This document shows, one piece after another, positions 1-48,383 of a DNA stretch of 48,383 nt (position 1 is the first letter of the stretch; each line of letters begins with the position of its first letter). The notes beneath the pieces are model-generated. The model saw only the letters and a program-made list of their open reading frames with translations, ran no database searches and was not told where the DNA came from. This DNA comes from Paludibacteraceae bacterium (lineage in GTDB: Bacteria > Bacteroidota > Bacteroidia > Bacteroidales > Paludibacteraceae), in NCBI GenBank assembly GCA_024400275.1, contig JAKSMY010000011.1, positions 1 through 48,383 on the forward strand, written 5' to 3'. The position numbers and the translations under genes were made by a program.

Positions 1-17
1 TTGGTAGTTTTTGACTG

Positions 18-49
18 CAAAAGTACGACTTTTTTCGCAATAAAACAAA
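18..49 (-). promoter_or_regulatory. Bacteroidota-type promoter pointing out of the left edge
   Basis: On the minus strand a TTTG box (complement of 46-49) is followed after 20 bases by TACTTTTG (complement of 18-25). This fits the TTTG-N20-TAnnTTTG pattern found repeatedly in this window, so a leftward gene probably begins outside the window. The bases behind it (about 55-85) are three imperfect repeats of CGCACTTTT. Confidence 0.6.
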
Positions 50-96
50 TAAATTCGCACTTTTTTCGCACTTTTACGCACTTTTTTTACAAATTA

Positions 97-128
97 TTTG
101 GAGAATGGAATTTTACACTATATCTTTG
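97..128 (+). promoter_or_regulatory. Promoter of the leading short transcript
   Basis: TTTG at 97-100, 20 bases, then TATCTTTG at 121-128. The predicted transcript starts near 133-136, at the left boundary of the structured repeat element, and would run to the terminator at 446-470. Confidence 0.7.
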
Positions 129-130
129 CA

Positions 131-290
131 GTCGCGTTCGGCAATAAAGCCGCAAAGGCTGATACCGTTTCACTAAATCAGCAGGCGGTTTATGCCTCCG
201 CTCTCCGATTTCGAACAAGTTCTCATCGGTGTTACGCTCCTCCTCTCCCCAAAAAAGCAGGCTTTTCGGGGACCCAAGAGGGAAAAATCC
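131..290 (+). repeat. Structured repeat element, copy A
   Basis: This stretch matches, in inverted orientation, the DNA at 17270-17438. By hand count the first 81 aligned bases are identical at 64, and all but one of the differences are transitions. Hairpins can be drawn at 207-227 (GAAC/GTTC inside GAT/ATC), around 182-197 (AGGC/GCCT) and around 239-261 (CCCC/GGGG). The pairs change in a compensated way between the copies. No convincing protein is encoded, although the two copies also translate alike in one frame. Its function is unknown to me. Confidence 0.6.
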
Positions 291-311
291 GCAAAAGGTC
301 GCTCCCCCCAC

Positions 312-337
312 GCTAAACCTGCTAAACCTGCTAAACT
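312..337 (+). repeat. Period-9 tandem array abutting a start codon
   Basis: GCTAAACCT occurs at 312-320 and 321-329, with a partial third unit at 330-337. The array ends exactly at the ATG of the 34-residue reading frame. Confidence 0.8.
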
Positions 338-442
338 ATGAACAACGAACAAAAAAAAGGACTCCTTTCTGCCATCTTTGAACTGCTAAAAGCAGTCTTC
401 TCTATCGGTGCAAGACACATCGACAAGCACACAAATGAGTAA
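338..442 (+). CDS. Short hypothetical protein, 34 residues
   Basis: ATG at 338, stop TAA at 440-442. The peptide begins MNNEQKKGLLSAIF and continues with an amphipathic or weakly hydrophobic stretch (about residues 8-25) followed by a charged tail containing His, Asp and Lys. It sits alone on a transcript with its own promoter (97-128) and a strong terminator directly after the stop codon. The leader is the structured repeat element and a period-9 array. No Shine-Dalgarno sequence is evident. I do not recognise the family. A small membrane-active peptide is possible but not shown. The tight fit between stop codon and terminator is the main argument that it is real. Confidence 0.45.
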   Translation: MNNEQKKGLLSAIFELLKAVFSIGARHIDKHTNE

Positions 443-445
443 AAA

Positions 446-470
446 ATCGTCCTTCGGGGCGATTTTTTTT
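446..470 (+). terminator. Intrinsic terminator with UUCG tetraloop
   Basis: ATCGTCC (446-452), loop TTCG (453-456), GGGCGAT (457-463), followed by a T run to 470. It closes the short leading transcript. Its T run merges into the TTTG box of the next promoter. Confidence 0.85.
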
Positions 471-499
471 GCGTATTCCAAATTTTTTTTGTATCTTTG
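468..499 (+). promoter_or_regulatory. Promoter of the LytTR gene
   Basis: TTTG at 468-471, 20 bases, TATCTTTG at 492-499. Because the -7 box covers the upstream in-frame TTG at 497, translation must begin at ATG 509, giving an almost leaderless mRNA. Confidence 0.8.
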
Positions 500-508
500 C
501 ACGCGAAA

Positions 509-1117
509 ATGAGAAAGGAGATTTTGTCATATCTGAAAAAGCCGTACAACGCGTGTTTTGTGGCACTCGCTATCGTGGCAATGGTCGGCTTTTGCGTGCT
601 CTTTTTCAAGCCCTATCAGATTCATACTTGGGTAACGACGCACCAGTTGGCACTGTTTTGGTCAGAGATAGGCGTATTGGCAGCCATAGTGGTGACTCTG
701 CTATGGAATATAGCCGCCCAGCATACTCATATAGAGCAGTTGGCTCAGCGGGAAGAGGTGACGGAACAGCCCCAGATGTTGAATTTCTACGACGAGCGAG
801 GCGAACTCAAACTGTCCGTCAAACCGGAACACATGTATTACCTTGAGTCTGCCGATAACTACGTCCGGATTCATTACAGCAGTATGAACAAGATGCAGAC
901 TGTCATGATTCGCAACTCGATGAAGAATGTGGAGTGGCGTTTCCGCGAATCCAAACTGGTACGCTGTCACCGGTCCTATCTGGTTAATTTGGCAAATGTG
1001 CAGATAGCCCGACGGGTGGAAGGCGATATATGGCTGGACTTTAACAACAACCAAATACCCTCTATGCCCGTTAGTAAAGCGTACGCAGACCAAGTAATGG
1101 CGTATTTCGCCCAATAA
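509..1117 (+). CDS. Membrane-anchored LytTR-type transcriptional regulator
   Basis: The protein has 202 residues from ATG 509. Two hydrophobic segments (about residues 12-33 and 49-70) are followed by a short linker and a C-terminal LytTR DNA-binding domain (about 100-200). That domain shows the usual YLESADNYVRIHY, NSMKNVEW and CHRSYLVNLANV stretches. There is no receiver domain, so this is not a classical response regulator; DNA binding would take place at the membrane. It has its own promoter, and the gene for a secreted coiled-coil protein starts 26 bases downstream. The target is unknown; autoregulation of this locus is a guess. Confidence 0.85.
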   Translation: MRKEILSYLKKPYNACFVALAIVAMVGFCVLFFKPYQIHTWVTTHQLALFWSEIGVLAAIVVTLLWNIAAQHTHIEQLAQREEVTEQPQMLNFYDERGELKLSVKPEHMYYLESADNYVRIHYSSMNKMQTVMIRNSMKNVEWRFRESKLVRCHRSYLVNLANVQIARRVEGDIWLDFNNNQIPSMPVSKAYADQVMAYFAQ

Positions 1118-1143
1118 TATACAACCAAATAAATGTTACAACA

Positions 1144-1803
1144 ATGAAAAAAGTTTTTCTATTAGCCGCTACTATGCTGGCTACCGTTGCAATCAATGCA
1201 CAACATGTGACTCCCCTGAGTCCGTTATCTACCCGGTATCAAATCGATTCGATGCGTATCGTTTATGCCAATAACGCCACAGGAATGGTTTCTGAACTGA
1301 CTATGTTGCAAGAAACATTGGAACAGGATACCAAGATGTTGAAAGATGCCGAAAAGATGTTCAAAGACGAGAACTCCTATTTGAAGATACAATCCAAGTA
1401 TATCAAATCTGCCCAAAATTCGTTGAACAGCATGGAGAAAAGTTGCAATGCTGAACTGAAGAGCCTGCAGCAACTCCGTGACGCTGCCGAAGACGGACTG
1501 TCCGGTCTGCAAAAATTATCCGCTATCACGGACGGATATAAAAGTGAGGCAGAGCAAGGACTTCGCTTGCAAATCAACGATGCCAACAGTGCCGTTAATA
1601 CCGTTAATGACCGTTTGAATAACATAGCCAAACAACGACAAGATTTGACTAACCAACAAAATGCGATGGTTACCTACGACCAGGAAATCAAAACCAAAGG
1701 CGAGAACTTGAAAACCATGCAGGCGCAACATAAAACCAACAAAGATGTTGTCAAATCAGAAATGAAAGCAGCCAAAGCGGCTGCCAAAGCACAAAAGAAA
1801 TAA
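1144..1803 (+). CDS. Secreted or periplasmic coiled-coil protein
   Basis: The protein has 219 residues. A signal peptide (about residues 1-19, ending INAQ) precedes a body rich in Glu, Lys, Gln and Leu that should form long coiled coils (about 50-205). The tail is Lys/Ala-rich (KAAKAAAKAQKK). No enzymatic motif is visible. It is co-directional with the LytTR gene, and upp starts 5 bases after its stop. I do not recognise a named family; similar coiled-coil exported proteins are common as hypothetical proteins in Bacteroidales. Confidence 0.75.
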   Translation: MKKVFLLAATMLATVAINAQHVTPLSPLSTRYQIDSMRIVYANNATGMVSELTMLQETLEQDTKMLKDAEKMFKDENSYLKIQSKYIKSAQNSLNSMEKSCNAELKSLQQLRDAAEDGLSGLQKLSAITDGYKSEAEQGLRLQINDANSAVNTVNDRLNNIAKQRQDLTNQQNAMVTYDQEIKTKGENLKTMQAQHKTNKDVVKSEMKAAKAAAKAQKK

Positions 1804-1808
1804 ACGCC

Positions 1809-2471
1809 ATGCGTATTCATAATCTATCGGACCATAATAGCGTTCTCAATAATTTCCTAAAAGAGATACGCCATGTTGATATTCAAAAAGACGCTTTGCG
1901 TTTTCGCCGCAATATAGAGCGTATCGGAGAGGTGATGGCTATTGAGGTTAGCAAGGCATTAGACTACCAAACCGAACAGGTTCCCACTCCGTTGGGAACG
2001 GCACCGGTTCAGACGGTGGCAGATTCGGTGGTGGTGGGCACTTTGCTCCGTGCCGGACTGCCTATGCACCAAGGGTTCCTGAATATCTTTGACCATGCAG
2101 AGAACGCCTTTATCAGTGCTTTCCGTCAAATGGAAACAGATGCACAAGGGCAACAACATCTGCAAATCGTTTCGGAATATCTGGCAGCCCCTTCTTTGGA
2201 AGGCAAGACTCTTATCTTGGTGGACCCGATGCTGGCATCGGGTATGTCGATGGACGTGGCTTATCAGGCTATGCGAGGTCACGGCATGCCCAAACGTCTG
2301 CACCTGTGTTCTATTATCGCTGCCCCGGAAGGAGTGCGTTATCTGGAGGAACACATGCCGGAGGAAACGACCTTGTGGTGTGCTGCTATCGATGAACGGC
2401 TGAATGAACATAAATATATCGTTCCGGGTTTGGGCGATGCCGGAGACTTATGCTTCGGAGATAAACTGTAA
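1809..2471 (+). CDS. upp: Uracil phosphoribosyltransferase
   Basis: This enzyme salvages uracil, converting uracil and PRPP to UMP in the cytoplasm. The 220-residue product has the PRPP-binding loop (about residues 136-146, LILVDPMLASG) and the C-terminal uracil-binding stretch (about 203-217, YIVPGLGDAGDLCFG) typical of Upp. Length is slightly above the usual 208-210. It lies between the coiled-coil protein (5-base gap) and dprA, whose ATG follows the upp stop codon with no gap, so the two are probably co-translated. Confidence 0.93.
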   Translation: MRIHNLSDHNSVLNNFLKEIRHVDIQKDALRFRRNIERIGEVMAIEVSKALDYQTEQVPTPLGTAPVQTVADSVVVGTLLRAGLPMHQGFLNIFDHAENAFISAFRQMETDAQGQQHLQIVSEYLAAPSLEGKTLILVDPMLASGMSMDVAYQAMRGHGMPKRLHLCSIIAAPEGVRYLEEHMPEETTLWCAAIDERLNEHKYIVPGLGDAGDLCFGDKL

Positions 2472-3539
2472 ATGGACGAAGAACGATTATATCAAATCGC
2501 TTTAAGTCACCTGTTCAGGTGGCAACTGCGTAAGGAACACCAGTTGTTGGAACAATACGGCTCTGCCTCCGAAGTGTGGAAACACATAGACGTGGACAAG
2601 ATGACCGAAGCCTTGCAGTTGGCTGAACAGGAGATAACATTTATCGAAAAACACGGAATACAAACGTTCTTTTACAAAGATGATAATTATCCCACTCGCC
2701 TCAAGCAATGCGTTGATGCACCGGTTTTGCTGTTTGGCAAAGGTAATCTGCATTTTAATGAAGGCAAGATGGTGGCTGTCGTGGGAACACGGATGGCTTC
2801 GGATAGGGGTAAGGAAACAACCCGACAACTGGTACACGAGTTGGGGAATATAGTGCCGGACGTTACGGTTATCAGCGGCTTGGCTTACGGAATAGATGTG
2901 GCTGCCCACCGAGCAGCGTTGGAAGCGGGACTGCCCACTATCATCGTCCCTGCACACGGATTGGACCGTATCTATCCTAACCTGCACCGAAACGTGGCGA
3001 TACAAGCCCTCGATAAAGGTGGTATTTTGACCGAATACCATTCCGGTGTGGAGCCTGAAAAAATGAATTTTGTGGCGCGTAATCGCATCATAGCGGGTTT
3101 GGCAGATGCTGTTGTTGTGGTGGAGTCCAAACTGAAAGGAGGCAGCCTGATTACTGCCGGCATGGCGCAGGACTATAATCGGGAGGTTTTCACTTTTCCC
3201 GGACGGCCGACAGATGATTTGTCACAAGGGTGCAACTATCTGATTCGTAACAATAAAGCGCACCTGATAGAAAACGGTTACGACTTGGCGGTGGCTATGC
3301 GCTGGGAAACACAATCACAACCCGTGCAACTGGAAATAGCCGGCGACACAACACCGCTTTCGCCTAATCAACAGGACTTGCTGGATAGGATAGGCCAGGA
3401 AGAAGACGGCATACATGTCAATGCCCTTGTTATGGAAACGCAACGCCCCTATCCGGAAGTGGTGGCAGACCTGATGGAAATGGTTATCAACGGAATAATA
3501 AAAGACCTCCCGGGAGGAATCTATAAAGCAATAAAATAA
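2472..3539 (+). CDS. dprA: DNA-processing protein DprA
   Basis: DprA loads RecA on incoming single-stranded DNA during natural transformation. The 355-residue protein has an N-terminal helical region, the Rossmann-like DprA/Smf core (about residues 95-290) and a C-terminal winged-helix DML1-like domain (about 295-355). The core shows VVGTRMAS, ISGLAYGIDVAAH, ARNRIIAGLADAVVVVE and GSLITA. Its start abuts the upp stop. Conserved in most Bacteroidota, so it does not by itself prove competence. Confidence 0.95.
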   Translation: MDEERLYQIALSHLFRWQLRKEHQLLEQYGSASEVWKHIDVDKMTEALQLAEQEITFIEKHGIQTFFYKDDNYPTRLKQCVDAPVLLFGKGNLHFNEGKMVAVVGTRMASDRGKETTRQLVHELGNIVPDVTVISGLAYGIDVAAHRAALEAGLPTIIVPAHGLDRIYPNLHRNVAIQALDKGGILTEYHSGVEPEKMNFVARNRIIAGLADAVVVVESKLKGGSLITAGMAQDYNREVFTFPGRPTDDLSQGCNYLIRNNKAHLIENGYDLAVAMRWETQSQPVQLEIAGDTTPLSPNQQDLLDRIGQEEDGIHVNALVMETQRPYPEVVADLMEMVINGIIKDLPGGIYKAIK

Positions 3540-3551
3540 AAAAAATACATT

Positions 3552-3704
3552 ATGAAAGATTTAGGAATTATTTTGGTTTTAGCAGGTGTTTTATGCCTCG
3601 TGGTTTATTTTATGGCACTGCCTGCCAACTGGTTATTGGTGTTAAGTTTAGTTTTAGAAGTAGCCGGTATTCTGGGTTATATCTTCCTTAACCGTCGCCA
3701 ATAA
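3552..3704 (+). CDS. Small two-helix membrane protein, 50 residues
   Basis: ATG 3552, stop TAA 3702-3704. Two hydrophobic segments (about residues 4-22 and 26-46) are separated by a short polar turn, and the protein ends in the basic FLNRRQ. The stop is immediately followed by the GTG start of folB, so the two are probably translationally coupled. Small proteins of this size and shape occur in Bacteroidales genomes as hypotheticals. Function unknown. Confidence 0.75.
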   Translation: MKDLGIILVLAGVLCLVVYFMALPANWLLVLSLVLEVAGILGYIFLNRRQ

Positions 3705-4043
3705 GTGCTTATTAGACTTGAGGATATTTCCTTTACGGCTTATCACGGCGTCTTTGCGGAGGAGCGACAGCAGGGAAACACTTTCCTTGTGTCCGTCTCG
3801 CTGGATATTCCTGAGGTGCCTGCCGTAAAGACAGACCGCTTGGAAGACACCGTCGATTACGGACAAGTCTATCAGATAGTTCGTAAGGAAATGGAACGCC
3901 CTTCTCAACTGATTGAACATGTGGCAGGACGTATCCGTTCTTCTTTGCAGCAGGCTTGGCCGGAAGCAATGGTACACATACAAATTAAAAAGAAACACCC
4001 ACCGGTAGGAGGAGAAGTTGCTTGGGCAACAATAGAACTATAA
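3705..4043 (+). CDS. folB: Dihydroneopterin aldolase
   Basis: FolB cleaves 7,8-dihydroneopterin to 6-hydroxymethyl-7,8-dihydropterin and glycolaldehyde in folate synthesis. The 112-residue protein shows the YHGVFAEERQQGNTF stretch with the active-site Glu and the C-terminal IKKKHPPVGG with the catalytic Lys. It appears to start with GTG directly after the preceding stop; no ATG fits the conserved N-terminus. The gap to parC is one base. The 5-formyltetrahydrofolate cyclo-ligase at 9314-9916 is a second folate gene nearby. Confidence 0.93.
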   Translation: MLIRLEDISFTAYHGVFAEERQQGNTFLVSVSLDIPEVPAVKTDRLEDTVDYGQVYQIVRKEMERPSQLIEHVAGRIRSSLQQAWPEAMVHIQIKKKHPPVGGEVAWATIEL

Positions 4044-4044
4044 T

Positions 4045-6651
4045 ATGGCAGAATTTAACGACTCAATCAAATATCATCTGACAGGCATGTACCAGGATTG
4101 GTTCTTGGACTATGCCTCGTACGTCATTCTGGAACGTGCCGTACCTGCAATAGAAGACGGTCTCAAACCTGTACAGAGACGTATCCTGCATGCTATGCGT
4201 TGTGTAGATGACGGCAAGATGAATAAAGTGGCGAATATAGTTGGTCAAACTATGCAGTACCACCCGCATGGCGATGCTTCCATAGGCGATGCTTTAGTGC
4301 AATTAGGGCAGAAAGATTTGCTGATTGATTGTCAGGGCAACTGGGGCAATGTGCTCACGGGAGACGGTGCCGCTGCTCCGCGTTATATAGAAGCCAGACT
4401 GAGTAAGTTCGCTTTGGAAACGGTGTTTAATCCCAAAACGACCCATTGGATGCTCAGTTATGACGGACGCAAAAAAGAGCCTATTCATCTGCCGATTAAA
4501 TTTCCTCTCCTGTTGGCACAGGGCGTGGAAGGTATAGCCGTAGGCTTGAATTCCAAGATACTGCCCCATAACTTTAATGAACTGTGTGAAGCATCCTTGC
4601 ATTATCTGCGTGGCGAGGATTTCCAACTCTTCCCCGACTTCCCCACGGGAGGCGAGATAGACGTTAGCAAGTATAACGATGGCGAAAGGGGCGGCATGAT
4701 CCGTATTCGTGCCAAAATACAGAAAGCCGACGATAACCGCACACTAATCATTTCAGAGATACCTTTCGGCACAACGACAGGCAAAGTAATCGAAACAATT
4801 CTTCGCGCCAACCAGAAAGGTAAGATTAAAATCAAGAAAGTAGATGATTTTACTGCTCAAGAGGCGCGTATTGTGGTGCAATTGGCTCCCGGCTCATCGT
4901 CCGATAAGGCAATAGACGCCCTCTATGCTTTCACCGATTGCGAAGTTAATATATCTCCCAACTGCTGCGTTATCCAAGATAAGAAACCTATTTTTACCAA
5001 TGTCAGCAACCTGCTGCGTATGTCCACCGACAATACGCGTGACCTGCTCAAGTGGGAATTGGAAATAGAAAAACAGGAGTTGGAAGAACAGTATTTCTAC
5101 ACCTCGCTGGAGAAAATCTTTATTGAGAACCGTATCTATAAAGAAGAAGGCTACGAGAATGCTCCGAACAAAGAGAAACTAATCGCTTTTGTCGATGATG
5201 CCTTGACTCCGTGGAAACCTAAACTGATTCGTGAGGTTACAAGCGAGGATATCGAAAAACTATTTGAGATTCGCATGATTCGTATCACTAAGTTCGATAG
5301 CAAGAAAGCGGACGAACTGATGCGGGACTTGGACAAGAAAATAAAAGCGTGCGTTAAAAATCTTAACCACCTGACAGACTATACCATTCAGTGGTTTGAA
5401 CATTTGCAGGAGAAATACGGTGCCAAATACCCGCGCCGTACCGAAGTCCGCAATTTTGCCAACGTGAATGTAAAAGCCGTGGTGGAAGCCAACGAAAAAC
5501 TATATATCAACCGTGAGGAAGGCTTTATCGGAACGGGACTGAAAAAAGACGAGTTCTTGTTCAACTGCTCCGATATAGATGATGTAATCATTTTCTATAA
5601 AGATGGCAAATACAAGATTGTCCGCGTAGCCGAAAAATTATTTGTTGGAACGAACATTATACACATTGATATTTTCCGCAAGAACGATACCCGGACTATT
5701 TATAATGTCGTTTATCGTGACGGCAGGGGTGGGGTTTATTACATGAAACGTTTCTATGTTACCGGTGTTACTCGCGATAAGGAATACGACCTGACGGCAG
5801 GCACATCAGGCAGCAAAGTGATTTATTTCACTGCCAATCCTAACGGCGAGGCAGAGGTTATTCGGGTAGCCCTCAAGCCGTCTCTGCACCTTAAAAAATT
5901 GGAAGTGTGCAAAGACCTGAGCGAGTTGGCCGTTAAAGGACGTGCCAGCCGTGGAAATGTGCTAACCAAATACGATGTCAAGTCTATCACGCTTAAGTCG
6001 AAAGGACACTCCACCTTGGGCGGACGGAAAGTGTGGTTCGACCCTGATATATTACGTATCAACTACGACGGACAAGGAACTTACCTCGGCGAGTTTGCGG
6101 ACGAAGACCGTGTATTGGTTATTATGCAGAACGGTGATTATTTCCTGAATACCTTTGAAGAAACGGCGCACTTTGAACAAGGTTGGTTGCGTGTTGAGAA
6201 ATACGATCCGGATAAGGTGTGGTCATTGGCATTGTGGAATGCCGGATTGGGATATTACTACGCCAAACGTTTTGTCTTTGACGCTTCTACCAAAGCGCAG
6301 AATATGTTAGGCGAGAATAGCGATAGCCGTATCGAAATTCTGACCGACCGAGAGGAGGCTACTTTCCTTGTGCATTACAAAGATGATTTCCGCGAAGATC
6401 TGACACTCAATATGGCTGAGTTTATCGAACCCAAATCGCCTAAAGCAAAGGGAAAACGCATCACCACGCTTGATGTCACCTCGATTGAAGATATTACTCC
6501 GGAACCGGAGCCCGAACCTGAGCCGGAACCGACACCCGAACCAGAACCGGAAATTACTCCGGACGTTCAGCCGGTTGATGTGCCGTTCACCATTACCAAT
6601 GAATTACCGGAAGATAGTCAAACGGTAGATAACCAGTTATCGTTATTCTAA
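4045..6651 (+). CDS. parC: DNA topoisomerase IV subunit A (GyrA/ParC family)
   Basis: This is the DNA-cleaving subunit of a type IIA topoisomerase that decatenates chromosomes with ParE. In the 868-residue protein the breakage-reunion domain contains the catalytic Tyr114 (AAPRYIEARL). The C-terminal half is the beta-pinwheel DNA-wrapping region. A Pro-Glu repeat tail (PEPEPEPEPEPTPEPEPE, about residues 812-830) ends the protein. At the quinolone-determining site the motif reads HPHGDASIGD, with Ala78 where E. coli GyrA has Ser83. The same GDASI motif is, as I recall, usual in Bacteroidota ParC, so this is not evidence of acquired resistance. No parE lies in the window. Confidence 0.92.
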   Translation: MAEFNDSIKYHLTGMYQDWFLDYASYVILERAVPAIEDGLKPVQRRILHAMRCVDDGKMNKVANIVGQTMQYHPHGDASIGDALVQLGQKDLLIDCQGNWGNVLTGDGAAAPRYIEARLSKFALETVFNPKTTHWMLSYDGRKKEPIHLPIKFPLLLAQGVEGIAVGLNSKILPHNFNELCEASLHYLRGEDFQLFPDFPTGGEIDVSKYNDGERGGMIRIRAKIQKADDNRTLIISEIPFGTTTGKVIETILRANQKGKIKIKKVDDFTAQEARIVVQLAPGSSSDKAIDALYAFTDCEVNISPNCCVIQDKKPIFTNVSNLLRMSTDNTRDLLKWELEIEKQELEEQYFYTSLEKIFIENRIYKEEGYENAPNKEKLIAFVDDALTPWKPKLIREVTSEDIEKLFEIRMIRITKFDSKKADELMRDLDKKIKACVKNLNHLTDYTIQWFEHLQEKYGAKYPRRTEVRNFANVNVKAVVEANEKLYINREEGFIGTGLKKDEFLFNCSDIDDVIIFYKDGKYKIVRVAEKLFVGTNIIHIDIFRKNDTRTIYNVVYRDGRGGVYYMKRFYVTGVTRDKEYDLTAGTSGSKVIYFTANPNGEAEVIRVALKPSLHLKKLEVCKDLSELAVKGRASRGNVLTKYDVKSITLKSKGHSTLGGRKVWFDPDILRINYDGQGTYLGEFADEDRVLVIMQNGDYFLNTFEETAHFEQGWLRVEKYDPDKVWSLALWNAGLGYYYAKRFVFDASTKAQNMLGENSDSRIEILTDREEATFLVHYKDDFREDLTLNMAEFIEPKSPKAKGKRITTLDVTSIEDITPEPEPEPEPEPTPEPEPEITPDVQPVDVPFTITNELPEDSQTVDNQLSLF

Positions 6652-6677
6652 ACGTGTAACCGTAAAAAATATATTAT

Positions 6678-7619
6678 ATGACCAAAAGAAAAATAGCTAT
6701 TGTGGCAGGAGGAGATAGTTCGGAGCACGATGTCTCGCTTAGAAGTGCAGTCGGTATTCTCTCCTTTTTAGACCCCGATAAATACGAGGCCGAGATTATT
6801 GAGTTGCAAGGCGCAGACAAGAAAGCCTTGGATCGTATTTTACAATTTGATTTTGCCTATATTACCATTCACGGTACTCCGGGCGAAAACGGATTGTTGC
6901 AAGGCTATTTGGATATTATGCATATTCCTTATTCCTGCTGCAATGTGCTGGCTGCCGCGCTTACGTTTAATAAGTTTGCCTGCAACCATTATTTGAAGAA
7001 CTTCGACATCAATATATCGCCCTCTATCCTGCTTCGGAAAAGTGAGTGGAACCAGGTGGCAGACCCGACCGGAGAAGCCGAACATATCGTTGCCCGATTA
7101 GGGTTACCGTGCTTTATAAAGAGTAATGTAGGTGGCAGCAGTTTTGGCTGCACCAAGGTCAAAACACCCGAACAGGCCCTGCCTGCTATTCAACGGGCTT
7201 TTGAGGAAGGGGACGAGGTTATCTGCGAAGCTTTTATGAAAGGCACGGAGATAACATGCGGTGTATATAAGACCAAGAAAGGCACAAAAGCGTTGCCTAT
7301 TACCGAAGTGGTAACAGGCAACGAGTTCTTCGACTATAATGCCAAATACAACGGTGAAGTGCAGGAAATCACACCCGCACGTATTCCCGATGATGTGCGC
7401 GACCGCGTGCAGGAACTGACGCTACGGATATATGACATCATAGGTGCCTCCGGATTTATCCGTGTGGATTATATTCTGACCGAAGGTTGGAAAATCAATC
7501 TGTTGGAGGTAAATACCACTCCGGGTATGACCGCCACAAGTTTTATTCCGCAGCAAGTGCGTGCTGCCGGATTGGATATACGCAATGTGATAACGGATAT
7601 TATTGAGAGTAAATTTTAG
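6678..7619 (+). CDS. ddl: D-alanine--D-alanine ligase
   Basis: This ATP-grasp enzyme joins two D-alanines for peptidoglycan. The 313-residue product shows the N-terminal EHDVSLRSA, HGTPGENGLLQG and GGSSFGCTKVK. The omega-loop DYNAKY keeps the Tyr expected of a D-Ala-D-Ala enzyme, not a D-Ala-D-Lac one. The metal-binding LLEVNTTPGMT is at the C-terminus. It sits 26 bases after parC and 12 bases before the prenyl synthetase, so it is in the same likely transcript. Confidence 0.94.
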   Translation: MTKRKIAIVAGGDSSEHDVSLRSAVGILSFLDPDKYEAEIIELQGADKKALDRILQFDFAYITIHGTPGENGLLQGYLDIMHIPYSCCNVLAAALTFNKFACNHYLKNFDINISPSILLRKSEWNQVADPTGEAEHIVARLGLPCFIKSNVGGSSFGCTKVKTPEQALPAIQRAFEEGDEVICEAFMKGTEITCGVYKTKKGTKALPITEVVTGNEFFDYNAKYNGEVQEITPARIPDDVRDRVQELTLRIYDIIGASGFIRVDYILTEGWKINLLEVNTTPGMTATSFIPQQVRAAGLDIRNVITDIIESKF

Positions 7620-7631
7620 TTCCGTCAGGCT

Positions 7632-8549
7632 ATGGTTGATATACAACAGGAAATACAACAATTAAATTGGACACGTAAGCCGTTGGGGTTATACGCTCCT
7701 ATCGGTTATGCCTTATCTTCAGGGGGAAAACGGTTGCGCCCGACCTTATGTTTGTTGGCAAATGCTATCTTTGGCGGAGAGGATAAAGCGGTTGTGCCGG
7801 TTGCGCTGGCGCTGGAGATATTTCATAATTTCACCTTGCTTCATGACGATGTCATGGACCAAGCCGATTATCGGCGTGGCAGACTATGTGTACACAAGAA
7901 GTGGAATATGAATACGGCCATCTTGTCCGGTGACCAGATGTTGATTGAAGCCTATCGGCAGTTGGCGCAAGTGCAACAAGATAAACTGCCTATTCTGCTG
8001 GATATGTTCAACCAGATGGCGACCGAGGTGTGCGAGGGGCAACAATACGACATTGACTTTGAGCAGCAAGACCCTATCACGATTGACCAATATATGCTCA
8101 TGATTAGACTTAAAACGAGTGTGTTGTTGGCAAATGCCTTGAAGATGGGAGCATATATAGGTGGGGCCAACTCGGCTGAACAGAACGCCTTATACGAATT
8201 TGGTGTTCATTTGGGATTGGCATTTCAGATACAAGATGACTATTTGGATTGCTATGGTGATGAACGAACTTTCGGCAAGGCAATAGGAGGGGATATTCGT
8301 GAGGGCAAAAAAACATGGTTGTGGCTTACCGCTATGTATGACGAACGATGTGCGATAGACAATCTAAAGAGCCGTGACTATACAAAAGTTACGGAAGAAT
8401 ATAACCGGTTAGGCGTACCGGAAAAAGCCTTGCAGGAAATCAATAAGTTGACCCTCATGGCATTATCTTTCTTAGACCAAGTGCCACAAAATCAAGCCAC
8501 CGGCCAACTGCGCGCCTTGGCTACCAAGCTGCTTAATCGTCAAGTTTAA
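7632..8549 (+). CDS. Polyprenyl diphosphate synthase
   Basis: This trans-prenyltransferase elongates isoprenoid diphosphates with IPP. The 305-residue sequence has both Asp-rich motifs: LLHDDVMDQADYRRG (first, about residues 75-90) and FQIQDDYLDCYGD (second, about 198-210), plus GGKRLRP near the N-terminus. Chain length (farnesyl versus longer quinone side chain) cannot be settled by eye. It follows ddl by 12 bases and precedes the hypothetical gene by 19 bases. Confidence 0.9.
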   Translation: MVDIQQEIQQLNWTRKPLGLYAPIGYALSSGGKRLRPTLCLLANAIFGGEDKAVVPVALALEIFHNFTLLHDDVMDQADYRRGRLCVHKKWNMNTAILSGDQMLIEAYRQLAQVQQDKLPILLDMFNQMATEVCEGQQYDIDFEQQDPITIDQYMLMIRLKTSVLLANALKMGAYIGGANSAEQNALYEFGVHLGLAFQIQDDYLDCYGDERTFGKAIGGDIREGKKTWLWLTAMYDERCAIDNLKSRDYTKVTEEYNRLGVPEKALQEINKLTLMALSFLDQVPQNQATGQLRALATKLLNRQV

Positions 8550-8568
8550 TAGAATAAATTATTTGATT

Positions 8569-9330
8569 ATGCCTTACAGAAGATTACCTAACACAGACCA
8601 AGCACGGCTTACTGCCTTGCGAACAGCGGTACAGCGTGCCAGCGAAGCGGATTTTACGGACCAGCCGATTCAGTATCATACTTTGTCGGAGGCACAAATC
8701 TTTCTTCTGCAGTTTGAGAACATCATGAGGCAGTATCATGAGAATTTCACAAACAGTATCACGGCGAATAAACAGTACCGGCATGTCGTTTCCAACGCAC
8801 GCATGTATATTTCACACTTTATTCAAGTGCTCAATTTGGCTGTTATTCGTGGGGAAATAAAACGTAGTCAGAAAGAATTGTATAAATTGGATCCGGAAAT
8901 GAACATATTACCGGATCTCAGTAGCGAGGAGGATTTATTGGTTTGGGGACAGAATATCATAGAGGGCGAAAAGGAACGCACTGCAATCGGGGGATTCCCG
9001 ATTTATAACCCTGCCATCAACAAAGTTAAGGTGCACTATGATATATTCAAAGAACACATGTTTAACCAACAAATCCACCAGCAAAGCAATACACGTGTTA
9101 CAGAAGATATGATTTCTATGCGCGAAAAAGCCGATGCCATTATTGTTGAATTATGGAATCAGATAGAAGCGCACTACAAACAGGAGCTACCGTATGCTCG
9201 GCTACGCAAGTGCCAAAACTACGGAGTGATCTATTACTATAGAACCGGAGAAGATAAACTGACACCGGAAACGGACAAGCGTATCCAACAAGAGCAAGCC
9301 AGCGAACTAAGTCTTAAATGGCCTGACTAG
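8569..9330 (+). CDS. Conserved hypothetical protein
   Basis: The protein has 253 residues from ATG 8569 (an upstream in-frame TTG at 8563 is less likely). It begins MPYRRLPNTDQARL, which I recall as a conserved start of a Bacteroidota hypothetical family. It is mostly alpha-helical and charged, without a signal peptide, membrane segment or recognisable catalytic motif. Its last 17 bases overlap the convergent cyclo-ligase gene. It is the last gene of the co-directional run beginning at 509. Confidence 0.75.
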   Translation: MPYRRLPNTDQARLTALRTAVQRASEADFTDQPIQYHTLSEAQIFLLQFENIMRQYHENFTNSITANKQYRHVVSNARMYISHFIQVLNLAVIRGEIKRSQKELYKLDPEMNILPDLSSEEDLLVWGQNIIEGEKERTAIGGFPIYNPAINKVKVHYDIFKEHMFNQQIHQQSNTRVTEDMISMREKADAIIVELWNQIEAHYKQELPYARLRKCQNYGVIYYYRTGEDKLTPETDKRIQQEQASELSLKWPD

Positions 9331-9916
9331 GGGTGATTATACGATCCATGCGCTTGTCTCCTAACCAATGAGGCACTTTCTCGTGCAGTTGGAAATCGTA
9401 GCAAACGCCAATCTTGAAGGCTGTCAGGTAGTGCTTTAGAAAACGGTCATAATAACCGCCGCCACGCCCAACGCGCCAATGCTGCTTGTCAAAACTGATA
9501 CCCGGCACCAAAATCAAGTCAATAGAACCTTTGTATGCCTGTGTCTTGGGTTGGGGGATGCCGAAGGCCCCTTTTACAAACGGAGTATGATGTTCGTAAA
9601 CTCGCGCTTCCACATGGTGAGACCGGTGCGTCAAAGCGGGGAAAAGGAAAGTCTTTTCATTTTCGTACTTGCTTACCAAACTACGCAAATCAACCTCGTT
9701 GTGAACAGGGTAGTATAACATAATCACTTTGGCATCGCGAAAATGTTGCATCTCTTCGATACGGGCGACCACCTTTTCGGACTCTTCCTTAATTACTTCC
9801 GGAGTCAGAATACGACGTTTTTGGGTGTCAATAGCGCGGATTTTACCCTTCGCCTTGTGCGTACTTACCCAAGGCAGCAATGCATACAAATCATGAAGTT
9901 GACTTTCAAAAAGCAT
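9314..9916 (-). CDS. 5-formyltetrahydrofolate cyclo-ligase
   Basis: The enzyme converts 5-formyltetrahydrofolate to 5,10-methenyltetrahydrofolate using ATP. The 200-residue product has the C-terminal signature VGRGGGYYDRFL and the LILVPGISFD stretch of the family. The N-terminus begins about 25 residues before the usual family start (KGKIRAIDTQKRRIL). No internal Met offers a shorter form, and the promoter at 9949-9980 fits the long start. Its 3' end overlaps the convergent gene by 17 bases, so no terminator lies between them. Confidence 0.9.
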   Translation of the reverse strand: MLFESQLHDLYALLPWVSTHKAKGKIRAIDTQKRRILTPEVIKEESEKVVARIEEMQHFRDAKVIMLYYPVHNEVDLRSLVSKYENEKTFLFPALTHRSHHVEARVYEHHTPFVKGAFGIPQPKTQAYKGSIDLILVPGISFDKQHWRVGRGGGYYDRFLKHYLTAFKIGVCYDFQLHEKVPHWLGDKRMDRIITPSQAI

Positions 9917-9948
9917 ATAGTAAAAAATTAAAGTTTCTTAAACGACTG

Positions 9949-9980
9949 CAAAGGTACAAAAAATAAACGGTAAAACCAAA
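9949..9980 (-). promoter_or_regulatory. Promoter of the cyclo-ligase gene
   Basis: On the minus strand TTTG (complement of 9977-9980), 20 bases, TACCTTTG (complement of 9949-9956). It is followed by about 30 bases of leader to the ATG at 9916. Confidence 0.75.
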
Positions 9981-10013
9981 ATATATTTATAAAAAATAAA
10001 AAAAACGTTACTT

Positions 10014-11402
10014 ATGAAAACATTTCTCAAATTATTCATACTCTTGAGCCTTCCTTGTGTGCTCACTGATTGCCGCCAGAATTCAGGAAGTGTCATCTTA
10101 TCTACGGACGCACGTATTGTCGCTTTTTCGTTTATGGGAAATGACAGTATTCCGGGACTTGGTGAGGCTGTCTTTGTGGTGGACCAGTTAAACGACACGG
10201 GGCTTATTCGGATGCGTAAGAATGACTCTATCCGGTTCGGCACGCCTCTGGATAAGGTTGTTCCGAGAATTACCTATTACGCTTCCCCGTCGGCTGTCGC
10301 TTTTTATTTGGGCGATAGTGTCGTTTTCCTAACGGGTCGAGATACATTGGATTTTACCAAACAACCGATTAAGATTCACGTCTATGCCCAGGATCCGGAC
10401 CATAGCAAATGGTATAATGTGGAGTTCAAAGAACACACTGTTGATGGTGACCTTTTTCACTGGGAAACGCTTGCGGAGGCTTCTGACCAAAAGCAGGGTA
10501 TGCAGAAAGCCATCGCTCGCTTGCATATGGGAGGAGCTGATTCGCTCTTCTTCTTCCAAAACGACGGTTTTGCCACGCGCTTATTCCTGTCAGTCGATTT
10601 GGGAAAGAGTTGGAGTGAGCAGACCATTGAAGGACTGCCGCAGGATTGTAATGTCAGACAAATAGTAGATGGCGATAATGTTTTTTGCTACGCCAAAGGC
10701 AAAAACCTGTATTACTCGTTTAACGGTCTGCAATGGGAGTATAAGACTTTGAACATCAATATGGTGGCTGCTTATGTTTGCTTTAATAATTGCGTTTGGT
10801 TAGCAGCCCGTGATGAGCAGAATGTCATGCGTCTATATACAGTTAATCACGAGTTAATACCGCAGCAACAACGCGGATTGGGGTTGCAAGGGGATTCGTT
10901 GCCGATTACTTTCCCCGTGCTGGATTATGCCACCGTGCCTTTCCAAAACAATAGTATGCACCAACATGCTTTGATTGCTGGCGGATATGACCGAAATGGT
11001 AATATGACCAACGGAAGATGGATGATTGAGTATAATCCCATTACGCCTAATCGTCCGTATCATATCAGTAACATCGTTTCTTCCTCCAACGATTTCGGTC
11101 CTTTTGCCGGTGCTGCTGTCTCGTATTATGGGCGCGTCCTGTATCTAATGGGCGGTATAAGGGAGAATCGCAGTTTTATGGGCCATGTATATGTCTCCAT
11201 TGACGAGGGTGTGCATTGGTCGGCTGTGGTGGATACGCTTAATCCGAAAAGACCGGACGATTTCACCGGTCGCTGGCGGGCTAACACCTTTGTGCGTGAA
11301 AATGACATATATGTAATAGGTGGTGAAGATAACTCCACCACCTACTCGGATACTTATCGCGGTCACATGAACAGCATTGGCTGGGACCCGATAGGCGATT
11401 AA
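10014..11402 (+). CDS. Kelch/BNR-like exported protein, probably a DUF6242 lipoprotein
   Basis: The 462-residue protein has an N-terminal hydrophobic signal ending LTDC. Cys20 could be the lipidation site, although Asp at -1 is unusual for a lipobox. The body has repeated beta-rich units with Asp-box or Kelch-like features (SVDLGKSWSEQ, LIAGGYDRNGN, LYLMGGI, SIDEGVHWSA, YVIGGED). I assign it to the Bacteroidota DUF6242 family from overall pattern only. It is a lone gene, convergent with glgP (6-base gap). No promoter of the standard form is visible in front of it. Confidence 0.65.
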   Translation: MKTFLKLFILLSLPCVLTDCRQNSGSVILSTDARIVAFSFMGNDSIPGLGEAVFVVDQLNDTGLIRMRKNDSIRFGTPLDKVVPRITYYASPSAVAFYLGDSVVFLTGRDTLDFTKQPIKIHVYAQDPDHSKWYNVEFKEHTVDGDLFHWETLAEASDQKQGMQKAIARLHMGGADSLFFFQNDGFATRLFLSVDLGKSWSEQTIEGLPQDCNVRQIVDGDNVFCYAKGKNLYYSFNGLQWEYKTLNINMVAAYVCFNNCVWLAARDEQNVMRLYTVNHELIPQQQRGLGLQGDSLPITFPVLDYATVPFQNNSMHQHALIAGGYDRNGNMTNGRWMIEYNPITPNRPYHISNIVSSSNDFGPFAGAAVSYYGRVLYLMGGIRENRSFMGHVYVSIDEGVHWSAVVDTLNPKRPDDFTGRWRANTFVRENDIYVIGGEDNSTTYSDTYRGHMNSIGWDPIGD

Positions 11403-11408
11403 TACAAT

Positions 11409-13979
11409 TTATAACCAACGCACGTAGGCAAAGTCCATACGGTGTGGCAGCAATTCGTGAACTGGGAACATACGTAATCCCACTTTCATGCCGCCTGCGT
11501 AATTAAGCTGATATGTAGTCTCAAAGCATAAGTGTGAACCTTCTGCTTTAACCATCTTCAACGGCTCTACTTCGTAGAGTTTATCATTGTTATGTGTCGA
11601 AGTGCGGATAACGACCAATTCAACGCCTAAACCCTTGTCATTGAGGTTGTGGGTATCTATTTCCACTTTCAGTTTATAGTTATCGCCCACATTGGGTACG
11701 GCATCGTAGTTGGTGTTAGGCATATCCATCTTAACCACTTCTATCTCGTCCCAGTGTGCCACCATATTCTCCTTCCAAGCGGCTATTTCACGGGCTTTAG
11801 CATAGTTGTCTTTGCTTAATAAGGCGTGACGTTTGGCCAATTTGTTGTAGAAGCGGTCGAAGTAATCGTCCATCATACGTTTGGTGGTGTAGAACGGAGT
11901 AATCTGTGTGATACTGTTCTTGATGGTTTGGATCCAGTCGGGGCTGTAACCTTTGCTGTTTTTGGCGTAGTAGAGAGGAATAATCTCGTTCTCCAACATG
12001 GTATAAATAGTGGCTGCATCTAATTGGTCTTGATGTGCCTGGTTCTCGTATGTGCGTTTGTCGGTCAGTGCCCAACCTGCACCTTTGCGGTAACCCTCGT
12101 ACCACCATCCGTCTAATACGGAGAAGTTCAGCACGCCGTTCATTTGGGCTTTTTCGCCGGACGTACCCGAAGCCTCCAACGGACGGGTAGGCGTGTTGAG
12201 CCATATATCGACACCGCTTACCAATCGCTTGGCCAAACGCATATCGTAGTTCTCAAGGAAGATAATCTTGCCCAAGAACTGGGGCATACGGCTGATTTCG
12301 ATGATTCGTTTAATCAACCCCTGTCCGCCGCCGTCTGCCGGGTGTGCTTTTCCGGTAAAGAGGAACTGAACGGGATAATTGGGATTGTTGACTAGTTTGT
12401 CTAAGCGTTCCAAATCGGTAAATAACAGGTGGGCACGTTTATAGGTGGCGAAACGACGACCGAAACCGATAATCAGGTTATTGGGGTTCATCTCGTTCAG
12501 CGCACGAACGATACGGGCAGGATCACCTTGTGATTTCATCCAGTCTTTTTGGAATTTCTCTTTGATATAGTCAATCAGTTTGTTTTTCAGTTTCATGCGA
12601 GTTTCCCAAACTAACTCATCTGGTATCTCGGCATAAGGAGCCCACATCTTGGGGTTAGACTGGTCATTCCACCAACCTTTCGGAAGATATTTGGCGTAGA
12701 TGTTTTTCCATTCGCTGGCAGCCCAAGTCGGCATGTGTACACCGTTGGTAACATAACCTACGTGCAACTCCTCCGGGAAATAACCGGGCCATACGGGGGC
12801 AAACATTTTCTTGCTCACCTCTCCGTGCAACCAGCTTACGCCATTAGCCTCTTGGCAGGTGTTGAGGGCAAATACGCTCATAGAGAATTTTTCCGTGTTG
12901 TCTTCGGGGTTCTGACGGCCCATGCCGATTAAATCTTTCCATTCAATACCCAATCGACCGGCATACGAACTGATATATTTATAGAATAATCCCTCTTCAA
13001 AATAGTCGTGTCCGGCAGGTACGGGCGTGTGGCAGGTGTATAAACCGCTGGCGCGAACCACCTCCAATGCCTGTTGGAAATTCAGATGTTCTTCCTCTAC
13101 CAAATCAACCAAACGTTGCAGACCCATCAAGGCTGCGTGACCCTCGTTGCAGTGGTACACATCTTTCTTAATACCGAGTTTCTTCAGGGCTAACATGCCG
13201 CCTATACCTAACATGATTTCCTGCTTGATACGGTTCTCCCAGTCGCCGCCGTATAGTTGGTGGGTAATCTGACGGTCAAACTCCGAGTTCATCTCGTTGT
13301 CGGTATCCAATAGGTAGAGGTTGATACGTCCTACTGCCACTTTCCACAGGTAGGCATATACCACACGGTCGGGGTAGGGCACTTCCACAACCATCTGCTG
13401 ACCGTCTTTCTCCGTAACGGGAGAGAGGGGCAACTGACTGAAGTTTTGCGCCTCATAGTTGGCAATCTGTTGTCCTTCCGGCGAGAGGGTCTGGGTGAAA
13501 TAACCGTAGCGATAGAGAAAACCGATGGCTGTCATATCGACATTGCAATCGGAAGCTTCTTTCAGATAGTCTCCTGCCAAAATACCAAGACCGCCACTGT
13601 ATATCTTCAGAATGTGGGTCAAACCGTATTCCATCGAGAAATAGGCGATAGAAGGTTTCTTGGTGTTGCGCGGAGCGTCCGTATAAGCACGGAAATCCTC
13701 GTACGTACGGTCCAACTGAGCCATAAATTCTTTATCTTCGCTCAACTCTTTCATGCGCTCATACGATATGATATTCAGCAGGCGAATGGGGTTAGACTGT
13801 GCCTCATGCCATTTGTCATGGTCTATATAGCGGAAGATATTTTTTGCATCACTGTTCCACACCCACCATAAGTTGTAGGCTATTTCTTGCAACTTCTTAA
13901 GATTTTCCGGCAGGTTGGCTCTCACTGTCACTTCCAGCCAATTGGGCTGATTGACATTACTTACTTTGATTTTGTTCAT
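11409..13979 (-). CDS. glgP: Alpha-glucan phosphorylase (GT35)
   Basis: The enzyme phosphorolyses glycogen or maltodextrin to glucose-1-phosphate. From ATG 13979 the protein has 856 residues: an N-terminal DUF3417-type domain (about 15-130, with [13 protein letters not shown]) and the phosphorylase core. The PLP-site motif [14 protein letters not shown] carries the expected Lys. The 80 codons upstream of this Met overlap the promoter and the divergent gene, so the longer frame is rejected. Its promoter at 14011-14042 is back to back with that of the RNase gene. Confidence 0.92.
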
Positions 13980-14010
13980 CTTTAAATTGTTTTTTGCTTG
14001 AAAAAGTTTG

Positions 14011-14042
14011 CAAAGATACAATTTTTTTTTGATATATGCAAA
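14011..14042 (-). promoter_or_regulatory. Promoter of glgP
   Basis: On the minus strand TTTG (complement of 14039-14042), 20 bases, TATCTTTG (complement of 14011-14018). The start codon lies about 32 bases downstream. Confidence 0.8.
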
Positions 14043-14093
14043 TTTTTTTGACTTTCTATTTGAATATACATTTACCATTTTCCATTTAAAAAG

Positions 14094-14125
14094 TTTGCAT
14101 ATTCCAAAAATTCTTTGTATCTTTG
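14094..14125 (+). promoter_or_regulatory. Promoter of the RNB-domain gene
   Basis: TTTG 14094-14097, 20 bases, TATCTTTG 14118-14125, with only 8 bases to ATG 14134. It fixes the truncated start of the ribonuclease gene. Confidence 0.8.
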
Positions 14126-14133
14126 CACGCTTT

Positions 14134-15480
14134 ATGAAAATGTTTTTAGAAAAGGAAATAGATAGAAGACGTGATTTTAGAGAAACTCTAACTTTCACTA
14201 TCGATCCAAGCGATGCCAAGGATTTTGACGATGCTTTGTCTTTTGAGGTTCTCGAGGACGGCTCGTATCAGGTGGGGGTACACATTGCCGATGTGACACA
14301 TTATGTTCATCTGGGTTCTAAAGAGAATGACGATGCTTACAAGCGGGGGACGAGCGTCTATTTGGTTGATGGTGTCCTGCCTATGTTGCCCGAATCGTTA
14401 TGCAATGACTTGTGTTCCCTCCGTCCCAACGAGGATAAGTTATGTATGTCGGTTGTTTTCAATCTCTCGCGCGACGCGCGCGTGTTGAAATATAAGGTGT
14501 GCCGCACGGTTATCCGTTCCGATTATCGTCTTACCTACACCCAAGCGCAGCAGATAATAAAAGAGGGTGTCCGGGATGCGAAAGATGACCGGTTATGCGA
14601 GGCACTTAAAACGCTCAATTTCCTTGCTGTCATCATGCGCCGCAAGCGAATGGAAGCGGGAGCATTGGATATAGAGCAGGAGCAGATACAATTCCAATTG
14701 GATAAAAACGGTCGCCCTACGGATATCTATTTCGTGCAAATGACGGATGCCAACCATTTGATTGAAGAGTTTATGCTGTTGGCAAACCGTACTATCGCTA
14801 CCCAACTCAGCAAAACAGGCAAAGAAATGGTTTTCCGTGTGCATGATAAGCCCGACGAGAAAAAAATGGAGGAGCTGAAACGTTTTGAACGTTATATAGG
14901 AGAACGTATTCCCAAGTCGATGATGGAGATGTTTGTTATCAGGGCGATGGCTAAGGCGGTCTATTCAACCGATAACATCGGTCACTATGGCTTGGCGTTT
15001 GACTATTACACCCATTTCACTTCGCCCATTCGTCGTTATCCCGATATGATTGTGCATCGTTTGGTGGCTAAGTATTTATTGGGTGAAAGGGGTGTGGCAG
15101 TAGATAAGGATTTGTCCGAAGCGTGTGACCATTTGTCGGCGATGGAGCAGGAGGCTGTGCAGGCGGAGCGTGACTCGCAGAAAGATTTTCAGATTATGTG
15201 GCTGCAAGACCGTCTCGGTCAGGAGTTTGATGCGTTTATCTGTAGTATCGCCAAATATGGTTTCTTTGTGCGCCTAAAAGATACGCATTGCGAGGGACTG
15301 GTCCCTGCTCAAACATTTATCTCACACGGCAGATTGAAATTAGACACAAAAAATTTCTGCGTGTATGATAAGCGGCATGATAGGAGTTACACCTTAGGCG
15401 ACGAGGTTCGTGTACGGTTGGTGTGGGCTGATTTGGATGCACGGCAGATTAGTTTTGAACTGGTGGAGGAAAGGAAATGA
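14134..15480 (+). CDS. RNase R/RNase II-type exoribonuclease lacking the N-terminal domains
   Basis: The protein has 448 residues from ATG 14134 (upstream codons lie in the promoter). The sequence starts right at the RNB catalytic domain. The metal-binding Asp cluster [13 protein letters not shown] (Asp24, Asp30, Asp32, Asp33) is intact, and a C-terminal S1 domain (about 365-448, [18 protein letters not shown]) follows. Bacterial RNase R normally has about 200 or more residues of helix-turn-helix and cold-shock domains in front, giving 700-800 residues; these are absent. A proper promoter directly precedes the start, so this looks like a settled short form. Its last four bases (ATGA) overlap the start of the next gene. 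Confidence 0.85.
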
Positions 15481-16208
15481 AAAAAATAGTTTCGTTGGTT
15501 TGCTTCTTGTGTGTTGTCTGCGCGTCCGTTCAGGCAGAGGTGGTCCTTCTTCGGTCGGGTAAGACAATATGGGGAGAAATTGTGATGCAGAATGACGATG
15601 TGGTGTTAATTCGTGACCGGGACGGCCGCCGCTATCAATACCCGATGTCTGAGGTGTCGGATATACAGCAGGACTCAACCATTCTGCAAGATACGGTCGT
15701 GGTGGACGAAACGCCTGTTAATACAACGGGTAAGGTGGCTTTGCGGTTGGATATGGCTGGCGGAGGCGTTTTTGTGCCTGCTATGACCAATGGCGGAGGC
15801 GGTGCGGTGGATTTGCAGATAGGTACGCGCAATCTGGCCAATCGGCGTGTCTTTGTCGGTGGCGGGGTTGGATATATGTTCGCCCGAACTGATCGATCAT
15901 GCCATTTTATTCCTTTGACGGCAGTTTTCTCTATGCCGTTGATGGAGGGCAGGCACGCTCCTGAATTAGGTGCAGCATTGGGCTATGCTTTCGCTGTCAA
16001 ACAGCCTGACGGAGGGGGTATGATGGCTAAACTGGATTTTAGTTGGCGTTACCAGTATAGCGAGTCTTCGGCTCTTTTGGTGGGTGTGCAGGTGCGCTTC
16101 CAGCAGGCCAAGATGCAATACGAAGAGCAGGTAAATGATAATACTTATTCCTCCACTTTGGGCAAGAATATCGTTTTGGTTGGCTTACGGTTGGCACTCG
16201 TTTTTTAA
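15477..16208 (+). CDS. Outer-membrane beta-barrel-like exported protein
   Basis: The 243-residue protein has a signal peptide (about 1-20, ending VQA). A small beta-rich segment follows (about 21-62: VVLLRSGKTIWGEIVMQNDDVVLIRD) that reads like an SH3/Sm-like fold. The C-terminal half (about 85-243) alternates hydrophobic and polar residues with Gly-rich turns and ends in LVGLRLALVF, as expected of a small outer-membrane barrel with a terminal aromatic. It overlaps the RNase gene by 4 bases, so the two are co-transcribed. Function unknown. Confidence 0.7.
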   Translation: MKKIVSLVCFLCVVCASVQAEVVLLRSGKTIWGEIVMQNDDVVLIRDRDGRRYQYPMSEVSDIQQDSTILQDTVVVDETPVNTTGKVALRLDMAGGGVFVPAMTNGGGGAVDLQIGTRNLANRRVFVGGGVGYMFARTDRSCHFIPLTAVFSMPLMEGRHAPELGAALGYAFAVKQPDGGGMMAKLDFSWRYQYSESSALLVGVQVRFQQAKMQYEEQVNDNTYSSTLGKNIVLVGLRLALVF

Positions 16209-16246
16209 CCCGAGTCATCTTGATAGCCGTATCATTTCCTATACTT

Positions 16247-16268
16247 ATGTTATACATATGTTATACAT
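16247..16268 (+). repeat. 11-bp direct repeat upstream of the araC-type promoter
   Basis: ATGTTATACAT occurs twice head to tail (16247-16257 and 16258-16268), one helical turn apart. It lies about 45 bases before the -33 box, in front of the GTGATA palindrome. It could be a binding site for the AraC-type protein itself; that is inference. Confidence 0.6.
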
Positions 16269-16281
16269 ATATTGCGCTTAT

Positions 16282-16350
16282 GTGATAAAATATCACTTTT
16301 TTGCCCGATTTATTTGCGTATATCAAATTTTTGTTGTACCTTTGCACCTG
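16282..16350 (+). promoter_or_regulatory. Palindromic promoter cassette, copy 1 (araC-type gene)
   Basis: GTGATA-AAA-TATCAC at 16282-16296, then 16 bases, then TTTG (16313-16316), 20 bases and TACCTTTG (16337-16344). The whole stretch is nearly identical to the ruvA promoter on the minus strand at 34454-34523, with the same distance between palindrome and -33 box. The palindrome resembles CRP/FNR-family sites in form; the protein that binds it is unknown. Confidence 0.8.
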
Positions 16351-16368
16351 CTTTTGTGAAAAGAAGCT

Positions 16369-17214
16369 ATGCAAGACCAGAAAATACCCCTTCTCGATTG
16401 CCTCGTGGATTACCTGATAGGTGATGCCAGTGGTAAGATTATGAATGAGTACGGGCGTTTTCCTTGTAAAATCAAATGCGGCGTGTATGCTTTTATGGTT
16501 AGAGGCACGGCTCGGGCCACTATTAACATCACGCAATACGAATTTCATGAACATGATGTCATGGCATTAGAGCCTGGAAGTTTCCTGCTTATTCATGAGT
16601 TTTCGGATGATGCTTTGGTTTATTACTACTTGTTTTCCTCATCGTTCATTGATAAGTTTGGTTTGGCGGGGGCTATGTCTATGGAGAGTTGCGGGTTGCG
16701 GAATCCGATTATTCATTTGTCGGACGAGCAGGCACAATTAGCCGTATCCCTTTATCAGTTGATGGAGCAGGCCACTAATTGTCGGCCGTCTATGTTGACT
16801 TCGGATAAAGTGGTGCATATCTTCGAGATTTTGCGCTTGACGTTTATACAGATAGCACAGGATTCGGAGGATACGATAAATCAGGTGGTAGAGCGTAGAG
16901 ACATCCTTTATCAGCGTTATAAGCAGTTGGTCTTCCAGCATTATCGTGAGTGGCACCAGGTGTCGCAGTACGCAGCAGCGATGCGGATTACATTGCCGCA
17001 CTTATGCGCTACGATTAAGAAAGCTTGTGGCAAAACGGCGGGTGAGTTGATAGACGAGGCTATTATGACCGATGCTAAGGCGCAGTTGAAAATATCGGAT
17101 TTGATGATTAAGGAAATAGCCGCCAGTTTGGGATTTGAGAACGAGGCTTTTTTCTATCGGTTCTTTAAAACGCACCTTGGCATGACCCCGAAACAATATC
17201 GGAACAATATATAA
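16369..17214 (+). CDS. AraC-family transcriptional regulator
   Basis: The 281-residue protein has a C-terminal AraC/XylS double helix-turn-helix (about residues 190-281). It contains the second-helix pattern IKEIAASLGFENEAFFYRFFKTHLGMTPKQYR. The N-terminal half (about 1-160) is a cupin-like ligand or dimerisation domain with no clear sugar-binding signature. It has its own promoter (16313-16344) preceded by a palindrome and an 11-bp direct repeat. No target operon adjoins it; the structured repeat and tRNA-Pro follow. The nearly identical promoter of ruvA suggests a common control. Confidence 0.88.
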   Translation: MQDQKIPLLDCLVDYLIGDASGKIMNEYGRFPCKIKCGVYAFMVRGTARATINITQYEFHEHDVMALEPGSFLLIHEFSDDALVYYYLFSSSFIDKFGLAGAMSMESCGLRNPIIHLSDEQAQLAVSLYQLMEQATNCRPSMLTSDKVVHIFEILRLTFIQIAQDSEDTINQVVERRDILYQRYKQLVFQHYREWHQVSQYAAAMRITLPHLCATIKKACGKTAGELIDEAIMTDAKAQLKISDLMIKEIAASLGFENEAFFYRFFKTHLGMTPKQYRNNI

Positions 17215-17239
17215 AAAAACATACCGATGAAAGCTTTGC

Positions 17240-17262
17240 TCGAAGAGTGGAAGCACAAGTCG
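17240..17262 (+). repeat. 23-bp direct repeat, first copy
   Basis: TCGAAGAGTGGAAGCACAAG plus TCG recurs at 17361-17383 with one mismatch. The two copies bracket the hairpin part of the structured repeat element next to tRNA-Pro. Confidence 0.7.
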
Positions 17263-17269
17263 GTGAAAC

Positions 17270-17438
17270 AAAAAAAGACACCCTTGTGGTGTCCCCAAAA
17301 AAAGCAACTTTTTTTGGAGAGGAGGAATTATAAAGTACTCGACGAGAAACTTGTTTCGAGTCGAAGAGCGGAAGCACAAGTCGCCTGCTGATTTAACGAA
17401 GTGGTATCAGCTTTTGCGACCTTGTTGCTGAACGCGAG
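17270..17438 (-). repeat. Structured repeat element, copy B, abutting tRNA-Pro
   Basis: This is the inverted counterpart of 131-290. Read on the minus strand it starts at 17438, directly next to the first base of tRNA-Pro (17439). It contains GAC/GTC around GAAAC/GTTTC (17341-17362), a perfect CCAAAAAAAG/CTTTTTTTGG hairpin, and at the end GACACC-ACAAG-GGTGTC followed by seven T, a good intrinsic terminator on the minus strand. On the plus strand the same DNA forms the leader of the tRNA. Confidence 0.65.
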
Positions 17439-17511
17439 CGAGAAGTAGCGCAGTTGGTAGCGCACCACGTTCGGGACGTGGGGGTCGGGCGTTCGAGTCG
17501 CCTCTTCTCGA
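17439..17511 (+). tRNA. tRNA-Pro (anticodon CGG)
   Basis: Acceptor CGAGAAG (17439-17445) pairs with CTTCTCG (17504-17510), and the discriminator base is A. The anticodon stem is CCACG/CGTGG with loop TTCGGGA, so the anticodon CGG is at 17472-17474. The T stem GGGCG/CGCCT has loop TTCGAGT. The terminal CCA is not encoded (ACA follows). A terminator follows at 17518-17549. Confidence 0.95.
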
Positions 17512-17517
17512 CACAAG

Positions 17518-17549
17518 GCGATTTAGACAAAAAATCTAAGTCGCTTTTT
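17518..17549 (+). terminator. Terminator after tRNA-Pro
   Basis: GCGATTTAGA (17518-17527) and TCTAAGTCGC (17535-17544) form a stem with one G-T wobble, followed by TTTTTG. Confidence 0.85.
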
Positions 17550-17587
17550 GTTTTTTCATTCTCAATTTAACATTTTTTGTCATAAAA

Positions 17588-17619
17588 ATTGCATATATCA
17601 AAAAATATTTGTACCTTTG
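17588..17619 (+). promoter_or_regulatory. Promoter of the candidate non-coding RNA
   Basis: ATTG 17588-17591, 20 bases, TACCTTTG 17612-17619. The spacer carries the same ATATCAAA core seen in several other promoters of the window. Confidence 0.75.
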
Positions 17620-17624
17620 CACGT

Positions 17625-17970
17625 GGTTTTGGTGTATTATGTTTATGCCGGAACACAAAAGCAAGCTCACGCAGGGATGTCTGCTGTGCCTATAGCATTA
17701 ACGTTAGCATTCGTGGGTGGGGTTTGCAGACATATAAAAGGCGTCTATATGATGCTTTGTTTTGGCGCACTGGAATCTCGCAAATTTCACAACTTAGTCA
17801 AGACATTGCGGCGTTAGATGTCCTCGGAATATGTATATCTTGTACTGTGTCTTATTATAAGGCGCATGTGTGTACATATTGCGTGGGCTTCGCGTTGCTT
17901 GTTCTACTAAGTTAGGCAATGCGAGAGCCTCAGAGCGCGGGACAAGCAAAGAGCAAAGTCCGCGTTTTTT
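17625..17970 (+). ncRNA. Candidate structured non-coding RNA, about 350 nt
   Basis: No plausible protein is encoded, yet the segment is bounded by a promoter (17588-17619) and an intrinsic terminator (17936-17970). Distant parts pair in order: TGCC 17646-17649 with GGCA 17915-17918; GAAC 17651-17654 with GTTC 17901-17904; AAGCAA 17659-17664 with TTGCTT 17895-17900; GCTCACGCA 17665-17673 with TGCGTGGGC 17880-17888. A local hairpin TGTCTGC/GCAGACA lies at 17678-17732. The long interrupted closing helix recalls 6S RNA architecture, but the length exceeds usual 6S RNAs and I cannot confirm the family. It is not tmRNA (no tRNA-like end), and I see no RNase P core motifs. Confidence 0.6.
17936..17970 (+). 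terminator. Terminator of the candidate non-coding RNA
   Basis: CGCGGGAC (17936-17943) pairs with GTCCGCG (17958-17964) with one bulged G, followed by six T. Confidence 0.8.
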
Positions 17971-17998
17971 ATTGATATATACTGACATAAAAACGCCC

Positions 17999-18039
17999 AA
18001 AGGCACATAGACGACGAATATCGTTTATGTGCCTTTTTT
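17999..18039. terminator. Strong bidirectional terminator
   Basis: AAAGGCACATAGACGA and TCGTTTATGTGCCTTTTTT form a long stem with one wobble. The A/T runs on both sides allow termination in both directions. It separates the RNA gene from the remnants downstream. Confidence 0.8.
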
Positions 18040-18060
18040 GCTTGTTAATGTAGCACAAAT

Positions 18061-18174
18061 AGTGGTATCTTCCTTGTCGGTGCGGACTACAACGGTTTCC
18101 TACGACCTCAGAACACCGCCCGCAAGGAGGAATATCACTTCACAAAAAAGAATGTGATCTTTGACGTATTGTAG
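18061..18174 (+). pseudogene. Orphan C-terminal coding remnant
   Basis: An open frame without start codon reads GIFLVGADYNGFLRPQ... and ends ...NVIFDVL before TAG at 18172-18174. The in-frame TAA near 18043 and the terminator just upstream show that the rest of the gene is gone. The residue pattern looks like a true protein end, but I do not recognise the family. Confidence 0.4.
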
Positions 18175-18184
18175 AGAAAAAGAA

Positions 18185-18476
18185 TTAAAAGAGTTTATTG
18201 TTCCAAAGTAGTTGTAGAAAATCGTGTACATAGAGTATTTCGATATCACCTTCTTTCCTGCTAATTATATCTCGTGATACTAAAATCTTACGACATGCAG
18301 GATGCTCTTCAGCAAAATCTTTTAATCCGCCGAGATGTTTTCGTTGCACATCTTCAGTAGATTTAATTTCAATGGCTATTTGAGCATCACCGTGTACTCT
18401 TTCCTGTTTGGCGAGCGCCAAACAAGAATATGCTGCCTTCTAATTCGGTGTTGATGTCGTAATATCGTTCAATCAT
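18185..18476 (-). pseudogene. Internally deleted AAA/DUF4143 ATPase
   Basis: From ATG 18476 the frame gives MIERYYDINTELEGSIFLFG followed by the Walker A ARQTGKST, and then stops after one more codon. In another frame from the same spot the sequence continues as DAQIAIEIKSTEDVQRKHLGG and ends HDFLQLLWNNKLF at 18185, the typical C-terminus of DUF4143 ATPases. An intact relative has roughly 370-440 residues, so about 300 codons between the P-loop and the C-terminal domain are missing and the junction is out of frame. Two intact relatives are at 34716-36047 and 46626-47921. Confidence 0.8.
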
Positions 18477-18600
18477 AAGAGAGATTGTATTTAATGTTTT
18501 TCCATGAAAATCTAAAGTACCGATTTGAATATTCTTGGAAATTTTGTTGCAAAATTCTCTGCAATATTGTGAAATAGAATGTAAAGATAAAAGGAGAAGG

Positions 18601-19767
18601 ATGAAAGAAAATAACCAAATACAACTTGCGACTCCAGATTTTTGTACTGGTTGTGCTGCGTGTGCCAATGTGTGTACTAAGGGGGCTATCGCTATGATAG
18701 AAGGTGAGATGGGGCATCTATACCCACATATCAATAAAGATTTGTGCGTAGAATGTGGCGCTTGTGAACAACATTGTTCCGTCCTGCATCCAATAGAATT
18801 AAATCCTATTAAAAAGGCATATGCTGCTTGGGCTAAAGACGAAACTGAATATAAAACAAGTGTATCGGGTGGGGTGGCTTCTTTATTATCAAGGTTGATT
18901 ATCCAGCAAGGAGGTGTAGTATATGGCTGTGCAATGCTGCCTGGTATTGAAATTCGACACATTCGTGTGGATAATGAAGAGGATTTGCTCAAGTTAAAAG
19001 GATCAAAATATGTGCAAAGTTCTATTTCGGATATACTACCAATCTTGAAAAAAGACTTGCAATCCAATCGTAAAGTTTTGTTTATAGGTACTCCTTGTCA
19101 AGTGGCAGCTGTCAAGAAACTATATAGTGATAAATATCCTAATTTATATTTAGTAGATTTGATTTGTCATGGAGTACCTTCTGTACAAATTCTTCGTAAA
19201 CATATTCTAAATGTGGTGTCAACGAATGAGATTTATCAATACATATCATTCCGCTCTCAGGAAGGTTATTGTATAGTAGTAGGTGATAAATATAAAAAAG
19301 GTTGCCAAACTAATATTTTCAAAGGGGATAAATATATAGAATCGTTTATAGAAGGATACACCTATCGAGAAAGTTGTTACAATTGTCAATTCGCTCAACC
19401 CAATCGCGTGGGAGATATTACCATTGGAGATTTCTGGGGATTGGGGACAGAAGGAGATACTGAGAATATAAATGAACATCCCTTGGGGTGTTCGGTAGTA
19501 TTGCCTATAACAGAAAAGGGGCTCAATTTAGTTAATGATATTACCCCTAATTTATATTTGTATGAGAGATCTGTTTCTGAAGCAGTACATGGCAATACGC
19601 AATTAATGCATCCTACAAGAAAAACAAATAGAATAAGATTGTTTAGATATTTGTATAACCGCTCCAATTCATTAGATTGGTATTTGTGGTGTAATTTAGA
19701 TCGGCCTCTTTGGATTTTAGGCAAAAAAATAACGAGAAAAATTAATAAACTATGGCACAAAAAGTAG
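18601..19767 (+). CDS. FrhB-like iron-sulfur protein of a polysaccharide cluster
   Basis: The protein has 388 residues from ATG 18601, chosen because AAAGGAGAAGG directly precedes it. The N-terminus carries two 4Fe-4S ferredoxin motifs (CTGCAACANVC and CVECGACEQHC). The FrhB-type N- and C-terminal domains of the coenzyme F420 hydrogenase/dehydrogenase beta-subunit family follow (IGTPCQVAAVKKL, LICHGVPS, CYNCQFAQPNRVGDITIGDFWG). Such proteins are commonly found beside polysaccharide pyruvyl transferases in surface-glycan loci, as here; F420 itself is not expected in this phylum. It overlaps the next gene by 16 bases. Confidence 0.85.
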   Translation: MKENNQIQLATPDFCTGCAACANVCTKGAIAMIEGEMGHLYPHINKDLCVECGACEQHCSVLHPIELNPIKKAYAAWAKDETEYKTSVSGGVASLLSRLIIQQGGVVYGCAMLPGIEIRHIRVDNEEDLLKLKGSKYVQSSISDILPILKKDLQSNRKVLFIGTPCQVAAVKKLYSDKYPNLYLVDLICHGVPSVQILRKHILNVVSTNEIYQYISFRSQEGYCIVVGDKYKKGCQTNIFKGDKYIESFIEGYTYRESCYNCQFAQPNRVGDITIGDFWGLGTEGDTENINEHPLGCSVVLPITEKGLNLVNDITPNLYLYERSVSEAVHGNTQLMHPTRKTNRIRLFRYLYNRSNSLDWYLWCNLDRPLWILGKKITRKINKLWHKK

Positions 19768-20864
19768 GAATATTAACCTTTCATGCATCCCATAATTATG
19801 GATCGATGTTACAAGCATACGCATTGCAGACGTATTTGGAAAATTTAGGGTGTGAGGCGTATATCTTAAATTATCGCGGTACTCCTCAAAAAATGTTATA
19901 TCCTAAACCTTATAAATATTGGGATATAAATGCGTTACGTGGACGGCTTCTACACCCACTTATATTTTACAAGAACTGCATAAAATGGAATAAATTTGAA
20001 CATTTTATGAAACAGCACATGAAATTGACAGATTTGCATAGTACCATTGGTGAAACAAAGAATATTTTAATATCCAATAATTTTGATGCTGTCATAGTCG
20101 GTGGTGACCAAATATGGGCAGTATCTAATACAGATTTCTATCTTGGTTATTTCTTACCTTTTACTCTGCCTCATTGTAAAAAAATATCATATTCCCCTTC
20201 AATGGGAGATTTCAAGTGGACACATCCTAACGATATAGACAATTTTCTTCGTAGTACCCTTGCTGATTTTGATGCTTTATCTATTCGCGAAAACTCAGCC
20301 GTAGAAACCTTGCAACAAATAGTGCAAAAGGAAATAGTTGCAATGCCAGATCCTGCGTGGCTACTATCTCCTGAAGAATATAATAAATTAGATACGAGTA
20401 AGAAGATAACCATGCACAAATATTTATTCTACTACGACCCCAAAAATGAACGAGACGAAGGAAGATACATTGCAAACTACGCAAAAAGAAATGGATTGAA
20501 AGCAGTTAATTCAAATTCAATATATTACCCGATGACATATTTTATCAATAAAAATGCTTCCGGACCGGTTGAATTTCTTAATCTTATCCGAAATGCAGAT
20601 ATGGTAGTCGGTCGCTCGTTACATCTATTGGTTTTTGCATTGCTATATCACAAACCTTTTTTGATTATCACTTCCAATCCGGATACAAGATTAATTGATA
20701 TGCTTTCGCTGTTTCATGTTTCGGATAGGATTGTTTCGCCCGAACAATTATGTTTACTACCACAGCCACAAGATATTGATTGGAATTGGGTTGATGATAA
20801 AATCAATCAAATGCGTTCACAAGCCAATATGTTTTTCAAAACACACTTACTATGCAACCAATAA
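19752..20864 (+). CDS. Polysaccharide pyruvyl transferase family protein
   Basis: Members of the family add ketal pyruvate to sugars of exopolysaccharides. The 370-residue protein shows the N-terminal GILTFHASHNYGSMLQAYAL, the central VIVGGDQIWAV and the C-terminal VGRSLHLLVFALLYHKPF motifs. It overlaps the iron-sulfur protein by 16 bases and the next glycosyltransferase by 13, so the genes are translationally linked. Base composition is clearly more AT-rich than in the housekeeping genes on either side of the window, suggesting acquisition. Confidence 0.87.
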   Translation: MAQKVGILTFHASHNYGSMLQAYALQTYLENLGCEAYILNYRGTPQKMLYPKPYKYWDINALRGRLLHPLIFYKNCIKWNKFEHFMKQHMKLTDLHSTIGETKNILISNNFDAVIVGGDQIWAVSNTDFYLGYFLPFTLPHCKKISYSPSMGDFKWTHPNDIDNFLRSTLADFDALSIRENSAVETLQQIVQKEIVAMPDPAWLLSPEEYNKLDTSKKITMHKYLFYYDPKNERDEGRYIANYAKRNGLKAVNSNSIYYPMTYFINKNASGPVEFLNLIRNADMVVGRSLHLLVFALLYHKPFLIITSNPDTRLIDMLSLFHVSDRIVSPEQLCLLPQPQDIDWNWVDDKINQMRSQANMFFKTHLLCNQ

Positions 20865-21889
20865 TTACAATCGGAATACCTATTTATAATGTAGAACAAT
20901 ATGTTGAAAAAGCACTATTATCTGCATTAAATCAATCGTTTGCGTTACCTTATGAGATATTGGTGGTAGATGATAGGGGAACGGATAATAGTATGAGTAT
21001 CGTTAATGATTTGAAACAAAGTCATCCGCGAGGTAATTGTATTCGTATTGTTGAACATCGTGAAAATTCAGGTCCCGGCTGTGCTAAAACAACGATTATA
21101 GAAAATGCACTTGGCACATATCTAAGTATTTTGGATTCTGACGATTGGATAGATGAAAAAATGTTGGATGTTTTATATACAAAAGCAATTGAGACTGATG
21201 CAGAACTTGTTGTAGCTGATGTTGTTCATGTATATGATGATACTTATTGGCAACGCACTCATTATAAAGAAAACTATATCAACCATAAAGGAGCAGGAGC
21301 CTATGCAATATCTCACAAGATAGAAAATATCCATCAAGAATGGTGGGGAAAATTATGGAGTGTAGATTTTTTGCGAAAAACTCATATATACAATGATTTT
21401 CGTATAATGGATGATGTTCTTCCTCATTTTAGAATGTGTGCCGAAGTTCAAAAAGTGGCGTGGGTGTCGTATGTGGTGTATTATTATCGCATTCGTTCAA
21501 ACTCTTTGATGACGAGCGTTTTTTATGAAAAAGTACGACAAACAATAACAGCTTATGTAGAAACGATAGAGGAGGCAAAAACTTTATTGCAAGGCAAATA
21601 TTGTAATATTGATGGTATCTATGACATGTTTGTTGATAGAGTGAGAGATGCGGTGTCAAATATAGCTTCTTTGCCTATCGACGATAGTGAGAAACAAACA
21701 TTTGGCGCACAGATATATGATTTTTCTCAATATATCCCCAGCATTAAAGTCCTACACAATAAACATAACCGTTTAGCATATTTAATCTGTCGTAATAGAG
21801 ACACCTATTCGCAAGCAAAATTAGCATTTTTGATTGCCCCAAAAAAACTATGGGGGAGATTATCTCGTAATTTATTAGGATTATTATAA
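20852..21889 (+). CDS. Glycosyltransferase family 2
   Basis: The 345-residue protein has an N-terminal GT-A fold. Visible are ITIGIPIYNVEQYVEKAL, the nucleotide-binding EILVVDDRGTDNS and the DXD-like SILDSDDWID. The C-terminal region is rich in aromatic and basic residues, as in transferases of surface glycans. Donor and acceptor cannot be told. It overlaps the preceding gene by 13 bases; 4 bases separate it from the following one. Confidence 0.88.
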   Translation: MQPIITIGIPIYNVEQYVEKALLSALNQSFALPYEILVVDDRGTDNSMSIVNDLKQSHPRGNCIRIVEHRENSGPGCAKTTIIENALGTYLSILDSDDWIDEKMLDVLYTKAIETDAELVVADVVHVYDDTYWQRTHYKENYINHKGAGAYAISHKIENIHQEWWGKLWSVDFLRKTHIYNDFRIMDDVLPHFRMCAEVQKVAWVSYVVYYYRIRSNSLMTSVFYEKVRQTITAYVETIEEAKTLLQGKYCNIDGIYDMFVDRVRDAVSNIASLPIDDSEKQTFGAQIYDFSQYIPSIKVLHNKHNRLAYLICRNRDTYSQAKLAFLIAPKKLWGRLSRNLLGLL

Positions 21890-21893
21890 GTCT

Positions 21894-23060
21894 ATGAATA
21901 TCTTGTTTGTATCACCAAGTTATAATCCCCTTGATGGAACGGGTTGGGGATCGGTTCAGCGAACGAATCTCTTATTTGAGGCTTGCACGCAATTGGGGCA
22001 TGTAGATGTTATCACATTTGTAGATAATGTCGTATCTTCAAGGGAAGACTGCTCTGTACTGTACGCAAAATCAGATAATGAGATACACTATAAGGAAGGA
22101 CGAGTACAAAAGTTGTTACGAATGTTCGCTCCATGGAACCCATATACAATGTTCCCGAAAAATGCTCACAGAGTGGCTATCGTTCGTCAATTCGTTCAGA
22201 AGAAATCTTACGACCTAATTGTGTGTCGATATATTCCTTCGGCAATGGAGTGCGGTTTGTTCGATTTTGCTGATAAGTTGGTAATTGATGTAGATGATAA
22301 TCCGTCAGATGTGGAAAAAACGGCTGCACGCACTTCTCGAACTTTGCGAAATCGCTTATACCATCAATATCGTGCAGTAGTGATAGGTAACGTATTATCA
22401 AAAATACAAAACAAATGCCATTTTACTTTCTTTGCCAATCCAGCTCAGGCCATCTTTAAGAATTCTGCCTACTTACCGAATATACCATTCTACGATTATG
22501 ATATGAAAGTTGTAGATTTTTCCAAGACGACAAATCGCATTCTCTTCGTAGGTAACATGAGTTATGGCCCTAATAGTGCCGGTGTATTACATTTTATCAA
22601 ATATATTTTCCCTCTCATCCAAAAAGAAATACCAGACGCGGAGTTGCATTTGGTAGGAGGGTGTAATAATGAATCTTTTTTGTCACAATGTCGAGCGATT
22701 AAAGGCGTGCAATATATGGGATTTGTAGATAGTCTCGAAGATGAATATTCTCAAGCAAGAGTAGTTGCCGTGCCCATATATGGTGGTGCTGGGACTAATA
22801 TAAAAGTGTTGGAAGCGATGAAAATGTGTCGTCCATGCGTGACTACTATTTATGGAGTAAGAGGATTCCTTGACTATTTCCAACATGAACAGGATATCTT
22901 TGTGGCAGATGATGATGCACTATTTGCATCGGCAATTATAGATATGTTACGTGATGAAACAAAAAATCATTCAATGTCTATTTGTGCAAATACAGCTGTG
23001 ACAGAACATTTCTCACGAGAGAGCTTTAATAACATCGTAAAAAATAATTTAGCCCTATGA
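21894..23060 (+). CDS. Glycosyltransferase family 4
   Basis: The 388-residue protein has a GT-B fold. The N-terminal Rossmann half starts MNILFVSPSYNPLDGTGWGS. The C-terminal half contains ILFVGNMSYGPN, AELHLVGG, VQYMGFVDSLEDEYSQARV and VAVPIYGGAGTNIKVLEAM, the usual nucleotide-sugar binding region with its Glu. The stop overlaps the ATG of the next gene (ATGA, 23057-23060). Confidence 0.9.
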   Translation: MNILFVSPSYNPLDGTGWGSVQRTNLLFEACTQLGHVDVITFVDNVVSSREDCSVLYAKSDNEIHYKEGRVQKLLRMFAPWNPYTMFPKNAHRVAIVRQFVQKKSYDLIVCRYIPSAMECGLFDFADKLVIDVDDNPSDVEKTAARTSRTLRNRLYHQYRAVVIGNVLSKIQNKCHFTFFANPAQAIFKNSAYLPNIPFYDYDMKVVDFSKTTNRILFVGNMSYGPNSAGVLHFIKYIFPLIQKEIPDAELHLVGGCNNESFLSQCRAIKGVQYMGFVDSLEDEYSQARVVAVPIYGGAGTNIKVLEAMKMCRPCVTTIYGVRGFLDYFQHEQDIFVADDDALFASAIIDMLRDETKNHSMSICANTAVTEHFSRESFNNIVKNNLAL

Positions 23061-24049
23061 TTCTTCGTTCTGACAATTACATTTCTAATCCTGTTGTTGC
23101 ATGTAGCATCATTGTTTATAACCAAAAACAGTGGATTGGTCAATGCATTGAGGGTATGCTCATGCAAGAGTGCGACTTCCTATTTAATATCGTAGTTGCT
23201 GATGATTGCTCTACGGATGGCACACAGGATATATTGCGTGAATATCAGCAGAAATATCCTGACAAAATCAAACTCGTTCTTAATGAGAAGAATGGCGGCA
23301 TTGCTGCTAATTGGGTAAGTTGTTGTCGGGCTTTGGAAGGTGGCGACTATGTGTCTTTCTGCGATGGAGACGATTATTGGTCAAACACAAAGAAACTACA
23401 ATTGCAAGTAGATTATTTGCGAGCACACCCCCAATGCGTGGCAGTATCCAGCGATTATGACACTATGAATGCAGATGGTAGCAACTATAAATCATGTGTA
23501 AGAAAGGACAACCCTCCATTAACAGGGCATGTCCAATATGATTTATGGACATCTGGTAAAGCCCAAAATGCGTGGTGTTGTTTTATGTTTACACGGCATA
23601 TATTTGATAAAATTCCTTTGCAAGGTTTTATAGACCATGATTTCCCATTTCAGGACTGGCCTGCATTAGTTATTCTTGCCGGCTATGGGGAATTCCATTA
23701 TTTGCCAATCTCAACATGTGTTGTTCGCGCCGTATTGGGCTCAGACAGCAAAGCTGTTGATCTTCAAAAACTGATTAGACGTCAGCAACGTTCCTTCTCG
23801 ATGAATAATTATCTTGCTTCACTTTTTCCTGATGTACTTCCTGTGGATGATAAAGAGACTTTTGATAGGTATATTGCAGGGACGTTAATTTCAACTTGCA
23901 TATTGAATAACGATTATAAATCAGCCAAGCACTATGCCAAAGTCAATGGTCGCAAAACTGTGCGTAATTTATGTTGCCAAACTTGGTTGACTTTTCAACT
24001 TTTTAGATTTGCAAAGGCCTCTCGCAATAAACTGAGTAAGTGCCGTTAA
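23057..24049 (+). CDS. Glycosyltransferase family 2
   Basis: The 330-residue protein has VACSIIVYNQKQWIGQCIEG at the N-terminus, then VVADDCSTDGTQDIL and the DXD-type CDGDDYWSNTKKLQLQ. It is the last gene of the overlapping glycan run; a terminator follows after some 240 bases. Donor and linkage are unknown. No flippase, polymerase or priming transferase lies in the window, so the run needs partners elsewhere. Confidence 0.9.
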   Translation: MILRSDNYISNPVVACSIIVYNQKQWIGQCIEGMLMQECDFLFNIVVADDCSTDGTQDILREYQQKYPDKIKLVLNEKNGGIAANWVSCCRALEGGDYVSFCDGDDYWSNTKKLQLQVDYLRAHPQCVAVSSDYDTMNADGSNYKSCVRKDNPPLTGHVQYDLWTSGKAQNAWCCFMFTRHIFDKIPLQGFIDHDFPFQDWPALVILAGYGEFHYLPISTCVVRAVLGSDSKAVDLQKLIRRQQRSFSMNNYLASLFPDVLPVDDKETFDRYIAGTLISTCILNNDYKSAKHYAKVNGRKTVRNLCCQTWLTFQLFRFAKASRNKLSKCR

Positions 24050-24244
24050 ACGTCACGCTGCACACTATAAATACAGGATTTCCACTGTTTAAAAGCGGTT
24101 CGTAGGCGGTTCGTAGCGGGTTCCGAACGGGTTTCAAAGCGGTTTGTTCCGTATTGTTCTCGGTACTCGTCCCTCTCTCTTGACGCTCCCCGCTAATGCT
24201 CCATCTTGAGGATTTGAGGATTTCGAACTGCCCCTTCGCCTACT

Positions 24245-24278
24245 CTTCGTTCACCCTTCGTTCACCCTTGCTTAACAT
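24245..24278 (-). repeat. 34-bp dispersed repeat, copy 1
   Basis: On the minus strand this reads ATGTTAAGCAAGGGTGAACG and continues with a repeat of GAAGGGTGAAC. It is identical over 34 bases to 39202-39235, which lies inside the long N-terminal leader of the giant surface-protein frame. Confidence 0.85.
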
Positions 24279-24293
24279 CACAAAATCTTTTAG

Positions 24294-24327
24294 CGGTAAT
24301 ATCAATCACGATATTGCCGTTTTTTTA
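24294..24327 (+). terminator. Terminator downstream of the glycan run
   Basis: CGGTAATATC (24294-24303) pairs with GATATTGCCG (24310-24319) with one wobble, followed by eight T or near-T positions. Confidence 0.8.
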
Positions 24328-24400
24328 TGCGTGCTATTCAGTGCCACCATTTCCGGCAAACGTTAAATGCCAAATGATCTTTGAAATAGTGTAGATAAAA

Positions 24401-24805
24401 TTAATCTTGCTTCAGGATTTCTAACATTTCTGCAGGTGTCACTACAATAGGTGTCTTAGGGAAATGCTTTTGATTACCGGTTACAAGATAAGCATCATCC
24501 TTGCTGAGAGTGACTTCGTAGAATACGCGATCATCCTCATCAAGCATTGGCTCATTAAAAGGAACACGAGAAGACTCGATGCCATGCCGTTTGATTCCAT
24601 CTATGAGTGCATCCCTTAACTTGTTATTAAAATGGAAGTAGTCACGAGAAAGAACGTCTTTGTATTCGGCTATTATTTCAGCATTATACAAAGGGATGAG
24701 TTCGTTATTCCATAGATATGAAAGTAAACGACTGATGGTTGACTCTTGAGACTTCGACAAAAGGGCTGATACCAAAACGTTGGTATCAATAACAGCATAA
24801 ATCAT
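24401..24805 (-). CDS. PIN-domain toxin
   Basis: The 134-residue protein is a PIN-family ribonuclease. The acidic residues are present: Asp7 in AVIDTNVLVSALL, Glu47 in AEIIAEYKDVL, Asp91/Asp92 in LDEDDRVFYE and Asp104 in DDAYLVTGN. It belongs to the group annotated as putative toxin-antitoxin system toxin component, PIN family. Its ATG overlaps the stop of the antitoxin gene (24802-24805). RNA cleavage as the toxic activity is inferred from the family. Confidence 0.88.
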   Translation of the reverse strand: MIYAVIDTNVLVSALLSKSQESTISRLLSYLWNNELIPLYNAEIIAEYKDVLSRDYFHFNNKLRDALIDGIKRHGIESSRVPFNEPMLDEDDRVFYEVTLSKDDAYLVTGNQKHFPKTPIVVTPAEMLEILKQD

Positions 24806-25119
24806 AGTGCTTGCATTTGACGCTTGGCTGCTCGTTCTGCACGATAAGCCGCTATTTCGGCATTAATCTCTTCAAGTGACATTTCCGGAAGATTGTTGTT
24901 TACACGATATTGACGATTTTCTTCCATCAATCTTTGAAGACGAATATCATCTCTTTCCGTCTGTTTGCCGATTCTAAACGGAATGCTGCGAGTTTCGGCA
25001 ACAGCTCGCATAAAGATGTTCATGGCGGTATTAGCGCTCATACCAAATTGCTCACATAAGCTATCAAAAGTAGCTTTTAATACTGCGTCCGTACGGACTG
25101 TCATAGTTGCTTGTGCCAT
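24802..25119 (-). CDS. RelB/DinJ-family antitoxin
   Basis: The 105-residue protein has a ribbon-helix-helix N-terminus (MAQATMTVRTDAVLKATFDS, FGMSANTAMNIFMRA) typical of RelB/DinJ, followed by a charged helical tail that would wrap the toxin. It precedes the PIN gene with a 4-base overlap. Its leader contains a perfect 17-bp palindrome (25137-25153) between promoter and ATG, a natural autorepression site. Confidence 0.9.
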   Translation of the reverse strand: MAQATMTVRTDAVLKATFDSLCEQFGMSANTAMNIFMRAVAETRSIPFRIGKQTERDDIRLQRLMEENRQYRVNNNLPEMSLEEINAEIAAYRAERAAKRQMQAL

Positions 25120-25136
25120 AATAATGATTGCTTTTA

Positions 25137-25153
25137 GAAAGCATTATGCTTTC
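25137..25153 (-). promoter_or_regulatory. Palindromic operator of the toxin-antitoxin pair
   Basis: GAAAGCAT-T-ATGCTTTC is a perfect inverted repeat in the leader of the antitoxin gene. The half-site AGCATTAT recurs, overlapping the -7 region of the promoter (about 25170-25177, minus strand). Confidence 0.75.
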
Positions 25154-25163
25154 AATTCGACTG

Positions 25164-25195
25164 CAAAGATAATGCTTTTTTTTGATATGTGCAAA
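25164..25195 (-). promoter_or_regulatory. Promoter of the toxin-antitoxin pair
   Basis: On the minus strand TTTG (complement of 25192-25195), 20 bases, TATCTTTG (complement of 25164-25171). Confidence 0.8.
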
Positions 25196-25260
25196 TATTT
25201 AATGAAAAAATACTATTTTATCTACATTATAACTGTAAAACAACAAAAACATTAAATTAT

Positions 25261-26322
25261 ATGCAACACAAACTTCTCTCTATCGTAATCCCCGTGTATA
25301 AGGTGGAGGATTACATTCGTAAATGTATTGAGTCACTCATAGTTCCTGATAAGGAGCAATTAGAGTTACTGGACATTGTCATCGTCAACGACGGTACACC
25401 CGACCACTCTGCCATCATCGCCAAAGAGTATGAGGCGAAGTATCCGTCCGTTATTCGTGTCATAGACCAACAGAACCGCGGTCATGGCGGTGCGTGGAAC
25501 CACGGCACCGAACTGGCAGTAGGAAAATACCTTTTCTACCTTGACTCAGACGACTGGTTCGATACCGAAGAACTCTCCAAACTTATCGACTACCTCAAAA
25601 CGGCCGATACGGATATGGTCATGATGGACGATACTACCTACTATGCTGCCACAGATACATATCAAATCAATACCCATAAACATGGTAAACTCACCCCGGA
25701 AATGGTATATAATGCTGATAATTTCGATTGGTTAGGTACAGGACACGGCTGGAATATGACCTATGCCCATGACACTGTTTATCGCACATCCCTGTTGCAG
25801 CAGTTTATGCTCCTCTTTTGTGAACATGTGATGTACGATGATGTCTCTCTGCAAGGCATACCCATCGCCATCGCAAAAGATTTTATCTACACCAAACGCA
25901 ATGTGTATCGCTATTACATAGGTCGCGAGGGACAGTCCTTTGACCCGAAAGTGCGTGCCAAACGTGCGGTAAACGATGTCAGCAAGGTGCTGGCTTTCTG
26001 TCTGGATTGGTATCGCCGTCATTGGGAGGCTATTCCCCAAGGAGTTACACGAGAGAGATACAGTCGCGACAATTACCAGTCTTGTGCCACATGGCATTAC
26101 TACGAGTTGTGTGAGTTCCCCCTCCAATACTCCGTTCCCGCCTTGCGCGAGTGGGATGCTTTTATCCGCAAGGAGTATGCCGATATACCTCTTGACAAGA
26201 ATGTCCGCTGGTATCGTGCGCTTCCTGCCTGGCTCTTTGTCTATGGCGTTCGCTTTAACAAACTCTATCACAAAGGCATCAAATGGCTGAAAAGGAGAAT
26301 GAAAAATAAGTGTGCCCTTTAG
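25261..26322 (+). CDS. Glycosyltransferase family 2
   Basis: The protein has 353 residues from ATG 25261; the 24 upstream codons overlap the divergent promoter region. Visible are LSIVIPVYKVEDYIRKCI, IVIVNDGTPDHSA and the DXD-like YLDSDDWFDTEEL. Its composition is less AT-rich than the run at 18601-24049, so it may have a different origin. It stands alone between the toxin-antitoxin pair and the convergent sprA. I see no standard promoter in front of it. Confidence 0.88.
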   Translation: MQHKLLSIVIPVYKVEDYIRKCIESLIVPDKEQLELLDIVIVNDGTPDHSAIIAKEYEAKYPSVIRVIDQQNRGHGGAWNHGTELAVGKYLFYLDSDDWFDTEELSKLIDYLKTADTDMVMMDDTTYYAATDTYQINTHKHGKLTPEMVYNADNFDWLGTGHGWNMTYAHDTVYRTSLLQQFMLLFCEHVMYDDVSLQGIPIAIAKDFIYTKRNVYRYYIGREGQSFDPKVRAKRAVNDVSKVLAFCLDWYRRHWEAIPQGVTRERYSRDNYQSCATWHYYELCEFPLQYSVPALREWDAFIRKEYADIPLDKNVRWYRALPAWLFVYGVRFNKLYHKGIKWLKRRMKNKCAL

Positions 26323-26354
26323 CGGTATGCTTTCTCGTTAATTATTACCTGTCG

Positions 26355-29300
26355 TTAGCGGGTCAACATCAGTTTGACATTCAGGCCGACATTGTCGTTC
26401 TTAATCGGATAGGAAGACGAAATCAACGGGATAGTCGATTGGTGGTCGTAGAAGAATTGGATATTAATCTTCTGAGAAATAACATAATCAGCACTAATTT
26501 TTAACCCCCAAACCTTGGTGCCGCTGCTGGCTTGCGTGATGTTCTCCTCCACCTTACGTAACAACGTGGTAACATTCTTGTACGAGAAATCAGCCGTCAG
26601 TTTGAGGTCGTTACTTACCTTACGCTGTCCGCCGTTCTTGGCTTTTGCCGTGAAATGCAGATCCTTAACCGTGTAACCCGTACCTACAACAATCTCGTCT
26701 GTATGTCCTTCGGTAATCTGAACCGAACTGATATTAAGGGTGGCATTACGCTGTTTACGGTACTCGGTCTTGATGAGCAGGGAGTTCTTGAGCGTCATAT
26801 TGAGACCAATCAACGGCGAGAATGATTCGCTTAAATTGACTGCCGATATGTCGTACGCACTGCTGGCAATAGGCATACTGGTGACGGCATCACGACGGAA
26901 ACCGAGTGTCTTGTCCGAACTGCTTCCGGCAGGTACCCACGTGGAGAAACTGGTGTAGGAACTGATAGCGTATTTACATGTATAGGCGTGCGTTAAGACA
27001 AAGGACTTGAAATGTTCCTTAATGGCAGGAATACGTCCCAGACCGTCAAACGTGACACTCCAGTTTGGCATAATATGCAAAATGTCCATGAACGGATTGA
27101 AACTGACTTTGCCGATGTCCTGTTTGGTATAAGCAGCCAAGAAAGCGGGCACTAAGACATCTGCCGAGTTGTTGCTGACTTGTCCGCTATAGGTCTTGCC
27201 GTGAATAGAATCAGGGAAGATAGGATTAGAGGGGTAACGAATACCCTCGTAACGTTGTTGAACACGGTGTCTCATAACTTCCCTGTTGGACAGGAAACGG
27301 TCGAAGGTGGCAGAGGAATAATTGCTGCTGGCTTTGCCGATCTTGTCAAAGGCGGAGGCTATCGCCACTTGGGTGATGTTATACGATCCGGTCATCGTTT
27401 CCTGCAAGGTGCTCATGCCCTCATCGGGACTGACTGAATAGAGCAGGGACGACGAACGTGCCTCGTAGCGTTTGCCGTTCATCTGAATCTTAAAGCCGGG
27501 GAAGGGCTCCAAGGTTATCTTGATATCAAAGTCCGACGTACTAGCCAAGGTGGCAGGTTGCGCTATGCTGTCGCTTAGTGCCAGCCAACCTCTGTCTTTG
27601 GCTTTCTCGATGTAGTTCTTCGGGAAGAAACCGAAGGCAAAATCCCACCCCGGTGCATAAGACGAACCGCCTTGGTGATCCTGACCGAAGAAACCAATCT
27701 GCGGGTAGAAACCGGGTACGGTCAGAGCGTCGGTCTTACGGTAAGTAACCTGTACACGGCGTATCATCGTACCGAAATACGCGGCAAAGTCCATCGCCAA
27801 TTCGGCAGGCGTACGTTTATTCGGGTCACGTGTTGCCACGGAGATAGCCACGTTCTTATGACTCTCTTTGCAAGTGACTACAATCTTGTTGGCACCATCG
27901 GCTTTGAATTTGATATGAACAGCCTTGCCGGCGGCATCGGTTGCCATAACGGTCAGGTTCTCTGAATTGAGTTTATGGTCAATCTCTTTGGCTTGTCCTG
28001 CTTCCAAATCAACAGTCTCGGAATAGGTCTTGGGTCGGAACGGTCGCAAGGAAGTTCGTCCGGACATACGTTGATTGAGTTGTTTCCAGTATTTGGACTT
28101 GCTGTATAGATTCTCGAAATTGGCTTGCCCGTCAACTTGCCATGAGCGCGACGACATAGCCGTATTGCCGTAGTTGGTGCTGGAATTGCTAGTGACAGTC
28201 CTGTTCCACGTATAAGTGCCGTTGTAGGAGGCATTGGCAGTCAGCCATTCCATATAGGGAATACGGTTGAACGGTACGTTCCACGAAGCGGTAAAGACTT
28301 GTTGGTAGGTGCAGGGCGTACCCCATGTTCTTAAACTGCGCTTCACGGTGTCTTTCCACGCCTCGTAGTAATCGTGCGAGAAATTATAGTCCTTAATAAT
28401 CTCCGGCGTATAGTAACCTTCGTCAACGGTGGAGTTCATGGCTGTATGGAACGAGAACTTGATGTTCTTGGTCAGGTTGTATTTGAAGTCAAAATTACGG
28501 TCCCACGTAAAGTCCTTGCTGAAGCTCCATTGCTGGTTGGTGGGTTCGCCCGGGTTGGTGGGGTTGAAATCCCGCATCTCCAGTTGTGAGAACGTACGGT
28601 GCATATCCGTGTTGAAGGACCACGACTGCGGCAGGTAATAGAGGTTGAACTCGGTCAATATCTTGGCGTTCTTCACTTTTTCCATATCCTTGAACGGTTC
28701 CCACGGTTTGGGGTTGAACGAATAGGCATAGACGAAAGACCCTTTGTGCTCGGTGGTCTTGTCGATGGCTATTTCGGGCGAACGTTGCGTCTGCTTGTTA
28801 TAAGCCACCGATAGAGAGAAGTTGGCAGGGTCGTAGAACATATCTTTTTTCTTGGAGTGTATATCCACTTTGAAGTTGGTCAAACTCCACGACAAACTTT
28901 CCTTAACCGTATTGGCAAGGTCTTTGATGGAGTCTTTTTCGTGCTTGGTCTCGTAGGTGTCTAAGGACTCTTGGAGTTTGATATCGGTGTCGGTCGGGTC
29001 GTATTTAGGCGAGTTGACATCTTTGGAGTAGCTGACGTATAGAGGAATACGCAGTTTGGCTTTTTCGGGGAATAAGCGTCCTGCCTCTAAGGCGGCACTG
29101 ACTTGGATTTGGTAGTAGTTCTCCATGTTGCGGCTCTGCACGTTACTTTCCACACTACCGAATCCGGCTGTCTCTACACGTCCGGATACATTCAGTTGGG
29201 CAATATCACTAATGCCGAGTCCTACATTGGCCATAGCTGCCACACCGCCTTCCTCGTTAAACTCACTCAGTCGCAACTCGTTCACCCATACTTCTCCGTC

Positions 29301-32300
29301 CAGAACGGTGCTCTTATCCTTGCGGTTACGCAGACCGATAACGATATATTCCACATCTTCCAAGGTTGGGTTACCCAGTACGGTGATGCGGTTGTTATCG
29401 CCGTCATAGGTGGTGAACGGCTTGGTATTGCTGACGCTGGAATCGCCGGAACGTTTACGTTTGTTGCGCGATGTCTTGGCTCCGGTAAGTGCCGAGAACG
29501 GAATATCGATATTGTTGTTCGGATTCCACACGATAAGGCGGTCGTTCTCGTTATCGTTGTTGTAACTGGTTCCCGGAGGCGTTATTTTCAAAGGCACCTC
29601 GTATTCGTAGTAGTTGGAAGTCATATCTGTTCCCAACCGAACGAAACAGGTCAGTTCATCGTCTAACAACTCGCGTTCACCCGGTATTGCCTCGGCGTGA
29701 ATAAACATCTGCAATCGTTTATAGTTACGCAAGTCCATCGTGACACCTTTATATACCGCGCGCGCGTTGTTGTACTCCAGATTATGAACGCGCAGCACCA
29801 AAGCCTGCTCGTCTTGTGAAATCAGTTGGGCTTGTCCAGGGTCGGTTTGACGGCTGACACCAGGAGGTAAGACATAGTTGACCGGTGAGCGTCTGCCGTC
29901 CTGCTCGATGGAAACAGCCTGCACGTCTAACGATGAGTTGGAGCCGGGCAGGGTGGTGTTGTAAACAGGTATCTGTTTGCTCTCGTCGTTGTAAAGACCT
30001 TTGGTGTAATTGCGCCACTCGCCGCGCACCAGGTCCATCGTAGCGAAACGCAGCGTGGTGGTGTCCGGGCACTCAGTCAGGTACATACGCATAAACCGAA
30101 TAGATTTGAAATTACGTATGCCACCCACACGTTTGCAATTGGCTGAATCGCCTTTCAAAGGAATCTTGAACTTATACCACGTTACTTTGACTGTCTCGCC
30201 GTTCTTGAGCGTGACGTTGGTTTCCATTTTCTCGGAGATAAAGTTAGACCCGGCAGCCATAGCAGAGGGAGTCAGATTAACCTCGTATTCGTAGTATTTC
30301 TCATACTCGTTGAGGGTGTTGTCTCGGTTCATATCCTCTATATCGGGCATCAGGGTTGAGGCTGTTCCATAGTCGGAGCCGCCCGATTCGGGTGAGTTGC
30401 CTTCGGTTCCGTTATAGTGCTTATACCGGTCTAACACACTGGTCTTGGCATTGTCGTAATCGCTGCCACGATAGTAATGATAGTTATCGCCGGCAGGGTC
30501 ATTAAGTGGAGAGAAGGGGTCTGCTTGCCACTTGGGTAATAAATCAGTACCCTGTGCTATTTGTCTCATCTCTTCCACGAATTTCTTATAGGTTGGATAT
30601 TCTTTTTCCTGTGCGGTACTCAAACCGTCCAATCCGACATCTTGTGCCTCGCGTGCGCCCGATTCATTGCTGAACGCAATGGTGGTACTGGTCGTACGCG
30701 GTACACGTCCCCACACGGTCGTGTCAATCATAGTGACATCGTTGGGGTTGATAGGCAGACCGTGCTCAAAACTCTTCTTGCCGTCGCGTAACACATCTTC
30801 GCTCACATCACCCAAGTCGATGTATAATTTACCGCCTTGGTAGTTGTTATTGGTCAGGTTGGGGTCCATGAGCCAGAACTCGATATATTCGATATTGGCT
30901 TTCTCGAAGTCCGTATTGTCCAGCCGTCGCATCATACCGCCCCAACGTGTTGTCGGATTGGTCAGTTCACCCTGCGGGGTGTACTGCCCTTGTGTATAGA
31001 CGTTGTACGGACCGCGCTCTTTGGGGTAGAAAGATAGGTTGAGGATAGTGAGACGTGTGTCCTCGTTCGCCAGCGATTCTTTATTGGGGAATATCTCCTG
31101 CTGATAGACGATACGTGTACGGTGGTCGGAAAGGATATTTACATCGTCCTTGATATGTCCGGGTGTGTTCGATTGGGGGTGCCCGAAAATAGGATCGACG
31201 GCATACCAGCTCAATAGGGCGCGGTTCTTGCCGTATTCGATATTATTGCTTAACTCGGACTCTTTGAATCGGCTTGGTGTGGAACTGAGGAACCAGTTGC
31301 TGGGGTAATGTACATCAATCGCCGTGGTGGTCGATTCGAAGTCGTCTATGTAACTGGTACCGGCTTTGCCCACGTCTTTGGTGTGCCCGGGAATAAGGTG
31401 TGCAAACTCGGCACCTATTTGGAACGTACTGGGTGCAGTGGCGGTAATCCAAGGTATCCTGTCCAGTAAATTACTCAGCCACATCATATCCGTCTTGTAG
31501 TTGAGGTTGAGTCCCCAGATGGTGTTGGACAGAGGTTCCATGCCCGCACTTACTTTGGTCGTGAGAGGTGTCTCACGCAAGTGCATCAAAGTACCGCCGA
31601 TAGAGAAGTCCTTGTTGAAATCGTATTGCAGGTGCAGTCCGTATAGTCCCTTACGTTGCATACCGAAGGTGGATTGGTTCTCCAACTGCACGTTGATATT
31701 GGTTCCGGCCTCAATGAGGGACTGATTCAGAATGGTAACGATACCCATGTTATAGTCCACGGTGTAGTCCACATTCTCGACTAAGGTAGCACCGCCGGCG
31801 GTAACATGTACGCTACCGCGAGGTATATTCATGGCGTTGAGGCGTATCTCGCTGCTGTTCGTACCCTTATACTTACCGGTTAGCACGAATTTATTTTTCT
31901 CGCTCATCTCCTGCGCCACGACTAAGGTGGAGTCGTACAGTTCTTGGAAGCAGTATTTCTTAATCAGTCTGGGGTCGTTGCCCAATTGGGAAGCCAAGTG
32001 TGAACCGAAAGGTTCCAAGACAGGGAAGATAACACGTCCCATACTGCTCAAAACGGTATAGCCTTCCACGTAGTCAAAGCGTCCGTCAGGGTAGGGATTA
32101 TTGCGTTGGTCAAGGCGGTCGGCATTGAGCACGCGGATTAACTGCTTGCCTTTGGTATATTGACCTTCAGGCAGGTATTGGACTTCCTGACCGATGGAGT
32201 CGTTACGGTATTTGACATACAACTCAAATTTCTCGGAACTCATACTGCTCGCACCCAAGGAGTAGATATTTTTCATCATCAGGTGCCATGTACCGTACTT

Positions 32301-33749
32301 ATCGTTCTGCCGCCCCTGCATGGGTATAGGAGCCGTATTGCTGCTACGCAGCATTTTCAAAATAAGGGTAGGAGCCTGACGGGAGTCTTGACTCGTGCTG
32401 TTTTGGTTCATATCGGCAGAGAACTCACCGACTTGATAGACCTTGCCGCCGTAGGTGTATTCGTATGCTACAGCCAGCACCTCGTCCTGGAGCAAGGCGG
32501 ATTTAAGCGATATATAACCCAATGTGGCGTTCAGTGTGTATTCTCCGGGGCTCAATAGACGGGCTGACTCTATCTTGTCGTAGTCTTCGCCACCCATAAA
32601 GGTATGCTCGGCACTGCCCCATGCCTGCGCCTTGCCTTGCAGAAAAGAAGTAACCGATTGTATATTACGTACATCGGGCTCGTCCTTGATAAGGGAGTAG
32701 AGGGTGTTGGCATCGTTGTATGGCTTGTTCTCGCGCTGTTGTGCCACTTTGTAGAAATGAGTATCCAGCAGGTGGTCACGTTCTCCTTCTCCCAAGTCGG
32801 TAAAGGCGATGATATTGCGTGCTTGGTCGTAGTTGCCCCGTTTGTTGGTCACCCATACTTCGATACGGTTGATGGTCACGCCTCCCGTTACGAAAGGCAT
32901 CGACTCCATCGCCTTCTCGTAGTTGTCGCGGAAATAGTAGCCGAGGAAGAAGTGCTTGTTCTCGTCGTAATTATCTGCCTGCACTTCAAATTTGGTCATC
33001 TGTGCGCCGCCTTCTGACGAGGCGGACTGGCTTTCGCTGTTTTGCTGGCTGATTAAACCCTGTATGTGCAAACGTCCGAATTTCAAGTCGGTTTTAATAC
33101 CGAACAGGGCTTGGCTACCTTTGATAAGGTTGGAGTTGAGGTCCAAACTGACATTACCGGCCTCGATGGATTGGATAATATCGTCCTCTTCGCCTTTGTA
33201 GGCTATCTTGACGTTCTGTTGGTCTGCTGCAAAACTGGCTTCGGTGTTGTAGTTCATCTGCATAGTGAGACGTGTACCTACTTGACCGTTCACGTTCAGT
33301 TGGATCTTCTCGTCAAAGTCGAAGATGTTGTTATTACGGCTTCGTTTGGTAAGCGAGGGGTTGTCAATGTATTGGTGCTTGAACCCGAACATCAGTTCGG
33401 CACTACCTTGCAGTTTCAGTTGCACGCCGCCGGGACCGAACACCTTATCGGCGGGACCGATATTGAATTTCATATCGGTTATGTCAAATTTCTTCTCGTT
33501 ATCGTGCTCCACCTCACCGATTTTTTGCTGCCAGTATTGGTGGATAAATTGTTTCTCGGAGTAGTCTTTATATTCCTCCGGTGTCATCAGATAGGGTGTC
33601 GAGATGTCCAGGTCGCCCACCTTGGTGTGCATAATATAATAACCCGTTGTCGGTTGATATTCCACAACGGTTGTTACGTTATTTTGCACCTCCTGTGCCA
33701 TCAGACAGAATGGCAGCAGTAACGATAATATAAGTGTTTTAACTTTCAA
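26355..33749 (-). CDS. sprA: Type IX secretion translocon protein SprA (Sov)
   Basis: SprA forms the very large outer-membrane barrel through which type IX secretion substrates leave the cell. The 2464-residue length agrees with known SprA/Sov proteins (about 2400-2500). A signal peptide (residues 1-18, ending LMAQ) and the N-terminal VVEYQPTTGYYIMHTKVGDL and DKVFGPGGVQLKLQGSAEL stretches fit the family. The start is TTG 33749: an in-frame TAG lies directly before it and no ATG precedes the signal peptide. The gap to ruvA is a period-7 repeat array that contains this start codon. No promoter lies between, so it is probably expressed from the ruvA promoter. Confidence 0.93.
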   Translation of the reverse strand: MKVKTLILSLLLPFCLMAQEVQNNVTTVVEYQPTTGYYIMHTKVGDLDISTPYLMTPEEYKDYSEKQFIHQYWQQKIGEVEHDNEKKFDITDMKFNIGPADKVFGPGGVQLKLQGSAELMFGFKHQYIDNPSLTKRSRNNNIFDFDEKIQLNVNGQVGTRLTMQMNYNTEASFAADQQNVKIAYKGEEDDIIQSIEAGNVSLDLNSNLIKGSQALFGIKTDLKFGRLHIQGLISQQNSESQSASSEGGAQMTKFEVQADNYDENKHFFLGYYFRDNYEKAMESMPFVTGGVTINRIEVWVTNKRGNYDQARNIIAFTDLGEGERDHLLDTHFYKVAQQRENKPYNDANTLYSLIKDEPDVRNIQSVTSFLQGKAQAWGSAEHTFMGGEDYDKIESARLLSPGEYTLNATLGYISLKSALLQDEVLAVAYEYTYGGKVYQVGEFSADMNQNSTSQDSRQAPTLILKMLRSSNTAPIPMQGRQNDKYGTWHLMMKNIYSLGASSMSSEKFELYVKYRNDSIGQEVQYLPEGQYTKGKQLIRVLNADRLDQRNNPYPDGRFDYVEGYTVLSSMGRVIFPVLEPFGSHLASQLGNDPRLIKKYCFQELYDSTLVVAQEMSEKNKFVLTGKYKGTNSSEIRLNAMNIPRGSVHVTAGGATLVENVDYTVDYNMGIVTILNQSLIEAGTNINVQLENQSTFGMQRKGLYGLHLQYDFNKDFSIGGTLMHLRETPLTTKVSAGMEPLSNTIWGLNLNYKTDMMWLSNLLDRIPWITATAPSTFQIGAEFAHLIPGHTKDVGKAGTSYIDDFESTTTAIDVHYPSNWFLSSTPSRFKESELSNNIEYGKNRALLSWYAVDPIFGHPQSNTPGHIKDDVNILSDHRTRIVYQQEIFPNKESLANEDTRLTILNLSFYPKERGPYNVYTQGQYTPQGELTNPTTRWGGMMRRLDNTDFEKANIEYIEFWLMDPNLTNNNYQGGKLYIDLGDVSEDVLRDGKKSFEHGLPINPNDVTMIDTTVWGRVPRTTSTTIAFSNESGAREAQDVGLDGLSTAQEKEYPTYKKFVEEMRQIAQGTDLLPKWQADPFSPLNDPAGDNYHYYRGSDYDNAKTSVLDRYKHYNGTEGNSPESGGSDYGTASTLMPDIEDMNRDNTLNEYEKYYEYEVNLTPSAMAAGSNFISEKMETNVTLKNGETVKVTWYKFKIPLKGDSANCKRVGGIRNFKSIRFMRMYLTECPDTTTLRFATMDLVRGEWRNYTKGLYNDESKQIPVYNTTLPGSNSSLDVQAVSIEQDGRRSPVNYVLPPGVSRQTDPGQAQLISQDEQALVLRVHNLEYNNARAVYKGVTMDLRNYKRLQMFIHAEAIPGERELLDDELTCFVRLGTDMTSNYYEYEVPLKITPPGTSYNNDNENDRLIVWNPNNNIDIPFSALTGAKTSRNKRKRSGDSSVSNTKPFTTYDGDNNRITVLGNPTLEDVEYIVIGLRNRKDKSTVLDGEVWVNELRLSEFNEEGGVAAMANVGLGISDIAQLNVSGRVETAGFGSVESNVQSRNMENYYQIQVSAALEAGRLFPEKAKLRIPLYVSYSKDVNSPKYDPTDTDIKLQESLDTYETKHEKDSIKDLANTVKESLSWSLTNFKVDIHSKKKDMFYDPANFSLSVAYNKQTQRSPEIAIDKTTEHKGSFVYAYSFNPKPWEPFKDMEKVKNAKILTEFNLYYLPQSWSFNTDMHRTFSQLEMRDFNPTNPGEPTNQQWSFSKDFTWDRNFDFKYNLTKNIKFSFHTAMNSTVDEGYYTPEIIKDYNFSHDYYEAWKDTVKRSLRTWGTPCTYQQVFTASWNVPFNRIPYMEWLTANASYNGTYTWNRTVTSNSSTNYGNTAMSSRSWQVDGQANFENLYSKSKYWKQLNQRMSGRTSLRPFRPKTYSETVDLEAGQAKEIDHKLNSENLTVMATDAAGKAVHIKFKADGANKIVVTCKESHKNVAISVATRDPNKRTPAELAMDFAAYFGTMIRRVQVTYRKTDALTVPGFYPQIGFFGQDHQGGSSYAPGWDFAFGFFPKNYIEKAKDRGWLALSDSIAQPATLASTSDFDIKITLEPFPGFKIQMNGKRYEARSSSLLYSVSPDEGMSTLQETMTGSYNITQVAIASAFDKIGKASSNYSSATFDRFLSNREVMRHRVQQRYEGIRYPSNPIFPDSIHGKTYSGQVSNNSADVLVPAFLAAYTKQDIGKVSFNPFMDILHIMPNWSVTFDGLGRIPAIKEHFKSFVLTHAYTCKYAISSYTSFSTWVPAGSSSDKTLGFRRDAVTSMPIASSAYDISAVNLSESFSPLIGLNMTLKNSLLIKTEYRKQRNATLNISSVQITEGHTDEIVVGTGYTVKDLHFTAKAKNGGQRKVSNDLKLTADFSYKNVTTLLRKVEENITQASSGTKVWGLKISADYVISQKINIQFFYDHQSTIPLISSSYPIKNDNVGLNVKLMLTR

Positions 33750-33792
33750 CTATCAACTATCAATTATCAACTATCAATTATCAACTATCAAC
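33744..33792 (-). repeat. Period-7 array joining ruvA stop and sprA start
   Basis: There are seven units of TATCAAC/TATCAAT on the plus strand (TTTCAAC at 33744, then units to 33792). The first base of the ruvA TAG stop on the plus strand (33792-33794) and the TTG start of sprA (33747-33749) both fall in the array. Confidence 0.85.
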
Positions 33793-34400
33793 TATAGCAT
33801 CTTCAACGCTTCGCGTATGATTTGTTCCACAGCTACTGTCGGTGTCTGTTTAAGAATCTTGTCCACCACTTTGTTGCTGGCTGCGGCTGCAAAGCCGAGC
33901 ATGACTAATGCGCTGACGGCTTCGTCTTTGACCGGATTGTTCTCTACGGGGAACATTGTGCATTGTGCATTGTCAACCGTCAACCCGTCTCCGAGGTCTA
34001 TCTTGAGTATTTTGTCTTTGAGGTCAACAATGATGCGTTGTGCTGTTTTGGGTCCGAGACCTTTAACTTGTGCGAGTGCTTTGCTGTTGCCTGTTGCTAT
34101 TATCTGGCGCAGTTCGGCAGCCGTGTAGGCGGACATAATCATACGTGCCGTGTTGCCGCCTATGCCGCTTACGCTCATCAGCTGCACAAAAATCTCCCGT
34201 TCGCCTTTGGTGCAAAAACCGAATAAGTCGTGGGTATCCTCACGAATAATCTCTGTGGTGTATAGTTTGACCTCTGTCTGGTCTATCAGACTGGAATAGG
34301 TAGGCAGGGCGATGTTGATATAATAACCCACACCGGCTGCTTCTAAAACGGCGTATGTGGGATTTAGTTCTGCGATAGGTCCTTTTACGTAATCAATCAT
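33792..34400 (-). CDS. ruvA: Holliday junction branch migration protein RuvA
   Basis: RuvA binds four-way junctions and recruits RuvB. The 202-residue protein has the OB-fold domain I (about 1-63), helix-hairpin-helix domain II (about 64-140; LMSVSGIGGNTARMI and VKGLGPKTAQRIIVDLKDK) and the RuvB-binding domain III (about 155-202). The linker DNAQCTMFPVENN is written by three head-to-tail copies of a 7-bp repeat (33954-33974). The promoter lies at 34460-34491. SprA follows in the same direction. Confidence 0.95.
   Translation of the reverse strand: MIDYVKGPIAELNPTYAVLEAAGVGYYINIALPTYSSLIDQTEVKLYTTEIIREDTHDLFGFCTKGEREIFVQLMSVSGIGGNTARMIMSAYTAAELRQIIATGNSKALAQVKGLGPKTAQRIIVDLKDKILKIDLGDGLTVDNAQCTMFPVENNPVKDEAVSALVMLGFAAAASNKVVDKILKQTPTVAVEQIIREALKML
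33954..33974 (-). repeat. Three 7-bp repeats inside ruvA
   Basis: CATTGTG, CATTGTG, CATTGTC in tandem on the plus strand encode NAQCTM of the RuvA interdomain linker on the minus strand. Three copies keep the frame; losing or gaining one would shift it. Confidence 0.85.
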
Positions 34401-34453
34401 ACTCGTGCATTATGCGTGTTGTGCGTATATGTATGCGCGTATTCGCGAAAAAA

Positions 34454-34523
34454 AGCGTGCAAAGATACAACAAAAATTTGATATACGCAAATAAATCGGG
34501 CAATAAAGTGATATTTATATCAC
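34454..34523 (-). promoter_or_regulatory. Palindromic promoter cassette, copy 2 (ruvA-sprA)
   Basis: On the minus strand the palindrome GTGATATTTATATCAC type site (34508-34523) is followed by 16 bases, TTTG (complement of 34488-34491), 20 bases and TATCTTTG (complement of 34460-34467). Sequence and spacing match the araC-type promoter at 16282-16350 almost base for base; they differ by one base in the palindrome centre and a few substitutions. Confidence 0.8.
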
Positions 34524-34597
34524 AATGTGGTGTTTTTTTGAACGATGTGGGTGGCTTACTCTCGCTCCGTCGTTTTTGATGATACCACTAAAAAATG

Positions 34598-34663
34598 GGG
34601 TAAATGGATATTTTGTGCTAAAAAAAATGCGGGTAAATGGATATTTTGTGCTAAAAAATTTGC
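34598..34663 (+). repeat. 33-bp tandem repeat before an ATPase gene
   Basis: GGGTAAATGGATATTTTGTG plus CTAAAAAA and a final TGC occurs at 34598-34630 and 34631-34663, differing only in two bases near the end. The second copy ends within the -33 TTTG box of the ATPase promoter. A partial unit (CACTAAAAAATG) precedes it at about 34586. Confidence 0.9.
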
Positions 34664-34689
34664 GGGAATCATTTTTTTTTTGTACTTTT
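34659..34689 (+). promoter_or_regulatory. Promoter of the first intact AAA/DUF4143 gene
   Basis: TTTG 34659-34662, 19 bases, TACTTTTG 34682-34689. The rest of the divergent region 34401-34658 holds the ruvA leader and promoter and the 33-bp repeats, and no gene. Confidence 0.65.
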
Positions 34690-34715
34690 GCAGTGATTTT
34701 CAATGACATATTATT

Positions 34716-36047
34716 ATGGAAAAAGTATTCAAACGCAAGCTTTATCAAAAAATGCTTGAATGGAAAACGCAGCAGCATGGTCAGACAGCCCTTTTGATAG
34801 AGGGTGCTCGCCGTGTTGGTAAATCAACGTTGGCGCAACAGTTTGCTGAATCGGAATATGAATCCAACATCTTGATTGATTTCAATATAGTACCTCAAGA
34901 CATCATGGACTTATTCAATGATTTGTCCAATTTAGATGCTATTTTTGTTCGCTTGCAACAATATGCGAAAAAGGTGCTAATTCCTAAGCAGTCGGTAATC
35001 GTTTTTGATGAGGTGCAGCATTGCCCTCGTGCTCGACAAGCAATCAAGTATTTGGTTCAAGATGGGCGTTATGATTATATAGAAACAGGTTCGCTTATCA
35101 GTATCAAAAAGAATGTAAAAGATATTACTATTCCCAGTGAGGAATCTCGGCTGACTCTATACCCTATGGATTATGACGAGTTTCGTTGGGCATTGGGTGA
35201 CAATGCCTCGTCTCTATTACTACGCCAATTCTACGAGCAAAAAATGCCTTTGGGAGTTGCTCATCGCAGTACTATGCGCGACCTGCGGCTGTATATGTTA
35301 GTCGGAGGTATGCCACAATCTGTAAATAAATACATAGAGACTAATAATTTGCAGTTGGTAGATAGCATAAAACGGGATATTATTCGTTTATATGCCGATG
35401 ATTTCAAGAAGTTAGATCCTTCAGGACGGTTATCAAAGATGTTCCTCAATATCCCTGCACAATTGACAAGCGGATATAATCGATATATTCCAAAACAAGT
35501 AGTTGGTGATGTGGATGGCGGTAAGATGATAGAACTCCTCAACGACTTGGAAGACAGCAAAACGGTCTTGTTCGCTCACCATGCTTCTGATCCCAATGTT
35601 GGCATGTCTTTATCGGAAGATCTTTCCAAATTCAAGATATTCACTTCTGATACGGGGTTGTTTGTCACATTGGCTTTTTGGGATAAGGATTATGCCGAAA
35701 ATGTGATATACGATAAACTATTAAGCGATAAATTACAAGCCAATTTGGGCTATTTGTATGAGAATTTAGTGGCTCAAATGCTCGCTACATCGGGAAATAA
35801 ATTATTCTATTACACTTGGGCAAAAGATGAAAAACACAACTACGAGATTGACTTCCTCTTATCGCGAGGGAGCAAATTGGTTCCAATAGAAGTCAAGTCT
35901 TCTGGCTATGCCACACATAAGTCTCTTGATGCTTTTTGTGAAAAGTATTCATCTCGCATTGCTCAGCGTTATTTATTATATACAAAGGACATACAAAAGC
36001 AAGGCGAGATAGTTCTTCTGCCTGTATATTTAACCCCATTTTTATAA
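34716..36047 (+). CDS. AAA ATPase with DUF4143 C-terminal domain
   Basis: The 443-residue protein has Walker A GARRVGKST (residues 30-38), Walker B SVIVFDEVQ (Asp98, Glu99) and a C-terminal DUF4143 region with a PD-(D/E)XK-like pattern (YEIDFLLSRG then PIEVKSS). Such ATPases are abundant and variable in gut Bacteroidota, and their role is not established. It has its own promoter preceded by a 33-bp tandem repeat, and stands alone between ruvA (divergent) and the kinases. Composition is more AT-rich than its neighbours. Confidence 0.87.
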   Translation: MEKVFKRKLYQKMLEWKTQQHGQTALLIEGARRVGKSTLAQQFAESEYESNILIDFNIVPQDIMDLFNDLSNLDAIFVRLQQYAKKVLIPKQSVIVFDEVQHCPRARQAIKYLVQDGRYDYIETGSLISIKKNVKDITIPSEESRLTLYPMDYDEFRWALGDNASSLLLRQFYEQKMPLGVAHRSTMRDLRLYMLVGGMPQSVNKYIETNNLQLVDSIKRDIIRLYADDFKKLDPSGRLSKMFLNIPAQLTSGYNRYIPKQVVGDVDGGKMIELLNDLEDSKTVLFAHHASDPNVGMSLSEDLSKFKIFTSDTGLFVTLAFWDKDYAENVIYDKLLSDKLQANLGYLYENLVAQMLATSGNKLFYYTWAKDEKHNYEIDFLLSRGSKLVPIEVKSSGYATHKSLDAFCEKYSSRIAQRYLLYTKDIQKQGEIVLLPVYLTPFL

Positions 36048-36122
36048 TTGTTGGATTGGAGTTGGGGCTTGATTTGGCGAAAAATCTAATTATGCAAGTT
36101 TTGGATATATTTTTGTTTTTTA

Positions 36123-36154
36123 TTTGCATATTTGCAAAATAATTCGTAACTTTG
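36123..36154 (+). promoter_or_regulatory. Promoter of the deoxynucleoside kinases
   Basis: TTTG 36123-36126, 20 bases, TAACTTTG 36147-36154, 13 bases before ATG 36168. Confidence 0.75.
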
Positions 36155-36167
36155 CAGTCGAATTGAA

Positions 36168-36803
36168 ATGTACATCGCTATTGCGGGAAATATTGGTGCG
36201 GGAAAAACGACGCTGACCAAGATGTTGGCTAAGTATTACGGCTGGGAACCACGTTTTGAAAGCGTAGGTTTTAACCCGTATTTGGAGGACTATTACGGCG
36301 ACATCAAACGTTGGTCGTTCTGCTTGGAGACGTATTTCCTCAAGGAACGTTTCAAAGATATGCTGGCGGTGATGCAGTCCGCACATACCATTGTTCAGGA
36401 CCGCAGTATATTCGAGGGCGTGTACGTGTTTGTCACCAATAATTACCGCCGTGGCGACCTGTCCGAGCGCGACTATAACACCTACATGGAACTCTTCCGT
36501 CACATGACCTCGATGATGCGTCTGCCCGATTTGATGATCTACCTGCGTAAGTCTGTTCCGGCGTTGATAGCGCAGATTCAGAAGCGTGGGCGCGACTACG
36601 AAAAGGGCATGCAGATAGACTACCTGAAGGACCTGAACGAACGATACGAAGACTTTATCTATAATCAGTACGAAGGACGTGTGTTGGTGATTGATTCGGA
36701 TAATATGGATTTTGAGAATAATCCGGAGGATTTCAGACTGATTGTCAATAAGATAGATGCCCAACTGTTCGGACTCTTCTCGGAAGAGAATTGGAAACAC
36801 TAA
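36168..36803 (+). CDS. Deoxynucleoside kinase, first of a tandem pair
   Basis: The enzyme phosphorylates deoxynucleosides for DNA precursor salvage. In the 211-residue protein the P-loop is GNIGAGKTT (residues 7-15), with RFESVGFNPYLEDYYGD and the DRS motif QDRSIFEGVYVF, then the LID-region KRGRDYE. It is clearly homologous to the next gene over its whole length. By analogy with the dAK/dGK pairs of some lactobacilli the two could form a heterodimer with different substrates; this is inference. Confidence 0.9.
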   Translation: MYIAIAGNIGAGKTTLTKMLAKYYGWEPRFESVGFNPYLEDYYGDIKRWSFCLETYFLKERFKDMLAVMQSAHTIVQDRSIFEGVYVFVTNNYRRGDLSERDYNTYMELFRHMTSMMRLPDLMIYLRKSVPALIAQIQKRGRDYEKGMQIDYLKDLNERYEDFIYNQYEGRVLVIDSDNMDFENNPEDFRLIVNKIDAQLFGLFSEENWKH

Positions 36804-36935
36804 ACCTGCTCAACCCATAACAGAACAAAGACCGCCTTCGGCTGATGGAATAAGGATAGTCCATATTCTATACTCCAACAGTGAGCAACGCGAACGGTCT
36901 ATGCTCCAAAAGTTAAACCCTTTAAACTCAATAAT

Positions 36936-37586
36936 ATGCATATCGCGATAGCCGGTAATATCGGTTGTGGTAAAACCACACTCACCAACATGCTTGCCAA
37001 ACATTATGGCTGGACTCCACGTTTTGAATCCGTTGACTTTAACCCCTATTTGGAAGATTTCTACGGGGATATGTCGCGTTGGTCTTTTAATCTGCAAATC
37101 TATTTCCTGAACAAGCGTTTTCAGGATATTATTGACATATCCAAGTCGCAGGATTATATCATTCAGGACCGTACTATCTACGAGGACGCGCGTATCTTTG
37201 CGCCCAACCTGCATGAGCAGGGTTTCATGTCCGACCGCGATTTTGACAACTATTCTGACTTGTTCAATCTGATGATGTCGCTGGTCAAGATGCCGGATTT
37301 GATGATTTATATCCGTTCAAGTATTCCCAATCTGGTGGCGCAGATTCAGAAACGTGGCCGTGCTTACGAGTCCTCTATGCGTATCGATTACCTGCAAGGC
37401 CTGAACGATAAATACGAGGCGTGGATAAAAGATTACAAGGGTAAACTGTTGATTATTCCGGGCGATACGTGTAAGTTCGGTAATGACCCGAAAGATTTCC
37501 ACTGGGTTACCGACCGTATCGATGCCGAGTTGTTCGGCTTGTTCCCCTTCGAATCCGAGCAGAACGTAGGAAAAGAGATAAAATAA
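36936..37586 (+). CDS. Deoxynucleoside kinase, second of a tandem pair
   Basis: The 216-residue paralogue of the preceding gene has P-loop GNIGCGKTT, RFESVDFNPYLEDFYGD, QDRTIYEDARIFAPNL and KRGRAYESSM. The DRS Ser is replaced by Thr and the following residues differ, which may change substrate preference. It starts 132 bases after its partner; that gap contains no promoter of standard form or gene, only a short AAACCTGCTCAACCC period-9 trace. Probably co-transcribed. Confidence 0.9.
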   Translation: MHIAIAGNIGCGKTTLTNMLAKHYGWTPRFESVDFNPYLEDFYGDMSRWSFNLQIYFLNKRFQDIIDISKSQDYIIQDRTIYEDARIFAPNLHEQGFMSDRDFDNYSDLFNLMMSLVKMPDLMIYIRSSIPNLVAQIQKRGRAYESSMRIDYLQGLNDKYEAWIKDYKGKLLIIPGDTCKFGNDPKDFHWVTDRIDAELFGLFPFESEQNVGKEIK

Positions 37587-37595
37587 ATCTTCCAT

Positions 37596-37637
37596 TCTCA
37601 ACTATCAACTATCAACTGTCAACTGCCAACTGTCAAA
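37596..37637 (+). repeat. Period-7 array ending at the recombinase start codon
   Basis: Six units of TATCAAC-type (TCTCAAC, TATCAAC, TATCAAC, TGTCAAC, TGCCAAC, TGTCAAA). The last base is the A of the ATG at 37637. It is the same unit family as at 33744-33792. Confidence 0.85.
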
Positions 37638-38578
37638 TGATTGCCTCATTTTTGAGATATATTGCAATCGAGAAAAAGTATTCTGACAAAACGGTTCAGG
37701 CTTATGGCGATGACCTGAGAAACTTTTGCTCTTTCTTAAACTGGGAAACGGAAGCGTTTGACCCGGCGAAAGTGAGCGAAGCGGATGTGCGCGAGTGGCT
37801 GGTGGCGATGATGGACAATAGCGGCAATTCTCCGCGTAGCGTCCGGCGTAGGCTGTCCTCCTTGCATTCTTTCTACAAATTCCTGCTGCGTACCGGTACG
37901 GTCAAAAAAGATATTACGCGCCTTGTCATTGCCCCCAAGGTGGATAAGCCCTTGCCTGTTTTCTTCAAGACATCAGAGATGGAACGGGCTACGGAGATGA
38001 CCGATGTGGATATAGAGGCGGTTACGGTGGACGATTTCACTCGTATTCGTGATAATCTGATTATCCAGATGCTCTACCAGACCGGCATGAGGCGGGCTGA
38101 GTTGCTGGGGCTGCACGACAGCGATGTGCGCTTGGAGGCGGCTGAGATACGAGTGTTCGGTAAACGCCGCAAGGAACGTATTGTGCCGATAGGCGATAAA
38201 CTGATTGGTGCTATACGCAAATATCTTGCAGCACGGCAGAAAATAGATGTAATTCCGCTGTCAGCACCTGACGATGGCACGTTTTTTGTTCAGCAAAAAG
38301 CAAAAGGTATATGGGGACCGATGACGAAAAATACCGTGTATCACATCGTGTGTTCGATGATGGGCGAGGTATCTACGCTGAAGAAACATTCGCCGCACGT
38401 GTTGCGACACACGTTTGCAACGTCTATGTTGGACAACGGTGCCGATATTCGGACTATTCAGCAACTGCTCGGACATGCCAGTTTGGCTGCCACGCAGGTA
38501 TATACGCATACTACGTTTGAACAAATACAAAAAACATATAACCTCGCGCATCCACGCGCGAATAAAAGAAAGGAGTAA
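37637..38578 (+). CDS. Tyrosine recombinase XerC/XerD family
   Basis: The 313-residue protein has an N-terminal SAM-like core-binding domain (about 1-90). The C-terminal catalytic domain has all conserved residues: Arg152 (TGMRRAELLGL), Lys176, His254 and Arg257 (HVLRHTFAT), His280 (LLGHAS) and the nucleophile Tyr289 (VYTH). Length and absence of neighbouring mobile genes favour a chromosomal dimer-resolving Xer protein over an element integrase. XerC or XerD cannot be decided by eye. hpf starts 2 bases after its stop. Confidence 0.9.
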   Translation: MIASFLRYIAIEKKYSDKTVQAYGDDLRNFCSFLNWETEAFDPAKVSEADVREWLVAMMDNSGNSPRSVRRRLSSLHSFYKFLLRTGTVKKDITRLVIAPKVDKPLPVFFKTSEMERATEMTDVDIEAVTVDDFTRIRDNLIIQMLYQTGMRRAELLGLHDSDVRLEAAEIRVFGKRRKERIVPIGDKLIGAIRKYLAARQKIDVIPLSAPDDGTFFVQQKAKGIWGPMTKNTVYHIVCSMMGEVSTLKKHSPHVLRHTFATSMLDNGADIRTIQQLLGHASLAATQVYTHTTFEQIQKTYNLAHPRANKRKE

Positions 38579-38580
38579 TT

Positions 38581-38871
38581 ATGAAACTGACCATCAATCC
38601 GGTGAATTTTGAGATTGCGGAGCGTCTCGAAAAGTACATCAACAAGAAAACAACCCGCTATGGCAAGTTATTAACCAACCCCAGTGCCGAATTAGAGATT
38701 CGCATGACGGTCGTTAAACCCGAAACAAACCTGAATAAACAGACCCAGATACGTGTCTTGGGCAATGGTCCTGAGATGTATGCCGAAAAGACCTGTGACA
38801 GTTTTGAGCAAGGTATTGACTTGTGCTTGGAGGCCATCGACAAACAGATTGAGAAACTGAAAAACAAATAA
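38581..38871 (+). CDS. hpf: Ribosome hibernation-promoting factor, short form
   Basis: The 96-residue protein of the HPF/YfiA family binds the 30S decoding region in stationary phase. It begins MKLTINPVNFEIAERLEKYI and shows the central beta strands and the C-terminal helix SFEQGIDLCLEAIDKQIEKL. The C-terminal dimerisation domain of the long form is absent. The xer-hpf arrangement with a 2-base gap indicates one transcript. Confidence 0.88.
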   Translation: MKLTINPVNFEIAERLEKYINKKTTRYGKLLTNPSAELEIRMTVVKPETNLNKQTQIRVLGNGPEMYAEKTCDSFEQGIDLCLEAIDKQIEKLKNK

Positions 38872-38927
38872 AAATTGTGCAAAATTTAATATCTTTATTA
38901 AAATATGTTTTATAACATAAAATTTTA

Positions 38928-38959
38928 TTTGCACAATTCTTAAAAAAGCAGTACCTTTG
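38928..38959 (+). promoter_or_regulatory. Promoter of the giant surface-protein gene
   Basis: TTTG 38928-38931, 20 bases, TACCTTTG 38952-38959. It leaves a leader of about 140 bases to ATG 39106. Confidence 0.8.
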
Positions 38960-38986
38960 CCCTCGCAAATGGGGAAAGTACGTCCG

Positions 38987-39011
38987 AAAGCACCCTTTGC
39001 CGGGTGCTTTT
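38987..39011 (+). promoter_or_regulatory. Leader hairpin with T run
   Basis: AAAGCACCC and GGGTGCTTT pair around a six-base loop, and a short T run follows. In the leader of the giant gene this could act as an attenuator or a protecting 5' structure. A period-9 array (AAACCCGCT, CAACCCGCT, CAACTCGCT, CAACCAGTT; 39056-39091) follows it. Confidence 0.55.
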
Positions 39012-39105
39012 GGTGGCATTTAACCCGAGCGTCCTTTACCCCCGCAAAACTTATTAAACCCGCTCAACCCGCTCAACTCGCTCAACCAGTTAAACAATAT
39101 ACATC

Positions 39106-42100
39106 ATGAAAAACACTTTAACACACATCAATTTCTCTGCGAAGAGGGAGCTTTCTACCCCCCCCTGTAATTCGCACGTTTTAATCAATTCCTCAACATT
39201 TATGTTAAGCAAGGGTGAACGAAGGGTGAACGAAGGGCTAACGAACCGTTTTTATCCCTCAATTTCACCGATTCACCGCAACCTTGTCACTCCTCAACTC
39301 GTCGAAACCTCGACTCGCCGAAACGTCGTTTCTTCGGTTTTCCAACAAGCAGCCCCGCTGCCCAACAATGCCGCTCGCGGCAACAACAAGCGACTCCGTC
39401 GCTCAACAATTGCCACCGGCACGTTCCGCCGCGTCGCTATGCTCCTTTGTGTCCTTCTTCTCGGCATAGGTCAGATGTGGGGAGCAGTTCCGGCAGATAC
39501 CTATTATAAATTTACGACATCTTATTCAAGTGGCAAAACAATTGCTCCTACTAGCGGTGAAACATCTAATTTAATTACATGCGGAACAAGTGGCTCTGTT
39601 GCATCATCATCTGCTAAATTCGCTGATAAGTCGTATTCTTATGGATTAAAATTGGGAAATACAGTTGCCAAAGGCGCGACAATTGATATTAGTGCTAGTA
39701 CAGAACATCCAGCTCATGTGATTATTTATTGTTCTGCTAGTGGAAAAGAAATTTATTTGCAATACGATAATAAAACAATTAGTTCTGGGTATGTGTATGC
39801 TGCTCCGACGGTGGTTGATTTAGTCACAACAAACAATGGCACGCATACTCTTGTGACAAATGGTGATACATATTGTTACGAAATAAAAGTTTTGTATGAG
39901 GGAAACGACAATATTATTACAACTGCACAATCTGGTGTTAATATGTCGCTTCCTGCAACATTGACAGCAACTACTCCTGAGTTGGCATTTTTCAAAATGG
40001 TTGAAGTGAATATAACAGATGGAAAGTTTGTTTTCGGAGGAAATCGAAGCGGTGCAAGACGAATCGTTTATTTTACTGCGAATTTAACGGGGAAATTAAC
40101 AGTTGAGTTTGAAAATACGAGCAATTCAGGAAGAACTGGAAGTATTTTGAAAATGACGGATTTCAAGACGGTAGGCGATGCAATTAAAACAACACAGACA
40201 TTAAAAAGTAGTGGCACTAAAACAGAGACTTTGGAAGTTGATGTAGAAAAGGGAAAGATGTATGCAATAGCTGCAAGTGGCTCAGACATTCGTATTAATT
40301 CTCTAAGTCTTGCTTCTTCTTCTTTTACCGTTACTTTCCACAAAAACGATGGAACGGAAACTACTGCTACTCAAACAGGAATCAAACCAAGTACGGCTAC
40401 TAATCTAAATTTGCTCACTACCATTGGTTGGTCTCGTACTGGCTATGACTTTGGTGGTTGGGCAGAAAGTGCAAGTGGCGATGCTAAATTTAGTGATGGC
40501 GGTTCCATCACCCTCTCCTCCAATAAAGATCTTTACGCCAAATGGACTGCCAATACTTATGACATTATCTTAGATGCCAACGGCGGTGCTGCTGATGGTT
40601 CGGCTAAAGCTACCTACGATGGCGGTATTTCTGATTATACTCCTGCAACTCCTTCTGGCGAAGGACAAACACTTCTTGGCTATTTCAGTGCTACCACAGG
40701 TGGCAACAAGATAATTGATGCTTTGGGTGCTTTAGTTGCTGACAAATGGACAGATACAAAAACGAATAGACTGTATGCTCAATGGGCTACTTCTTGCACA
40801 GTTCGCTTTATGGCTAACGGAGAAGTCTTTGATACACAAACTGTTGGTCTTGGCGGAAATGCTACTACTCCAGAAGGCACTCCTGAAGCTCCTCAGGGAA
40901 AGGGATTTGGCGGTTGGTCAGACGCAGATGGTGGTGCTGCTGTAGATGTAGAAAGTATCACAATTAATGGTGACAAAGATTTCTACGCAGTTTGGAAGGA
41001 TCTACGTACTGTTTCTTTTGCTACAGGATGTGGTTCTGCTATTGACCCTGTTACTGTAATAGACGGACAACCTGTGGCTAAACCTACAGACCCAACTCGC
41101 ACTAACTGGGAGATAACCAAATGGCAACTGGAAGGTGCAGATTACAATTTCGACTCTCCTGTCACAAGCGACATCGAACTGACTGCCGTTTGGCAAAGAA
41201 AAACCATCAGTGGCTCAACCGAACCGAAAGAAGTTATTGTTGGAACGACTAAATCTGTTTCCAAAACCAATCCTGATTATGGTTATAGTCAATCGTATGA
41301 AAGTGGTAAGTATCAACTGACAGGTGGTATGTATGGTGGTAATTCCGGAAAACGTTACATCAAATTCTCTATACCGGCTAATTATACAGGTGTTGTTTAT
41401 TTGGCAGGTAGTAAAAGTAGTGACCGTAAATTGGTTTTAGTGTCATCTGCTACTAAAGAGCTTCATGATGGAATGACTGATGGTCAAGCAACATTTACAG
41501 AAGCCGAATCATTGATATACATATCGCTATCTAGTTCTAAATCAACAGGTAGTGGAACAAGTGCATCATTAGCTTCGGGTGATTACTATGTAACATCTGT
41601 TAACGGAGGTCTAGATATTACGGGGTTGGAAGTTACTCTTACCTCTTCTCCTATTACTGCTACTTTCAAGGATGGTGAAGTGGTCAAGCATACTGTTTCT
41701 GCTACAGCTAACGAGGAATTGGGTAACTTGTTCTTGGATTGCGAACTGCCTGAATTGGCTGACCATGACGGTTTGACTTTCTTGGGCTGGTACAACGGCG
41801 AAAATAAAGTAACCGCAGAAACCACTATTTCTGCTTCTACCACCTATACTGCTAAATGGCAAGGTGAAGAACATACTGTTACTTATAAAGCTGATAATGG
41901 AATTAATGATGACGTGGAAGAAAAATATGAAGTCGGTAAAATAGTTACAGTGAAAGAATGTTCGTTTACAGTTCCTGAAGGCAAAGAATTTGATCAATGG
42001 ATATTTACTCCAACGGTAACTATCACAGAGGGCAAGTTCACAATGCCCAACCAAGATGTTGTTATCACCGCTCAATGGAAAATCCATCAACTTAGTTCAG

Positions 42101-45100
42101 ATGCCATGCTGAGTGACCTTAAAGTGGATGGCACAACAGTTAAAAACTTTGCTGCTGGCACATTCACTTACGATGTTGAGTTGCCTTTCGGAACAACGAC
42201 CGTTCCTAACGTTACGGCTACCAAACACGACGAACTCGCAAAATCCGTTGAAATTACTCCAGCATCGGCTATTCCGGGTACTGCAACTATCGTTGTTACT
42301 GCCGAAAATGATGCCACCCAAACTTACACTATCAACTTCACCGCTGTGGCTTCTAAAGTCATCAACCTTGTATATGCTACAGGTAAATCTGCTTGTGTTG
42401 AGGGAACAGACCAATCTGCTGTTGTGAAGAGTGATGATGCTAAAGTGTCTCCGTATATCAAGAAAATCAGTGGTGCAACAGAAGGTACTTCTTTAAATTC
42501 TACAGGTACTATTGAGATTAAAACACAAGATGGTTATGTATTTACGGGTATGTCTTTCTATGGGAAGATTGAAAATAAAGAATCATCAGGCAATAAATTA
42601 GAAATCTCTTTAGATGGAGGAAAAACATGGCCGATTTCTGATGCTTCCAATCTTAGCAAAGATGAAGAACATTGCGACGTGGTGTCGGGAGCAAATACCA
42701 ATTCTATCCAAATAAAGGTAGGAACAAGTGAGGGTGTCTGGATTCGTAATATGCAGTTGATTATCGAAAAAGGTTGTGCTCCTTCTTCTTTATCTTGGAC
42801 GGAAGAGCCTGCTGACTTCCAAAAAGATGGTAACGCTCCTATCTTCACTGCTAAAGCCAACAATGGCAATACGATTTCCTATTCTACCGGCAATGAAGAT
42901 ATTGCTACTATCGCAACAGACGGTAAAGTTACTGCCAAAGCACTTGGTACAGTTGCTATTATAGCCAATGCCGATGGTGGTGACGGCGAGATTTATTGCG
43001 AAGGTACTCCTGAACAACTCTCTAAAGAGATAAGTATTTACTACTTGGTAAAATTTGATGCACAGGGTGGTGACATTACGCCGAAAGATGTTAAATACAC
43101 CACCACCGCAATTGCTGAAGCTCCTTCGGCTGGCGAACAGGCAGGTTATAATTTCGTTGGTTGGTTCGATGCTGCCGAAGGTGGCAACCAAATCACCTTC
43201 CCTTATGCCCCTGATGCAAGTGGTACTCTCTACGCACAGTGGCAATCATTATGTGAAGGTCCTACTATCACCACTAACCCCGCAAGTGCTAACTACCTGA
43301 TTGGTCGTACAGCAACCAATTTAGTTTGCGAAGCTACTCCAAGTACAGACGGCTTGACTCTCACTTATAAATGGTATTCTTCTAACACAGAAGATGGCGA
43401 ATACACCGAAACTACCAACGAGATTAGCACAGCTACTGCAAGTTCTAAGTATTACTACTGCATCGTGACCGAAGAAGGTTGCGCCAAAGAAGCAACATCT
43501 GACAAAGTCCTTGTCACCGTCGCTCCCAAAGATGGTACAAGTATCATTAAAGCAATATATCAAAATGATAAGGAAGCCAAGGTTGAGGGCCTATATGCAG
43601 GAACCGCTTCCGTTAAGCTAAATGGTCAAAAACTGGATAAGGGAGATTATTATTTCTATATAACCCTTGACGGAACAACACTATTGGCAACTGATGTACT
43701 GAAAGTTAATTTGGTTGACCAAAGTAGTGTCGGCAATAAAACTTTGGATGTATATTGTGGTGTAGGTGAACTTTCTACTTTGTGGCAATCAATAGCCACA
43801 AATAAGCATAACGCAGGCGATAACACATATACGCTGACTGGTTTGTCTGCCGATATGACTTCTATTGGGTTCAAACGTACTGACAATACGAACAATAAAA
43901 TAAATAGTATTGAAATTCTCCGTCCGATGAATCCAATCCTGATGGCACTTACCATTGACGGTGTAAGTGCTACTATCAACAAGGAGGCTAAGACCATTGA
44001 AGTGGAATTGATGCACGGTACTAATCCTGCGGAAGTGGAATTCGTTCCCACTATCCTCGCTAATGACGATGCAGAACACCAAGCTTCTGCTGCTCTTGAC
44101 GGCACGCTCGCGTACAATACTCCTATTAATTATATAGTAACCGACAAAGATGGTGACCAGACAGTATATTCTCTTACTGCCACGGAGCAAGCTATTAGCA
44201 ACGATGCTACATTACAAACTATCATGGTGGGCGATATAATTGTACCGTTGCAAGACAACCAATATGATTATGTTGTTACCCTACCTAATGGTACAGAAAC
44301 TATTCCGCAAATACAGATTATACCCAACCATGGTCATGCCGAATTTGCTATGACACCGCAAGATCCGACTTTGGGCGACCAAGTGACTATCGTAGTAACG
44401 GCGGAGGATGAAACAACCACCAAAACTTATACCTTGCGGTTCAATGTCTCGCCTTACACCCCTGTCTCCATTTTTGATGGCTCTACAATGACCGCCATTG
44501 CTGATAGCCCGGAAAGCGGCTTGACATGGAGTGTCGGCTCTAATATAACAAAAACAACAGAAGGTACAGGAACTTGGAACGAAAAGACCTATAATTTTAT
44601 TAAAGGTTTCAAAGCTAATACAGGTAATAATGAACTAAGTATTACCATACCTAATGGGTATGTTGCTAAATTCTGCATTGTTGGTGCTACCAATAATGAA
44701 GGTAGTGAACGTAGCATATTTATTTCTAAAACCGCAACTAAAACATTGGATAAGACAATCGTATATTCTACCAATGCAACTTATACAGCACAAGGAGCGG
44801 TCAGCGAGGAGCAATCTGCTGGAACTTATTACGTTGGTACAACGGATAGTTACCGTTTATACGAACTGACCGTAATGCTCCGTAAGACGGTACAGCAATT
44901 GGTTAATGACGAAGGTACTAATGAAATCAATATTTTGACTGATTATCAGGAAGAAAATTTGGTAATCGCAGCCAACCAAACCGTCAAAATCAATGGTAAT
45001 GGTCACAAAATCGGCAACCTAACGGTTGAGAATGGCGGTAAACTGACTTTGTCCGGCACGCTCACGGTAAAGAACTTTACCATCGATGCTAACCAAAACA

Positions 45101-46308
45101 ACCACGTCTCGGGTCAAATTATCAATCCGACTAACTTGACCGTAACAGATGATGCCTACTTTGATCTCACCTTTGCTGAAACCAATGGTGTGACCAGAGG
45201 CTGGTATGCCTTTACCGTTCCTTTCCCTGTTAGCTCTACTCAGGGTGTTTACAACGCCAACACGGGTGCAAAACTGACCAACGAACAGGGATATGCCATT
45301 ATGCAATACCAAGGCGATGTACGTGCTCAGGGTCAATACGGTTGGGTCAAGACCCACAAAAAAGGTAGCATGCTCTATCCGGGTATCCTGTATATCATCG
45401 CTATGGGTGATACGGAGTATAACCGTATCCGCTTTGTCAAGAACGGTGGAAACTTGGTTAATACAGAGGTGGCTATTAAGCAGTTCGCATTAAATGGTGG
45501 CGAAGATGGTAAAGATAATGGCTGGAACGCTGTTGGTAACCCGACACTCGCTTATGCCAAGGTCGCCAATACAGGCGGCGCTACCAAAGCCCAATTCTTG
45601 GATCATGAAAATAATGTCTTTGTTACCAATGATGAGGGAATTGACAATGAAGCTTATGTGGTCGGTTCGGCATTCTTTATGCAGGCTGCAAACGATGCTA
45701 CAATGACATTTACCGCTACTTCCGAAGGCACGCTTCACGCTCCGGCTCGTCAGACCGAAGGTAATAGCGAATTTATGCTGGAAATTAGCAACGCCGGTAC
45801 CTTCCAAGACCGTCTGTTTGTCAGTGCTACTGATGAGGCCACTTCGACCTACGAAATTGGTCACGATTTGGTTAAGATGGGCGTTGTAGATGGTACTGCT
45901 AACGTGGCTCAAATGGCTGTCACGGGCTACAACAACCTCAGTCTGTGCGATGCCGAGTTCCCGTTGGATGAAAACGACCAAGCCGTATTCCCGCTCACAC
46001 TTACTGCTCCTAAGGCTGGTACATACACCTTAAATATAGTTCGCGCGTGCGAGAATCAGACTTTGTACCTGATGCATAACAACCAAGTCGTTTGGAACCT
46101 ATCACAAGACAGTTACGACATTGATTTGAGCAAGGGAACCAATACGGAATATAGTTTGATGCTGCATCGTCCGATTCATACTATCGGTACAGGCAACGAT
46201 GCTATCCGTCAGGATAAAACTAGTGTGCAAAAGTTCATCATGAATAATCAACTGATTATGATTCATAATGGTCGCATCTACAACGCAAGAGGTGCTATGT
46301 TAAGGTAA
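39106..46308 (+). CDS. Giant secreted protein with Listeria-Bacteroides repeats
   Basis: The frame has 2400 codons. A signal peptide (RRVAMLLCVLLLGIGQMWGA) lies only at about residues 108-127, so translation may start at ATG 39439 instead of 39106. Then come beta-rich modules and InlB-type Listeria-Bacteroides repeats at about 409-481, 484-560, 563-632, 634-697, 849-918, 922-992 and 1312-1377 (each ending in a YAKW, YAQW or TAVW-like motif). Cadherin-like beta-sandwich units are at about 996-1082, 1611-1695 and 1698-1779, a Big-2-like unit at about 1225-1295 and an Ig-like unit at 1383-1474. The end, with NNQLIMIHNGRIYNARG, looks like a type IX sorting tail. A surface adhesin or glycan-binding role is inferred. 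Confidence 0.85.
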   Translation: MKNTLTHINFSAKRELSTPPCNSHVLINSSTFMLSKGERRVNEGLTNRFYPSISPIHRNLVTPQLVETSTRRNVVSSVFQQAAPLPNNAARGNNKRLRRSTIATGTFRRVAMLLCVLLLGIGQMWGAVPADTYYKFTTSYSSGKTIAPTSGETSNLITCGTSGSVASSSAKFADKSYSYGLKLGNTVAKGATIDISASTEHPAHVIIYCSASGKEIYLQYDNKTISSGYVYAAPTVVDLVTTNNGTHTLVTNGDTYCYEIKVLYEGNDNIITTAQSGVNMSLPATLTATTPELAFFKMVEVNITDGKFVFGGNRSGARRIVYFTANLTGKLTVEFENTSNSGRTGSILKMTDFKTVGDAIKTTQTLKSSGTKTETLEVDVEKGKMYAIAASGSDIRINSLSLASSSFTVTFHKNDGTETTATQTGIKPSTATNLNLLTTIGWSRTGYDFGGWAESASGDAKFSDGGSITLSSNKDLYAKWTANTYDIILDANGGAADGSAKATYDGGISDYTPATPSGEGQTLLGYFSATTGGNKIIDALGALVADKWTDTKTNRLYAQWATSCTVRFMANGEVFDTQTVGLGGNATTPEGTPEAPQGKGFGGWSDADGGAAVDVESITINGDKDFYAVWKDLRTVSFATGCGSAIDPVTVIDGQPVAKPTDPTRTNWEITKWQLEGADYNFDSPVTSDIELTAVWQRKTISGSTEPKEVIVGTTKSVSKTNPDYGYSQSYESGKYQLTGGMYGGNSGKRYIKFSIPANYTGVVYLAGSKSSDRKLVLVSSATKELHDGMTDGQATFTEAESLIYISLSSSKSTGSGTSASLASGDYYVTSVNGGLDITGLEVTLTSSPITATFKDGEVVKHTVSATANEELGNLFLDCELPELADHDGLTFLGWYNGENKVTAETTISASTTYTAKWQGEEHTVTYKADNGINDDVEEKYEVGKIVTVKECSFTVPEGKEFDQWIFTPTVTITEGKFTMPNQDVVITAQWKIHQLSSDAMLSDLKVDGTTVKNFAAGTFTYDVELPFGTTTVPNVTATKHDELAKSVEITPASAIPGTATIVVTAENDATQTYTINFTAVASKVINLVYATGKSACVEGTDQSAVVKSDDAKVSPYIKKISGATEGTSLNSTGTIEIKTQDGYVFTGMSFYGKIENKESSGNKLEISLDGGKTWPISDASNLSKDEEHCDVVSGANTNSIQIKVGTSEGVWIRNMQLIIEKGCAPSSLSWTEEPADFQKDGNAPIFTAKANNGNTISYSTGNEDIATIATDGKVTAKALGTVAIIANADGGDGEIYCEGTPEQLSKEISIYYLVKFDAQGGDITPKDVKYTTTAIAEAPSAGEQAGYNFVGWFDAAEGGNQITFPYAPDASGTLYAQWQSLCEGPTITTNPASANYLIGRTATNLVCEATPSTDGLTLTYKWYSSNTEDGEYTETTNEISTATASSKYYYCIVTEEGCAKEATSDKVLVTVAPKDGTSIIKAIYQNDKEAKVEGLYAGTASVKLNGQKLDKGDYYFYITLDGTTLLATDVLKVNLVDQSSVGNKTLDVYCGVGELSTLWQSIATNKHNAGDNTYTLTGLSADMTSIGFKRTDNTNNKINSIEILRPMNPILMALTIDGVSATINKEAKTIEVELMHGTNPAEVEFVPTILANDDAEHQASAALDGTLAYNTPINYIVTDKDGDQTVYSLTATEQAISNDATLQTIMVGDIIVPLQDNQYDYVVTLPNGTETIPQIQIIPNHGHAEFAMTPQDPTLGDQVTIVVTAEDETTTKTYTLRFNVSPYTPVSIFDGSTMTAIADSPESGLTWSVGSNITKTTEGTGTWNEKTYNFIKGFKANTGNNELSITIPNGYVAKFCIVGATNNEGSERSIFISKTATKTLDKTIVYSTNATYTAQGAVSEEQSAGTYYVGTTDSYRLYELTVMLRKTVQQLVNDEGTNEINILTDYQEENLVIAANQTVKINGNGHKIGNLTVENGGKLTLSGTLTVKNFTIDANQNNHVSGQIINPTNLTVTDDAYFDLTFAETNGVTRGWYAFTVPFPVSSTQGVYNANTGAKLTNEQGYAIMQYQGDVRAQGQYGWVKTHKKGSMLYPGILYIIAMGDTEYNRIRFVKNGGNLVNTEVAIKQFALNGGEDGKDNGWNAVGNPTLAYAKVANTGGATKAQFLDHENNVFVTNDEGIDNEAYVVGSAFFMQAANDATMTFTATSEGTLHAPARQTEGNSEFMLEISNAGTFQDRLFVSATDEATSTYEIGHDLVKMGVVDGTANVAQMAVTGYNNLSLCDAEFPLDENDQAVFPLTLTAPKAGTYTLNIVRACENQTLYLMHNNQVVWNLSQDSYDIDLSKGTNTEYSLMLHRPIHTIGTGNDAIRQDKTSVQKFIMNNQLIMIHNGRIYNARGAMLR
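39202..39235 (+). repeat. 34-bp dispersed repeat, copy 2, inside a reading frame
   Basis: Identical to the complement of 24245-24278. Here it is translated as part of the unusual leader (LSKGERRVNEG) before the signal peptide of the giant protein. Confidence 0.85.
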
Positions 46309-46320
46309 AAAAGTATTTTT

Positions 46321-46370
46321 CGGGTGCAAAGATTTGCAAATGTCAAATATTTGTCGTACCTTTGCACCCG
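46321..46370 (+). promoter_or_regulatory. Promoter of the 56-residue peptide gene within an inverted repeat
   Basis: TTTG 46333-46336, 20 bases, TACCTTTG 46357-46364. The promoter is framed by a perfect 11-bp inverted repeat: CGGGTGCAAAG 46321-46331 and CTTTGCACCCG 46360-46370. The repeat might also serve to end the giant transcript. Confidence 0.7.
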
Positions 46371-46396
46371 ATTTTGATAAACAAACTACTGAGATT

Positions 46397-46567
46397 ATGA
46401 AAAAGAATTATATTCAACCGCAAACAGATTTTGTTCGCACAGTCTCTGGTGAGGTGATTATGACACCAATTACAGACAATTTCGGTTCAGGTACTGGTCC
46501 AACCAATGCACCTGTCGGAGGTGTGGGCAATGCTCCTAAGCGTCACATAAACATTCTGTACATCTAA
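46397..46567 (+). CDS. Small peptide of the MKKxYIxP type, 56 residues
   Basis: ATG 46397 was chosen because the 21 upstream codons of the frame lie in the promoter. It begins MKKNYIQPQTDFVRTVSGE, followed by a Gly/Pro/Asn-rich stretch (about 28-46) and a tail ending KRHINILYI. Many Bacteroidales small proteins, as I recall, share the MKKxYIxP opening; their function is not known to me. It has its own promoter, so it is not merely the tail of the giant gene. It may be an exported or processed peptide; no modifying enzyme is adjacent. Confidence 0.65.
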   Translation: MKKNYIQPQTDFVRTVSGEVIMTPITDNFGSGTGPTNAPVGGVGNAPKRHINILYI

Positions 46568-46590
46568 AATATCAGTATATTTGTACAAAC

Positions 46591-46626
46591 ACGCACCCGC
46601 TGGTTTCCCCGGCGGGCTGTGTGCGT
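46591..46626. terminator. Hairpin between convergent genes
   Basis: ACGCAC (46591-46596) pairs with GTGCGT (46621-46626), with an inner CCGC/GCGG stem. It lies between the 56-residue peptide gene and the convergent ATPase and can serve both, although the T run is not immediate. Confidence 0.6.
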
Positions 46627-47921
46627 TATTTATCCTTTTTTGAATCTCCCAACAGCCATTTCCATGTCGGCACAACCTCTATCGTACCAAAATCATCTTG
46701 AAAAGATGTCTCTTCGTCAAAAGTGAAGATGGTTCTGCGCTTACAGTCCAATACTTTTGATAACTTGCTCAATGCAGCAATTTCGCGTGCGCGAGTATCT
46801 ATATCTTTTAGTGAATAGCAGACCTGAATAGCCCATTGGACTTCGGGTATGTAAAAATCAACTTCATAACCATTGCTGTTATAAAAATATACAGTATCGT
46901 TGTCCTTATCGTGCCCAAATAAACGAAAAAGTTGCAAGGCAACCATATTTTCCAGCAAAGCGGTCTCACCATTCAACAAAAACAAATTGAGTATTCCGTT
47001 ATCCACAAAATAATATTTGCATATACTCTCCTTCTCGCTGAGAGCAACTGCGATATTTCTTAGTCGCAACACAAGCCATGCGTCCTCTGTATGACTAACA
47101 TAACTAACGATGGTTGTAGTGCTCATCTTCTCTCCTAATGTGGATAAGATATTAGTCAATCGATTGTAGGAAATCGGTTGTCTCACACTCTCTGCCAGTT
47201 TCTTAATCATTAGGCGTAATGCAGGGATATTACTGATATTATTGCGCGAAGCAATATCACTTAAATATATTTTCTGGAATGTGCTGTTTAGATAGGGACG
47301 CTTCACATCTAATGATATAGTCTCCGGCAGTCCACCCTCGTGTAGATAATCGTTATATGCCTTGCGTACCAAAGATGATTCTTTTGTGTCATATTGCGTC
47401 AGCGCATTATATGTCATACCTTTGGCAGAAATATATTCCCTAAAATCATAAGGATAAACATCTTTTTCTATATATCGTCCTCCTAATGTTGTCAAAAAAT
47501 CACTACTGAGCATTTGGGCATTACTGCCTGTAACAAAGACACGATGCTTTGTATCTGCCAATCGACGAACAAATTTCTCCCAAGAGGGGATATTTTGTAC
47601 TTCGTCCAAAAAAATATAGTGCGGCTCCTGTCCGTACATCTCAATATGACATTCAAGCAATTTATTAAAGTCCTCTGAATGAAAGGTATCAAATCGGTTA
47701 TCCTCAAAGTCTAAATAAAGTATCTCACTCCAAGATACCTGTTGCTCTGTTAACTTACGTATATGTTGATACAAAACATAGGACTTGCCCGTACGACGCA
47801 CTCCTACAAGAACATAGTTCATGTCATCATTAACCTGATAAGTCGGACGAACCATAATCTGATAATTCAGTACATCATTTTTTTGGTCTTTTAGTACAGA
47901 TTTCAATAATTCTTTATCCAT
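46626..47921 (-). CDS. AAA ATPase with DUF4143 C-terminal domain
   Basis: The 431-residue protein has Walker A GVRRTGKS (about residues 40-47), Walker B PHYIFLDEVQ, a sensor-like VFVTGSNAQML and a C-terminal DUF4143 region (FYNSNGYEVDFYIPEVQWAIQVCYSL). It is related to, but clearly different from, the gene at 34716-36047; the P-loop lies further from the N-terminus. A TGTATAA-A-TTATACA palindrome (47937-47951) is in its leader and could be an operator. Cellular role unknown. Confidence 0.87.
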   Translation of the reverse strand: MDKELLKSVLKDQKNDVLNYQIMVRPTYQVNDDMNYVLVGVRRTGKSYVLYQHIRKLTEQQVSWSEILYLDFEDNRFDTFHSEDFNKLLECHIEMYGQEPHYIFLDEVQNIPSWEKFVRRLADTKHRVFVTGSNAQMLSSDFLTTLGGRYIEKDVYPYDFREYISAKGMTYNALTQYDTKESSLVRKAYNDYLHEGGLPETISLDVKRPYLNSTFQKIYLSDIASRNNISNIPALRLMIKKLAESVRQPISYNRLTNILSTLGEKMSTTTIVSYVSHTEDAWLVLRLRNIAVALSEKESICKYYFVDNGILNLFLLNGETALLENMVALQLFRLFGHDKDNDTVYFYNSNGYEVDFYIPEVQWAIQVCYSLKDIDTRAREIAALSKLSKVLDCKRRTIFTFDEETSFQDDFGTIEVVPTWKWLLGDSKKDK

Positions 47922-47936
47922 CTTTTCAATTCAATT

Positions 47937-47951
47937 GTATAAATTATACAT
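47937..47951 (-). promoter_or_regulatory. Palindrome in the leader of the ATPase gene
   Basis: TGTATAA-A-TTATACA is a perfect inverted repeat between the promoter (47984-48015) and the ATG at 47921. An operator is plausible. Confidence 0.5.
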
Positions 47952-47983
47952 ATTTTATCCAGTGACACTGAATAAATCCGCTG

Positions 47984-48015
47984 CAAAATTACAAAAAAAA
48001 ATCGACATACGCAAA
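47984..48015 (-). promoter_or_regulatory. Promoter of the ATPase gene, overlapping a terminator hairpin
   Basis: On the minus strand TTTG (complement of 48012-48015), 20 bases, TAATTTTG (complement of 47984-47991). The spacer and -33 box form part of the hairpin at 47992-48031. Confidence 0.6.
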
Positions 48016-48031
48016 TGTATGCCGATTTTTT
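47992..48031 (-). terminator. Terminator of the right-edge gene
   Basis: AAAAAATCGACATAC and GTATGCCGATTTTTT form a long stem with one mismatch, flanked by A and T runs. It ends transcription from the partial gene at 48043 and could work in both directions. Confidence 0.75.
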
Positions 48032-48042
48032 TGTTATCTCTC

Positions 48043-48369
48043 TTACTTGCCAAAACCAAGAATGTTATATATCTTGTTGCCCTTGCGAATGAACAAGTGA
48101 CCATTGTGTAGGCATTTATTTATTCTTCCATTCGCAAACACCTTCATTTCGCCGGTGGGTTGTTTGGCCTTAACGGGACGGCACGCAAAACCGTAATATC
48201 GCAAATTAGATTCAATTGTTAAACCGGTTATGTCGGAGAAATATACCGAAACGGCCTTGTTGGGATTGTTCTTATCTAAATGCGATGTATAGTAATAGAA
48301 GTCTGTATAGGGGTTGTTGATATAAATATATTGCTGTCCGGTAAAAATGGATAGGTATGCAAAATGAGC
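48043..48369 (-). CDS. 3' end of a surface protein (FISUMP-like), partial or frameshifted
   Basis: The frame ends at TAA 48043-48045 and stays open for 108 codons to an in-frame TGA at 48370-48372; no ATG suits as a start. The residues YYYTSHLDKNNPNKAVSVYF and NLRYYGFACRPVK resemble the end of the Fibrobacter succinogenes major paralogous domain. The tail KCLHNGHLFIRKGNKIYNIL matches the end of the giant protein in form, so it may be a type IX sorting tail. The upstream TGA, 14 bases from the window edge, suggests a frameshift, a pseudogene or a sequencing error. Confidence 0.55.
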   Translation of the reverse strand, partial: AHFAYLSIFTGQQYIYINNPYTDFYYYTSHLDKNNPNKAVSVYFSDITGLTIESNLRYYGFACRPVKAKQPTGEMKVFANGRINKCLHNGHLFIRKGNKIYNILGFGK

Positions 48370-48383
48370 TCAGGATTCCAGTA

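Follow-up and report, generated by a model that had tools for sequence, protein, structure and literature searches.

Two nearly identical promoter cassettes, one upstream of a gene for an AraC-type regulator and the other upstream of ruvA, probably derive from a promoter-bearing intergenic element that is dispersed in Paludibacteraceae, either as remnants of its 3′ part or as short forms of it. Both lie in the window, the whole 48,383-nt stretch of a Paludibacteraceae bacterium contig (JAKSMY010000011.1) that was analysed here. Read from the left, a full element would open with a promoter-like end (TTGTAnnTT), continue through hairpin domain D, a conserved linker and a four-way cloverleaf, and close with a right promoter. 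This right promoter, a complete -33/-7 promoter, would overlap or abut the 3′ strand of the cloverleaf's closing stem, P1, and read into the next gene. At the level of sequence comparison, the copies form a family, are dispersed before unrelated genes and keep a fixed promoter position, and at orthologous genes they are present in one genome and absent from another, or exchanged for a different type.

The initial annotation had described an agreement of about 70 bases between 16282-16350 on the plus strand and 34454-34523 on the minus strand. Local alignment confirmed it, with 65 of 68 aligned columns identical, one 1-base gap and two mismatches, and a score of 119 against a maximum of 33 in 200 dinucleotide shuffles (28 when the other region was shuffled). 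In a gap-free 60-base register the cassettes match at 58 of 60 positions, while the runners-up in the window, which are two other promoters, match at 42. The window has 2 sites at which the palindrome is followed after 8-30 nt by TTTGCRTATNTCA, and none of 100 shuffles has one. The GTGATA...TATCAC palindrome that the cassettes were said to share is indeed present at both, at nearly equal distance from the promoter, but its spacer differs by one base, giving total lengths of 15 bp (araC) and 16 bp (ruvA). The promoters of the two cassettes are, by consensus, of the Bacteroidetes -33/-7 type (Table 1). ruvA and sprA are likely co-transcribed, and several close homologs of RuvA and of the AraC-type regulator are recorded under Paludibacteraceae names. 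An Rfam search of the window returned a tRNA as its sole match; the tRNA gene lies at 17439-17511, downstream of the AraC-type gene.

Table 1. Cassette features and associated genes in the window
Feature	Position	Strand	Basis
Palindrome GTGATA-AAA-TATCAC upstream of the AraC-type gene	16282..16296	+	sequence; alignment with hairpin C in a full copy from G098
TTTTTTGCCCGATTTATTTGCGT, counterpart of the 3′ strand of closing stem P1 (TTGCCC 16301-16306); 5′ strand absent	16297..16319	+	alignment to full copies
AraC-type gene promoter: -33 TTTG 16313-16316, -7 TACCTTTG 16337-16344	16313..16344	+	consensus match
AraC-type regulator (HTH_18), 281 aa	16369..17214	+	
sprA (T9SS translocon), 42 bases downstream of ruvA, same strand	26355..33749	-	TIGR04189
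ruvA, 202 aa	33792..34400	-	TIGR00084, Pfam
ruvA promoter: -33 TTTG 34491-34488, -7 TATCTTTG 34467-34460	34460..34491	-	sequence
TTTATTGCCCGATTTATTTGCGT, counterpart of the P1 3′ strand, ruvA cassette	34485..34507	-	alignment to full copies
Palindrome GTGATA-TAAA-TATCAC upstream of ruvA, hairpin C of the element	34508..34523	-	sequence, alignment
Arm-B-like hairpin region GTGGT...AACGA...TCGTT...ACCAC near the ruvA cassette	34527..34588	-	3′ side aligns with arm B of G098 copy

The claim that the cassette is more conserved than ordinary promoters holds for its 5′ half and fails for the rest. An 86-base cassette query gave 40-44 matches in each of 12 relatives (a lower bound, with about 40 candidates scored per genome), and most of the listed matches span only positions ~35-83. 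On this comparison, the last ~45 bases of the cassette, from the -33 box to the start site, are a common strong promoter form of Paludibacteraceae, and the unusual part is the 5′ ~25-30 bases (palindrome and TTGCCC) in combination with that promoter. A plain strong-promoter form, considered as an account of the whole cassette, holds for its 3′ half only. A GTGATA-type palindrome (2-6 base spacer) with a -33 box 8-30 bases further on was found at 4 sites in 3 of 358 family genomes (G033, G098 and G110). All four sites carry TGCCC-N4-TATTTGCGTAT, as the window does, though TGCCC was absent from the query, and a query of the right arm plus TGCCC returned the identical four sites. Since TGCCC came with all four sites unasked, palindrome and TGCCC make up one unit. 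The total length of the palindrome is 15, 16, 17 or 18 bp across the window and its relatives, and the copies in the relatives have N5-6 spacers; scans with the exact window spacer (N3-4) gave no match in genome or viral contigs. A 30-base promoter piece had no match in viral contigs, the ruvA region had none in plasmids, and no related ruvA was found in viral contigs. At the ruvA loci of relatives (41 of 44 counted, L042-L044 being excluded for wrong starts and L011 being off by a few bases), 37 of 41 have a -33/-7 match within 300 bases upstream of ruvA, and a GTGA/TCAC palindrome of the window kind was found within that distance in 0 of 41. Palindromes with arms of at least 7 were present upstream of 16 of 100 promoters (39 loci), compared with 6.9 in shuffles and 5 farther upstream; because this general enrichment is weak, we make no claim that every promoter has one.

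Among the genomes compared, the closest relatives are G110 and G098 (RuvA 88% each), and both carry window-type copies as well as copies with another palindrome. BLAST with a G098 copy recovered long copies in these two genomes, mostly with ATAGATT-aaa-AATCTAT at the position of the palindrome. For G110, nearly the whole genome was sampled (44 contigs, 1,649,037 bases). A profile from 13 copies gave 76 matches there at E <= 0.01, in which copies, opposite-strand matches and ordinary promoters are mixed: 46 went into a folding set that includes some weak matches, maybe ordinary promoters; 22 were partial or opposite-strand; and 8 were skipped for having no recognised -33 box, at least five of these being copies by eye (C9:2190, C41:65253, C10:14666, C9:190 and C11:293). 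A covariance model gave 54 matches in G110, of which 35 are distinct sense sites at E <= 1e-3, 5 have larger E values and 14 fall on the opposite strand of the same sites. The initial annotation had proposed a genome-wide count of the cassette, with hundreds of promoters pointing to a housekeeping form and absence from related strains speaking against regulation. The outcome lies in between, with about 35 model-detected sites in G110, not hundreds, and related species that often lack a copy at a given gene.

Stretches of about 120-450 bases are common to the copies, whose homology usually stops close to the -7 box or the start site, 30-50 bases beyond the -33 box. The genes behind the G110 copies are diverse and unrelated; by their opening residues, they presumably include rsmH, pgk, gyrB, rplU, the trigger factor gene, secDF, pheT and dapB. 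Homologous promoter regions precede non-homologous genes twice in the window and many times in G110. For 20 full copies of G110, the neighbouring gene upstream is co-directional in 11 cases and opposite in 6, with a contig end in the other 3. An intrinsic terminator of the upstream gene was considered and rejected, because the ruvA cassette has a divergently oriented gene upstream of it and the G110 neighbours are mixed in orientation. Other dispersed intergenic modules of G110 (L265:1750-1963, L241:453-667 and L246), for example with TCGCGACCACTCAATCACTGCCAAAACCA, also precede promoters. In some G110 copies other modules replace the left part of the element, and the intergenic regions are therefore mosaic.

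The ruvA cassette aligns with a full G098 copy over 104 columns, including the 3′ side of arm B, with a score of 139 against a shuffle maximum of 29. It is also the best match in the window to covariance model R1, which was built on 15 copies aligned without structure (34642-34480, 21.5 bits, E 0.002). The second-best match, at E 0.019, is the araC cassette, and the next ones, at E 0.041 and 0.043, presumably arise by chance. Because the araC match is weak and out of register, it is the identity with the ruvA copy that makes the araC cassette a member. The 5′ strand of P1 and hairpin A were not found upstream of either window cassette, and strong folding was not found in either copy (z -1.2 for ruvA and -0.4 for araC); we take both window cassettes for what is left of the 3′ part of the element, or for a shortened version of it. 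The divergent ruvA and AAA ATPase promoters are separated by a stretch that holds two tandem copies of a ~27-base unit, TTTTTTAGCACAAAATATCCATTTACCC, at 34597-34660 on the minus strand.

The predicted fold of a full copy is a four-way junction built from closing stem P1, hairpin A, the long arm B and hairpin C. The palindrome of the cassettes corresponds to hairpin C, and TTGCCC pairs in fuller copies with GGGCAA on the opposite side of P1. As the 3′ strand of P1 reads TTGCCC...TTTGCGTAT, the -33 box falls inside the stem. Folding at z <= -3.9 was obtained for 21 of 44 G110 copies, compared with 4-5 of 100 other promoters, and about half of the G110 copies are without a strong fold. A cloverleaf appeared in the predicted fold of 17 of 43 G110 copies, compared with 11 of 241 other promoters, two of these 11 being copies missed before, and 29 of 430 shuffles. 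The z scoring took 44 of the 46 members of the G110 set together with the two window copies, and the cloverleaf count took 43. In the 15 copies aligned without a structure model, two-sided changes occur at 9 of 27 pairs against 3.4 +- 1.1 in shuffles, a comparison in which the structure had been read from the same alignment, which favours it. In a model-fitted alignment of 80 matches the covariation score was 0.583, compared with 0.158 +- 0.008 in shuffles and at most 0.098 with slid partners; two-sided changes there affected 27 of 27 pairs, little above the shuffle mean of 22.6 (2 of 500 shuffles were as high), and of the two measures it is the score that is distinctive. The alignments thus show, in the letters of the copies, a compensated structure of the element. 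Left of the cloverleaf (L313-L340), a second structured domain has the closing stems TTGGG/CCCAA, TTCGG/CCGAA and TTCGAGG/CCTCGAA, and the linker takes the form AAnGTACGTTCGCGTCCTGCGGnACATACGC; linker and second domain are alike in many species.

The element is not confined to the closest relatives. Model R1 matches at least 35 of 358 family genomes at E <= 1e-4, and because eight candidates were scored per genome under stricter filters, the copy and genome counts are lower bounds. At the best loci checked (28 of 30 fetched, those of G110 and G098 being left out as they were studied otherwise), 28 of 28 have a -33/-7 promoter whose start lies from 13 bases upstream to 10 bases downstream of the model end; as background, 249 of 5000 70-base windows drawn at random from intergenic G110 sequence match this -33/-7 expression. 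The -33 box is inside P1 in the near relatives of the window, and P1 ends 0-10 bases before the -33 box in many distant genomes. In some species, such as those of loci L029 and L002, the letters of the arms are largely different, with the topology kept.

Copies also differ between orthologous promoters. The G110 ortholog of the AraC-type gene (62% identity) has an ordinary promoter and no cassette, and, conversely, the promoters of the deoxynucleoside kinase gene and of the first gene of the window have a copy in G110 and none in the window. The kinase gene (36168-36803) is adjacent to another at 36936-37586, which matches the same G110 gene pair at 53.6% and is therefore probably a kinase paralog. 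At ruvA three different types occur: GTGATAT in the window, ATAGATT in G098 and AGATAGAT in G110. Between G110 and G098, presence differs at pgk (partial copy in G110) and at the genes behind the G098 copies L296 and L157, at one gene pair both genomes have a full copy, though not of the same type, and dapB has the same type in both; at one more pair the G098 contig ends too early for a comparison. An element lies upstream of ruvA in G110, G098, G107 and G108 (4 of 30 loci), also at L002 and L029, and in partial form in the window, and there was no model match upstream of ruvA in G109, G027 and G025 (RuvA 80-82%). An enrichment of the element at ruvA was looked for and not established, with folds of z below -4 in 2 of 31 ruvA promoters versus 3 of 58 others. 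The proposal that the cassettes represent a duplicated module was sound, and the palindrome belongs to that module. The proposal that the module links DNA repair and type IX secretion to the AraC-type gene is not supported, because the genes behind the copies are diverse and the copies turn over, as at the cassette-free araC ortholog of G110.

Copies may have spread by insertion or gene conversion, bringing a ready promoter with them; the upstream part would then decay while selection keeps the promoter, and the palindrome would be left as a fossil. The element is short, non-coding, multi-copy and intergenic, as in a MITE, and P1 is an inverted repeat, but the homology of the copies continues past P1 on both sides. 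In a comparison of flanks, from which L318 was dropped for its short flank, the two flanks of the same copy were alike at 15.6 of 24 positions versus 14.6 of 24 for flanks of different copies, and the comparison revealed neither exact insertion ends nor target duplications. In L322 and L330 the left-end promoter is identical to the right-end promoter over 24 bases, which looks like an insertion duplication; this is generally not so. Y1_Tnp, the only mobiliser family searched, gave 0 matches in G110 and G098, and 2 of 9 genomes were positive, in a search of draft genomes. A RAYT-type mobiliser was rejected, given the absence of Y1_Tnp from the main carriers G110 and G098.

Several other explanations were weighed. 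A dimeric regulator might bind the palindrome (centre near -59, estimated from the -7 box) as a shared operator and co-regulate the AraC-type gene and ruvA-sprA, as the nearly equal distances to the promoter at both sites and the GTGATA-type copies in G033, G098 and G110 would allow. We think this very improbable: the length of the palindrome varies from 15 to 18 bp, its arms are swapped for ATAGATT/AATCTAT in the sister species, ruvA included, it is absent at the araC ortholog of G110, the downstream genes are unrelated, and the TTGCCC beyond the palindrome is accounted for by pairing. A rigid CRP/FNR-type dimer site would not be expected to vary its spacing or exchange the letters of its arms. 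The CRP/FNR-like site that the initial annotation had suggested was accordingly rejected, on the 15-18 bp spacing, the letters exchanged at ruvA and the absence at the araC ortholog, the palindrome being a hairpin of a larger structure. An account with no mobile element and no function, in which gene conversion acts between similar promoters and template switching perfects quasi-palindromes, also seems improbable to us. It would fit the likeness of copies within a genome, the mosaic of upstream modules and the exactly complementary arms with few G-U pairs, but it leaves aside both the presence or absence of copies at orthologous promoters and a four-helix topology that recurs with different letters in many genomes, at the promoter in 28 of 28 loci.

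Whether the structure acts as RNA or as DNA bears on two further explanations. The copies could be a multi-copy, structured non-coding RNA gene that is transcribed from the left promoter and has a 3′ end extending over the next gene's promoter. By eye, a complete promoter is present at the left end in 8 of 26 copies, the left flank is like the right promoter at 20 or more of 24 positions in 6 of 47, the linker and the apical letters are conserved, and covariation is strong; yet 18 of the 26 copies are without a complete left promoter, and an Rfam search of six loci with copies gave no meaningful match (three matches, E 3.6-3.7). Moreover, an RNA structure should show a clear excess of G-U over A-C on the RNA strand. 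G-U and A-C pairs numbered 26 and 25 in the 58 sense rows, and 5 and 8 in the 28 one-per-genome rows, with a model that permits G-U; the remaining 22 of 80 rows are antisense matches of the same loci and were counted separately (G-U 10, A-C 16). We therefore consider an RNA gene unlikely. As G-U does not exceed A-C, a DNA-level structure, or a DNA process such as template switching that keeps the arms complementary, is favoured, and we infer that the structure matters as DNA, single-stranded or cruciform. Cruciform extrusion could then hide or expose the -33 box, triggered by supercoiling or by a protein that binds junctions, such as RuvA, and the element would owe its maintenance to regulation and not simply to spreading. 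Such a DNA switch would be in keeping with the DNA-like pairing statistics, the promoter found next to the cloverleaf's right end at all 28 loci checked, the -33 box within P1 in the closest relatives of the window, and the elements at the ruvA promoters of G110, G098, G107, G108, L002 and L029. It is nonetheless doubtful, as P1 ends 0-10 bases before the -33 box in many distant genomes, the window copies cannot fold in this way, enrichment at ruvA is not established (2 of 31 versus 3 of 58), and G109, G027 and G025 are without the element at ruvA. RuvA binds four-way junctions, and its self-control is therefore attractive, as a hypothesis only. More speculatively, and with little confidence on our part, the element might represent a new class, in which a cloverleaf kept as DNA at or over the -33 box spreads a ready-made promoter and serves, while intact, as a junction- or supercoil-responsive switch. 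If this were true, ruvA, a recurrent host, would form a self-sensing circuit.

The promoter-bearing element that we prefer as the source of the cassettes resembles several known systems in part. Putative mobile promoters are homologous promoter regions before non-homologous genes in one genome, and the Paludibacteraceae element is like them in this respect and in its presence or absence at orthologs; to our knowledge, that concept does not include a conserved four-way structure that abuts the promoter. REP and REPIN sequences, which are associated with RAYT proteins, are palindromes scattered through intergenic regions; their arms show compensatory changes, and they probably act as single-stranded DNA. 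By comparison, the element spans ~150-300 bases, has a promoter at one end in all loci checked, and occurs in G110 and G098 without Y1_Tnp. CRP/FNR-family operators have a GTGA...TCAC inverted repeat upstream of the promoter, as do the window cassettes, whereas the element has variable spacing and exchanged arms, and its palindrome sits within a larger structure. Our literature search, in which subscription papers were partly beyond coverage, found no description of such an element, and the nearest was BrickBuilt. This MITE of Porphyromonas gingivalis has a 23-nt tandem repeat, short terminal inverted repeats and 19 copies in one strain (PMC4596501). In the accessible part of that report, the authors found it only in P. 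gingivalis and raised the idea of a putative mobile promoter (PMC4596501). As far as that part describes it, BrickBuilt is, like the Paludibacteraceae element, a multi-copy, non-coding intergenic repeat of Bacteroidales with predicted stem-loops and no Rfam match, and it has outward promoter activity where the Paludibacteraceae element has a promoter by -33/-7 match; in contrast to BrickBuilt, the element has no tandem repeat in inspected copies, forms a predicted four-way cloverleaf and is family-wide with exchanged letters (PMC4596501). Covarying structured RNAs from Bacteroidales intergenic regions have also been described (Weinberg et al., 2010; PMC2864571). The element is likewise covarying and intergenic but, judged against the accessible part of that work, differs in having no match to Rfam motifs and no G-U excess (Weinberg et al., 2010; PMC2864571).

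If the cassettes are indeed remnants of a dispersed promoter-bearing element, the family would carry tens of promoter copies per genome, with a four-armed DNA structure of their own, that turn over between sister species. A promoter structure that pairs by DNA rather than RNA rules would be unusual and directly testable. The finding would also call for caution, in that near-identical promoter cassettes need not imply co-regulation, and it would offer a testable route by which housekeeping genes change their promoters.
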